48,998 nucleotides of DNA from Rhodopirellula sp. (GTDB taxonomy: Bacteria > Planctomycetota > Planctomycetia > Pirellulales > Pirellulaceae): the NCBI GenBank assembly GCA_002689655.1, contig NZHC01000062.1, forward strand, positions 88,100-137,097, in the 5' to 3' direction. Both the position numbers and the translations under genes were made by a program. The notes under the pieces were generated by a model. That model saw only the letters and a program-made list of their open reading frames with translations, had not been told where the DNA came from and did no database searches. How positions within the stretch are numbered: the first letter of the stretch is position 1; each line of letters begins with the position of its first letter. Below are positions 1 through 48,998 of this stretch, piece by piece.

Positions 1-122
1 ATCGTACAAACACACACGCATTGTTGATACAAAACTGGTTTGCTGCGACAAACGGCACCAACCTGCGACGATTGACCGGAGCAGATTCAACGGCCTGGCG
101 CTTCGTACACGTCACCAGCAGC

Positions 123-809
123 TTACTCGCGAAACTTGTATCCAACGCCCCGAACAGTCTCGATGAGATCCGCCGTGTCTCCCATTTTCTTTCTGAGAGC
201 CCGGACATGCACATCGATGGTTCGATCGAGCACCATGGTGTCTTCTCCCAAAGCTGCATCCACGAGTTCACCCCTCGCGAAGGCTCTCCCTGGCTGCCGA
301 ATCAGCGTCTCAAGCAACTTGAACTCACTCTTAGTGAGAGTCAGCGGTAGCTCATTAATCGTGACAACGAATCGCCGACGATCCACCATCACTCCATGGC
401 GAAGCACTTGTTCACTATCTGCGGCGACTGGTTCACGCCGTCTTAGCAGAGCTTTGACACGCTGCAACAGAACCTTGTAGCTCTCGACCGGCTTGACCAC
501 ATAATCGTCGGCTCCCATGGCGAAACCAACCATTTGGTCGGACTCCTCTCCCATTGCGCTAAGCATCAGGATCAGCGTATCTTTGGTGCTGGGCTCACTT
601 CGAACCAGTCGGCACACTTCAACGCCACTGAGAATCGGCAAATCAACGTCCAAAATGATAACATCTGGTAGTGCCAACTTCGCCAGTTTGACCGCTTCGC
701 GCCCATCGGCCGCACGAGAAACCTCGTAGCCGGCACGATTGAGCTGATACTCCAAACTATCGGCAAGCGGTGCGTAATCTTCAACGATCAGGACCTTCGT
801 TGTGGTCAT
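123..809 (-). CDS. OmpR/PhoB-family response regulator
   Basis: Cytoplasmic transcription factor of a two-component system, 228 aa. The N-terminal receiver domain (about 1-120) shows the acidic pair E10/D11, the phosphoacceptor D54 in IILDVDLP and the conserved lysine in DDYVVKP. The C-terminal part is a winged-helix DNA-binding domain ending in the family-typical LIETVRGVGYKF. I start it at the internal Met of MTTTKVLIVED. The frame stays open 16 codons further upstream, but those residues are basic and outside the fold. It lies 164 bases downstream of the sensor kinase on the same strand, so the two are almost certainly partners, although here the kinase comes first. The PhoB/PhoR resemblance is at family level; the phosphate signal is not shown, and I saw no clear Pho box. 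Confidence 0.93.
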   Translation of the reverse strand: MTTTKVLIVEDYAPLADSLEYQLNRAGYEVSRAADGREAVKLAKLALPDVIILDVDLPILSGVEVCRLVRSEPSTKDTLILMLSAMGEESDQMVGFAMGADDYVVKPVESYKVLLQRVKALLRRREPVAADSEQVLRHGVMVDRRRFVVTINELPLTLTKSEFKLLETLIRQPGRAFARGELVDAALGEDTMVLDRTIDVHVRALRKKMGDTADLIETVRGVGYKFRE

Positions 810-973
810 CTTTTTTTTGCCGAAACAATGGGGGAATCGCTGCCGTTGCACTGCCACTAGAACAGATCTGCCTTGGATAATTTGACGGTAAGTCGAACCA
901 CCGCAAAACCCCTGTTCTGGTTAATATTGAATTAAGAAGCCATGTCGTTTGTCGGTGAATTTCACTGAAAACC

Positions 974-2344
974 TCACGGCAAATCGGCATCCTTCATCGC
1001 CAACGCCTCATCAAACAGAGGCAGCAGCACCTCAAATGCGGCTCCGTTGCCACTCGTACTTGCCACGCGCACCTCGCCAGCCATCGTCACCACCAGATTT
1101 TTAACGAGAGCTAACCCGATTCCAGTTCCCCCGTCAATCGTCTCACGACTTTTCTCGACCCGATAAAACCTTTCAAAAATACGCTCCTGGTCACTCGGAG
1201 AGATCCCCACACCGTTATCCCTGACGATCAACTTCACAAATCCGTCAATTCTTTTTAGTTCAATTACGACAGTACCACCGCTCGGCGTGTACCGAACTGC
1301 ATTGCTAATCAAATTATTGACAATGGTGACGGTGGCATCAAAGTCGGCGAACGCAATCTCATCTCGATGCTCCCCCGGATTTGGAATCTGTAATTCGATG
1401 CCCTTCTGGTCAGCGATCGGCTGATTGGTGAGCAATGCTTCTTGAATGCATTCTTCGACCGAGACCGCCCCAAACACAAAATTCTTCTTACCCGATTGCG
1501 CTCGTGCCAGACGCATCATATCAGCCACAAGCGTCTCCAGTCGAACGCATTGCATCCTAATTTGGCCCATGAAATGAAAGGCAGCATCCGGGTCGTCTTG
1601 CATCGCGTCTTCGACAGTCTCAGCATAACCTTTGATCGCAGCTAATGGGGTCTTCAACTCGTGCGAGATATTGGCAATGAACTCGCGCCGCATCGCTTCC
1701 ACACGCTGTGCTTCGGTCACATCTCGTAATCCGATCACCAAACCTCCACTGCTATGGTGTACGATTCGATCAATGCGCACATCCACCGGCCGAACGACTA
1801 ACTCATTCTGCACATCCACAACAAAATCCTGCGCCTTGTCAGAGTCCAAAGCCGTTTGGACTCTGAATGTCATTTTTGGCAAACGAATGACTTCAGCGAA
1901 CGATCGCCCCACCAGTTTTTGATCTGGATCGAGACTCAAAAGGCCTCGAGCGGCGGGATTGATCAATTCGATTTTGAGATCATTTGAAAGTACCACGACC
2001 CCGTCCTTCATGAACGAAAATGCCGCAATCGTTTCCGAAGTCTCGCGTTTCACGAGCTCCCAGTGCTGCTGAGACCGTTCGATTTCTTCTCGGTACCTTC
2101 CGAACATCACACGCGAGTCCAAGCCAAACTTTTTCTTCGCGGACACAAGCCGAGAAAGCAGAACCGCGATCACCAACAGAAACACCAGAGCTGTCGGCAA
2201 CAGCACCCACCCAAAGATCGTGCCTATCAGAAAAAACGCAACCGATCCGATAGCCCAGCCAACCTCGAACCTCGATACCCCCCCTAATTCACGATCGAGC
2301 CTCTGCGAATTTTCGACTTCGTTGTGCGGTTCCTGCATTTGCAA
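974..2344 (-). CDS. PhoR-like membrane sensor histidine kinase
   Basis: Sensor kinase of 456 aa that autophosphorylates and passes phosphate to the neighbouring regulator. Two adjacent hydrophobic helices (about 29-66) anchor it with almost no periplasmic loop, so a large extracellular sensor is absent. A PAS-like domain (about 100-210) follows. HisKA has the phosphoacceptor H228 in NISHELKTPL. The HATPase domain has its N box (NNLISNAVRYT), G1 (DNGVGIS), F box (IFERFYRV) and G2 (GGTGIGLALV). The start codon is TTG: a GGAGG lies 6 bases upstream, whereas the in-frame ATG two codons later is too far from it. The layout matches the PhoR/WalK class. The signal is unknown, and with such a short loop it may come from the membrane or from partner proteins. 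Confidence 0.92.
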   Translation of the reverse strand: MQMQEPHNEVENSQRLDRELGGVSRFEVGWAIGSVAFFLIGTIFGWVLLPTALVFLLVIAVLLSRLVSAKKKFGLDSRVMFGRYREEIERSQQHWELVKRETSETIAAFSFMKDGVVVLSNDLKIELINPAARGLLSLDPDQKLVGRSFAEVIRLPKMTFRVQTALDSDKAQDFVVDVQNELVVRPVDVRIDRIVHHSSGGLVIGLRDVTEAQRVEAMRREFIANISHELKTPLAAIKGYAETVEDAMQDDPDAAFHFMGQIRMQCVRLETLVADMMRLARAQSGKKNFVFGAVSVEECIQEALLTNQPIADQKGIELQIPNPGEHRDEIAFADFDATVTIVNNLISNAVRYTPSGGTVVIELKRIDGFVKLIVRDNGVGISPSDQERIFERFYRVEKSRETIDGGTGIGLALVKNLVVTMAGEVRVASTSGNGAAFEVLLPLFDEALAMKDADLP

Positions 2345-2350
2345 TCAAAT

Positions 2351-2355
2351 CCTCC
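2351..2355 (-). promoter_or_regulatory. Ribosome binding site of the sensor kinase
   Basis: GGAGG on the minus strand, 6 bases before a TTG codon. It supports TTG rather than the ATG two codons downstream as the start. Confidence 0.6.
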
Positions 2356-3041
2356 GTAGCAATTCAGAGCCACAACCGCCTCAGTCATGCCCCACGTTCC
2401 AAAGCCAAATTTACGCGTGCGGAGTCATTGTTGCCAGTGCGTCCGTTTGGGCGTCACAACAAACGACCCTCGCAAAGCGACCCTTTTGCAACCCTGCACC
2501 TTGATTCAAACCTCGAAACTGGCCGTTGACCGTGGTTAATCAGTGGGGTCGAGATTTCCAGTTTAGCAGCGTCCTTCTTCTCAGACCAACGGGTTAATGA
2601 GGTCAGCCGCTTGCATCGGGGGAGCCAGCAGGTTCCGATGCTGGACCGTCTCCAACCGTCAACTCTGCGTTTTCCTGCACTTTCGGTGCTTCTCAAGCCT
2701 TGCAGCGAATCCATCAAAGCCCAGCCCACACTTGCGTGAATGTCTGCCGTTTTCGTGCGGTACACAACCACCCCTCTCTAGGCGTTTGGCAGCTTGAAGT
2801 GCTCGAAGCCGCCAAGCAACAACTCATTGGATAAGCTCCGCCATCTTCATGCACTCGGAACAACCTTGCCGGAACTCTGGGTCAGTCAAAACTACGGGCT
2901 GAGCCCTAAATGCATGACCTCGCTGTTTTCAGACAAGAACCGTACAATTGTGAGCACGCATTGTCGGCCTACAGACGCAAATCTCAACGTCAATTCGGCA
3001 ATCCACTTAACTACGGTCGATCTCGTTTTCCCAGACTGCCC
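2356..3041. other. Intergenic region between divergent sensor kinase and ileS
   Basis: About 690 bases without a credible gene. It must hold the promoters of the two divergent units. Open frames here are short and have arginine/serine/cysteine-rich shadow-like composition. I looked for a T-box leader before ileS and saw no recognisable one, and no tRNA. Confidence 0.5.
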
Positions 3042-6000
3042 ATGTCCGCTTTTCGCGCCCTCGCCACAAGTCCCAATTTCCCTGCTTTGGAACAGGATAT
3101 CCTCGAATTTTGGGACGCCAACGAAATCTATCGCGAGTCGTTACGGCGTCGTCAGGATGGTCCTTCGTTCGTCTTTTACGAGGGTCCGCCGACCGCCAAC
3201 GGGATGCCACACCCCGGTCATTGCCTGACTCGCAGCATCAAGGACGTGTTTCCACGCTACAAAACGATGCGTGGTTACCGATGCGAACGCAAGGCCGGCT
3301 GGGATACCCACGGCCTACCCGTCGAAGTCGAAGTCGGGAAAGAACTCGGCATTCATAGCAAGGAAGAAATTGAAGCCTATGGCGAGGAACCGTTCATTCA
3401 GAAATGCCAACAGAGTGTATGGCGGTACATGCAGGAATGGCAACAGCTGACTCGTCGTCTCGGATTCTGGGTAAATCTGGAAGAAGCGTACGTGACCTAC
3501 CAGCAAAGCTACATTGAGAGTGTTTGGTGGAGTTTGAAAAACCTGTTTGAACGCGGTCTCCTGTTTCAGGGACACAAGATTGTCTGGTGGTGGGCCCAAG
3601 GTGGGACCGCACTTTCAGCTGGGGAAGTCGGTCAAGGGTACCGCGAAGTCGCTGACCCAAGTGTCTATGTCTTGTTTCCACTGGTTGACCAACCGAACCG
3701 GTCGCTTGTGGTCTGGACCACCACACCCTGGACTCTCCCGAGCAACGTATTCGCTGCTGTACACCCCACAGCCATCCAATATGCAGCTGTGCGAGATCCA
3801 GAAACCGGCAAAGAGTTAATTATTGCGAAAGCCTTGATCGAAACCATTTCGACCAAGTTAAAACGCGATCTGCAGTTCATCGAAGACATCTCCGCATCCG
3901 ACCTCATTGGAAAACGATACAAGCCCCCATTTGAACACTATCAGAGCACCACGGGCGACCCACAGGGCACTCTTCTTAACGGTGGTCGGCAACACCACTA
4001 CTGGCGCGTCGTGTCCGCTGACTTCGTCACCACCGATTCTGGAAGCGGGCTGGTGCATCAAGCACCGGCATTTGGCGAGGTCGACCACGAAGTGTTGGTC
4101 ACAGAACAAAAGAAATTCGTCGAAGGTGAACGCCCCGAACTGCTATGTGCTGTCGGGCCCGATGGAAAATTCACATCCGATTTTCCTCCCATGGAAGGTA
4201 CGTGGGTCAAGGAAGCCGACAAGCCGCTAACACGTGAACTGAAGGACACGGGCAAGCTACTGCACCAAGAGCAGTATCTTCACGAGTACCCATTCTGTTG
4301 GCGTGCATCACAAGATCCTTTGATTCAATACCCGCGACGAAGCTGGTTTATCAAGACGACCAAATTCCGCGACTTGATGCTCGAAAACAATTCAAAAATT
4401 GGTTGGTCACCAGAGCATATCCAAAATGGACGCTTTGGCAATTTCCTTGATTCCAACGTCGATTGGGCGTTATCGCGTGAGCGTTACTGGGGTACTCCAC
4501 TTCCGATCTGGGTCTGCGATCAAACAGGTCGCATGGAAGCCATGGGAAGTTACGACGAAATACTCAGCAAGCCTGGAATCCAGGGCACCGAGGTCTGGGA
4601 TCAAGCAAAGGCTGCCAACCCTGAACTCGCTGATGATTTGCGTGTCCACAAGCCATACATTGACGCGCTGACTTATTCATCACCGTTCGCCGAGAGAGGC
4701 CGAATGAAGCGTGTGACGGAAGTCATTGATTGTTGGTACGACAGTGGTGCAATGCCCTTTGCACAATGGGGCTGGCCGCATCACAACGAAGCATCATTCC
4801 AGGACCAATTTCCTGCTGACTTCATCAGCGAGGCCTTGGACCAAACACGCGGGTGGTTCTATAGCCAACTTGCCATCAGCACGATGCTGTTCGGCAAAGG
4901 AGCCAATATACACGAAGAGGGTAGCGCCGCTGCTGAACGAGAGGCACCACTGAAAGCGGATGAAGCTTACCCGCATCCTTATCGGAATTGCATCGTTTTG
5001 GGGCTGATGCTCGGTGAGGATGGCAACAAAATGAGCAAAAGCTTACGGAATTACCGGGAGCCGAACGAGATTTTTGAAAAGTATGGTGCTGATGCACTGC
5101 GCTGGTTTTTCTTTGCAGGCCAACCGCCATGGACCGCCATCCGATACCGTGAACAGTCCATCAAAGAGTCTATTCCGGAATTTCTGTTGCGTCTATGGAA
5201 TGTAGCGAGCTTCTTCTCGATCTACGCCGAAATCGATGGATTCGATCCAACGACAGCCAAAGGTGCCGATGAGCAGTTGAGCCAAGATTCGTTCTCAACC
5301 GCTGTGGATTATCGCCCAGCCTCCGAACGAAGCGAGATTGATCGGTGGATTCTTTCGGAATTGAATCGCACCATCCAGACTGTGACAGACCGGATGGATG
5401 CGTTCGATAACTACAACGCCTGTCAATCAATCAACGCGCTGGTTGATGGCTTAAGCAATTGGTATGTGCGGCGCAGTCGAAGCCGGTTCTGGGCAAATGC
5501 AGACGACACTGCTCATGCACAAGATAAGTCTGACGCATATTGGACACTCTACGAAACCCTGCTCGAAGTCACCAAACTTATCGCACCGTTTGTCCCATTT
5601 CTATCTGAAACCTTCTGGCAGAGTTTGACGGCCCCATTTGACGGTACGACCCTCAAAAGCGTTCACCTATGCGACTATCCAACGGCGAGGCAGGAACACA
5701 TTGATGAGGATTTGTCTGAATCGATGAAACTTCTTCGCGAAATCGCGTCGCTCGGTCGCGCAGCGCGTGCCGAGGCGAAACTAAAGGTACGACTCCCATT
5801 GAATCGCGTGGAAGTTGTGCTCACAGATGACACCCGCATTGGCTGGTTAAAAAACCACAACGCACTGATCCGAGAAGAACTGAACGTGAAGGCCGTTGAA
5901 TACACCACTGACGGCGATCAGTACGTGCAGTATACCGTGGTACCCAATTTCAAGCGGTTAGGCCCGAAGGTGGGTAAACAGGTACCTGCAGTAAAAAAAG

Positions 6001-6452
6001 CATTGCAACAAGCTGATGGTAATGCATTACTCAGTGCATTGCAGGAAACGGGAACCGTTAGTATTGACCTTCCTGACGGTCCATTGAGCCTGGACAGTGA
6101 TGATATCGAAGTGCGTCTGAAAGCGCGCGATGGCTGGGCGGCAGCACAGGGCCCAACTTGTGTGGTTGTCTTAAATACCGAAGTAACGGACGACCTTCGT
6201 CGGGAGGGTGTCGCTAAAGACATCATTCGCACCATTCAAAACCAACGGAAGGAAATCGACTGCGACTACGAAGACCGCATCGAGGTGAGTGTACTTCCAA
6301 TGGACGACATGGTGAGGGCGGCGATTGCCGAGCATCGCGACATGATCTGTCAGGAAACTCTTGCCACCACACTCGCTACCTCAGAAATGAGCGGCGTCGC
6401 TGCGGTTTCAACGGATGCGGGACAAGTGTTTGTCAGAAAGGTGCAAGGATGA
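3042..6452 (+). CDS. ileS: Isoleucyl-tRNA synthetase, type 2
   Basis: Charges tRNA-Ile with isoleucine in the cytoplasm; 1136 aa. The class I signature is HPGH (57-60, the HIGH site), within [11 protein letters not shown]. The second ATP site is KMSKS (663-667), followed by LRNYREP. That context, and a length above the roughly 940 aa of type 1 bacterial enzymes, point to the eukaryote-like type 2 IleRS, which is generally less sensitive to mupirocin. A long CP1 editing insertion, an anticodon-binding helical domain with [11 protein letters not shown], and a long C-terminal domain are present. The start is the ATG of [18 protein letters not shown], where family similarity begins; the frame is open 44 codons upstream, but that stretch looks non-coding. 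It overlaps purN by 4 bases (ATGA), so the two are translationally coupled. Confidence 0.96.
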
Positions 6453-7057
6453 GCGGCACGAACACCTCAGTTCCCGTCGCCGTCTTCCTGAGCGGAGGCG
6501 GGCGTTCCCTTCAGAATCTGATTGATTATCAGCAAAAAGGCATGCTCTCAGGAATCGAACTTAGACTTGCCCTCAGCAGCAGCAGTAAAGTTCGCGGCGT
6601 CGAAGTTGCGGCCAACGCGGGCATCGAAACACACGTCGTGATGAAATCGGCTTACCCCGATCCGGATGCCTACAGCGAAGCCATGTTCAGCCCCTGCCGG
6701 GCGAAGGGGGTCCAGCTTATTGTGATGGCGGGGTTCCTCAAACACGTCAGCATTCCCAAGGACTACGTCAGACGCGTCATCAATATCCACCCATCACTTC
6801 TACCCAGCTTTGGCGGCGCTGGCATGTACGGCAATCGGGTTCATCAGGCTGCTCTGGACCGTGGTGTGCAATTCAGTGGCTGCACCGTTCATTACGTTGA
6901 CAATGACTACGACAATGGCCCAATTATCCTGCAGCGTTGCTGCACAGTTGCCCGCGACGACACCGCCGACTCACTAGCCGCCCGTGTGTTCCAAATGGAG
7001 TGCGAAGCCCTGCCAACGGCATTGCTAGAAGCCGCTTCAGTTCTGCAGCAAGACTGA
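6449..7057 (+). CDS. purN: Phosphoribosylglycinamide formyltransferase
   Basis: Transfers the formyl group of 10-formyltetrahydrofolate to GAR in purine synthesis; 202 aa, the usual length. The phosphate-binding N-terminus reads [16 protein letters not shown] (canonical GxGSN). The catalytic asparagine and histidine are N112 and H114 in [11 protein letters not shown], and the catalytic aspartate is D155 in [12 protein letters not shown]. The formate-dependent enzyme PurT is an unrelated ATP-grasp protein, so it is excluded. The gene starts inside the ileS stop codon (ATGA overlap), which implies coupled translation although the pathways are unrelated. Confidence 0.95.
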
Positions 7058-7255
7058 GCTCGATGCCCGTGCACCCCACGGATATTATTAAGACTCTAAT
7101 GCATGCCACGGCTCAAACACGAACGCTAATGCAGCGAACTCTGAAGGTGCCCAGCTGACATTTCGACTGCCTGCTAATCGATATTCCGCATGCTGCCCCG
7201 CCTCACCACGCACCATCAACTGCCCGGCAATCAAGCCAAGCTTCGGCCCATGGCT

Positions 7256-8098
7256 TCACTTCGCTGAAACGTGCTGATGGTCCCTGAGGTGCTGCATGCA
7301 GTACGCATGTTCTCCATCACATTGGGAACAATACCGGAACTCCATTTTTGGATCCAAGTTACTGTCGACCCCACACGTCGTACACGTATGCCTGGGCGCT
7401 GCTGAAATATCCAATTGCTGCCGCTCCCACTTTGCTCTCCGAGCCGTATTCCGCACCCGTCCCAGTAACCCTGGACCAAAAAAGATCAGGTAGTTGCCTA
7501 CAGCAGCAAGCACCATCAATGTGTCCGACCATTTGCCGCCTAGCATCACCAGCGCGTAACCAGCCACCTGAAACACCGCTAGCCACTTGACCTTGACCGG
7601 TAACACAAAGAAGAGTCGCAACTCGAAATCCGGATTCATGGTGGCAAAAGCCAGAAACACAGTCCCCTGAAGGAAGCTGGCGTCAAATGGTTGATTACGA
7701 ACAATCCCGGCAGCTGCGATCGTCAATACCGCCCCAAGCCAAAGAAAGACGTTGTACCTAACCACTCCCCAGGAAGCTTCCAACGCGTTCCCCATCATGT
7801 AAAAGATCAGATAGGCAAACAATAGGAAGATTGGATCACGCGTGAAGGGTACAAAAAAGAAGGTCAACAATCGCCAAACTTCGCCGGTCAACACAAGGTC
7901 CCAAACGAGCAACGCTCGCCCAGGTGTGTCGCCGTTGCCAAGCAAAGTGGGGTCGTTCAGCGATGCCAAAAACATCAGTAACTGCCCACCGATGATAAAC
8001 ATCGTCAGGTTCGGGACAGCAATGGGTCGTACAATTCGATCTAAGCGGTCAAGCACGTTTATAAAACCATGATTTGAGCAAATGAGTCCAGTTGTCAA
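7256..8098 (-). CDS. Inactive rhomboid/derlin-like membrane protein with zinc motif
   Basis: 280-aa polytopic membrane protein with about six hydrophobic segments between residues 30 and 212. It has rhomboid-like landmarks: WRLLTFFF after the first loop (W75-R76) and GNALEASWG (103-111) at the end of the next helix. The catalytic GxSG serine motif and the partner histidine are not visible; the corresponding region reads FLQGTVFLAFATMNPDFELR, so I call it a pseudoprotease, closest in feel to derlin/TMEM115-type proteins. The cytosolic tail (about 213-280) carries CTTC (239-242), CSQC (257-260) and H264, C267, H270 and H274, which look like a cross-braced zinc-binding motif. Function is unknown; such proteins bind membrane clients without cutting them. 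It faces purN across about 200 bases. Confidence 0.72.
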   Translation of the reverse strand: MTTGLICSNHGFINVLDRLDRIVRPIAVPNLTMFIIGGQLLMFLASLNDPTLLGNGDTPGRALLVWDLVLTGEVWRLLTFFFVPFTRDPIFLLFAYLIFYMMGNALEASWGVVRYNVFLWLGAVLTIAAAGIVRNQPFDASFLQGTVFLAFATMNPDFELRLFFVLPVKVKWLAVFQVAGYALVMLGGKWSDTLMVLAAVGNYLIFFGPGLLGRVRNTARRAKWERQQLDISAAPRHTCTTCGVDSNLDPKMEFRYCSQCDGEHAYCMQHLRDHQHVSAK

Positions 8099-8333
8099 GT
8101 TAACGGTTAAGTCAATTAAAATCGATAACCCTGCAAAGCACCGCAGACGAGCAGTCCCACCTCACAGTCTCGAGCAGGAAAGAGATCCCACAGGCGGCAG
8201 TATCTGCACAAAACGCCGCATAACGAAGACCGTGATGACGCACCAGCGGAGGGAGAAGCACGAGCAAAGTTGCTTCCATTTCTCTTGCAACTCTTTTTAT
8301 CCGCCTCAAGAAACACGATCTCCGGCCTGTTAA

Positions 8334-10892
8334 TTAATCCGTTAACGCTGACTTCAAATAACGACCAGTCGCATTGTCAGAAACAGACGCAATTTGCTCG
8401 GGGGTACCCTCCGCAAGGATTTCGCCGCCAGCCTTCCCGCCGGTCGGTCCCAAGTCAATCATCCAGTCACACGCGGCCAGCAGATCAAAATTGTGCTCGA
8501 TCACGATTACGGTGTTACCGGCATCAACCAAACGTTGCAATACATTGCACAACCTCTGAACATCAGCAAAGTGCAATCCTGTCGTCGGCTCATCCAGCAG
8601 ATACAACGTCTTGCCGGTCGACGTCCTCGCCAATTCCGTACCAAGCTTGATCCGCTGCGCCTCACCTCCACTTAATGTGGTACTTGCCTGACCGAGATGC
8701 AGATATCCAAGTCCGACCTCCTGCAATGAGCCGAGCAACCGAGATAGTTTACTCACGTTTTGAAAAAACTCGGCTGCCTGATCAATCGACATCGCAAGCA
8801 CGTCAGCCACAGTCGCATCTTTAAACCGCACCTGCAAAGTTTGCCGATTGAATCGTTTACCCCCACAACGCGTGCAAGGAACGTGCAAATCGCTCAGAAA
8901 GTTCATCTCAATCTTTTCAACGCCGTGCCCTTTACACAGCTCACATCGCCCGGATGCCGAATTAAAACTGAACCGGCTCGCGGAAAAGCCACGGGTCTTT
9001 GACTGCTTCGTTGCAGCAAATAACTTGCGAATCTCGTCCAACGCTCCCGAGTAGGTTGCAGGGCAACTCCGTGCACTCCGGCCGATGGGTGTCTGATCGA
9101 TTGGAATTAACTTATCGATTTGGCCTGCTCCCGTCAGCCCACGAAACGGCCCCGGCCGACTCGCCACGAGCCCTAACTTCTTTGCCAAAGCGGGGTAAAG
9201 GGTGTCATTAATCAGGGAACTTTTCCCGCTTCCAGAGACACCACTGACCCCAATCAAACACCCTAGCGGAAACCTGGCAGTAATATTCTTTAGATTGTGG
9301 GTGGTCACATCCTTGATCACTATCATCTTCCCGCGTTTTGGCTCCCGCCGACGCCTTGGTTCGCTCACTCTCAGCGTTCCCTTGAGATACTTCCCCGTTA
9401 AGCTTTTGCGATCCCTCATTACCTGATCCGGCGTACCTTGGCTGATGATCCGCCCACCGTGCCTGCCTGCTTGAGGACCAATATCCACAAGGAAGTCAGC
9501 GGCTCGCATGGTCGCCTCGTCGTGTTCGACCACAACCACGGTATTGCCGTGCGTTTGGAGTTCACGGAGACAATCGAGTAGCCGATCATGATCAGCCGGA
9601 TGCAAACCAATGGATGGTTCATCCAGCACATAGCAAACGCCGACCAAGCCGCTGCCAATGCTGGTCGCCAAACGAACCCTTTGCAGTTCACCGCCGCTAA
9701 GTGTGTCCGCTTGCCGATCGAGTGTCAGGTACGGGACACCGACTTGAATGAGAAACTTCAGTCTACGAATTACCTCACGAGTGATCGGGGAAGCAATCGC
9801 CTTTTGTAGTTCACTCAGAGTCCTCTCAACTTTCTCAAACCACAAAATCGACTCATCCAACGCCATGGCTGTGAGCTGGTGGATTGGGACCCCTGCGATC
9901 GTGACCGCAAGTGCTTCTCGACGCAACCTTGCGCCCTGACAGGTCAAACATACCTCACCTTCTTCGCCAACCACTCCGAGCCCATCACAATCACCGCACG
10001 CCCCGTACGGACTGTTGAAGCTGAACGTCCGTGGCTCAATCTCTTCAAAACTGGCATTGCATTCAACACAGGACATGGACGTGCTATAGACCCGCTCGGT
10101 CCACTGCTGCGCCATCCCGCCCCGTTTGTCCTGTGTGAGCACGGTCGTCAATCCCTTCCCAAGCTTCAATGCGAGCTCAAGTGACTCAGCCAACCGCACT
10201 TCCACTCCATCACGGATCACAATGCGATCGACAACCGCCTCAATTGTGTGATTTTTCTTAGGGGCCAGCGGCGGAACATCCTCCAGCAGATGAGTTTCCC
10301 CGTCTACTCTCGCTCTGATCAGTCCACACTTGCGGATCTCTTCAAACACTTCTCGATGCACGCCACGCCTGCCACGGATCATAGGCGCCAACAACATCAC
10401 CTTTGTCTTTTCTGGCAGCGCAATTAAGGAATCTCGAATCACATCAGCTGACTGTTGCGCGATCTCAGAGCCACACACGCCACAATGAGGTGTGCCCACC
10501 CGGGCATACAACAGTCTCAGATAGTCGTAAATCTCCGAAATCGTAGCCACCGTGCTTCGCGCACCACTCACACCGCATTTCTGGTCAATCGCCAGGGTGG
10601 GAGCTAAACCATCAATGGAGTCGACATCGGGTCTTGGAATCTGGTCAAGGAACTGCCGGGCATAGGCAGAAAGACTGTCCACGTATTGACGCTGCCCCTC
10701 GGCATACAGGGTATCAAAGGCAAGCGAACTCTTCCCACTTCCTGAGACCCCAGTGACTACCGTCAGGGCATCCCGCGGGATGTCCAGACTGACGCCTTGT
10801 AAATTGTGAACTCGAGCGCCTCGGATACGAATCATATCGCCCGACGGCACCGTTGCTGTTCGCTTGGCCTTACTGTTAACCAATCGACCCAT
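8334..10892 (-). CDS. uvrA: UvrA excinuclease subunit lacking the insertion domain
   Basis: DNA damage-recognition ATPase of nucleotide excision repair; 852 aa against about 940 usually. Both ABC cassettes are complete: Walker A GVSGSGKSS at 48-56 and 551-559, signatures LSGGELQRVRLA and LSGGEAQRIKLG, Walker B YVLDEPSIGLHP and LLDEPTTGLHF. The UvrB-binding region (about 130-250) is present, with APMIRGRRGVHREVF and NHTIEAVVDRIVI. Zinc cysteines are C275/C278/C299/C302 and C650/C653/C673/C676. The shortage is in one place: only about a dozen residues separate the first zinc module (ACGDCDGLG) from CLTCQGARL, where about 100 residues of insertion domain normally sit. The native start could instead be Met20 (MIRIRGARVHNL), where family similarity begins. 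A second, full-length uvrA elsewhere in the genome is possible but not visible here. Confidence 0.9.
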   Translation of the reverse strand: MGRLVNSKAKRTATVPSGDMIRIRGARVHNLQGVSLDIPRDALTVVTGVSGSGKSSLAFDTLYAEGQRQYVDSLSAYARQFLDQIPRPDVDSIDGLAPTLAIDQKCGVSGARSTVATISEIYDYLRLLYARVGTPHCGVCGSEIAQQSADVIRDSLIALPEKTKVMLLAPMIRGRRGVHREVFEEIRKCGLIRARVDGETHLLEDVPPLAPKKNHTIEAVVDRIVIRDGVEVRLAESLELALKLGKGLTTVLTQDKRGGMAQQWTERVYSTSMSCVECNASFEEIEPRTFSFNSPYGACGDCDGLGVVGEEGEVCLTCQGARLRREALAVTIAGVPIHQLTAMALDESILWFEKVERTLSELQKAIASPITREVIRRLKFLIQVGVPYLTLDRQADTLSGGELQRVRLATSIGSGLVGVCYVLDEPSIGLHPADHDRLLDCLRELQTHGNTVVVVEHDEATMRAADFLVDIGPQAGRHGGRIISQGTPDQVMRDRKSLTGKYLKGTLRVSEPRRRREPKRGKMIVIKDVTTHNLKNITARFPLGCLIGVSGVSGSGKSSLINDTLYPALAKKLGLVASRPGPFRGLTGAGQIDKLIPIDQTPIGRSARSCPATYSGALDEIRKLFAATKQSKTRGFSASRFSFNSASGRCELCKGHGVEKIEMNFLSDLHVPCTRCGGKRFNRQTLQVRFKDATVADVLAMSIDQAAEFFQNVSKLSRLLGSLQEVGLGYLHLGQASTTLSGGEAQRIKLGTELARTSTGKTLYLLDEPTTGLHFADVQRLCNVLQRLVDAGNTVIVIEHNFDLLAACDWMIDLGPTGGKAGGEILAEGTPEQIASVSDNATGRYLKSALTD

Positions 10893-11043
10893 AATCCAGA
10901 TGCGAGAAGAGAACCAGAAGATAGATTAGAATCATTACTTGTCTCGAAACAATCGGCAACCACGTTGATTTCTTATGTGCGCATCTAATATCCGGTTTGC
11001 ATTAAGAAACAGGAACGCAAGAACCGCATGCCCGCCACACTAT

Positions 11044-12168
11044 ATGAAAATGCCCACGCGCCGGAATCACCTGACGGTCCTGCTTTGCGTCTTCTTTTAT
11101 TCAGTTTTATCAACGCCAAGCCAGTCGCAGAACCTAACTGCGATTCTTGTTGAAGCCATCAGATCCAAAACAGTAGTTGGTGCACAAATCCTTGAGGGCT
11201 CCAGCGAGCTCCCGGAGGTGAAGAGCATCAACTTGGGCTTCACTTCCCCTGATGGTCGCAACCCTGTATCCGAGGAAACGATGTTCTGCATCGCATCATG
11301 TTCAAAACCCCTGATCTCGAGCGTAATCTTCACGCTGGTTGAACAGCGTCAAATAGCCCTCGACGCGCCAATACACCGCTGGTTACCGGATTTCACGAGG
11401 TCTCAATTGGCCGACGGCACGCCGACTCACGCCCCAACTCTGAAACAACTACTGGCACACCGAGCAGGCATCTACTCGCAAAAAGAGCAGCCCACCGCTG
11501 AACAGCTACGCGCTATCCGCGACTTTCGCCTCACACTATCCCAATCCGTCAACCTCATTGCTCAACAACCTCTACAATCTCCCCCCGGACACCGATATGC
11601 ATACAGCGGTGCTGGTTATTGTCTGATTGGAGCGATCGCCGAAGAAGCAGCACGACAACCAATCGACGTCATTCTGAGAACTCAATTGTGCGAACCACTG
11701 GGAATGAGCTCGACGACATATTTCCCTCATCGAATCAATGGCACGGTGGTCGCTACAGGGGGTGCACCGTCATCACTGCCACCCCATCTACTGGGTCAGC
11801 AGTTAAAGCTTCCGTTGGTGGGTGGCAGCATACACACGACCGCCCATGACCTACAGCGGTTTGCAAGGATGGTTGCCGACCGCGGCACGTTCGAAAACCA
11901 ACGCATCATGAACCGTGCAACGTGGTCTCAATATGTTTCCCAGCCCTACAAAAACCAGCAATATGGATATGGCTGGACACGCACCGTAAACGCCGACGGC
12001 ATCGTCCTGTCGCACAACGGATCTTTGCCACCATCACAGGCGATGTTACAAATCAACTTACGCACACGCCAATACAAAATCGCACTCTGGACTCTAGCAA
12101 GCCCGGGTAACTCCAAAACAACATCCATTCTTCGGTCCAAAATCCGACAAGTTTTCAAAGACAAATGA
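11044..12168 (+). CDS. Secreted serine beta-lactamase-fold hydrolase
   Basis: Class C beta-lactamase/esterase family (PF00144-like) protein of 374 aa. A signal peptide occupies about residues 1-29 (basic start, then LTVLLCVFFYSVLS, then SQS). The SxxK pair is S85/K88 in IASCSKPL, the second motif is YSG (Tyr187, where YxN or YxS is usual) in YAYSGAGYCLIGAI, and a late SHNGS stands where the KTG/HxG motif is expected. I start at the ATG of MKMPTRRNHLTV, which gives a proper signal peptide; the frame is open 23 codons upstream. These enzymes act on peptides, D-amino acid peptides or esters as well as beta-lactams; the substrate cannot be told here. The gene is convergent with the DUF1571 gene, 19 bases away. 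Confidence 0.85.
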   Translation: MKMPTRRNHLTVLLCVFFYSVLSTPSQSQNLTAILVEAIRSKTVVGAQILEGSSELPEVKSINLGFTSPDGRNPVSEETMFCIASCSKPLISSVIFTLVEQRQIALDAPIHRWLPDFTRSQLADGTPTHAPTLKQLLAHRAGIYSQKEQPTAEQLRAIRDFRLTLSQSVNLIAQQPLQSPPGHRYAYSGAGYCLIGAIAEEAARQPIDVILRTQLCEPLGMSSTTYFPHRINGTVVATGGAPSSLPPHLLGQQLKLPLVGGSIHTTAHDLQRFARMVADRGTFENQRIMNRATWSQYVSQPYKNQQYGYGWTRTVNADGIVLSHNGSLPPSQAMLQINLRTRQYKIALWTLASPGNSKTTSILRSKIRQVFKDK

Positions 12169-12187
12169 GCTTCGATGAATAGTTCAT

Positions 12188-13036
12188 TCACTTCTGGTTG
12201 AAATATCGCGATTTTGCAAACAGTTCGTGCGATATTGCAACGTTGAGCTTTAGATTCATGTAGTTGTACTCCTCCATGAGACAAGGCGGCCCTCCGTCAC
12301 CAGGTGGCCAGTCAAACACAACCAATCGAACCGGCACGTTCAATTCGTCATCGACATACAGGCTTGCTTTGTAGAAGGTGAACTTCTCTGATTTCTCCGG
12401 GTGCTCCACCTGAATGTGAGTACACGAGCGGTCTTTCAACTTTGCATTTTGAAAATACCTGACCACGGTGTTGTGCGCGGCAGGGTCAGTGTGTAGATCC
12501 TTCTTTGCAAGATCAATCAAACGCTGCATGATTCGGTCAAATCCAATATCGGTGATTGGGTAACGACTTTCCCGTCTCGCCGACTCACCATTTGGTTCAA
12601 CCTTTAACTCTACATTCTTAAAGAGTCCGGGCCCACCCATTCGTACCCACGCTTGTCCATCCTCATCACCCTCCGTGAACAAGACGAGTCGCCCCTTCAG
12701 CCTGGTAGGGCCAAGGAACTTCATGAGAACAGACATTGGTTCTGACTTCTGACCTGCTGTGTATCCCGCGCACCGAACTTTTATATCGGCGTATTGGTAA
12801 GCCTGCAGTCGCCCCCCAATACGTTCGCGTTTTACAAGCCGGCAACTGTAAGACCGGATGTTTTCCTTAATGTAGTGCTGACGCTCCTCCGCGAACTGAA
12901 TAGTTGCAGCAAGGGGATGGACAGACACAGGCTCGCCTTGACTGGGCAAGCCCTCGCCATGCAGCGCATTTTGAGAAGCGCAACAGCAAAGGAGCAACAA
13001 GCACCCGACTCGAAAGGAATCTTGAAACAACAACAT
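12188..13036 (-). CDS. DUF1571 family exported protein
   Basis: 282 aa, with an N-terminal signal sequence (RVGCLLLLCCCASQNALHG). The body matches my memory of DUF1571, a family found mainly in planctomycetes: YSCRLVKRERIGGRLQ, the KFLGPTRLKGRLV stretch, the ESRYPITDIGFDRIM block and a C-terminal EEYNYMNLKLN. Function is not known; the predicted fold recalls LolA/LppX-like lipid- or lipoprotein-carrier beta-sheets, but that is inference. The ATG has a plausible AGGTGA ribosome site 3 bases upstream. It stands alone as a single gene. Confidence 0.82.
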   Translation of the reverse strand: MLLFQDSFRVGCLLLLCCCASQNALHGEGLPSQGEPVSVHPLAATIQFAEERQHYIKENIRSYSCRLVKRERIGGRLQAYQYADIKVRCAGYTAGQKSEPMSVLMKFLGPTRLKGRLVLFTEGDEDGQAWVRMGGPGLFKNVELKVEPNGESARRESRYPITDIGFDRIMQRLIDLAKKDLHTDPAAHNTVVRYFQNAKLKDRSCTHIQVEHPEKSEKFTFYKASLYVDDELNVPVRLVVFDWPPGDGGPPCLMEEYNYMNLKLNVAISHELFAKSRYFNQK

Positions 13037-13936
13037 TGGTCACCTTTTGATGCGATTGGGCATGGGCATTCACATTCAAACCACAAAACCATTCTTTTCC
13101 CACCCCAGACTCCACCAACTGATGAAATCAAGGACCGCCAACATCTGTATGCTGAAAGCAGCAGTTGAATTATCGGAAGAACCGCTTATCCGTCCGCTCG
13201 GGATGTGCTGCAAGACTAACCCTCACGTCCGGGTAGACAACATGCTTTGGCAGCCCTACGGAAATATCGCTGCGGCGAGAGGTTGGTCGCCCCGACGAGG
13301 CGAAATGCTCCGGCTCCCCCGTGAAACACCCCGCTGCCGATTAGATATACGGAATCCGTGTCTTTTTTCCCACACAAGACGACGCCACCGCGGAATAAAA
13401 ATACCGTTTTTAACTTCCTATTCGGATTAAACCTCCACCACACACTGCCAATCTAGATCCGAGAACAGACCTCGTTTATGTGTGCCCGCGTATGAAACAC
13501 GCGTACTTCTGTAGTTGTGCTGCTCACCACTTTTTCACAAACACACAGACAGCCCCTCCAGCATGCCCGTGCCGGACACTTACGCGCCTAGCCTCTTGCC
13601 CGACAATTCCCAGACTCAATGCTTCCATGTAACTACATGATGTGAGGTCGCACAAAACCACGACTGATTTGGCTAAACTTGGAGCCTTACCGGTCCGGAC
13701 CCGTCGTCCAGATCGCTTCCCACCTCACGCACTTCCTCTTTACGGTTGCTCGATGACTGCGAGCAATGAACCAAATAGCCCGTTTTAAAACGCAAACGAC
13801 CAAGTCGTCAGCTTGATGTCGCGAAGCGATCCCAATTCCGTTTCAACCCAGAAATTGAATATTAAATATTGCTCGCTTTGAGACACAACTAACCTAAGCA
13901 CTTTTTCCAATCCTCTCTTTGACTCCATCACGCCTC
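13037..13936. other. Empty intergenic region upstream of the PVC cytochrome gene
   Basis: About 900 bases between divergent genes. I find no credible ORF, tRNA or mobile-element remnant. One short inverted repeat, CATGTA-AC-TACATG, lies near 13626. The last 80 bases before the + strand gene are AT-rich (around 13855-13872), a likely promoter area. Open frames at 13047-13430 and on the other strand have shadow-like composition. Confidence 0.45.
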
Positions 13937-16900
13937 ATGTGTCGCTTCCACCATCTGTTCTTGATCCTTGCTGTTTTGCATCCGCTGTCGGCTAAGTCGC
14001 AAATAGCAAGCAACATCAACGCTATCAACACGCAAGCTGCGGGTGAACATCCGCCAACGCCAACGGCCTCTGCTACGAAAATGGCGGTTCCGGAAGGTTT
14101 CGCGGTAACACTATTCGCGGGAGAGCCATCGGTTCATCAACCGATAGCGATGGAAATTGATGATCGCGGACGGCTATGGGTAGTCGAATGCTACACCTAT
14201 GAAGGCAATTATGACCTGAAACTCTATGATCGCATTTTGATTTTTGAGGACAGCGATGGGGACGGAAAGTTTGATCGTCGGCAGGTTTTCTGGGACGAGG
14301 GGCAAAGACTCACCGGCATCACACTAGGCTTTGGCGGTGTATGGGTCACATCCGCACCCAATCTTTTGTTCATACCGGATCGCGACCAAAATGACGTTCC
14401 CGACAGCGAGCCAGTAGTTGTTCTTGCAGGATTTAGCACCCGAGCACGGCACAACATGGTGAACGGACTTCGGTGGGGTCCTGATGGGTGGCTCTATGGC
14501 CGGCATGGCATTACTGATAGTTCCATGGTCGGCACTCCAAATACGCCACTTGGCAAACGCACCCGGTTGAATTGCTCAATCTGGCGTTACCACCCCACGC
14601 AAAAGGTATTTGAGGTCGTGACACATGGCACAACAAATCCTTGGGGTTTGGACTACAACGACCATGGACAATGGTTCTTCACCAACAATGTGATCAATCA
14701 TCTGTGGCATGTTATTCCCGGTGCACATTACCAGCGAATGTTTGGTGATGATTTCAACCCAAACTTATACGCCTTGATCCCGCCGACTGCTGACCACTTC
14801 CACTGGGATACACTTGGGAATCCTGAGGTGACCGACAATTCAAACCGCAAAAAATATGATGGGCGCCACGATTCACATGGTGGCGGACACTCACATGCTG
14901 GTGCGATGATTTACCTAGGGGGCAAATGGCCTCAGGAGTACAGAGGTACTATTTTCATGTGCAATACACATGGAAGGCGGGTCAATCGAGACCGGTTGAA
15001 CCGCGAAGGAAATGGCTACCGCGGATCCCATGAAGCAGACTTCCTGCTCGCAAACGATCCATGGTTTCGTGGTGTTGAGATGAAATATGGTCCTGACGGT
15101 GACGTCTACCTCACGGACTGGTCAGACCTTGGCGAGTGCCACGACCGTGATGGAGTCCACCGGACCAGTGGCCGCATCTACAAAATCATTTACAACGGCA
15201 ATCACGAATCAGCGTCCGGCACATCCCAAACACCACAGATCAACCTAGCGTCACCGACAGAACTGGTTGAACTCCAGCTCCATTCCAACGATTGGTACGT
15301 GCGTCACGCACGCCGACGCTTACAGGAACTCGCAACCGAGGGTGTTAACATGGACCTGGCGACAAGTCGCCTACTTTCCATGTTCGAATCGCACCCCAAA
15401 ACCACTCGTAAATTACGCGCCTTGTGGTGCTTAGCCAGTATCAATGCAGTATCGAACGTATGGGTTATTCGCCAGCTAGGACACCCCGACGAGCATGTTC
15501 GCCTTTGGGCCGTACAACTACTCGCTCAGTCAACGGAAGACCCAAGTACCATTGCAGAAGAACTTGCGTCCATCGCAGTGGACGAGCCCTCGCCACTGGT
15601 TCGTCTGTATCTCGCGTCTGCTATGCAAAAGCTCCCTCCCTACTTGCGATGGGGCCTTGCAACGGCCTTGGTGCAACATTCCCAGGACGCAGACGACCCA
15701 GCTCAGCCCCTGATGATTTGGTATGGGATTGAACCAGCTGTGAGCCTCAATCCCTCAAGGGCACTGGCCTTAGCAAAGTCGACATTGTTCCCAATCATCC
15801 GACGTCATGTGTCTCGGCTTCTCGCTTCCAAAATCGATAAATCTCCCGAGCACATCACAAAACTCCTCCAGGCTGCGAGCCAAACGAATACGACAGCAGT
15901 CCAGGATTATCTGCATGGAATCGCCGCAGCTTTACGCGGTAGGCGAAAAATCGCAGCTTTACCAGCGTGGTTACCCCTGATCAAACAACATCAGACCCCA
16001 CAAAGTAATCCGCGGTCCGACCTGGCAAGTGAAATACTGGTGGTGTTTGGTGATGGCCGCACGATCGAATCTCTGCTAGAAACAGCCCGCAACCGTGAAG
16101 CCGACCCCACGGCACGACGCCAAGCACTCAGAGTCATCCTGGACTCAGGTGCAGATGGAATAGAAAAAACGTTGCTCTCACTGCGATCCGATCGCATCAT
16201 CGGCGCCGAAGCAATTCGCGGGTTGGCTCAATACCCGGCGGCGAATGTTCCACGCCAGCTTATCAACATGTACCCCAATGCAAAGCATGATCATCGCCCA
16301 GCAATTATCTACACCCTTGCCTCACGTCCCAGTTACGCAACACACCTACTCGATGCTCTCGCCGAGGGAACAGTTACCCCGAGCGACATACCAGCCGGGA
16401 CAGCCAGCCGAATTGCAAACCTTGGCGATCCCAAACTCAACGAACGATTGGCGCAACACTGGGGCTCTGTACGGGCAACCTCAGCAGAAAAGGAGCGTAG
16501 TATCCAGCACTATCGCTCGCTACTCACATCAGTGCCACCAAAGTCTGACACCAGTGCATTCCGACCCAATGTCATAAGCGGGCACAAGGTATTCCAAAAA
16601 TCGTGTGCCAACTGCCACAGAATGTTTGGGGAGGGGAGTGAGATTGGCCCTGACCTGACCGGCTCAAACCGAGACAGTGTTGAGTACCTGCTCGACAACA
16701 TTATTGACCCCAGCAGAATTGTGCCGCGTGGTATGCGACAAGTCCTTCTCTTACTCGATGACGGGCGCATCATCACAGGGGTGCCAATCCGCGAAGACGA
16801 CCACACCCTGACCATCCAAACCGCGGATAGACTCAAAACGTTCGAGATAATCGCTGTCCAAAGGCGTGAGCAACAGGAAACATCGCTGATGCCCGAGGGG

Positions 16901-16996
16901 CTTTTGGAAAACCTCAGCAGTCAGGAAGTAGTGGACCTATTCGCATTTCTCCAAAGCTCTCTACCAATCCGAAAGCCACTCACCACGGCAAAATAA
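13937..16996 (+). CDS. PVC-type exported propeller/HEAT/cytochrome c protein
   Basis: About 1019-aa exported protein of the planctomycete 'membrane-bound dehydrogenase domain plus heme-binding domain' type. A signal peptide (CRFHHLFLILAVLHPLSA) is followed by a beta-propeller opening with VPEGFAVTLFAGEP and containing GRLWVVECYTYEG and GPDGWLYGRHGI. A helical HEAT-like middle (about 420-830) has WYVRHARRRLQELA-type repeats. The C-terminal cytochrome c domain has CANCH, with its first cysteine at residue 890, and the downstream GPDLTGSNRD. The axial methionine is not obvious, though MRQVLLLLDDG follows. I start at ATG 13937; an upstream TTG at 13919 is possible. The presumed role is periplasmic oxidation of a sugar or polyol with electrons leaving through the heme; the substrate is unknown. 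Confidence 0.88.
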   Translation: MCRFHHLFLILAVLHPLSAKSQIASNINAINTQAAGEHPPTPTASATKMAVPEGFAVTLFAGEPSVHQPIAMEIDDRGRLWVVECYTYEGNYDLKLYDRILIFEDSDGDGKFDRRQVFWDEGQRLTGITLGFGGVWVTSAPNLLFIPDRDQNDVPDSEPVVVLAGFSTRARHNMVNGLRWGPDGWLYGRHGITDSSMVGTPNTPLGKRTRLNCSIWRYHPTQKVFEVVTHGTTNPWGLDYNDHGQWFFTNNVINHLWHVIPGAHYQRMFGDDFNPNLYALIPPTADHFHWDTLGNPEVTDNSNRKKYDGRHDSHGGGHSHAGAMIYLGGKWPQEYRGTIFMCNTHGRRVNRDRLNREGNGYRGSHEADFLLANDPWFRGVEMKYGPDGDVYLTDWSDLGECHDRDGVHRTSGRIYKIIYNGNHESASGTSQTPQINLASPTELVELQLHSNDWYVRHARRRLQELATEGVNMDLATSRLLSMFESHPKTTRKLRALWCLASINAVSNVWVIRQLGHPDEHVRLWAVQLLAQSTEDPSTIAEELASIAVDEPSPLVRLYLASAMQKLPPYLRWGLATALVQHSQDADDPAQPLMIWYGIEPAVSLNPSRALALAKSTLFPIIRRHVSRLLASKIDKSPEHITKLLQAASQTNTTAVQDYLHGIAAALRGRRKIAALPAWLPLIKQHQTPQSNPRSDLASEILVVFGDGRTIESLLETARNREADPTARRQALRVILDSGADGIEKTLLSLRSDRIIGAEAIRGLAQYPAANVPRQLINMYPNAKHDHRPAIIYTLASRPSYATHLLDALAEGTVTPSDIPAGTASRIANLGDPKLNERLAQHWGSVRATSAEKERSIQHYRSLLTSVPPKSDTSAFRPNVISGHKVFQKSCANCHRMFGEGSEIGPDLTGSNRDSVEYLLDNIIDPSRIVPRGMRQVLLLLDDGRIITGVPIREDDHTLTIQTADRLKTFEIIAVQRREQQETSLMPEGLLENLSSQEVVDLFAFLQSSLPIRKPLTTAK

Positions 16997-17115
16997 ACGT
17001 TCCCGCCAACCGTCGTCAGCCCCGTGTCGCCGAGCCTGCGCGAAACGCAGCAACCCCAGTGTCCGAGGGAAGACGCCGCCAAACAGAAGAGGCCCTTGAA
17101 ATCGAAATTTTGGAC

Positions 17116-17151
17116 GGAAAGTGACCCGCTGCAACAGCACTGTCACTTTCC
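17116..17151. terminator. Inverted repeat between convergent genes
   Basis: A perfect 10-base inverted repeat, GGAAAGTGAC and GTCACTTTCC, around a 16-base loop that itself holds GCTG/CAGC. It sits between the ends of the PVC cytochrome gene and the HEAT gene, where a bidirectional terminator is expected. There is no clean T tract on either side, so the terminator role is inferred from position and symmetry. Confidence 0.45.
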
Positions 17152-17184
17152 ATCTCTCCTTGCGAAAAGGAGAGAGTCAGAGAG

Positions 17185-18972
17185 TCAGGGAGTCAAGGGA
17201 GTCAAGAACCACTGATTTTTGGTGTTCGTCGTGGGTGTGTGAGGAGGCAGAGGAACGCGTTCTCCGGTGATCTCCTCAAGCCCCCAACGCGTCGCGCTGG
17301 CCAACAGGTTCGTCTTGACCGAATATTCAGCGAGTGCGTCTTTCGCTGATTCCGCATTCATGCGTCCCAGGCTTACAGCACTCATGATCCGCACCAACTC
17401 AATCTCTGGAACCATCCCTGCATCATCCTGTAGACGCTCCACCAAGCTGGCAACCAGCCGAGGCTCAGGGTCGTCCTTGTGAAACATACCCAATGACCAA
17501 ACAGCAGCCGGTCGCGGATACTCACCATAGTCATAGCTCTTTGGAACCAGCTTTACCAACAGCGGTTCGGCGGGAGTATAGCCCTGATCACCAAATGCCA
17601 GGCAAAGGTGGGCAAGATGAAACGTGACCCCTGGCATGCGTGCATTCAATTGCCCCGACTTGAGCCCCTGAAAAACACTATCCGCATGATCAAGCATGTC
17701 TGGTAAGACTTCAGCGACCCTTAACTGGGTAAGCCCCCACGCGGCCGCCACCTTCACATCCCCTCGGGGATGCCCCAACAACTCCACCATTCTGTCAGCC
17801 GACGCCTCATAATCGAGCTTGCCAAACACCACACAAGCCTGCTCACAGCCTCGCCAATTATCCCCGCTGAACACTTTCTCTACTTCGAGCAAGACGTTGG
17901 ATTTCAAACGTGGATCCTGGGCCAAGTCAACCAACGAATTGGCAGCAAGGCTTCGCAAGTCAGGATTAATATCATTCAACAACCCTGCAATAACAGCGAC
18001 ATCTTGTGGCTTTGCACCATCAATCAAAGATTTTGCACACCAGCGACGGACATTCACATCCCGACTACCAAGCAGCCCACTGACATAAGGTACAACCAGC
18101 TCAAAGTCGACACGATAAAGATGCCCCAACGCGAGCGACTGAACAGCACTGTTCGGATTACTCACAAACTTCTGCAGCGTCGTGACGGCCTCGACAGAGT
18201 CGATTCCCTCGATCAGCGCTAGCCCGAGAAAGGCATCCAACACCTGCTGTCGAGATTCAGCTTCCAGTTCACTCGCCAGCTTTATTTGATCCTCCGGCGC
18301 CAAGACCCCTAACGCTCGCGCGGCCGCCAATCTTAGCTTACGCAAGGCGCTAGAATTCCTAACCAACGACTGCAACCCCGCATTTGCCCCTCCTGAACCG
18401 ATTGCGGCTAAACCCTGAATGGCGAGCATCATCTGACTTGGGCTCGCAGCCTGTTCCCTGACTCGATCAATCCAAACCTCTTCCATGACTTTTGATTGCC
18501 ACGTTGCCAGGGCCGGTTCAACGATTTCAGAGATTGCAGCGCCCTTCGCCTCGGCCAAGTCCGCGAACAGTTCCTGATGCTCACGGATATCGAGCACAAT
18601 CAACGTTTGCAGTGCTGCTCGGACCACATCGAGATCCTGCTTGTCTGCTGAGGCGAGCGCAACCAGCTCATCAACGGCAACCTCTAGCCCTTCAAGCTTT
18701 TCTTCAAATGCCATCGCCATCGTATCAATGATCAACCGTTGCAACTCGGGTTCTTGCCGCCTGAGCGCCCGCATCCACAGTTCAACCAACCCCTCAGGAA
18801 ACTCGAGTTCCTGCGGTGTCATCAAAGATAAAGTGGGACGTTCCCTCATCAACAACTCATACTCATCAAACCGTCCCGGAACTTCGTCCCCGGGACCTTC
18901 TGCGGCAGCATATTCACAACACGAAAAGCCGCAAAAGAGAAGAGCAGCACAAAAAAACTTCAATCGGATCAT
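17185..18972 (-). CDS. Exported HEAT-repeat protein of the ABC operon
   Basis: 595-aa protein built almost wholly of alpha-helical HEAT repeats, with units such as LRKLRLAAARALGVLA, VNVRRWCAKSLIDGA, PDLRSLAANSLVDLA and GDVKVAAAWGLTQLR. It begins with a signal sequence (MIRLKFFCAALLFCGFSCC); the double cysteine could be a lipoprotein site, although the lipobox is weak. I start at 18972, two bases after the permease stop; the frame is open 28 codons upstream inside the permease gene. HEAT arrays are binding scaffolds. As the last gene of a packed unit with an ABC ATPase, a permease and an 889-aa membrane protein, it is probably the extracytoplasmic partner of that transporter. The extreme 3' end carries four imperfect repeats of (G)GGAGTCA, giving a low-complexity tail. 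Confidence 0.8.
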   Translation of the reverse strand: MIRLKFFCAALLFCGFSCCEYAAAEGPGDEVPGRFDEYELLMRERPTLSLMTPQELEFPEGLVELWMRALRRQEPELQRLIIDTMAMAFEEKLEGLEVAVDELVALASADKQDLDVVRAALQTLIVLDIREHQELFADLAEAKGAAISEIVEPALATWQSKVMEEVWIDRVREQAASPSQMMLAIQGLAAIGSGGANAGLQSLVRNSSALRKLRLAAARALGVLAPEDQIKLASELEAESRQQVLDAFLGLALIEGIDSVEAVTTLQKFVSNPNSAVQSLALGHLYRVDFELVVPYVSGLLGSRDVNVRRWCAKSLIDGAKPQDVAVIAGLLNDINPDLRSLAANSLVDLAQDPRLKSNVLLEVEKVFSGDNWRGCEQACVVFGKLDYEASADRMVELLGHPRGDVKVAAAWGLTQLRVAEVLPDMLDHADSVFQGLKSGQLNARMPGVTFHLAHLCLAFGDQGYTPAEPLLVKLVPKSYDYGEYPRPAAVWSLGMFHKDDPEPRLVASLVERLQDDAGMVPEIELVRIMSAVSLGRMNAESAKDALAEYSVKTNLLASATRWGLEEITGERVPLPPHTPTTNTKNQWFLTPLTP

Positions 18973-18974
18973 TT

Positions 18975-20633
18975 TCAAACCGCACGCGAAAGTCGCCAGA
19001 CCTGCACGCCAAGAACGAGAAACATCAGCGAGGAAAGAACACCCGCAATCCACCAAGACGCAGGCAACAGGTCGTAGGATTCAAAACCCGGGGCTTCAAT
19101 CACACTCAACGCCGCTCCAACGGGCGTGGTCAACAAGGCCGTTTGAACCGATTCAAAACCAAACGGTGCATCTCTTCCAAGCCACACTAGCAGAGGCAAT
19201 AGAAAAATCGAGATCACAACGACATAAGTGATGGAAGTTGACACCGCCGTCGAACGAAACAGACTGCCCACTGCAGCACTGATGGCAAGTGCGTAAATCG
19301 AAGTCCACAGCAAACACACCAAAACTTGTTGCACCTGCAAGCTCAACTCAGGCGCGATCAACACCATCATCACATAGCCCGGCAAGGTCGCCATCAAGAC
19401 CAGCAGCAAAGTCCAAACGACGCTCATCAGCTTTCCGAACACAAGTCGGAACGACGAAATTGGTGTCATCCGGAGTAATTCCCAGCCGCCACTATCTCTT
19501 TCACCACTGATCAACCCCGAGCCCAAACTGGGAGCAAGCACGATTACCAACAACACTTGAAGCAGCACCAACAATGCTCCAATCGTTTCCACCCCCCAAG
19601 ACGTCACTCCGGTGGCGGCCATGTACGTCAGCACCATGGAACTCACAGCACAAATAGACACAAGCCTCAACAACCATTGCGCCCTACCGAAACGTCTGCA
19701 GCGATATTCTTTCACCATCACTGGATTCAGGTACCAAGGAATACCACCCTTCCGTCGTTGCGGATCAACGATGTAAAGCAAACGACGCACCACCCGTGAC
19801 TTTGTACCGCGATCGTCAGTAATCACTCCCTTTGAACGCGATTGATCGAAAATCCGATGATTCAATCTGGCAATCGTCCAAAACGCCAAGCCAGCGGAAC
19901 TCACAACCGCAAGTGCAATGAATCTGGTAAAGCCAGGCAACGTCTTCAAACCCAACGATCCCATTCCTCCCTGCCCCATGATTTCCATGATGGCTGGTAA
20001 CGGCGACAAGTTTCGAGTCCAGTCACCGATCGCCGCGGCAAACTCGCCGCCCACCCCCGTACCCCGAAAGAATGCATCAGGCAACAGGCTCAAGAACAAC
20101 AATGCGAACACAGCGGCGTAAGTCAGCCGGACCGCCGAGTCGCTGGTTTGCACATAGCTGCTAATCAGCATTCCCAACGTCGTGTACTGCAGCGCAAGCA
20201 GACCAAGCACCAAATACAAAAAGAAGAACTTGTCTCCGCCAATTCCCCCCATCGCAAAGCATGCAGCTGACGCAGGCAAACTGCACAACAATACCAGCAG
20301 ACTGAATAGCAAAACTCCGGAGATTTTTCCCAGATAAATCGCCCCTCCATTCATTGGAGAATTTAGCAGCAGAGCTAAAGTCCCGCTATTCTTTTCGTTG
20401 ACCAGAGAAGTCGCTGGGAATGCTGGTACCAAAAAAACGACACCCGTCATCAGTCCGTAACCAAACACACGAAACACCTGCAACGACTGTAGACCGCTGA
20501 GGTCCACCGATGCGTCGGAGGGCCACCTCGTTAGCACTGCGATCGAAAACACCAGCGTCAGACAAGCTAGCATGCCAAAGGCACGCGGCGATCTTAGAAT
20601 CCCAACGAATTCTCGACGAATGACCGGGTTCAT
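18975..20633 (-). CDS. ABC-2 type permease with internal duplication
   Basis: 552-aa membrane subunit of an ABC-2 transporter with about twelve transmembrane segments. It contains two homologous halves. The first starts NPVIRREFVGILRSPR (2-17) with NEKNSGTLALLLNSP after its second helix. The second starts NPVMVKEYRCRRFGR (303-317) with GERDSGGWELLRMTP in the same place. A single chain would thus supply both membrane halves of the pump. The start codon overlaps the ATPase stop by 4 bases (ATGA) and the stop is 2 bases before the HEAT gene, so all three are translated together. The halves resemble GldF/NosY-type ABC-2 proteins. The substrate is unknown. Confidence 0.88.
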   Translation of the reverse strand: MNPVIRREFVGILRSPRAFGMLACLTLVFSIAVLTRWPSDASVDLSGLQSLQVFRVFGYGLMTGVVFLVPAFPATSLVNEKNSGTLALLLNSPMNGGAIYLGKISGVLLFSLLVLLCSLPASAACFAMGGIGGDKFFFLYLVLGLLALQYTTLGMLISSYVQTSDSAVRLTYAAVFALLFLSLLPDAFFRGTGVGGEFAAAIGDWTRNLSPLPAIMEIMGQGGMGSLGLKTLPGFTRFIALAVVSSAGLAFWTIARLNHRIFDQSRSKGVITDDRGTKSRVVRRLLYIVDPQRRKGGIPWYLNPVMVKEYRCRRFGRAQWLLRLVSICAVSSMVLTYMAATGVTSWGVETIGALLVLLQVLLVIVLAPSLGSGLISGERDSGGWELLRMTPISSFRLVFGKLMSVVWTLLLVLMATLPGYVMMVLIAPELSLQVQQVLVCLLWTSIYALAISAAVGSLFRSTAVSTSITYVVVISIFLLPLLVWLGRDAPFGFESVQTALLTTPVGAALSVIEAPGFESYDLLPASWWIAGVLSSLMFLVLGVQVWRLSRAV

Positions 20634-21658
20634 GATGCAGCCACCTCAGTGGAATCGGCGGAGTCCAATGACGCTTGCTCTTCGTTTGCAACATGCAGAA
20701 ACGCATCTTCAAGATCCGTTGCAACTTCCCGAAATTGTGAAACTGGCTGACCCTGTTGCACCAATTGCGCCAACAAGGGCGCAATCGCATCATCACCGAG
20801 GCTCGTATTGAATCGCACCATTTGTTCCGCCTCGGCGCCGGTCGCTTTCCCAGGGCCACCCTTCTCGTGCTCAGCTTGCTGATCGAGCCAAACCTGAACG
20901 TTTTTCGTCGCACCAGCAACGCTTTCTCGCTGCAGCAACTGAATCTCGAACGTGCGCCGCTGTTGAATATCCTTCATGATGCTGTCCACCGTACCAAACG
21001 CCCGCAGTTTGCCTTTGGTAATCATTGCAACGACATCACAAACACGAGCCAGTTCAGGAAGAATGTGACTGGTAACAATCAGTGTCTTTCCCATGTCACT
21101 CAACTTGAGCAACAAAGTCCTCATGTCGATGCGTGCCTGCGGATCCAAGCCATTAGCAGGCTCATCGAGAATCAGAACCTCCGGGTCATGCATCATTGTG
21201 CGTGCCAGTGCAACCCGCTGCTGCATTCCACGGCTCAAAGCATCCACAAACAGATCCTTCATGTACGACGCCCCAGCGATCTCCAGAACCTCATCAATGC
21301 GTTTCAACCGAGGTTTCCGTGATAGTCCGTAGACGGCCCCAAAGAAGTCAAGATACTCACTCACTCTCATGTTGTTGTACTTGCCGAAGTCATCCGGCAT
21401 ATAACCAACGAGCTTCTTAATTCTGCGTGATTCCGTGAGGCAGTCCGCACCCGCAATTCGGGCTCCTCCAGAGGTCGGTTTCAGCAATCCAACCAGAATT
21501 TTGATCGTCGTTGTCTTGCCTGCTCCATTGGGTCCGATAAAACCCATGATTTGACCTTGCTCTACTTGCATCGATAACGAATCCAGTGCGGTGAACTCAC
21601 CGTATTGTTTCGTTAATTGGTCAATCTGGATAACTGCACTAGTTCCACTCACTGACAT
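20630..21658 (-). CDS. ABC transporter ATPase subunit (ABC-2 type)
   Basis: 342-aa nucleotide-binding subunit. Walker A is GPNGAGKT (42-49), the signature LSRGMQQR (141-148), Walker B LILDEP with catalytic E166, and the switch histidine lies in TSHILPEL. The Q-loop region reads YMPDDFG, with Asp instead of Gln, a variant I know from GldA-like and other ABC-2 ATPases. After residue 230 there is a C-terminal extension of about 110 residues, containing a glutamine/glutamate-rich stretch and DLEDAFLHVANEE, typical of CcmA-like exporters. It follows the 889-aa gene by 33 bases and overlaps the permease by 4 bases. It energises the permease at the inner face of the membrane. Confidence 0.92.
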   Translation of the reverse strand: MSVSGTSAVIQIDQLTKQYGEFTALDSLSMQVEQGQIMGFIGPNGAGKTTTIKILVGLLKPTSGGARIAGADCLTESRRIKKLVGYMPDDFGKYNNMRVSEYLDFFGAVYGLSRKPRLKRIDEVLEIAGASYMKDLFVDALSRGMQQRVALARTMMHDPEVLILDEPANGLDPQARIDMRTLLLKLSDMGKTLIVTSHILPELARVCDVVAMITKGKLRAFGTVDSIMKDIQQRRTFEIQLLQRESVAGATKNVQVWLDQQAEHEKGGPGKATGAEAEQMVRFNTSLGDDAIAPLLAQLVQQGQPVSQFREVATDLEDAFLHVANEEQASLDSADSTEVAAS

Positions 21659-21691
21659 CTCCGTTTCCGATCCACAAGTTATGTATGTCGT

Positions 21692-24361
21692 TCACTTCGC
21701 AACCCCTTCAAAGCTAACCTGCACAGTCTCAATTCCCCATGAGTTGCGCAAAGGCCCTGCTTCATCCTCGCCTGATTCCTGCGCCAACTCCGCCGCAGCT
21801 TTCTGCTCGTCAGACTCTGAAACACTGATCATCAATCGCAGCCCCCCTTTTTCATCTAGCATTAACGCCTGTGGCTCTGTGATTGAATACTGCACCGCAC
21901 CGATGGGGCTCACGAACTCGTGCAGCGTTTGAAATCCGTCATCCACGAAACCCTTGACCGAAACAATTCTACCTGGCGCTTTAATATTCAAATCAATTCG
22001 AGCCTCTGCCAACTCACATGGCATCACGGACTGTGGAACAGAAAATCGAACCGCCACATCACCCGGTTTGACGAGACCATCAAGCCATTTCCCAGTGGTC
22101 GAATTGTAGAATGTGGAACCCAGCGTGCCCAATAGCGCCCCTTGACGCACAAACGTCGACGGAACTTTAAACGCTGTCCCGGAAGGTGTCTTTTCAAATC
22201 GAACCGGCATCGTAACCAAAGACCAACCAACGCGTTCATAACCGTCCCCGAAGTCCAGCCCAATCCCAAGCGGAGTGGTCCATGTCACAAGCGTGGGTTC
22301 TTCACTGAAAAACTTGTCATCACGACTTGAAAGTGCCCGTAACAACCCCTGTCGCTTCTGCTGTCGCTCGGACAAAACGCCACTAGCAATGAACCTGCCT
22401 GAACCGAGTACACCATCACCACGATATTTCGGCTCAGGTTCCGCAGTGACAACAAGAGCCAGATCAGGCGTTCCCACAGTGGCGACAAAACTATCTTCAC
22501 AAATGCCAGGATCCAACCCATCCGTTCTCACCTGGAACCCTGCCGGGGTAAACTGCCCGATTGCGTTCCAAGGTTGTTCAATTTCCACTACCGCTTCGGC
22601 CTCGAGGTGTTGAACCACACCAGGTGGTTGATTCACAAAATACCAGTTCGCGCCCCCCCCATCACCCCAGACAATTCGTTTAGGCGCTCCGTTGTCCTGA
22701 CCGACCAAATGAGTGGTGGTATCGCCCCCAGTGGAGATGGGCAACGCACGGGCCTCCTGACTGTAAATGGCCGCGACCGAACTCACACCTGCAGTTGCAG
22801 TATCAGGAGATGTCCGCACAATCTGACCCGTTGCAATCGTCGATGGAACTTTGGACGTATTCAGCTTTCCCATCACAACCAGCACCACCATCGCGGTCAG
22901 TGCAGAGACTGGAACCAGAACGGCCAATCCTTGAAGCTGCTTCTGGTACATCAGCACTATCCCGCCGATCACCACCAGCAACATCTGCAGCGACAACACG
23001 CAAGCGACGGCGGTTCGGCTCGGAATTTTGTAACCAATCTCGCCATCAAGCACCTTCGAAACCTCCGCAACGTATTTTGGCGGCTCGAGTTTCGATACAA
23101 AAAACCTGCTTGCAAGCGCTGTTAGCGGCGGGGAGATTTTTGCATCCAGCAACCATCCCCGCGCACCCAGCGTTGTGAACAAAACCTCTCCCTCTCCAAC
23201 CTGTTGCCAAAAAGCAGCGGGCCATCCGTCAATATCGCAAACAACGTCCTCGGTATCCACAACCACCCTCGACATCCGAATTGGATTATCAAAGCTCATG
23301 TCCGTGAAGTCGTCTTGCGATGAAGCGTGTTGTGCCCGCACACGTATCTGAAAATCGTTCAGTTCAACTTCATCAACGACGCTGTAACACATGGCGTCGC
23401 CAACGAGCTTTTGCACAGACTCGGGCGTGATCTGGTCAACCATGATCCAAAGTCGGCCGCCATTGTTCAGCCATGACCTAATCCTTCGCACGCCAACCGT
23501 GTCAGCGAGAACCGCATCATCCGCAATGATCAACTGATCCAAGGGATCCAGCGGCTTGGACGTAGGCGGGATGAAGCCGCGATTCAAGTCCACCATCCCC
23601 AGATCCTGAGCACCGCTTCGCTGACTGTCGGAAATCGCGTAAAGCGTCCTACTGATAACACCTGCTTGATATTCCGCATCGCGCGTATTGATGCGTGGGG
23701 CGAGCATGGTCCCCGTTCGGTAGGCTTCACTTGACAGCAGAAGCCGACGCTTACCTTTCGGCATACCGACGGCATTCGCTTTGAACTCCTCGCCCCGCTC
23801 GGTTTCCTTGAGCTGCATGGTGGTAAGCTCGGCATAAATCCCGGCATCTGATGTCGGCGAGCCACCGTTTTTAGACACATCCTCAGGGACCTGAACAGCC
23901 AACCATGATTGACGCTTCGAACCAGCAGGAATCCATAATCGGCGGCCGTACTGCAGACCTGACTCATCTCCGACCGTCACGACGCTCATCTCCTCAGCGT
24001 CTTCGTTCGTCTTATTCAGTCCGTTCACACTCAACGTCGACCATCGACCGGCAACATGACGGGATGCCCCCGCATTTGCAACCGTGACAGTGGGACTCGG
24101 GACGCCCGGTGAGCCGGTAGCAGCTGGCAAACCATCTATTGACTCTCGTGTGCTCTCATTTTCACCCGATGCCTCAGCCTGCGTCTCTGCAGCTGGCTCT
24201 CTTTTAGCGGTGGGAGAGTTCGGCGCGGAATCCTGCGGCCCCAAAAGCTCAGCCTCCTGTGCCACAGCCAATGGAATCCCCGCAATGCCGCATGCGGCAA
24301 TCACCACCGTCAACACGCCCGGAAGCACCCACGAGACCAAGTATTTTAATGCTGCTGTCAC
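21692..24361 (-). CDS. Large exported membrane protein, first gene of the ABC operon
   Basis: 889 aa, GTG start, not assigned to a family with confidence. Order: signal sequence (1-34); a Pro/Glu/Ala-rich linker (36-95); a mostly beta region; a GATase-like alpha/beta segment (about 270-405), with LDQLIIADD, RSWLNNGGRLWIMVD and GEGEVLFTTLGARGWLL; two adjacent TM helices (about 450-471 and 479-498); and a beta-rich C-terminal domain of about 390 residues. The GATase-like segment beside an ABC-2 permease and ATPase recalls GldG and related ABC auxiliary proteins, in which a degenerate amidotransferase fold sits outside the membrane; that comparison is inference. It leads the four-gene unit and probably couples the transporter to extracytoplasmic substrate. 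Confidence 0.75.
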   Translation of the reverse strand: MTAALKYLVSWVLPGVLTVVIAACGIAGIPLAVAQEAELLGPQDSAPNSPTAKREPAAETQAEASGENESTRESIDGLPAATGSPGVPSPTVTVANAGASRHVAGRWSTLSVNGLNKTNEDAEEMSVVTVGDESGLQYGRRLWIPAGSKRQSWLAVQVPEDVSKNGGSPTSDAGIYAELTTMQLKETERGEEFKANAVGMPKGKRRLLLSSEAYRTGTMLAPRINTRDAEYQAGVISRTLYAISDSQRSGAQDLGMVDLNRGFIPPTSKPLDPLDQLIIADDAVLADTVGVRRIRSWLNNGGRLWIMVDQITPESVQKLVGDAMCYSVVDEVELNDFQIRVRAQHASSQDDFTDMSFDNPIRMSRVVVDTEDVVCDIDGWPAAFWQQVGEGEVLFTTLGARGWLLDAKISPPLTALASRFFVSKLEPPKYVAEVSKVLDGEIGYKIPSRTAVACVLSLQMLLVVIGGIVLMYQKQLQGLAVLVPVSALTAMVVLVVMGKLNTSKVPSTIATGQIVRTSPDTATAGVSSVAAIYSQEARALPISTGGDTTTHLVGQDNGAPKRIVWGDGGGANWYFVNQPPGVVQHLEAEAVVEIEQPWNAIGQFTPAGFQVRTDGLDPGICEDSFVATVGTPDLALVVTAEPEPKYRGDGVLGSGRFIASGVLSERQQKRQGLLRALSSRDDKFFSEEPTLVTWTTPLGIGLDFGDGYERVGWSLVTMPVRFEKTPSGTAFKVPSTFVRQGALLGTLGSTFYNSTTGKWLDGLVKPGDVAVRFSVPQSVMPCELAEARIDLNIKAPGRIVSVKGFVDDGFQTLHEFVSPIGAVQYSITEPQALMLDEKGGLRLMISVSESDEQKAAAELAQESGEDEAGPLRNSWGIETVQVSFEGVAK

Positions 24362-24915
24362 GATCGTATCTGAAGTTGGCAGTAAGTGAGAATGAGCAAG
24401 CGTGCCCGAGCCGGCATTCTAGGGCAGTGGCGATACGCTAGCAATCAGCCACGTCTGTGCAGCCATCTCATCATCCGGAACCACGAAGCCCAAACAATGG
24501 AATTCACCGCCAGAACCTCCTCACACCCCCAATCGCAGCACGGTACACACACATACGGCCGAAAGCTTCTGTCCCGAACACCGCCGCGTCTTCCGAGTGG
24601 CCAACCTCCAAGTTCATCCAACACGAAAGACACAAGGAACTCCCGGACCAACTTGTTACTCCCGCGGCAACTTTGTCACTAGCCCTACAGGTTTTCTAGA
24701 CCAAACCCCTTCCAAGATCCCCTGCTCCTAGGTCATCGGCACGCCCTGCAACCCGGCTTCGTCCGTCCTGTAAACGATGGATAACTACCGCATGCACAAT
24801 CAGCGACACACAGCAGCTGTCGCCGTCCCACTAGCCAGCAACAGTAATCAATCAGCGTTTTGTTCATCTGAAGTCGTCAGCACGATACCGAATACTGCGC
24901 ACAGCCATCTTGGCG
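24362..24915. other. Intergenic region upstream of the ABC operon
   Basis: About 550 bases between the stop of the flippase-like gene and the start of the 889-aa gene, both on the minus strand. It must contain the operon promoter. I see no RNA gene, repeat or credible small ORF. Confidence 0.4.
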
Positions 24916-26055
24916 TTAAACAAAATTTCCCCGCGTTTCTTCTTCAGCAGCAACGCACACACCTCGCAACCACAACCAGCAAAACGCTGCGACAAGGCCC
25001 TCTACGGTCGCGAATAACAATCGTGCCGCAATGGCCGCCAAGATTGCCTGAGTCGCTCCGATGGAAACTGCCAGCACGGTGGTGACTACCAACTCCCGGA
25101 TACCAGCCCCACCGGGCAGAAGGGATGCAAAACCGATCACCACAGCCAGGCTCATGGCAGCAGTGCACACAAGGTACAACTCAACAACACCCGGTGTCGC
25201 ATCAACGTTTCCCGCTGAGAAACCAGGAATCGCCGCGACCAACAGTGTAAACGAGGCTCCTATGAGCAACCATGACAACGACGACCAAGCCCAACCCGCA
25301 ACAAACAGTCCCCAACCAAGTCTACCTTCCTCAACTTGCGTGCAATCCTTGATGAGACGTTTTGCAACAACCCTGAGCACAAGTGGAAACGTTGGCAAAC
25401 TGGCAATGGCTGCGATGCCCGCTGCCATCACCGAAATCCAGACTGGAACCGGCAGCCATAACACAACGATTCCCGCCACGGCTCCTCCAACCGCCATCAT
25501 CAAAAAAGTCTCCAAGAACACGCTCATCGTCGCCTGCAATGGCTCCACCCCATCGCGTGCCAGCACGCCGGCCCGGATGACAATCACCATGGCCTTTCCG
25601 GGGACGTACTTCCCGATGTGCCCCATAAGCTGTGCCGCCAGTACGATCCCGTAGCGTGGCCGTTGCCCCAGAGAAACCAAAGCACGCCTAAGCAAAAACC
25701 CAGATGGCAGTAAACCCAAGCCATACAAACAACCAGCTGCAACCACATAATGCCATCGGATCGAAGTCCAGTGCGGTAAGGAAGCCACAAGTGCCTCACG
25801 GCGAGCCAATAGCTCGGCCCGATCCCCTTGCGTTGCGGATACCAATTCGGAGTCGAGCGATTCAATCTGTCGCTGAAGTTTGCCCTTCTCCTGTTTCCAC
25901 TGTGTCACGGCCGATCGCGTGGCAATCCACAGTCCGCCGACAACAACAATAGCAATCACCACTTTCGAAACACGAAGAAACAGAGGCTTATACCTCGCAA
26001 ATCGCTCGCGTTTACTGATCACGTTTTTTTCACTTGGGTCTTCGGTTGAAGTCAA
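24916..26055 (-). CDS. UPF0104/LPG synthase TM-like flippase family protein
   Basis: Polytopic membrane protein of 379 aa with about eight helices. It carries the family marks GHIGKYVPGKAMVIVIRAG (about 173-191) and GFASLLPGGAGIRE, as in the transmembrane half of MprF and in AglD/UPF0104 lipid flippase-like proteins. No aminoacyl-transferase domain is attached. Between the first helix (VVIAIVVVGGLWIA) and the rest is a periplasmic coiled-coil-like stretch (about 57-95) rich in Glu, Gln and Leu. I choose a TTG start because GAGGAG lies exactly 6 bases upstream; the frame is open another 53 codons, but they look non-coding and would run into the divergent neighbour. It likely moves a lipid or polyprenyl-linked substrate; which one is unknown. 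Confidence 0.82.
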   Translation of the reverse strand: MTSTEDPSEKNVISKRERFARYKPLFLRVSKVVIAIVVVGGLWIATRSAVTQWKQEKGKLQRQIESLDSELVSATQGDRAELLARREALVASLPHWTSIRWHYVVAAGCLYGLGLLPSGFLLRRALVSLGQRPRYGIVLAAQLMGHIGKYVPGKAMVIVIRAGVLARDGVEPLQATMSVFLETFLMMAVGGAVAGIVVLWLPVPVWISVMAAGIAAIASLPTFPLVLRVVAKRLIKDCTQVEEGRLGWGLFVAGWAWSSLSWLLIGASFTLLVAAIPGFSAGNVDATPGVVELYLVCTAAMSLAVVIGFASLLPGGAGIRELVVTTVLAVSIGATQAILAAIAARLLFATVEGLVAAFCWLWLRGVCVAAEEETRGNFV

Positions 26056-26061
26056 AATACT

Positions 26062-26067
26062 CTCCTC
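26062..26067 (-). promoter_or_regulatory. Ribosome binding site of the flippase-like gene
   Basis: GAGGAG on the minus strand, 6 bases before TTG at 26055. It fixes the start well inside the long open frame. Confidence 0.6.
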
Positions 26068-26244
26068 TACTAACCACTTGCTGCTGCGAGCGTAGCAAAT
26101 CAACGTGCCCACCGATGCCCGGAACATTGCATCGCGTCCATGGAAGGGATAAAAACAAGCTGGAGTTGCACTCAAACTGTGCCACACTGTAAGCCCAACG
26201 CCCTCGTCCGTCATCTATCAAGCAGTTTTGCTGAGCAAGCCCAG

Positions 26245-27960
26245 ATGCCTAAAAGAAAAAAACAGCGAAAACAGAATGCGTCTGTGTCCGGAGCCGAGAA
26301 AAAGGTTCAAGAGGTGTTACCCCCGGCAAAGGTCTCGGCGGGACACAATCCCATCTCCGAAACAGCGGCTTTCGAATCGGAACGCACGACTGCTCCCTCC
26401 CCTGAACTGCCACCTTTGCCCTCACTCTCTCGGATTCTCTCCGTGGTGATGTTGATCCTCGGGATTTTGGCGGTCGGTGCTTTGTTTTACAAAGTCATGG
26501 CCGGTTTTTTTGTACCTCTGTTTCTGGCGGCCTTACTCGTCGTTCTGTTTCGGCCCGTCTATTTGCATATCCTCAGACGCTGCAAAGACCGCCGTCAACT
26601 CGCAGCGATGGCTACCACCTTGCTCATCATGACAGTCGTCCTGTTTCCCATTTTCCTACTGATCTCCGTCGCAGCCAGCCAGTTCACGGCGATGGTAAGC
26701 CATGTAGACTTCAATGACCTTTCAGCTGCATTGGATCGTGGCAGAGAAAAAGTTGGAATCTCACTTCCGTATGCGGAACAGTTCCGTCGGCTTGACTCGC
26801 TCTCGGATAGCCTGGACGAACCCGAACGTGCCGGAGTCGACAGCACGCCCATTATCGGTAGCGACGCAAAAATTGCGAAGCAGATGGTCCTCGAGAACAT
26901 TACCGAGGCACTAACACTCGTCAAATACCTTCAAACGCAGGTCGACGGCCCTGCCACAGCTGATGAGGCGGCTCGCATTGCTGAAGAGAAACTCGCTGAA
27001 TTTCAAAATGCTGTTCAGACCCATAACGCTGACTCAACCCAATCCAACACTGACGAACTAATTGGCAAACTGAGTGCCGAAGAAAAGTTTCATCGCCAAA
27101 GCGTGATTGCATCGGCAGCCATACGCTCATGGATGCGTATCTTGCTTGGAGGTACATTCCGCAGCCAGGTTCGTCTGCTTGCCAATCCAAGCACTGAGTC
27201 ATTTAAGGACTTACTGAATCGCGGAAGGGAAGTACTGCAACCTCGCTTTGTGTCGCTAACCAGCGCCACGGGAGGATTTTTACTCCAGTCTATCATTGGA
27301 ATGCTGATCCTTGTGATTGCGATCTATTTCTTTCTACTTGATGGAGCGAGCATGATCCGCACCTTGATGCGTCTCAGCCCACTTGATGACAATTACGAAA
27401 CCCGTTTGCTACTGGAATTTGACCGCACAAGCCGCGCTGTTGTGTTGGCAAGTGTCTGCAGTGCGTTGGCTCAAGGGGTCCTCGCAGCCTTAGCATTCTG
27501 GTTTTGTGGCTTCGACTCGGTCATATTTTTATTCTTAGTCACCAGCCTCATGGCACTGGTTCCATTTCTCGGCGCCGCATCGGTCTGGATTCCCTGCGTG
27601 CTTTATCTGGGTGCGGTCGAAGAAAGCTGGTACGCTGCGTTAGGCCTTTTCCTCTACGGCGCTGGTATTGTTTCGTCCATCGACAACGTCATCAAGATGT
27701 ATGTTCTGCACGGACGCTCCACCATGCATCCGTTATTTGCTTTGTTGAGCGTCTTGGGGGGCGTGAAAGTGTTTGGGCCGATTGGTATTCTGGTTGGCCC
27801 CATGGTCGTCGTATTCATGCAAACGCTCTTAGAGATATTGAACCACGAACTCGCTGAACGTGACGCAAGCACAATCATGAACGAGCCCCAGGAACCAGCT
27901 GAGCCAACTGGCGGAGTTGACCCACCCACCGCTGGACAGCTCGACCCCCAAAGCTCTTGA
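26245..27960 (+). CDS. AI-2E family (PerM/TqsA-like) membrane protein
   Basis: 571-aa permease-like protein. After a charged, lysine-rich cytoplasmic N-terminus come two helices separated by a short loop (SVVMLILGILAVGALFYKV, then FFVPLFLAALLVVLFRPVY), then a long soluble region with a Glu/Ala/Gln-rich insertion (about 180-300). The C-terminal bundle has LIAIYFFLLDG-like and FLGAASVWIPCVLYLG segments and ends with the family-typical KVFGPIGILVGPMVVVFMQTL block. The insertion makes it longer than the usual 350 aa. Members export autoinducer-2 or exchange ions, and the actual substrate varies. The start is the ATG of MPKRKKQRKQ; upstream codons overlap the divergent control region. Confidence 0.87.
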   Translation: MPKRKKQRKQNASVSGAEKKVQEVLPPAKVSAGHNPISETAAFESERTTAPSPELPPLPSLSRILSVVMLILGILAVGALFYKVMAGFFVPLFLAALLVVLFRPVYLHILRRCKDRRQLAAMATTLLIMTVVLFPIFLLISVAASQFTAMVSHVDFNDLSAALDRGREKVGISLPYAEQFRRLDSLSDSLDEPERAGVDSTPIIGSDAKIAKQMVLENITEALTLVKYLQTQVDGPATADEAARIAEEKLAEFQNAVQTHNADSTQSNTDELIGKLSAEEKFHRQSVIASAAIRSWMRILLGGTFRSQVRLLANPSTESFKDLLNRGREVLQPRFVSLTSATGGFLLQSIIGMLILVIAIYFFLLDGASMIRTLMRLSPLDDNYETRLLLEFDRTSRAVVLASVCSALAQGVLAALAFWFCGFDSVIFLFLVTSLMALVPFLGAASVWIPCVLYLGAVEESWYAALGLFLYGAGIVSSIDNVIKMYVLHGRSTMHPLFALLSVLGGVKVFGPIGILVGPMVVVFMQTLLEILNHELAERDASTIMNEPQEPAEPTGGVDPPTAGQLDPQSS

Positions 27961-28069
27961 CCCGGTGAAGTCACTCGCGTGTAGCCCATTGCTGCCGTCT
28001 GATTAGTTGTCGTGCGAAGCAAACGAGTTGCAGCGGAACAAAACGGCGGGTCTCGGCAGCTTTCGAAGG

Positions 28070-29395
28070 TCAAGCGGTGCCAGGGTATTTCCAGCCATTG
28101 TGATAAGGTCGACTCAGGAGAGCGTTTGCCTCATCGTCGCCCACGACCTGCTCCAGATCACCATCCCAGTTCACACTTCTTCCGAGCTTCAAGGACAGCA
28201 TGCCAAGAAGGCTCATGTTGGTCGCATCGTGGCCAATCTGCACATCGCACTCTGGCCGTCGCCCGGTCTCAATTGCGTCAACAAAATCCGCCCATAACAA
28301 ATCAATGCTATGCCCATCTGGCTCGTTATGGACCGCGTCCTGATGGATCGGTGCTCTCTTCGAGTCTGCTGGATAAAACGTCCAACCATCCCGCCAACCC
28401 ATGTGAAACGTTCCCTTGGTACCGTAGAAGTGGCAACCTACTGATGACTTCTGCGGCCCCGTTCCACCGAATCTCCGATGTTCCCAGTACGCTGTGAATG
28501 ACTCAAATTGATAAGTCGCAACCTGATGATCGGGAGCATCCGTTGTCTGATGCTTTTGGTTCAGCACCGCGGCACCCTTAACAGGCCGTCCCCCAACCGA
28601 GTGAACCTGTTTCGGATACTTTTCATCCGTCCAGCAGAGAATCTGGTCTAACCAGTGAACTCCCCAGTCACCTAAAGTCCCATTTGCGAAGTCAAGGAAA
28701 TTCCTGAATCCCCCAGGATGTATCTTTCGATTGAATGGACGCATCGGTGCAGGACCGCAGTACATTTTCCAATCAAGCTGCTCTGGCGGTGGGCTATTTG
28801 GCGTAGGCAATTCCGCACCACCCCGGTTGTGCACGAATGCTTTCACCATACCAATATCGCCGGCCCCACCATCTTTCAGAAACTTCATCCCTGAAACGTA
28901 ATGTGGTCCGATGCGTCGATGCAGACCAACCTGGACGACCCGGTCATTCGCACGCGCCGCCTCGAGCATGGCGCGACTTTCTGCGATTGTGTGGCCGGTT
29001 GGCTTTTCCACAAAGATATGAGCGCCCGCCTCAATCGCGGCGATGGTATTGAGCGCGTGCCAATGATCCGGAGTCGCAACGATTGCAATCTCAACTTCCT
29101 CCTTCTCAAGCAGCTCTCGGAAGTCTCCATAAGTATTGGGCGCATGCCCCGTTAGATCCTCAACCTCCTCTGCAGCCAACTCGAGCTTGTCGCGATCAAC
29201 GTCACACAGCGCAACGACCTTCACGTTTTCAGCTGCCAGAGCCTCCTTGAGAATGTTCATTCCCCACCAACCTGAACCAATCAACGCTGTTCGATAACGC
29301 TTCGCTTTGTTCTTTGTCGCATGGATGGCTGGTGTGGCGGCGAGGGTGCCCGCAACCGCAGCCGTTTGAATGAACTGCCGTCGTTTAATACTCAT
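28070..29395 (-). CDS. Tat-exported Gfo/Idh/MocA family oxidoreductase
   Basis: 441-aa NAD(P)-dependent oxidoreductase. The N-terminus carries a twin-arginine signal, KRRQFIQTAAVAGTLAATPA, so it is exported already folded with its cofactor. The Rossmann domain starts with YRTALIGSGWWGMN (the usual GxGxxG reads GSGWWG) and has the EKPTGHT motif of the family. The C-terminal domain has DWGVHWLDQ. Very many planctomycete paralogues of this shape act on sugars or sugar polymers outside the cytoplasm, often beside sulfatases; the substrate is not determined. ATG 29395 is preceded by AGGAAA at a 6-base distance, which beats the Met nine codons upstream. Confidence 0.9.
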   Translation of the reverse strand: MSIKRRQFIQTAAVAGTLAATPAIHATKNKAKRYRTALIGSGWWGMNILKEALAAENVKVVALCDVDRDKLELAAEEVEDLTGHAPNTYGDFRELLEKEEVEIAIVATPDHWHALNTIAAIEAGAHIFVEKPTGHTIAESRAMLEAARANDRVVQVGLHRRIGPHYVSGMKFLKDGGAGDIGMVKAFVHNRGGAELPTPNSPPPEQLDWKMYCGPAPMRPFNRKIHPGGFRNFLDFANGTLGDWGVHWLDQILCWTDEKYPKQVHSVGGRPVKGAAVLNQKHQTTDAPDHQVATYQFESFTAYWEHRRFGGTGPQKSSVGCHFYGTKGTFHMGWRDGWTFYPADSKRAPIHQDAVHNEPDGHSIDLLWADFVDAIETGRRPECDVQIGHDATNMSLLGMLSLKLGRSVNWDGDLEQVVGDDEANALLSRPYHNGWKYPGTA

Positions 29396-29401
29396 GTGTT
29401 T

Positions 29402-29405
29402 TCCT
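29402..29405 (-). promoter_or_regulatory. Ribosome binding site of the Gfo/Idh/MocA gene
   Basis: AGGA on the minus strand, 6 bases before ATG 29395. This places the start directly at the Tat signal peptide. Confidence 0.5.
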
Positions 29406-29523
29406 GAAGTGGTCGCTTGCACGCATTCTAAACCAATCTTTCTGCCCTGTAAGGCAATGCCAGGCTAAAACTAACCATGACGAGCCACCAGAACAAATTT
29501 CCCAAAAACGGGCGGCCCAACCG

Positions 29524-30789
29524 TCAATTCGTGGTCCGCACATCCACACAAACCAGCGTCCCCGCAGCACCGCGACAGTAAATCCGACCGTTACACAGGA
29601 CAGGCATGGTCCAGCACTGCTCCTCAAACACTTGGCACTGACTTACCAGCTTGGGGCTCGCTTGATCTGGTTCTAAAACCTTCAACAATCCGTCATCAGA
29701 GATCGTGATCAAGTACTTGCCAGCCGCGGTCAAGCCACCGACCCGTTCATCCTCTGCGTTCCACAGCACCTCTCCGTCGATCAGCCGCAGGCACGCCAGC
29801 GTGGCCCCCACAGACGCAGAACCGCTCGCTCCGTAAACCAGACCGTCCAAATACACACTGCTCGTGAGCTGGTTCTGAAAATCCTTGGTCTTCCAAACGA
29901 GCACAGGTTCACCATTCTTGAAGGTCAATAGTGCCGACCCGCGGTTGTAACCTGATGAAAGAAACACCTGCCCGTCCACAACAATCGGATTCGCGGCGTT
30001 ACACCCAAAGGTGGTCAACCAACGTTGACGCCACCGTTCTGTCCCAGTTAGCGGATCAATACAAACATAAGAGCGGGCTGAACCGAAGATCAAACGCTCT
30101 TCCCCATCCTGAACAAAGGGAACGAATGAGGAGTAACCAGAGTCCTTGTCTTGCGAGGTCCACGCCAGACTCCCGTCAATGACTGATAGCGCAACTCCGG
30201 AATCACCAACATTGACAATCACCAACCCGTTGGTAACCCAGGGCGACCCAGAAAAACCCCAACCAGGGATGCGGATGGATGTGACGTCAGCAACATTCAC
30301 CTTCCATCTGATTTCCCCAGATTCGGCCTCAAAACAAAAAAGATCACCAAACCTGCTGAGAGTGAAAACGGAACCTTGGTCGACTGTGGGAGTAGAAGTC
30401 GGCCCTCCTTGGAACTCATTTGCATCGATGGCGCATTCATAGGAATGCCTCCATCTTTCTTGTCCAGTCTCCGCGTCCAAACAATAAACCGTTTCCACAT
30501 TGTCGTCATTGCCCAGGGTGTAAAGACGGCCATTGGCAATCACCACTGATGAATAGCCTGTCCCAATCTCAGAACGCCACACAATCGGGGGCCCGTCGAC
30601 GTCCCAGTTCGCATTCCAATCCGTCTCCTTGGAAACCCCGTCATTACCCGGTCCGCGGAAACGCGGCCAGTCCGCCGCCGAAGCTGCACCACAAAAAAGA
30701 GTGCAACCACCGGTCACCACTACGAGATAAAATCCCAAAATACGGTAACTCAATCGCGCAGCCACACCGATGAGCGACCTGCCGAACAT
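29524..30789 (-). CDS. Exported PQQ-like beta-propeller protein
   Basis: 421-aa secreted beta-propeller of the PQQ-binding-like repeat group. A signal sequence (about 1-38, with YRILGFYLVVVTGGCTLFCGAASA) precedes DWPRFRGPGNDGVSKETDW, the classic opening of the planctomycete family. Repeats show the sheet end motif, for example YCLDAETGQERWRHSYE and ICFEAESGEIRWKV-like strands. No heme or catalytic domain is fused to it. It may be a binding or scaffold protein rather than an enzyme; true PQQ binding is not shown. ATG 30789 has a strong GGAGG six bases upstream, and this excludes the 30 further open codons. It ends 128 bases before the Gfo/Idh/MocA gene and may be co-transcribed with it. Confidence 0.85.
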   Translation of the reverse strand: MFGRSLIGVAARLSYRILGFYLVVVTGGCTLFCGAASAADWPRFRGPGNDGVSKETDWNANWDVDGPPIVWRSEIGTGYSSVVIANGRLYTLGNDDNVETVYCLDAETGQERWRHSYECAIDANEFQGGPTSTPTVDQGSVFTLSRFGDLFCFEAESGEIRWKVNVADVTSIRIPGWGFSGSPWVTNGLVIVNVGDSGVALSVIDGSLAWTSQDKDSGYSSFVPFVQDGEERLIFGSARSYVCIDPLTGTERWRQRWLTTFGCNAANPIVVDGQVFLSSGYNRGSALLTFKNGEPVLVWKTKDFQNQLTSSVYLDGLVYGASGSASVGATLACLRLIDGEVLWNAEDERVGGLTAAGKYLITISDDGLLKVLEPDQASPKLVSQCQVFEEQCWTMPVLCNGRIYCRGAAGTLVCVDVRTTN

Positions 30790-30795
30790 TTGCAA

Positions 30796-30800
30796 CCTCC
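30796..30800 (-). promoter_or_regulatory. Ribosome binding site of the PQQ-like gene
   Basis: GGAGG on the minus strand, 6 bases from ATG 30789. It decides this start over the longer open frame. Confidence 0.65.
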
Positions 30801-30897
30801 AATGCACACTCAAAGTGTCAATTCCCATTCGAAAACCGTAACGCCAAACCACCCACCGCTGCCTTGAACCTGTCCCCATATTGTCAACCCCAAGCCA

Positions 30898-31875
30898 TCA
30901 ACTCGCATGAACCTCAGCGAGTAGCCCTCTGCGTCTCAAACGATCCGGCATGAGGCCACGTTCCGTACCAAACAAAACCGCGGCCACCAGTTGCACCGCA
31001 GCAGTTACCACGATGGCTCCCGAAGTTCTGACGCTTTCGGTCAGCGGCAAACCAAATGCATCCGTCATCGGTCCTGGCAACAGGTTCGCAGCAAGGTGCC
31101 CAAGCACAGAAGCGGACAATGCTGCGAGCACAGAGAACACGATCATGGGACACAACCGCCTCGTCATGAAAAAAGCGGTCGATGGAGGGATCACCAACAT
31201 GCCAATCACAAGGATACTACCGACCACTTCAAAGGACGTCACAACAGTGGCACTGGTAATCGCCATCAACGCATAATGAACAAGGCGGGGACGGAACCCA
31301 AGCGAGCGTGCTAAGCCGGGGTCAAAGGTGGTAAGCATCAACTCTTTGAAACAGAACGCCACCAGCAACACATTTAATAGCAGCATAAACCCGCAAGCGA
31401 GGGCTTCACCAGGAATACTCGCGCCCAATCCCACTGTCTCCAATTGGCCGTAGAGAACGCAATCAAGATCAAGATCCGTTTTATCCGCAAACTGCCTCAG
31501 CATGATCAGACCGATCGCAAACAAGGTCGTAAACACGACCCCTAATGCTGCATCCTGCCGAACCCAGCCACTGCTCGCGACCCACTCCGTCAAGAAAGCT
31601 GTCAGCACGCCTGCAATCACTGCTCCACCAAACATCAATGATTGACGGACACTCCAGCCCCCTTCAGGGTCAATCCACCCTGCCGCTTCGAGGTACCCTG
31701 AAACCAAAAACGCACCAACAACCCCAGGCAGAGCGGCATGTGTGATCGCATCGGCAAGCATGCTCTGTTTTCGAAGAAACAAGAAACAACCCGGGATCGC
31801 ACAAGACGCCGAAGCCAAGCACGCCGTTAACGTGATCCATGTGTCCAACGTTGTCCACGCAAAAGAAGCCAGCAA
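30898..31875 (-). CDS. Zn/Mn ABC transporter permease
   Basis: 325-aa membrane subunit of the cation-chelate ABC-3 family (ZnuB/MntB/TroC-like), with eight or nine helices. Family signs are FLFLRKQSMLADAITHAALPGV, then the VVFTTLFAIGLIML helix and VVGSILVIGMLVIPPSTAFF. It imports zinc, manganese or iron with an ATPase and a binding protein. Neither partner is nearby: the next gene upstream is cutC, 320 bases away, and the PQQ gene lies downstream. TTG appears to be the start, because the first ATG in frame would delete the first helix. The metal cannot be assigned from sequence. Confidence 0.85.
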   Translation of the reverse strand: MLASFAWTTLDTWITLTACLASASCAIPGCFLFLRKQSMLADAITHAALPGVVGAFLVSGYLEAAGWIDPEGGWSVRQSLMFGGAVIAGVLTAFLTEWVASSGWVRQDAALGVVFTTLFAIGLIMLRQFADKTDLDLDCVLYGQLETVGLGASIPGEALACGFMLLLNVLLVAFCFKELMLTTFDPGLARSLGFRPRLVHYALMAITSATVVTSFEVVGSILVIGMLVIPPSTAFFMTRRLCPMIVFSVLAALSASVLGHLAANLLPGPMTDAFGLPLTESVRTSGAIVVTAAVQLVAAVLFGTERGLMPDRLRRRGLLAEVHAS

Positions 31876-32196
31876 AACAACCGCCGATCATAAGATCTAG
31901 AAAGGTCCGAACTAGGCATTTACCACACAACGCCATCACGCCCGTATTCTACTCAAACACGCATGATGCGGGAATGCACGCAATCCGCGTTCACCAAATC
32001 CGCGCACCGGGATTCCTGCGAAACTGCCGCGCCGATATTTGCTCCCAACGCCAAGTGCTGGTCGACATCAAACTGCCGGCATAATGCACCGCATCTGATC
32101 TCGTTTCGACTGGTTGCCTGTCATCAACGGGGGATCTCTCGTCTCACCGTGGCGTGTGCTTCGGCCGTGTGCAAAACGTTTGTATTCGGAAACCAG
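31876..32196. other. Intergenic region between cutC and the metal permease
   Basis: About 320 bases with no credible ORF or structured RNA. A metal-responsive promoter for the permease would be expected here, but I do not recognise an operator. Confidence 0.35.
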
Positions 32197-32940
32197 CTAA
32201 TGCCTATCGGAACAATATCGATCCAGCACATACCGTACGGCCTTAACCTCGTCTGGGTCCACCACAGGAAAACTACCCTCACAAACGTTACCTGCAGGAT
32301 CCGTTTTTAACACTTTGAATGTGCCATGTACCTGTGTGCAACCTGTTTTTTGTAGCATTTCCACAACCGTTGCGGCCCGAACACCCCCACCCGGCAGAAT
32401 CGAAATCCGCCCGTTTGCGATTTTCACCAGTTCCAAAATGCCCCCAGCTCCGGCCAAAGCGGACGCTTCACCGCCCGACGTTAAAACACGATCAACGTCC
32501 AGCTCAATCAGTTTTTCGAGTCCCTCACTCTGTTTGCGAAGTAGATCAAACGCTCTATGGAAAACCAGTTCACGTTCCTGACAGACCTCACGGATCCTTT
32601 CTATCAATTCATGATCAATCAAGCCATTCTCAGCTAACGCACCAATGACGACCCCATCTGCTCCTCGTTCCATGAAAACGTGAGCATCACGTACCATCAC
32701 GCGTTTTTCCAGTGCTGAATAACAGAATCCACCAGCACGTGGTCGCAACATCACCAAGACAGGGAGATCCACTGCATCCTTCACCTGCTCCAATAGCCCC
32801 ACCGTAGGTGTTAAACCACCGAGTTCAATCCCAACATTCAGCTCAAGTCGATCAGCACCGCTCTGCGCAGCAGCCACTGCGTCTGCCACGGACGCAACGC
32901 ACGCCTCCAACACCGCTGGCTTCTCAGAAAACGTAGTCAT
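32197..32940 (-). CDS. cutC: CutC family protein
   Basis: 247-aa TIM-barrel protein. Family landmarks are LEACVASVADAVAAAQSGADRLELN, the VLVMLRPRAGGFCYS segment, GADGVVIGALAENGLID, the FHRAFD motif, RVLTSGG and ILPGGGV. CutC was named for copper tolerance in E. coli, but later work questioned a direct copper role, so 'copper homeostasis' is a traditional label only. GAGG about 8 bases before the ATG is a fitting ribosome site. It precedes a metal transport permease on the same strand, at 320 bases; this may be chance. Confidence 0.92.
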   Translation of the reverse strand: MTTFSEKPAVLEACVASVADAVAAAQSGADRLELNVGIELGGLTPTVGLLEQVKDAVDLPVLVMLRPRAGGFCYSALEKRVMVRDAHVFMERGADGVVIGALAENGLIDHELIERIREVCQERELVFHRAFDLLRKQSEGLEKLIELDVDRVLTSGGEASALAGAGGILELVKIANGRISILPGGGVRAATVVEMLQKTGCTQVHGTFKVLKTDPAGNVCEGSFPVVDPDEVKAVRYVLDRYCSDRH

Positions 32941-33286
32941 TTCATATCCCTCATCGGCACAAGCTTTCCTCTACCTTGCACAACAGGGGCACCAACACTG
33001 GACAAACCAGAGAACGAGACAGCCTTTTGCACTGCAAAGTCGTTCTAATGATATTCCTGTTGACCATTTCAGCGATACCGCCGGTGGGATGCCGCAATAG
33101 GGCATTTGACTGGCTTGGGTTGTCCCACTTTGACATGCGCGTTAGCAATTCAACCTGAGATCATCGATCCCGGCAAGTAAAATAGCATAGAATTCCATGC
33201 ACGCCGCGTTGTGGCAGCGAACACGCCTCGCTCTGTACCACGATTCTGTCTGCTTCCAAACTCGAACACTTCGGAACCACCAGCCC

Positions 33287-34306
33287 ATGCGTCACCTCGT
33301 GCTTACAAGTTTATGCATGTCGGTTTTTGGTCTTCAAGTGCTCCTAGTGAGCCCTGAATCCAACGCCGAAGAGCTCTCTGGAATCGAATTTTCGTTTCCT
33401 AGACTGGAAGCCGCCCAACATTTGCTGAGCCAGACCGACACCTACACCAACACGGCAAGTCCCTTTGATCGAAAGGTCAGAATGGGCGTTGCCAAAGACC
33501 CTGGAATCGAAAAGTACCTGGAATTCGTCGCCGCACAGGTACTACCCTGGAATTTAAAGGATCGTGAGAACCTCCAAAATGCGATCAAAAATCTTGAGTC
33601 ACCATTGAAAGCCCTGTCGATCAAGCTCAACTCTCCCGTCAGCCTCATACACACAACCGGAAAAGAAGAGAGCGGTGCAGCCTACACCCGCGGTAATGAA
33701 ATAGTTTTTCCGAAACGTGAACTCCAAGGGACCTTAAAAGCACAGACTAAATTGTTGGCACATGAGTTGTTTCACGTCATCTCTCGGCAACACCCGACTC
33801 TCAGGAATCAGCTCTATCAAGTGATTGGCTTCAAAAAGGCGAATCCGATTCAACTTCCGGGTAAATTATCCGCGCTCAGAATTACGAACCCTGATGCTCC
33901 CGTAATTGAGCATGTGATGCAGCTAAAACTCTCACCCACACAGTCAGTTCACATCGCACCTATGCTGATCGCAAAGTCTGATTATGTGGAAAATGGGCCA
34001 GCTAGTCTGTTTGCATATCTATCGTTCAAACTCATGCAGGTCAAACAGACATCCGAAGGGTGGAACGCTGTCCAAGAAAACGGTGCACCTATTTTTCACT
34101 CACCTCAAGCCGCCGACTTCCACCGGCAAATCGGAAAGAACACGAGCTATATCATCCATCCCGAGGAAATCCTTGCGGACAACTTCGCACTAATCATGAC
34201 CAACGGAACCATAATTGACTCGTGGCTCACAGATAAGATGAAGACGGTGATGAAAGACTACTTCGAAGCCCTAGCTAAAACGCAACTTACAGAAAACCAA
34301 TCATGA
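33287..34306 (+). CDS. Exported HExxH metallopeptidase, family unassigned
   Basis: 339-aa exported protein. A signal peptide (MRHLVLTSLCMSVFGLQVLLVSP...NAEE) covers about the first 27 residues; I chose this ATG for that reason over the one 30 codons upstream. The zinc site is HELFH (159-163, catalytic E160) in TKLLAHELFHVISRQHP. About 130 residues later comes HPEEILADNFAL (from H291), which looks like the third zinc ligand region of a gluzincin (E293 or E294). The spacing is long for minimal gluzincins. I do not recognise the family. It may be a periplasmic peptidase. It stands alone, with empty DNA on both sides. Confidence 0.78.
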   Translation: MRHLVLTSLCMSVFGLQVLLVSPESNAEELSGIEFSFPRLEAAQHLLSQTDTYTNTASPFDRKVRMGVAKDPGIEKYLEFVAAQVLPWNLKDRENLQNAIKNLESPLKALSIKLNSPVSLIHTTGKEESGAAYTRGNEIVFPKRELQGTLKAQTKLLAHELFHVISRQHPTLRNQLYQVIGFKKANPIQLPGKLSALRITNPDAPVIEHVMQLKLSPTQSVHIAPMLIAKSDYVENGPASLFAYLSFKLMQVKQTSEGWNAVQENGAPIFHSPQAADFHRQIGKNTSYIIHPEEILADNFALIMTNGTIIDSWLTDKMKTVMKDYFEALAKTQLTENQS

Positions 34307-35190
34307 CCTCGCTTGACCACCGCGCGACGCCTAATCGGATGCAGCGGTCACTTGGGCTCAAACTTAAGCAGCTCAGGGGTGGGTGGTGCCTATCCCTCAC
34401 ACTCTTGAGCGTGAACCAAAAAAATCTGCATGATGCGCTCCGCACGACGGTGTCGGAAAATTTCACTTACAGGAAACTCGCGGTCACTTCTATGTGAGTA
34501 CGTGTAACGTTCTTATCACATGATCAACGATCAGTACTCTCTTTTTTGGCATTAGTCTCTGTTCTCTGCTGATTAGTGCACTAGGCCGGTCTGGGATTCA
34601 GTTGGGCCCGATGGTAACGGGGTCTCCCTCTGCTTTATCAAGTAGGAGTCTGGAAAAGAGACTCAAATTGAAGAAATTATTTTTCGAGTTTTGCGTTTAT
34701 TTCCACCACAATAGTGATGCTCATTGCACTACTCTGCGATTTCCTCGTTACTCCACTTTATTTACCGTTTGCTTGGCGTCGACCTTTCATTTCCTCCCTT
34801 CTTCGCTTTCCATCCCATCCCAAAGACCACCCCTGTGGCGTTGACTACCATCGTATTTTCACTGGCAAAGACTGTTCTGCCACTTGGAACTTTTTTGGCT
34901 TTCGATCCCTCGGCTTTCTGCTTCCAAATCATTGCCGAGTACAACCCAACCACGGACGTCGCCATGCAAACGAGTTTTCGAGCTGCCTGACACAACCTGA
35001 TTGCACTCACCCGCGTCTGCATGTGCCGCAGTTTCTTCGGCTTGGTAGCAGCATTATTCGATTACTCCCTGTGTGCGTCCTGCTCCCGAGCCAGATCGGA
35101 GCGTTGCTTATCCTCTAATGTGATACATTTCGGCAATTGAGGGACAACGGAAACGGGTTACCGTGATCGGCCCACGCATGAACACACAAA
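34307..35190. other. Intergenic region between convergent genes
   Basis: About 880 bases. Two inverted repeats: CTCAGGGGTG with CACTCTTGAG at 34372-34409 (10 pairs, two of them G-U), 65 bases past the metallopeptidase stop and possibly a terminator without T tract; and GAGTCT with AGACTC near 34650. An 86-codon frame on the minus strand (34762-35022) has no ribosome site and odd composition; I do not call it a gene. Confidence 0.4.
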
Positions 35191-36492
35191 TCACTTGTGT
35201 TTTTCTTCCACCAGATTGCCATATTGAAGAATTTCTACCACACCCCCGCTGGCACTGAGCTTCATCACAGCTCGGTTTCCATCAGTGAAGTAGGGGTCAC
35301 CGGTGAGATTCTGTCTGGGGCTCTTCGCGTCTGCATTTTCACAGCCGGGCACAAGCACAAGTTTGGACAGCCGACCTCCATCCGCTAGCGAGTCCACCAC
35401 GTAATCTCTCGCTTCATCCACGTCTGGATCAATTCGGTGTGTCGTCAGGTTCCATGTTTTCAGGGTAAACCTGACCCCGATGTCCCGGCTGACTTGTCCT
35501 ATCCAAACGGTATGACCCTGCACGGTTAAACCAGTTCTCCATAAACGCAGATGAACACGTTCGTTAATACTGGCCCTTGCTCTCTGTAATGCAAGATCCT
35601 GCCTTCGTCCCTGCACAAATAAAGGGCTGACGGGCGAGTATCGATAAGCCGAATCGAGCAAGAACGCTTTGGCGGTCTTTAAACTTGTCGCCCAGTTAAT
35701 GGCCTCTGCGTCATCCCAACGCGCACCAAACGACTGTCGAACCAAATCCCGATCACCGACAACAACCAGATTTAACGGATCACCCTCTCGACTCCCCCCT
35801 CGCCCCGTTGTGCATCGCGGTTGCCCTGTGGTCCAACGCACCAAATCAGTCAAACTCATCTCTCGCAAGTCTCCTGCCTCACCTGCCACTTCCATTGGTC
35901 GCAGAATCAATCCTGGCACTTCTATGGAGAAACTGAAGCGTGCAACATCACGGTCCGAGACAAATCGCAGGTCGAGACTTTTAAGACCCTCATCCAAACT
36001 TGTAAATACAACGCCCGCGCGCTTCTGCCCGGGAGGAATCGCGCCTCCGCACAACGCCTGCTCCTTAAAAAATCCCGACATTCGTCGGTTAGCATTCCTG
36101 GCACTGATGAGTTTCGACGGTAGCAAGGGCAGAAGGAACAAGAAAAACCAACCTAGAATGCCGAAGCTCAGCAACCGTTTACCCACAGAAAAATGATTCA
36201 CCGACGCCGCTTCTAATGCGGTGTAGTAACTTGGATCCAAACTGTACAAGTCGAGTCGCTGCCCGACCTCAGATTGGTTATCAATTTCAAGCCAGACGGG
36301 CTGCACTCCTCGACGCGCCAGATGTACGCCGAAAAACTTAATGCTTTCCCGATCACTCAGTACCGCAACAGAGACCTTGAGCCCTTCGGATTGCTGTACC
36401 TGCAAGCGTTCCAGAAACGGGCGATGACTGGGATCGGGGTGATAATTCGTTGTCACCCAACGTAAAGGACGTGGTCTCATCATAGCTTCCAC
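35191..36492 (-). CDS. LssY C-terminal domain membrane protein
   Basis: 433 aa. A soluble N-terminal part (1-100) is followed by one TM helix (about 104-125, LLSFGILGWFFLFLLPLLP), a beta-rich region, and a C-terminal LssY_C-like domain (about 240-380). The domain signs are NLVVVGDRD, the AINWATSLKTAKAFLLDSAYRYSPVSPLF block, the VWIGQVSRDIGVRF strand and the THRIDPDVDEARDYVV end. LssY_C was named from Legionella lss genes and often accompanies PAP2 phosphatases; here it is not fused to one. Function is unknown. The N-terminus is uncertain: Met1, Met4 and Met5 are all possible, and GGAAG overlaps the first of them. Confidence 0.75.
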   Translation of the reverse strand: MEAMMRPRPLRWVTTNYHPDPSHRPFLERLQVQQSEGLKVSVAVLSDRESIKFFGVHLARRGVQPVWLEIDNQSEVGQRLDLYSLDPSYYTALEAASVNHFSVGKRLLSFGILGWFFLFLLPLLPSKLISARNANRRMSGFFKEQALCGGAIPPGQKRAGVVFTSLDEGLKSLDLRFVSDRDVARFSFSIEVPGLILRPMEVAGEAGDLREMSLTDLVRWTTGQPRCTTGRGGSREGDPLNLVVVGDRDLVRQSFGARWDDAEAINWATSLKTAKAFLLDSAYRYSPVSPLFVQGRRQDLALQRARASINERVHLRLWRTGLTVQGHTVWIGQVSRDIGVRFTLKTWNLTTHRIDPDVDEARDYVVDSLADGGRLSKLVLVPGCENADAKSPRQNLTGDPYFTDGNRAVMKLSASGGVVEILQYGNLVEEKHK

Positions 36493-36618
36493 ATGGGTAA
36501 GGCGAACAGATTCGTACCAACGTCAAACGTGAACCGTCGCCGGACCCCGGCAAACCGGGGCGAGTCACGGGCGAACCAAGACGCTCGTCAGCAACTCAGT
36601 AGTCACCAACCGAACCGA

Positions 36619-38295
36619 CTAATTAGAGGATGCTTGATTGTTTCGAAGCCCCTCTTGCCATTCCTTCGGCTTTACCGACACATCACTATCATCCTCGTAT
36701 TGCTTGCGAAGCCTATCAAGCTCCGATTTTGCCCCAGCTATCTGCTTGGCAAACGCGGGGTTTTCGTATTGATTAACGAGTTCGTCTGGATCATTCGCCA
36801 GATCATAGAACTCCCATTCATCAAATTGATAAAAGTGCATCAGTTTATATTGCTCACCGCGCACTCCGTAATGCCGCGGCACCATGTGTACACTGGGATA
36901 CTCATAATAGTGGTAATACAGGCTCTTGCGCCAATCTGACGGGTTCTCTCCCCTGAGCAAAGGAACGAGCGACTTCCCCTGCATGTCGCCCGGTATTTTC
37001 GTACCTGCCATCTCCAAAAATGTTTCGGCGTAGTCAAGATTTTGCACCAATTGCTGATTGTCTGAACCGGGCTTGGTGACCCCCGGCCACTTCACAATCA
37101 AAGGCATCATCATCGACTCGTCGTACATCCAACGTTTGTCGTACCAGCCATGGTCGCCGACATAAAAACCTTGGTCAGACGAATAAATCACGACGGTGTT
37201 CTGGCTCAAGCCAAGCTCTTCCAAGGTGTCCATCAAAGTGCCCACGCTCTCATCAACTCCCTTGATACACCGCAGGTAGTTTTTTGCGTAACGTTGATAC
37301 TTCCACCGCACAAGATCTTTTCCTTTAAGATTCGCTTGATGAAATGCCTGGTCGCGAGGCTCGTATGCCTCACGCCAGACCCGCAACTGGGACGGCGTCA
37401 TCCGTTGCATATTCCGCCACGCGGATTTATCAAACCGCCCCTTGTAAGCATCTCCATCGAAGCTGGGAACGAGATCGACGAAGAGATCAAAATTGAGATG
37501 CATATGCCGATCAATCTCGAGTTCTTGGAACCGTGCGGGAGGAGCATTGTCCTCCCATTTATCAAACAGCGTTGCCGGTTCTGGCAGGTCGATGTCAGCA
37601 TAAAGATTCAGATGACGCTTCGCCGGCATCCAATTGCGATGCGGTGCTTTGTGCTGAACCATCAACATGAACGGCTTGCCCACTTCACGACCCTCTCGAA
37701 GCCAATCAACCGCGAGATCAGTCACCACGTCAGTGCAATGGCCTTCGATCCGCGTGCGTCCCTCGGGTGTGATCATGTCTGGGTTGTAATACAAGCCTTG
37801 CCCCGGCAGCACTTTCCAATCTGAGTAACCTTGTGGTTTCCCCTTGAGGTGCGACTTGCCATACATGGCGGTCGTGTACCCGGCATCTCTCAAAAGTTTT
37901 GGAAACGTCTGCTGATTCCAGTTAAACGAATTCCCATTATTCATGAACCCATTCTTATGGCTGTGCTTTCCAGTCTGGATGACCGCACGACTGGGCCCAC
38001 AGATGGAATTGGTGCAGAAGCTATTGCGGAACACGATTCCTTGCGATGCAAGCACATCAATATTGGGGGTCGGGTTCACGGACTTCAGCCAACCGTCATA
38101 AGCCCCAATCGCATGCGGTGCATGATCATCGCTAAAAACAAACAAGATGTTCGGCCGCTCGTCTATGTTTCGCCGCTCATCCAGGTTTTGCCGCTCATCT
38201 GCGAGGCAACAACTTAAAGAACAAAGTTGTCCCACCAAGCACAGCAAGACAACCGGAAGAAGAAGACGAACTCGACTCAGAAATTGCTCTTGCAT
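36619..38295 (-). CDS. Secreted arylsulfatase-type sulfatase
   Basis: 558-aa type I sulfatase. The signal peptide (RLLLPVVLLCLVGQLCSLSC) ends near residue 30. Metal-binding residues start with NILFVFSDDH. The formylglycine site is C99 in CGPSR, with the rest of the signature AVIQTGKHSHKNG; activation needs a formylglycine-generating enzyme. Further marks are GYTTAMYGKSHLKG and, later, VVIYSSDQGFYVGDHGWYDKRWMYDESMMMPLIV. It hydrolyses sulfate esters, probably of algal polysaccharides such as those planctomycetes grow on; the exact sugar is not inferable. Just after the signal peptide lies a triple 18-base repeat encoding DERxN units, the last running into the conserved RPNILFV. Confidence 0.93.
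   Translation of the reverse strand: MQEQFLSRVRLLLPVVLLCLVGQLCSLSCCLADERQNLDERRNIDERPNILFVFSDDHAPHAIGAYDGWLKSVNPTPNIDVLASQGIVFRNSFCTNSICGPSRAVIQTGKHSHKNGFMNNGNSFNWNQQTFPKLLRDAGYTTAMYGKSHLKGKPQGYSDWKVLPGQGLYYNPDMITPEGRTRIEGHCTDVVTDLAVDWLREGREVGKPFMLMVQHKAPHRNWMPAKRHLNLYADIDLPEPATLFDKWEDNAPPARFQELEIDRHMHLNFDLFVDLVPSFDGDAYKGRFDKSAWRNMQRMTPSQLRVWREAYEPRDQAFHQANLKGKDLVRWKYQRYAKNYLRCIKGVDESVGTLMDTLEELGLSQNTVVIYSSDQGFYVGDHGWYDKRWMYDESMMMPLIVKWPGVTKPGSDNQQLVQNLDYAETFLEMAGTKIPGDMQGKSLVPLLRGENPSDWRKSLYYHYYEYPSVHMVPRHYGVRGEQYKLMHFYQFDEWEFYDLANDPDELVNQYENPAFAKQIAGAKSELDRLRKQYEDDSDVSVKPKEWQEGLRNNQASSN
38154..38207. repeat. Triple 18-base tandem repeat in the sulfatase gene
   Basis: Three imperfect 18-base units beginning GCCGCTC (38154, 38172, 38190). 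On the coding strand they give DERQNL, DERRNI, DERPNI. The repeat lies in the linker between the signal peptide and the catalytic domain, so copy number changes would be tolerated. Confidence 0.8.
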
Positions 38296-38371
38296 AACAG
38301 CGCATCACCAAAGGCAGAAAGATTGGAAAAGTAGACCTCATTGTAGGTTGGATGAACCAAACCAACAACGC

Positions 38372-39025
38372 TCAATAAGACACTCCAGTGGAATCGTCCA
38401 CCAGGCATGCACCGAGAAATTCCAACACCGGGCGAGAACATTGTCTCACGCGACCCAAGTCTCGCCTGCGAACTCGCATCCGGATCACCCCACATTCGCT
38501 GCGATCCCAATACAAGACTGCCAGCACGACACCATCAAGCCCTAAATACACATCTTCAAGCTCTGGCGTTAAACAATCCATCGTCAACTGCGAGCCCACA
38601 AGCTCCTCCAACTCCTCCAGAGCAGACTTCCAAGTTTTCAGACGCAGCGGCGGTGTGCCGGCATTCGCGATGATCGAAAAGGAAAGCACTTCGTTTTTTT
38701 GCGCCCGGCTCCGACCAGGCTTATCTGTTCGCGTCTGCATTGCAAAAACAATGCACCCGCCGCCGAACAGAATGCTCCACATTCCTAACTGATGAGCATC
38801 GGCCGCTCTGCGCTGAAATGTCCGGTTGTTGTCGCCAAACTGGCTCAGAACAATCCCAACCAGCAAGATAACACCGCCAAACCCAAACCCAAAAATCCCC
38901 AGGTTGATAGCACGCGACTTACTGAGTGCAAATCTCTTTTTCGGACGTGGGATGGGTGTCGAGTAATCCCGATCCAGTGGATGTATTCCATCATCGTCCG
39001 CTTGACCTTTTCCCGCTCTCGCCAC
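38372..39025 (-). CDS. Two-TM hypothetical membrane protein
   Basis: 217-aa protein of unknown function. The cytoplasmic start is charged (DDDGIHPLDRDYSTPIPRPKKRFA). Two helices (about 43-62 and 80-97: LGIFGFGFGGVILLVGIVLS and MWSILFGGGCIVFAM) form a hairpin. The C-terminal soluble part is alpha/beta with a run of basic residues (VIRMRVRRRDLGRVRQ). The GTG start has GAGG 7 bases upstream. It lies 76 bases upstream of the sulfatase on the same strand and may share its transcript. I recognise no family. Confidence 0.6.
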   Translation of the reverse strand: MARAGKGQADDDGIHPLDRDYSTPIPRPKKRFALSKSRAINLGIFGFGFGGVILLVGIVLSQFGDNNRTFQRRAADAHQLGMWSILFGGGCIVFAMQTRTDKPGRSRAQKNEVLSFSIIANAGTPPLRLKTWKSALEELEELVGSQLTMDCLTPELEDVYLGLDGVVLAVLYWDRSECGVIRMRVRRRDLGRVRQCSRPVLEFLGACLVDDSTGVSY

Positions 39026-39140
39026 CTAAACGCCTCTTCGTCCGAACAAATCTACAACTGAGTTAACTGAGCAGAAGGCTTCGCCGTGACTGACACCATC
39101 CAAACCCAACACCTTCAATGCTCACTAACATCTACAGTAT

Positions 39141-40514
39141 TTAGCGTGCCACTGCATCGGGTTTGGCACCAGCACTGTTTCCACCAACCGGAACTGTCTC
39201 AAAGTTCGTGTCAATGATAGCCGCACCGCAGGCATCGCCAAAGGTGTTGACCGCCGTTCGGAACCGATCCAGCAACCAGTCCACACTCAGGATCAAAGCC
39301 ACGTACTCAACCGGAAGCCCCACGGCATTGAGAACAATCAGCATGGTCACCAATCCAGCCTCTGGTATTCCCGCGGCACCGACCGCTGCCAAGGTCGCGG
39401 TAAGAGCGATGGTCAACTGCTGTACCAAAGACATGTCCATCCCAACCACCTGTGCGATAAAAATGGCGGCCGCCGCTTCATATAATGCCGTTCCATCCAT
39501 ATTGATGGTGGCACCCAACGGCAGCACAAAATTCGTGCTGCGTTCCGAGACCCCACCTTCTTTTTCGGCACATTCCATCGTAACCGGCAACGTCGCCGAC
39601 GAACTTGCCGTACTAAACGCCGTCAGAACCGCACGGGACATCTGCCAAAGAAACTGATAAGGATTCTTGCGAGTAAAAAACCAAAAAATAACCGGCAGCG
39701 TGACCAACGCATGAATCCCAAGCCCACTAAGAACCGTCATCATGTACCAGCCTGTTTGCTCAAAAACGTCTCCCAGTTTACCCTCCGCTTGCGCTTGACC
39801 GAACCTTGCGGTTACCAGACAGAAAATTCCGAACGGCGCAACTTTCATCAACAACATGACAAAAGCCATTAACGCATGATTGATCTGCTCGATTCCAGTT
39901 TTGAGCGTGTCTACGTTTTCACCAAGCGTTGTCAGCATGCCAGCAAAGATGATCGAGAACACAATCAAGGGCAACAGATTGGTCTCACTGGCTGCTGTAA
40001 AAAGGTTGTCGGTGAAAAGCGAGGTCACAAGATTCTCGACAATCATCCCAATGGTGGGCTCAACATTCTCGGGTGACCCAAAGAAATCGGCAACCTTCTC
40101 CTTGGGTACATCAATCTGTGCAGCAAGATAACCGTAAATACGCTCTCCTGTTGCTGCATCGTCACCTTTGAGCTCCGCAATCGCCTCATCGGATACCGTT
40201 CCAACACCCGGCTGGATCACGTTTACCACAACCAAGCCGACAACCACGGCAAGCACCGTCGTACAAAAGTAATACACGATGGTATAAAAGCCAGGTTTGC
40301 CGAGTTTCCTCACATCGCCCATCCCGAGGATTCCACACATCACGCTCGACATGACCAACGGGACGACCATCATCTTCAGGAGGTTGAGAAAAACCTCTCC
40401 ACCAAGATGAAAGTTCATTGAGAAAGCTGGAAAAACAACGGCCAGAAAAATAGCAATCACAATTGCAATGCAAATGTAGAGTGTTTGCCTACCACTGTGT
40501 TTATCACCGGACAT
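39141..40514 (-). CDS. Dicarboxylate/amino acid:cation symporter (DAACS family)
   Basis: 457-aa sodium- or proton-coupled importer of glutamate, aspartate or C4-dicarboxylates. The fold signs are MMVVPLVMSSVMCGI in the early helices, the serine-rich re-entrant tip FSTASSSATLPVT (HP1), the NMDGTALYEAAAAIFIAQ signature of TM7 and a second tip with AAVGAAGIPEAGLVTM (HP2). The segment between TM3 and TM4 (about 105-165) holds an acidic soluble insertion, as in many marine members. ATG is preceded by GGGA 7 bases away. Substrate specificity between GltP/GltT and DctA cannot be settled. Single gene. Confidence 0.93.
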   Translation of the reverse strand: MSGDKHSGRQTLYICIAIVIAIFLAVVFPAFSMNFHLGGEVFLNLLKMMVVPLVMSSVMCGILGMGDVRKLGKPGFYTIVYYFCTTVLAVVVGLVVVNVIQPGVGTVSDEAIAELKGDDAATGERIYGYLAAQIDVPKEKVADFFGSPENVEPTIGMIVENLVTSLFTDNLFTAASETNLLPLIVFSIIFAGMLTTLGENVDTLKTGIEQINHALMAFVMLLMKVAPFGIFCLVTARFGQAQAEGKLGDVFEQTGWYMMTVLSGLGIHALVTLPVIFWFFTRKNPYQFLWQMSRAVLTAFSTASSSATLPVTMECAEKEGGVSERSTNFVLPLGATINMDGTALYEAAAAIFIAQVVGMDMSLVQQLTIALTATLAAVGAAGIPEAGLVTMLIVLNAVGLPVEYVALILSVDWLLDRFRTAVNTFGDACGAAIIDTNFETVPVGGNSAGAKPDAVAR

Positions 40515-40834
40515 GGAGTTTCCCTAGGTTAGAAACAAAGGGCAGACTTGCTATCAAATCGCAGCGTGCCACAACCCTTCGAAAGCGATGGTCGCGTCCG
40601 AACCGCCCCAAAATGCCATCACCACCAGCGAAAAGGATAACCGATGACGGGCAACGGCTGGGGTCCTCAGTATCAACGAGCAAAAAAAAGATCAATAACG
40701 GCGAACATTCCGCCCCGAAACTGCGTTGGGTTCAACCGTTCCTGCGATGAGTACATCACATGTGCCCGGATCGCTTAAACACGAAGAGCAACCCAAGGAT
40801 CGCACTATTCTCAACGCGCAAGAACCCGCTCAGC
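40515..40834. other. Intergenic region upstream of the symporter
   Basis: About 320 bases between two minus-strand genes. No ORF or RNA is recognised; it should hold the promoter of the symporter gene. Confidence 0.35.
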
Positions 40835-41596
40835 TTAAAGAAAAGCATCGAATAGCATCTTCACCCCAGTCCCGATCATCACGATCAACAGGAGGCTGAA
40901 CACAAGCCGATTGCCTTTCTTTATGGCGAGGCGTGCACCCACCACGCCCCCGATAACATTGCCGAACGCCATTGCAAGGCCGGGTACCCATGCGACGAGG
41001 CCATAAGCTACGAACACGACGGTTGCAGCAAACGTCACAATGAACCCGACGCTATTTTTCACAGCATTGGAAGCGACCAGATCACCGCTGTGAAGCCAAC
41101 TCATTGCAACCAACAGGAGAATCCCCATCCCCGCCTGCATGAACCCAACGTAAATTCCGATGATCACGAAAATCGGTGACAACTTCCAAGACGACATTTC
41201 TGTTCCCAACTGCCCGCCCGTCAAACGCTTGGGATCAAGCAAAATGATTCCAGCCATGACTAGAAACAGAATCCCAAATACACCACGAAACGCATCTGCA
41301 GCAAGGTTTACCGCCAGCAACGACCCCATGGGAACACCTAGCAGAGTGGGCACACCCACACGCAGCACCAAACCCTTGTCCAGATGACCGTGTTTTTGAA
41401 ATGTCGCCACCGCGGAAGCACTCGAAAACAGAACCGCTAGCCGATTTGTACCGTTGGCTAGCTTAGGGTCCAATCCAAACAGCATGAGTGCAGGAAGTGT
41501 CAAGAACGACCCACCACCGGCGATTGAGTTGACAATCCCAGCGGCGAAACCCGCACCCATCAACAGCAAATACCAACCGAAATCAGCAGCACTCAT
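40835..41596 (-). CDS. TSUP (TauE/SafE) family anion exporter
   Basis: 253-aa membrane protein with about eight helices in two similar halves. Family signs are GFAAGIVNSIAGGGSFLTLPALMLFGLDPKLANGTNRLAV in the first half, and GFMQAGMGILLLVA and NVIGGVVGARLAIKKG in the second. TSUP proteins move sulfite, sulfoacetate or related anions outward. A role beside the sulfatase, which releases sulfate, is tempting but not shown; they are 2.5 kb apart. ATG 41596 is used; an in-frame TTG three codons earlier, at 41605, is also possible. Confidence 0.9.
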   Translation of the reverse strand: MSAADFGWYLLLMGAGFAAGIVNSIAGGGSFLTLPALMLFGLDPKLANGTNRLAVLFSSASAVATFQKHGHLDKGLVLRVGVPTLLGVPMGSLLAVNLAADAFRGVFGILFLVMAGIILLDPKRLTGGQLGTEMSSWKLSPIFVIIGIYVGFMQAGMGILLLVAMSWLHSGDLVASNAVKNSVGFIVTFAATVVFVAYGLVAWVPGLAMAFGNVIGGVVGARLAIKKGNRLVFSLLLIVMIGTGVKMLFDAFL

Positions 41597-42584
41597 GGAC
41601 GTCAACCCGATAGCAACTCACGAACAACACACCCAAATACCCAAGCAAGTTTCAACTTCCACAACTCCCTCCCATCAGATCTTACCCTTCCTGGCCGGGT
41701 TCGTACCTTGAATATGCATTGACAACCGTCGTGCGGCCCCATCACAGCCGACGACCCAGCCGTGCCCGTGCGAGCAGGGTTTGGTTGCGGCTAATTGAAT
41801 CCCAATCGCTGCCCTAACACCAATCGCTGCCCAAAAAACTGAATGGAAACAAAGTCCTTGGTCATGGGAAGATCATCTCGCGGTCATTTTCCCCAAGGGC
41901 GGAGCCTTTCTTTGTCAGCACAATCCTAACCCACTCGTCGCTCTCCGCACTAGCTTCCCCCAAGGCTTTCGAACCGATAGCGTCGCAGCCACTCGAGACA
42001 TCGTTGCGTGGTGATGGATCAATCCGTTGTTAAACCACGTCGAAACCCGCGTCTACCAGTCTATTTGATCTCGATGAAGGGTGTGTACCCACTGACTTTC
42101 CACGAATCCAAGGACAGCCCCCTGATCGACATGGTGCCATAGCGAATCCGCCAACCCCCATCTCCGCGTCCTGATGGACAAAACGTTGATCTTCCTCTCC
42201 CCAAAAAGTGAACGCTATCATTTCCCGGACTGCCATTCTGCTGCGGAATAACAACACAAGTAAGCGGACAAATGTTTACCGCAAGCTACGGCCTAGTCTT
42301 CGCAGGTCCCAGCATTCCGTCGTCCACCTTGTCATTCGTGCACTGGGTCGCCCATCCCCTGAATGAATTGAATCGCGCGCTGGCTGCGATTCGGTTCGCG
42401 TGTGCTCCTCACGTGCTACCTCACCACCCACCGCCAACCTGAAGGACTCGTCTCAATGCGTACCACAGAGCAGTCGTCAGATCGCTGTGACGACTAGCAC
42501 TACAACGAGGGTCTCCGTGGCAAGGTACTTTTGAGTTGCTTGAAGGGAATGCGACCCCGGCAGCGATCCCGCGCGGTATCGCTT
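41597..42584. other. Large empty region downstream of the kinase-Hsp70 gene
   Basis: About 990 bases between two minus-strand genes. The minor frames are shadow-like. Two copies of AATCGCTGCCC occur close together around 41808-41835. No tRNA, CRISPR or IS remnant is visible. It is one of the longest unexplained stretches in the window. Confidence 0.4.
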
Positions 42585-45197
42585 CTATGCGTCCCACTGC
42601 AGCGCATCCAACCACCTTGTCCACTCTGCAATCTGTTCGTCGGAAAGTTTGGGTTCGGGCAAAGTAGGCAGTTTGTTGGTTGACGTTGCACCCTCTGCTT
42701 GGGCACGCACGACTAACAACCCGTTGACATCGATTTCGAACCCAATCATCCGTGCCCGCTGGGCACCCTTCTCGATCGTAATTTCGTACCGGCCCAACGT
42801 TTGCCAATCATTGCGTGACAGCCCAGACGACTCCACAAGTGACAGCGTCATCGAATCTCTTTCCGATCCAACAGTGAGTCTTCGGTTGGTTCTTGCCGGC
42901 AGCGAGGTCCCAAAAGGAATCAGTGGTAGTATTCTACGCCGACCTTTGACGTCTTCCACCACGATCCCAATGGTCTGACCGGTAACACCACGCGCAGGCA
43001 TGGCGACAGCCGCCCCGCGTCCTGGCAGTTCAGCTGCCAGGCACGCCGCAGCTCCCTTCGCAGTGTCAGTACGATCAACTGGGGAATAGGTCATCTCAGA
43101 GCTGATCCCGCGTAGCACCGCATTACGCACCATTGGAATTTTGAGAATCGGCCCGAGAGTGACGCAGCGATCAATATCACCGAGAGACATGGATGCATCT
43201 CGACACGCTCTTTTAACCGTCTTCCTCAATCGAGCCGCCAAATCTTCACAAGCCTGCAACCAATGCCGCCTAGCAACCCATACTTTGTACTCTCCATCTT
43301 GAACCTTTAATCTGATTGATACTTTATCAAGCAGCGTCATTGAGTTCATTGCCCGCTCGCACGCCATCTGCAGCTGCGCCACGGTCGTCCGCGAACTGCG
43401 TGGGTCGAAATTATGTTCCTTCTGAAATGCGGTCACACTAAGCTCGACCAAACGCTGCAACCATGGCAACGTCCCAGAATTCCAATGTCCTGAAATCGCC
43501 AATTGATGTAATCGGTTGGCTTCACCTCGAAAGACGGAGACCTCACTGCCCATACCAGTCACGCCAACAAACAGGATTCTTTCTTGACCGTCTTCTTCGA
43601 CACTTGCGGAGTGATCATCAATTTCTTCAAACTCGCCACTCAGCAAAGTAGACTGCACGGCGGCAATGGAACGGTGGACGAGTCGCACCGACTTTAGCCC
43701 CGCCATTTCAGCTGCTTGCAGAATCGACTGCCGGTGCAGTTGATCATAACTTGCTGGTATTGTGATCGCCGTAACGGCTGGTGGTGCATCTTCCGTCCAC
43801 GTATTTGAAATGAGGTCGCGAAACATCATCGCCATCAAGACTTCAGGCGGGCACTGCCTACCTGCAATCTCACGCTCAACAACATCTTTACCGATGTACA
43901 TGGGCACGCAATAGGCAAGGTTTTGCGTTTTGCCAAGCCGACGCTCCATGGCTTTGGAGCCGAAGTACAGTTTTTCCTCGTCGCTCGCTACGGCCATTCG
44001 GAAAGATGCACTTTCTTCGCGAGCAGACATCAGCAACCGGATTGAGCCAGTTGGCGTCGTCTCGGCCACGGCTCCGAAGAACATGCCGAGGTCGATCGCG
44101 AACACATTCGAAACGGCAGAAGCACCGGAGCCACTATTGGATGAAGCCGCTGACTCAGATGCCACTTGCCGCCCAGAATACTCCGCAAGCCAGGCGGGAG
44201 TGTCGTCTTGGGTGACATATTCGCTCAGCTCATCAATGACTTCGTCGAACGATGCATATCGCTGGTCGGGGGACTTTGCCATCATCCGCATGAAGATGTT
44301 CGAAAAATGAAGATCAACATCGTCGCGTGCTTCCATCAAGTCAGGAATTTTTCCATGACGATGGCCATACACGAGTTCAAGGTAGTCGCCAGTAAAAGGT
44401 GCACGCCCCGTCAATAAAAAAAACAGCGTCGCGCCAAGCGAGTAGATATCACTCCGAGGGTCGGCAACATCAGGATTGTCCAGTTGCTCCGGAGCCATGA
44501 AGGGGAGAGTGCCAACCAGCCGACCTTTGGACTTCTTTTTTGGGTCGGCATTGCGTCCCACGACGTCTGCTTCATTAAGCAGCGCAGCCGAGTTAATACG
44601 GGCCAGCCCGAGGTCCAAGATTTTGACCGTGCCATCAACGCCTTTCATCACGTTACCGGGCTTGACGTCGCGGTGAACAATTCCAGCGCGGTGTGCGTGA
44701 AGCAGGCCTAAGGCAGCTTGGCGAATGATCGCCGCTGCCTCGCCGATGGGTAACGGCCCTTTTTGGGCTAACAGTTTCGTCAGCGTCTGACCATCGACAT
44801 ATTCCATCGCCAAGTAGTGAACCTCATTCGATTCACCAGCATCAAAGGCCGTGACAATGTTGGGGTGCATCAAACGAGATGCGGCCCTGACCTCATCGTA
44901 GAAACGCGAGACAGCTACTTCGTCTTTCATGCGTTCCACAGGAAGCATTTTGACGGCAACAAGGCGTTGCATACGGGTATGCTCAGCGAGGAACACCTGC
45001 CCCATGCCACCGGACCCAATCAGCTCTCGGATCTCATAGTCACCGATTTGTGATGGTATCTTCCCATCCCCGCCCGCATCAGTTCCGAGATCAAAATCCT
45101 CACTATCGGTATTACCGCTCATATCGCGCGTACGCATCCCGCGCATATCCTGGGTTGGGATTTCAGCCGTAGGAAAGTTGTTGGTGGTGTCTTCCAC
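42585..45197 (-). CDS. Ser/Thr protein kinase fused to an Hsp70-like module
   Basis: 870 aa. Residues 54-325 are a Hanks-type kinase: GSGGMG loop (61-66), K83, E102, HRD (175-177), DLG instead of DFG (196-198), APE (235-237). After a linker (326-363) comes a segment with the layout of Hsp70. VFAIDLGMFFGAV (366-378) lines up with the phosphate-1 loop, AITIPASYDQLHRQSILQAAEMAG (477-500) with the helix after it, ILFVGVTGMGSEVSVF (541-556) with phosphate-2, LGPILKIPMVRNAV (681-694) with the adenosine motif, and 755-832 (FGTSLPAR... MIGFEIDVNGLLVVRAQ) with the peptide-binding sheet. The nucleotide residues are largely replaced, so it is probably a sensor or binding module, not an active chaperone. 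No TM helix is visible. Substrates are unknown. Confidence 0.9.
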   Translation of the reverse strand: MEDTTNNFPTAEIPTQDMRGMRTRDMSGNTDSEDFDLGTDAGGDGKIPSQIGDYEIRELIGSGGMGQVFLAEHTRMQRLVAVKMLPVERMKDEVAVSRFYDEVRAASRLMHPNIVTAFDAGESNEVHYLAMEYVDGQTLTKLLAQKGPLPIGEAAAIIRQAALGLLHAHRAGIVHRDVKPGNVMKGVDGTVKILDLGLARINSAALLNEADVVGRNADPKKKSKGRLVGTLPFMAPEQLDNPDVADPRSDIYSLGATLFFLLTGRAPFTGDYLELVYGHRHGKIPDLMEARDDVDLHFSNIFMRMMAKSPDQRYASFDEVIDELSEYVTQDDTPAWLAEYSGRQVASESAASSNSGSGASAVSNVFAIDLGMFFGAVAETTPTGSIRLLMSAREESASFRMAVASDEEKLYFGSKAMERRLGKTQNLAYCVPMYIGKDVVEREIAGRQCPPEVLMAMMFRDLISNTWTEDAPPAVTAITIPASYDQLHRQSILQAAEMAGLKSVRLVHRSIAAVQSTLLSGEFEEIDDHSASVEEDGQERILFVGVTGMGSEVSVFRGEANRLHQLAISGHWNSGTLPWLQRLVELSVTAFQKEHNFDPRSSRTTVAQLQMACERAMNSMTLLDKVSIRLKVQDGEYKVWVARRHWLQACEDLAARLRKTVKRACRDASMSLGDIDRCVTLGPILKIPMVRNAVLRGISSEMTYSPVDRTDTAKGAAACLAAELPGRGAAVAMPARGVTGQTIGIVVEDVKGRRRILPLIPFGTSLPARTNRRLTVGSERDSMTLSLVESSGLSRNDWQTLGRYEITIEKGAQRARMIGFEIDVNGLLVVRAQAEGATSTNKLPTLPEPKLSDEQIAEWTRWLDALQWDA

Positions 45198-45333
45198 GAG
45201 GATGAATTCTCTTATCGCCGCGCTTGAATGCCGGCTTCGAATTCCGGCGTAACACTGTTATTATAGGTTCGCGGCAGTGTCGCTCTGTGGCGAATTCTGC
45301 GATGAAATGCCCATTTTCACGGAACTGGCTTCA

Positions 45334-45480
45334 TTATGTGCCGGTCGCACCTTTGGGTCTCGTGTGCCCCTCATGGGTGCACCGTATAAGGCCAGCCAAC
45401 AAGGCTACCACCAAGAACGCCAGAATCAGTGCAACGAGTGAAGGGATAGGTAATTTGCGATCCGTCCTTACGTCGCTCAC
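45334..45480 (-). CDS. Small single-TM membrane protein (48 aa)
   Basis: Short GTG-started frame. A charged start ([12 protein letters not shown]) leads into one clear TM helix ([19 protein letters not shown]) and a basic, histidine-containing tail ([16 protein letters not shown]). GGGAGG lies 3 bases before the GTG. It lies 137 bases upstream of the kinase-Hsp70 gene on the same strand, and 51 bases from the divergent hemC. Membrane topology and a ribosome site support a real gene; no homology is known to me. It could be a partner of the kinase. The wider open frame across hemC is shadow. Confidence 0.5.
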
Positions 45481-45483
45481 AAA

Positions 45484-45489
45484 CCTCCC
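45484..45489 (-). promoter_or_regulatory. Ribosome binding site of the small TM ORF
   Basis: GGGAGG on the minus strand, 3 bases before GTG 45480 (5 bases when GGGA is taken as the core). It is the main reason to accept this short frame as a gene. Confidence 0.4.
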
Positions 45490-45531
45490 TACCGCCGCAT
45501 AACCCGAATCCCTGAAGTTCGAGCCCGCTTT

Positions 45532-46455
45532 ATGACACCCCTCCGGATCGCGACCCGCAAAAGCCCCCTCGCTCTTTGGCAAGCTGAATACGTTGCAGAA
45601 TGCCTCGGAAAGGCCGGAATAGCCACCGTCTTGGTACCGCTGGTCAGCAGCGGCGACACCGACATGCGACCTATTGATGGCACGCGGCAAGTTGGGCTTT
45701 TCACAAAGCGAATCCAACTGGCGCTGCTGGACAATGAAGCGGATATTGCCGTTCATTCCCTTAAAGACCTGCCTACCGAACAGAACGCGAGCCTGTCGTT
45801 GGCTGCTATCCCCGCACGCGAAACGGTTCTGGACAGCCTCGTCGCCAAGACCAGTGTTAAACTGGATGAACTGCCGCCCAACGCATGTGTCGGTACCGGC
45901 AGCCAAAGACGAGCCGCACAACTGCGGAATCGCCGCCCAGACCTGAACGTGATGCCGATCCGGGGAAACGTTCAAACCCGACTTGGAAAGCTTGAAGAGG
46001 GTGAATTTGACGCCATCATGCTTGCCGAAGCAGGAATCTTGCGACTTGAGATGCATGATTTACCTCGGACACAGTTCCCAATTGACGAAATGCTTCCGGC
46101 GCCCGGACAGGGTGCGTTAGGAATCGAAATCCGCAAGGATGATACCGCGTGCGAGGGTGTTCGTATTCTCGACCATCTGCCAACCAGAGCAGCCGTGACG
46201 GCCGAACGCAAATTGCTTGCATCTTTGCACGGAGGCTGCCTTGCACCCATCGCCGCATTGGGGCGCGTCACCGGTGAAACCATGCAATTGAAAGCAACGG
46301 TGCTCTCGCAAGACGGCACCCAACGACTCGACGAAGCTCATGAACTGCCCACCGACTCGCATTCTCTGCTCGAAGTCGCTGCGCAACTCGCGGAGCTCGC
46401 GGCTACCTCACTGTTAGAGCGAGGCGCCACAGAGCTTATCAACGCAGCACGATAA
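45532..46455 (+). CDS. hemC: Porphobilinogen deaminase (hydroxymethylbilane synthase)
   Basis: Condenses four porphobilinogens into hydroxymethylbilane in tetrapyrrole synthesis; 307 aa, usual length. The catalytic aspartate is D79 in HSLKDLPTE. The dipyrromethane cofactor is held by C236 in [13 protein letters not shown]. Other signs are [37 protein letters not shown] and [14 protein letters not shown]. Start ATG at [15 protein letters not shown]. No other heme gene is adjacent. Its promoter must lie in the 51-base gap to the small TM ORF or inside that ORF. Confidence 0.97.
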
Positions 46456-46783
46456 CTCCCCCACCCTGATCGGCGGTGCTTCGTTCCCAGGGTGACCCGG
46501 CACCCACGCGAGTTTTGCATGCAAAACGCTGGTTCTTGCCTCATCCTCAGAACAAAACACGCGATCTGGTAAACTTTATGGCTTGCAACGGTCATTCTGA
46601 CCTCAAGCCTGGATCCTGCCGATTTCTTTCAACGATCGGTCGATCTCCGGTGACCCTGCTGCTGGCCCCATTGCTCTCAACAGCGTTCCCAGTCCACCGT
46701 CTCGCCGTTCGGAGGTGTTTGATCCCACTGGATCGCCCACGGGCTGCGTCACATCAGGCACACCTATCACGTTGGATTCTCAC
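46456..46783. other. Intergenic region with stem-loop and 16-base palindrome
   Basis: About 330 bases. A 7-base stem, CACCCTG with CAGGGTG (46462-46494), starts 7 bases past the hemC stop and may be its terminator, without T tract. At 46512-46527 is the perfect palindrome GTTTTGCATGCAAAAC, the size of a dimeric regulator site, 257 bases before the next gene. Confidence 0.4.
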
Positions 46784-47737
46784 ATGGCAAAAGCCGCACC
46801 CAAAGAAAATCGCCGTTATGTTGACATGTGGGCACTGCCTGGAGCCCATCCCAGCAACGTTGAATTCATGCAAAAGCTCACCACGGCCGAGTCCAACCAA
46901 TTCACCACCCACATGGATGCTGTGGGGACGGTATCACAGCAGGACATTGAGACGGACGAATGGAAACGTACGCATTTGGTGGGATTAAGAACGGACGTTT
47001 GGCATGCTGATACGCATGAGCTTGAGCAAGCAGTTAACGCGATCAAAACGCAGCGACGAAAACAGCTAAAACAACAGATCAAGAAAACAGGGCGGCTGAA
47101 TAATGAGCAGCAGAAGGTGCTTGAGAACAACGTCAGCAGCGACGCCATCATGTCAATGAAATCGGGAGATGTTGAAAAACGCCGCATGGTTCTAAAGCTC
47201 TTCAAAACATCTACCGAGCGTGTGCGGTGGTGTGGCACCATCGAACAGGTCACGACCACCGAAGTGCACAACAGCATCGGTTCAAAACGGAGTTTACTGA
47301 CGTTCGCCGTGATCCTGCCCCGCATGAGCATGGTCACACAAATTCAACAAAACCACCGAACGTTCCGGATCCCCTCCATCTACACCTTCGGCTTCTACCA
47401 CAACGACCGAATGTGGAACCTGAGTCTGAAAAGACACTGGGTATCCATTGGTGCTGACTACGACCTCGCCGTTGATGGCCGGTCCTTGGGAGAGATTGAT
47501 GGACGCCTGTGTTCATTTGGCTCTGACAGTTACGTCGACATTGACTCGCATGAGCTAGGCTCATGCACCCAATTCGTCGATATGGTGACACTTTTCGCAG
47601 CCACAGTGGGCTACCACAAAGCAATGCGACGCAGTCTCCGCAGACGCGTCAAAGCAGCCTTGAGTGGCAATTCGCACCATCATCTGATCGAAGATGAAGA
47701 ACTACGTTTGCGACACAACGGTCGTGCCGCCGCCTAG
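46784..47737 (+). CDS. Hypothetical 317-aa protein
   Basis: Start ATG of MAKAAPKENRRYVDMW; 23 open codons upstream look non-coding. No TM helix or signal. The first half is charged, with a lysine/glutamine helix (about 82-115, IKTQRRKQLKQQIKK). The second half is beta-rich: SLLTFAVILPRMS, IYTFGFYHNDRMWNL and YDLAVDGRSLGEIDGRLCSFG, ending in the helix FVDMVTLFAATVGYHKAMRRSL. The beta region with the final helix faintly recalls the tubby/LURP-one/scramblase fold, but this is a weak impression. The C-terminus is basic. I do not recognise a family and assign no function. Confidence 0.65.
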   Translation: MAKAAPKENRRYVDMWALPGAHPSNVEFMQKLTTAESNQFTTHMDAVGTVSQQDIETDEWKRTHLVGLRTDVWHADTHELEQAVNAIKTQRRKQLKQQIKKTGRLNNEQQKVLENNVSSDAIMSMKSGDVEKRRMVLKLFKTSTERVRWCGTIEQVTTTEVHNSIGSKRSLLTFAVILPRMSMVTQIQQNHRTFRIPSIYTFGFYHNDRMWNLSLKRHWVSIGADYDLAVDGRSLGEIDGRLCSFGSDSYVDIDSHELGSCTQFVDMVTLFAATVGYHKAMRRSLRRRVKAALSGNSHHHLIEDEELRLRHNGRAAA

Positions 47738-48315
47738 CGTCTCCACCAGGTGTGATTCGCATACGCAAGCTTAATATCACCCACCTGCCCCGCCTCGCAT
47801 CACCAAGCGAGGATGGGCCGCAGCGTCAAAGCTACAGTAGATCGCCGCGTCAAATCCCAACTGAACCCGCGTTTTACCCCTCACAAACGATGAGTTCGTT
47901 TGGTGGCATTGCCAAAACATTCTATTATCTGTTTTGGCACACTGCGAAATCGCGCCGCAAACACCGTACAATTTGCACCTTCATCTCTTTTGCTGGCGAC
48001 CGTTTTTATCAGCGTTTGGCTGGACGCTTCGTTATCACTTGTCTGCCTCAGAACTGTGACCATCAGGGGTGTGTAAACCGGAGAACACCGTTATCAACAT
48101 TGGATTACCTTGCAACCATCCCTCCGACGGTGTCCGACGTTACTCCCCGCCCCCCCTTTGCTTGCGACCCAAAGCAAATCCAGCAAATCCAGTGGTGACA
48201 CGACAACCTGAACATCTTTCAACAACCAAAACGTTGTCCGCATTTTCCTTGTCGGAATGGGGTAGAATAGAAGAGCGACGTACCGGCGAATGGTTCTCCT
48301 CTGGACACCTTGATC
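47738..48315. other. Intergenic region
   Basis: About 580 bases. Possible -10 element TAGAAT at 48263-48268, 48 bases before the following ATG, with no convincing -35. A 9-base direct repeat, CAAATCCAG, occurs near 48175-48192. The minor frames are rejected on composition. Confidence 0.35.
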
Positions 48316-48693
48316 ATGCAACTCATCACTCAGGAACTGACCTTACACTCGTTAACGCCCTACGACGGCACCCAGTCCCCCGCCATCAAAGTAGTGCACC
48401 GAACATCACGAGAAGAAGCGGAGAATTGTGACACGCCTCTGCAGACCGAAAACCTGCGAAGAGCCATCTTGGGTCTTCTGCAGAAAATGAACCCAAATCC
48501 TGATCACATCAAGGTTCCAAAGCTTGTTATTTATGACACGGTTCGTGTAAGACTGCCCGACTCGTTTCAGGATGGCAGAATTGACAGGGTCGCTTGGGAT
48601 TTCAAACGCAAAGAATGGAAATACTACGTGGAATGCAAACATGCCGTTGCGTCGGCGTGGTACGAGGCAGCCGACCTTGAACTGATGGGCTAG
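48316..48693 (+). CDS. Hypothetical protein, 125 aa
   Basis: ATG start; a TTG two codons earlier is possible. Soluble. The C-terminal two thirds looks like real protein: KVPKLVIYDTVRVRLPDSF, then RVAWDFKRKEWKYYVEC and WYEAADLELM, with alternating strands and many aromatic residues. The WYExxDLE-like end recalls small planctomycete proteins, but I cannot name a family. There is no clear ribosome site. It may be regulatory or a small enzyme; nothing else can be said. Confidence 0.5.
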   Translation: MQLITQELTLHSLTPYDGTQSPAIKVVHRTSREEAENCDTPLQTENLRRAILGLLQKMNPNPDHIKVPKLVIYDTVRVRLPDSFQDGRIDRVAWDFKRKEWKYYVECKHAVASAWYEAADLELMG

Positions 48694-48998
48694 CTTATTC
48701 CGCTGCGGCCATCTGCCCCTGAACAAATCACCGAGTTGTCCCTGAGCGCCAACCTCGCGTTTGTTCAGCGCAGTAAGTACAATCACCCGACGATGAAAAT
48801 TTGTTAGCGGACGAGCGATGCAAGATGCGCCCAACCAACGTCATGGCAACGTCATGGCGCCGAGCTCAGGTTCGTGAAACAAGAGACTCACTTCGTTGAC
48901 TTGAATAACAATCCAAACTCTCTTCAAGACTGGCCATGCCCCACCTCACGGTGACACACCACCTTGACCCTGAGAAAATCAAAACCTATCAGCCTTGG
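48694..48998. other. 3' end of the window, unresolved
   Basis: About 300 bases. An ATG at 48936 opens a 21-codon frame running off the edge (MPHLTVTHHLDPEKIKTYQP), which could be the start of a gene or chance. Nothing else is supported. Confidence 0.2.

Follow-up and report, generated by a model that had tools for sequence, protein, structure and literature searches.

A Ser/Thr kinase fused to a degenerate, lidless Hsp70-like module in Pirellulaceae

Hanks-type bacterial kinases of the PknB kind usually carry as their sensor an extracellular PASTA or similar part located beyond a membrane segment. On the chaperone side, Ssz1 of the fungal ribosome-associated complex is an atypical lidless Hsp70 which, in the excerpted account, binds ATP, hydrolyses little or none of it, takes the ATP-bound form and regulates its partners (PMC8476630). 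Hsp70 genes are also described, in the part of a second source considered here, in predicted conflict systems together with GrpE or GTPases (PMC7159879).

Here we describe a gene that unites both kinds of protein. It lies in a stretch of 48,998 nucleotides from a Rhodopirellula sp. genome, hereafter the window, and consists of a single frame of 870 codons starting with GTG (Table 1). A Pfam Pkinase match (residues 54-315, E=1e-45) is followed by an HSP70 match above the curated cut-off (residues 425-858, E=1e-30, profile positions 83-509 of 599). A phmmer search of the PDB with the C-terminal half retrieved DnaK (2v7y, 1e-21), but this half falls a long way short of the NCBIfam cut-offs of both the DnaK and the HscA models. 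With the Hsp70/DnaK family (PF00012), the protein shares the fold, the full order of segments, a Pfam score over the cut-off and the structural match, but it is devoid of the lid, the canonical linker and the catalytic residues.

Table 1. Features of the fusion gene and its divergent neighbour, in window coordinates
Feature	Position	Strand	Basis
Whole gene: Ser/Thr kinase and pseudo-Hsp70 fusion, 870 aa	42585..45197	-	ORF, Pfam
Protein kinase domain, residues 54-315	44253..45038	-	Pfam, motif residues
Variable linker, residues 334-362	44112..44198	-	Highest dN/dS among compared regions; low pLDDT
Degenerate part resembling the Hsp70 nucleotide-binding domain (NBD), residues about 366-723	43029..44102	-	Pfam, phmmer vs PDB, AlphaFold, Foldseek
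SBD-beta-like sheet domain, residues about 743-842	42672..42971	-	Model strands, PDB alignments, column table
Last helix, residues 853-865, then protein end; no SBD-alpha lid	42603..42641	-	Model, end-distance count
Eroded phosphate-1 loop IDLGMFF (368-374)	44076..44096	-	Residue scoring, alignment
R509 at the place of DnaK catalytic E171; R/K in 55/55 eroded relatives	43671..43673	-	Alignment, residue tally
Eroded phosphate-2 loop VGVTGMGSE (544-552)	43542..43568	-	Residue scoring, alignment
Eroded adenosine motif LGPILK (681-686)	43140..43157	-	Residue scoring, alignment
hemC (porphobilinogen deaminase), divergent neighbour; marks part of the eroded lineage by synteny	45532..46455	+	Domain and neighbour scan

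By analogy, Ssz1 is comparable as the nearest functional parallel of the pseudo-Hsp70. As far as the excerpt goes, the two have in common the Hsp70 fold and the absence of SBD-alpha, and they would also share an ATP-type conformation (here predicted, in a model run without a control), little or no ATP hydrolysis and a regulatory rather than folding role. Ssz1, however, binds ATP and partners with Zuo1, whereas the present module has an altered pocket and forms one chain with a kinase. The conflict systems, in turn, resemble the present case in that bacteria with complex habits put Hsp70 to a use other than general folding, but in the portion of that source considered here Hsp70 and kinase are separate genes, the system themes are different and no fusion was found (PMC7159879). 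A full-text literature search, with subscription papers and database architecture lists outside its scope, returned no description of a bacterial kinase-Hsp70 fusion; it is possible that this domain order has been catalogued somewhere without having been studied.

The kinase half presents a GSGGMG loop from residue 61, K83, E102, the HRD aspartate D177, and D195 within a DLG in place of DFG; these catalytic residues are invariant in a 12-sequence (A2) and a 20-sequence (A4) alignment. K83, E102 and D177 thus stand as the first-pass annotation of the window had named them, while its D196 must give way to D195 as the metal-binding Asp. The best reading of this half, which the NCBIfam model NF033483 covers over residues 54-333, is a Hanks-type Ser/Thr kinase with the full catalytic set, predicted to be active. 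Its domain type is that of the PknB-type kinases, but the part in the position of the sensor would be a cytosolic pseudo-Hsp70 and not an extracellular PASTA-like one. Indeed, a hydrophobicity scan of the 870 residues found no stretch of membrane length (best 19-residue mean 1.5), and the protein is best read as soluble and cytosolic. Among PADLOC defence-kinase profiles, the best 25 of 35 hits all fall inside residues 43-392, on the kinase side, and membership of an anti-phage defence system was discarded, these matches being to the kinase domain only. Two relatives carry two kinase domains before the eroded Hsp70 (L109:3867-7421, 1185 aa; L138:5001-8759, 1253 aa), and in another fusion (L149:4575-7409) a match to the anti-sigma-type zinc finger zf-HC2 precedes the kinase.

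The AlphaFold model of residues 361-870, built with 22 relatives, adopts the Hsp70 fold with good confidence (pLDDT 87.8, pTM 0.88). Foldseek returned 371 PDB matches at E<=0.001, and the 50 listed of these are all Hsp70-type chains, headed by BiP-ATP2 (6asy, E=1.9e-35). Together with the Pfam match, this bears out the earlier proposal that the C-terminal part follows the segment order of Hsp70, the substrate-binding sheet included, and an unrelated fold is ruled out. The model scores higher against docked chains of DnaK, BiP and Ssb (TMq 0.80-0.84; 0.84 for 4b9q_B) and against Sse1 (0.75-0.77) than against undocked chains (0.52-0.58 overall, 0.53-0.58 for chains such as 2v7y, 4ani and 1yuw). 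Because similarity is higher to docked than to undocked chains, this is weak evidence for a docked, ATP-type arrangement of the two parts, and since the run included no control Hsp70, the docked form may be a habit of AlphaFold. In the model the chain stops one helix beyond the SBD-beta sheet, leaving no lid, an absence that the first pass does not mention; furthermore, the distance from the end of the Hsp70 match to the end of the protein is at most 29 residues in 78 of 78 scored fusions. The full-length model has low pLDDT at model residues 302-320, which correspond to the linker, and its kinase part is of low quality (about 30-40 over model residues 135-194), so that it offers no readable interface between the halves.

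The nucleotide loops noted as eroded in the first pass are read as such in the translation (IDLGM from residue 368, VGVTGMGSE from 544, LGPILK from 681), and the GAA block, counterpart of the usual DEAVAxGAA, starts at residue 711. To place this erosion among its relatives, 16 residues of the DnaK nucleotide site, whose DnaK numbering we take as given, were scored in 98 proteins, with columns set by the DnaK of the source genome. The 870-residue fusion retains four of the 16, with P, R, G and G at the places of K70, E171, D194 and T199. The 78 scored fusions comprise 15 with intact pockets (15-16 of 16), eight partial ones (10-14) and 55 eroded ones (2-7); a further fusion (L159, from genome G507), scored after the main set, has 16 of 16. 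Among 20 standalone Hsp70s, of which 13 are short (514-615 aa) and the rest DnaK-type or long, 19 keep 15-16 residues and one (L153 at 968) keeps 12, which shows that a standalone Hsp70, too, can be eroded. One second copy in a genome (G018, L150:4878-7475) retains two of 16 and has no Pfam HSP70 report.

The losses follow a definite pattern. K70 and D194 are kept in none of the 55 eroded fusions and T199 in one; E171 is replaced by R in 45 and by K in 10; K270 and G342 are missing in nearly all. Conversely, D8 persists in 49 of the 55, P143 in 54, R151 in all 55 and E267 in 54, G341 and G228 in most, and the glycine of the NG-type loop in 54 of 54. In the excerpt of PMC4664246, K70-E171-P143 and N170-R151-D481 are linked groups coupling the nucleotide site and the domains; of these, the eroded form has retained P143 and R151 and lost K70 and E171. 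Five of the eight partial fusions have K in place of T199, while most of the eight keep K70 (6/8), E171 (6/8) and D194 (7/8), which suggests that T199 was lost early in the erosion. The reading as an ordinary active Hsp70 was rejected on account of the pocket residues lost in this protein and across the 55, and ATP binding by the eroded half is unlikely, given the changes in the pocket.

Purifying selection on the Hsp70 half is strong, as shown by comparisons of coding sequences: in pairs with unsaturated synonymous sites, the kinase has a dN/dS of 0.014-0.019, the NBD-like part one of 0.022-0.027 and the SBD-like part one of 0.039-0.048 (for at least five comparisons, saturation precluded a ratio). 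On these values for the Hsp70 half, neutral decay was rejected. The divergence of the Hsp70 half relative to that of the kinase is 0.94 in intact fusions, 1.98 in partial ones and 1.46 and 1.48 in eroded ones. Within the eroded set, conservation at the 16 pocket sites exceeds the mean for the NBD (3.01 vs 2.27 bits, P=0.0016), a difference that is no proof of a new ligand site because retained canonical residues are included, and new residues have become fixed (M372, W572, Q610, W798, W862). Selection and fixed residues together argue that the Hsp70 half is constrained as something other than an ATPase.

The domain order is widespread among planctomycetes. A single match running from kinase into Hsp70 (from model position 140 or before to 480 or beyond, counted by eye among the listed matches) occurs in at least 128 of 241 Pirellulaceae genomes and at least 32 of 68 genera, and in at least 20 of the 22 genomes of the window's genus; the figure of 128 leaves out 13 genomes of genus g79, nine of them with a shorter match listed, although one of the 13, represented by locus L108, does hold the fusion. 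Outside Pirellulaceae, the matches listed for 296 genomes of the order show it in G040 and G388 only, and 294 genomes of the phylum, at a strict E cut-off, add one more outside the order (G507). Named relatives belong to Rhodopirellula, Rubripirellula, Roseiconus, Laterigemmans and unclassified planctomycete MAGs; R. baltica is itself a member of Pirellulaceae, Pirellulales. With the degenerate half as sole query, one protein was retrieved outside Planctomycetota, a Roseococcus Hsp70-type protein without kinase. Of 22 named planctomycete loci, 21 have an open frame, with identities of 35-96%. In Rhodopirellula maiorica (L054:6153-8925) the gene is split over two frames of 613 and 339 aa, with a frameshift in the gene or the assembly. 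A virus-borne gene was rejected, none of the 22 stretches matching a pattern being a relative.

Kinase phylogenies indicate that kinase and Hsp70 were fused several separate times. In an IQ-TREE kinase tree of 45 fusions and 63 other kinases, all 21 eroded representatives form one clade with five partial fusions (L025, L028, L029, L111, L141; support 100), L149 and L159 are each sister to a non-fused kinase (98), L104 pairs with L137 (100), and the intact fusions lie outside the eroded clade, in a grouping of low support (69). A FastTree phylogeny of 143 kinases agrees, with 60 in one clade (0.983). In the Hsp70 tree (56 representatives), the 23 eroded halves form one group (support 100) and the five partial ones another (98), which is related to the eroded group (94). 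The intact-pocket fusions of Pirellulaceae and other planctomycetes share the domain order and the lidless Hsp70 half with the eroded ones, but differ in their 15-16 pocket residues and in their kinases, placed apart. Read in this manner, the main lineage would be a kinase-Hsp70 fusion that lost its ATPase in steps, and the alignments and trees show descent of the eroded form from fusions with a less eroded pocket. Separate losses in L104/L137 and in L149 are likely from the kinase tree. However, the Hsp70 tree sets L137 and L149 (10 of 16) beside the eroded clade (99-100), so that their independent erosion depends on the kinase tree; the conflict may instead reflect long-branch attraction or domain exchange.

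The conservation of an Hsp70 half that has lost its ATPase residues suggests that a chaperone fold has been put to a new use, as sensor or docking part. We consider it fairly probable that the protein is a receptor-type soluble kinase with a lidless, nucleotide-independent pseudo-Hsp70 as its regulatory or docking module. The pseudo-Hsp70 would run no ATPase cycle; its two parts, going by the model, would stay docked and ATP-like independently of nucleotide, perhaps held by the basic R509 facing the retained D369 at the D8 place; and a protein or peptide ligand bound to it would switch or aim the kinase. A more far-reaching version is put forward only tentatively: chaperones would have been turned repeatedly into nucleotide-independent kinase sensors of a widespread class, a lidless working Hsp70 being fused, its ATPase lost and its docking kept, with the fixed Arg/Lys as nucleotide substitute in the main lineage and the state of client or partner, not ATP, setting kinase output.

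What the module would recognize can be conceived in different ways. Sensing of unfolded clients, the signalling design suggested in the first pass, is plausible; spelled out as an SBD-beta-like groove that binds exposed hydrophobic segments of unfolded proteins and in this way governs the kinase, as a cytosolic counterpart of chaperone-based stress sensors, it is possible but doubtful. The SBD-beta fold is kept in the predicted model and the groove of the eroded set is mostly hydrophobic (I, L or V at the I401 place, mostly M at V436, L at I438), but this groove departs from that of DnaK and the intact relatives (L at F426, mostly G at A429), and no CIRCE heat-shock operator was found in the window at up to three mismatches. 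Ssz1 and Sse1 pair with canonical Hsp70s. By analogy, the module might pair with true Hsp70s or other clients and aim the kinase at chaperone-bound proteins, which we regard as unlikely: the Ssz1-like features (no lid, predicted lack of hydrolysis), the resemblance to Sse1, and the presence of an ordinary DnaK and a 901-residue Hsp70 in the source genome agree with it, whereas no partner gene was found beside it, and the neighbours of six relatives (ten proteins scanned) include no DnaJ, GrpE or phosphatase and share no partner.

Still less likely is a pocket that binds nucleotide or another small ligand without hydrolysis as the signal. The retained D8, E267, G341 and G228 places and the conservation of the pocket sites would fit such a role, but K70, E171, D194, T199, K270 and G342 are gone in nearly all eroded proteins, with a reversal of charge at 171. 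As for a functionless remnant decaying behind an ordinary kinase, the gradual loss of canonical residues, the copy reduced to two of 16 without an HSP70 match and the broken R. maiorica copy could be cited; nevertheless, the low dN/dS (0.02-0.05) throughout the Hsp70 half, the open frames in nearly all named loci and residues that are invariant and particular to the lineage, W572 and W798 among them, speak against it and make it highly improbable. If the regulatory role preferred here is true, the protein would be a direct link, in one molecule, from an Hsp70-type domain to phosphorylation, a function would be at hand for one of the many planctomycete orphan kinases (56 Pkinase matches in the source genome), and one bacterial family would span, as a natural series, the range between a working ATPase and a pseudo-ATPase. 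Comparing fusions of the intact, partial and eroded groups would open the question of which part of the Hsp70 cycle signalling requires, much as Ssz1 and Sse1 do for chaperone action.

Regarding the genomic context, divergent hemC is common to 23 of 75 listed loci (22 distinct places), all of them eroded, and to none of 15 intact-fusion loci; we do not count it as belonging to the mechanism. The 901-residue Hsp70 of the source genome (L032, contig C84) is extended by a long stretch at the C-terminus and its pocket is intact (15 of 16), and in other Pirellulales a long Hsp70 stands in tandem directly beside a short lidless one (L152, L153, L155). Elsewhere in the window, a 369-residue frame (33197-34306, + strand) matches eCIS_core (PF13699, E=2.1e-7) and is possibly part of an extracellular contractile injection system.
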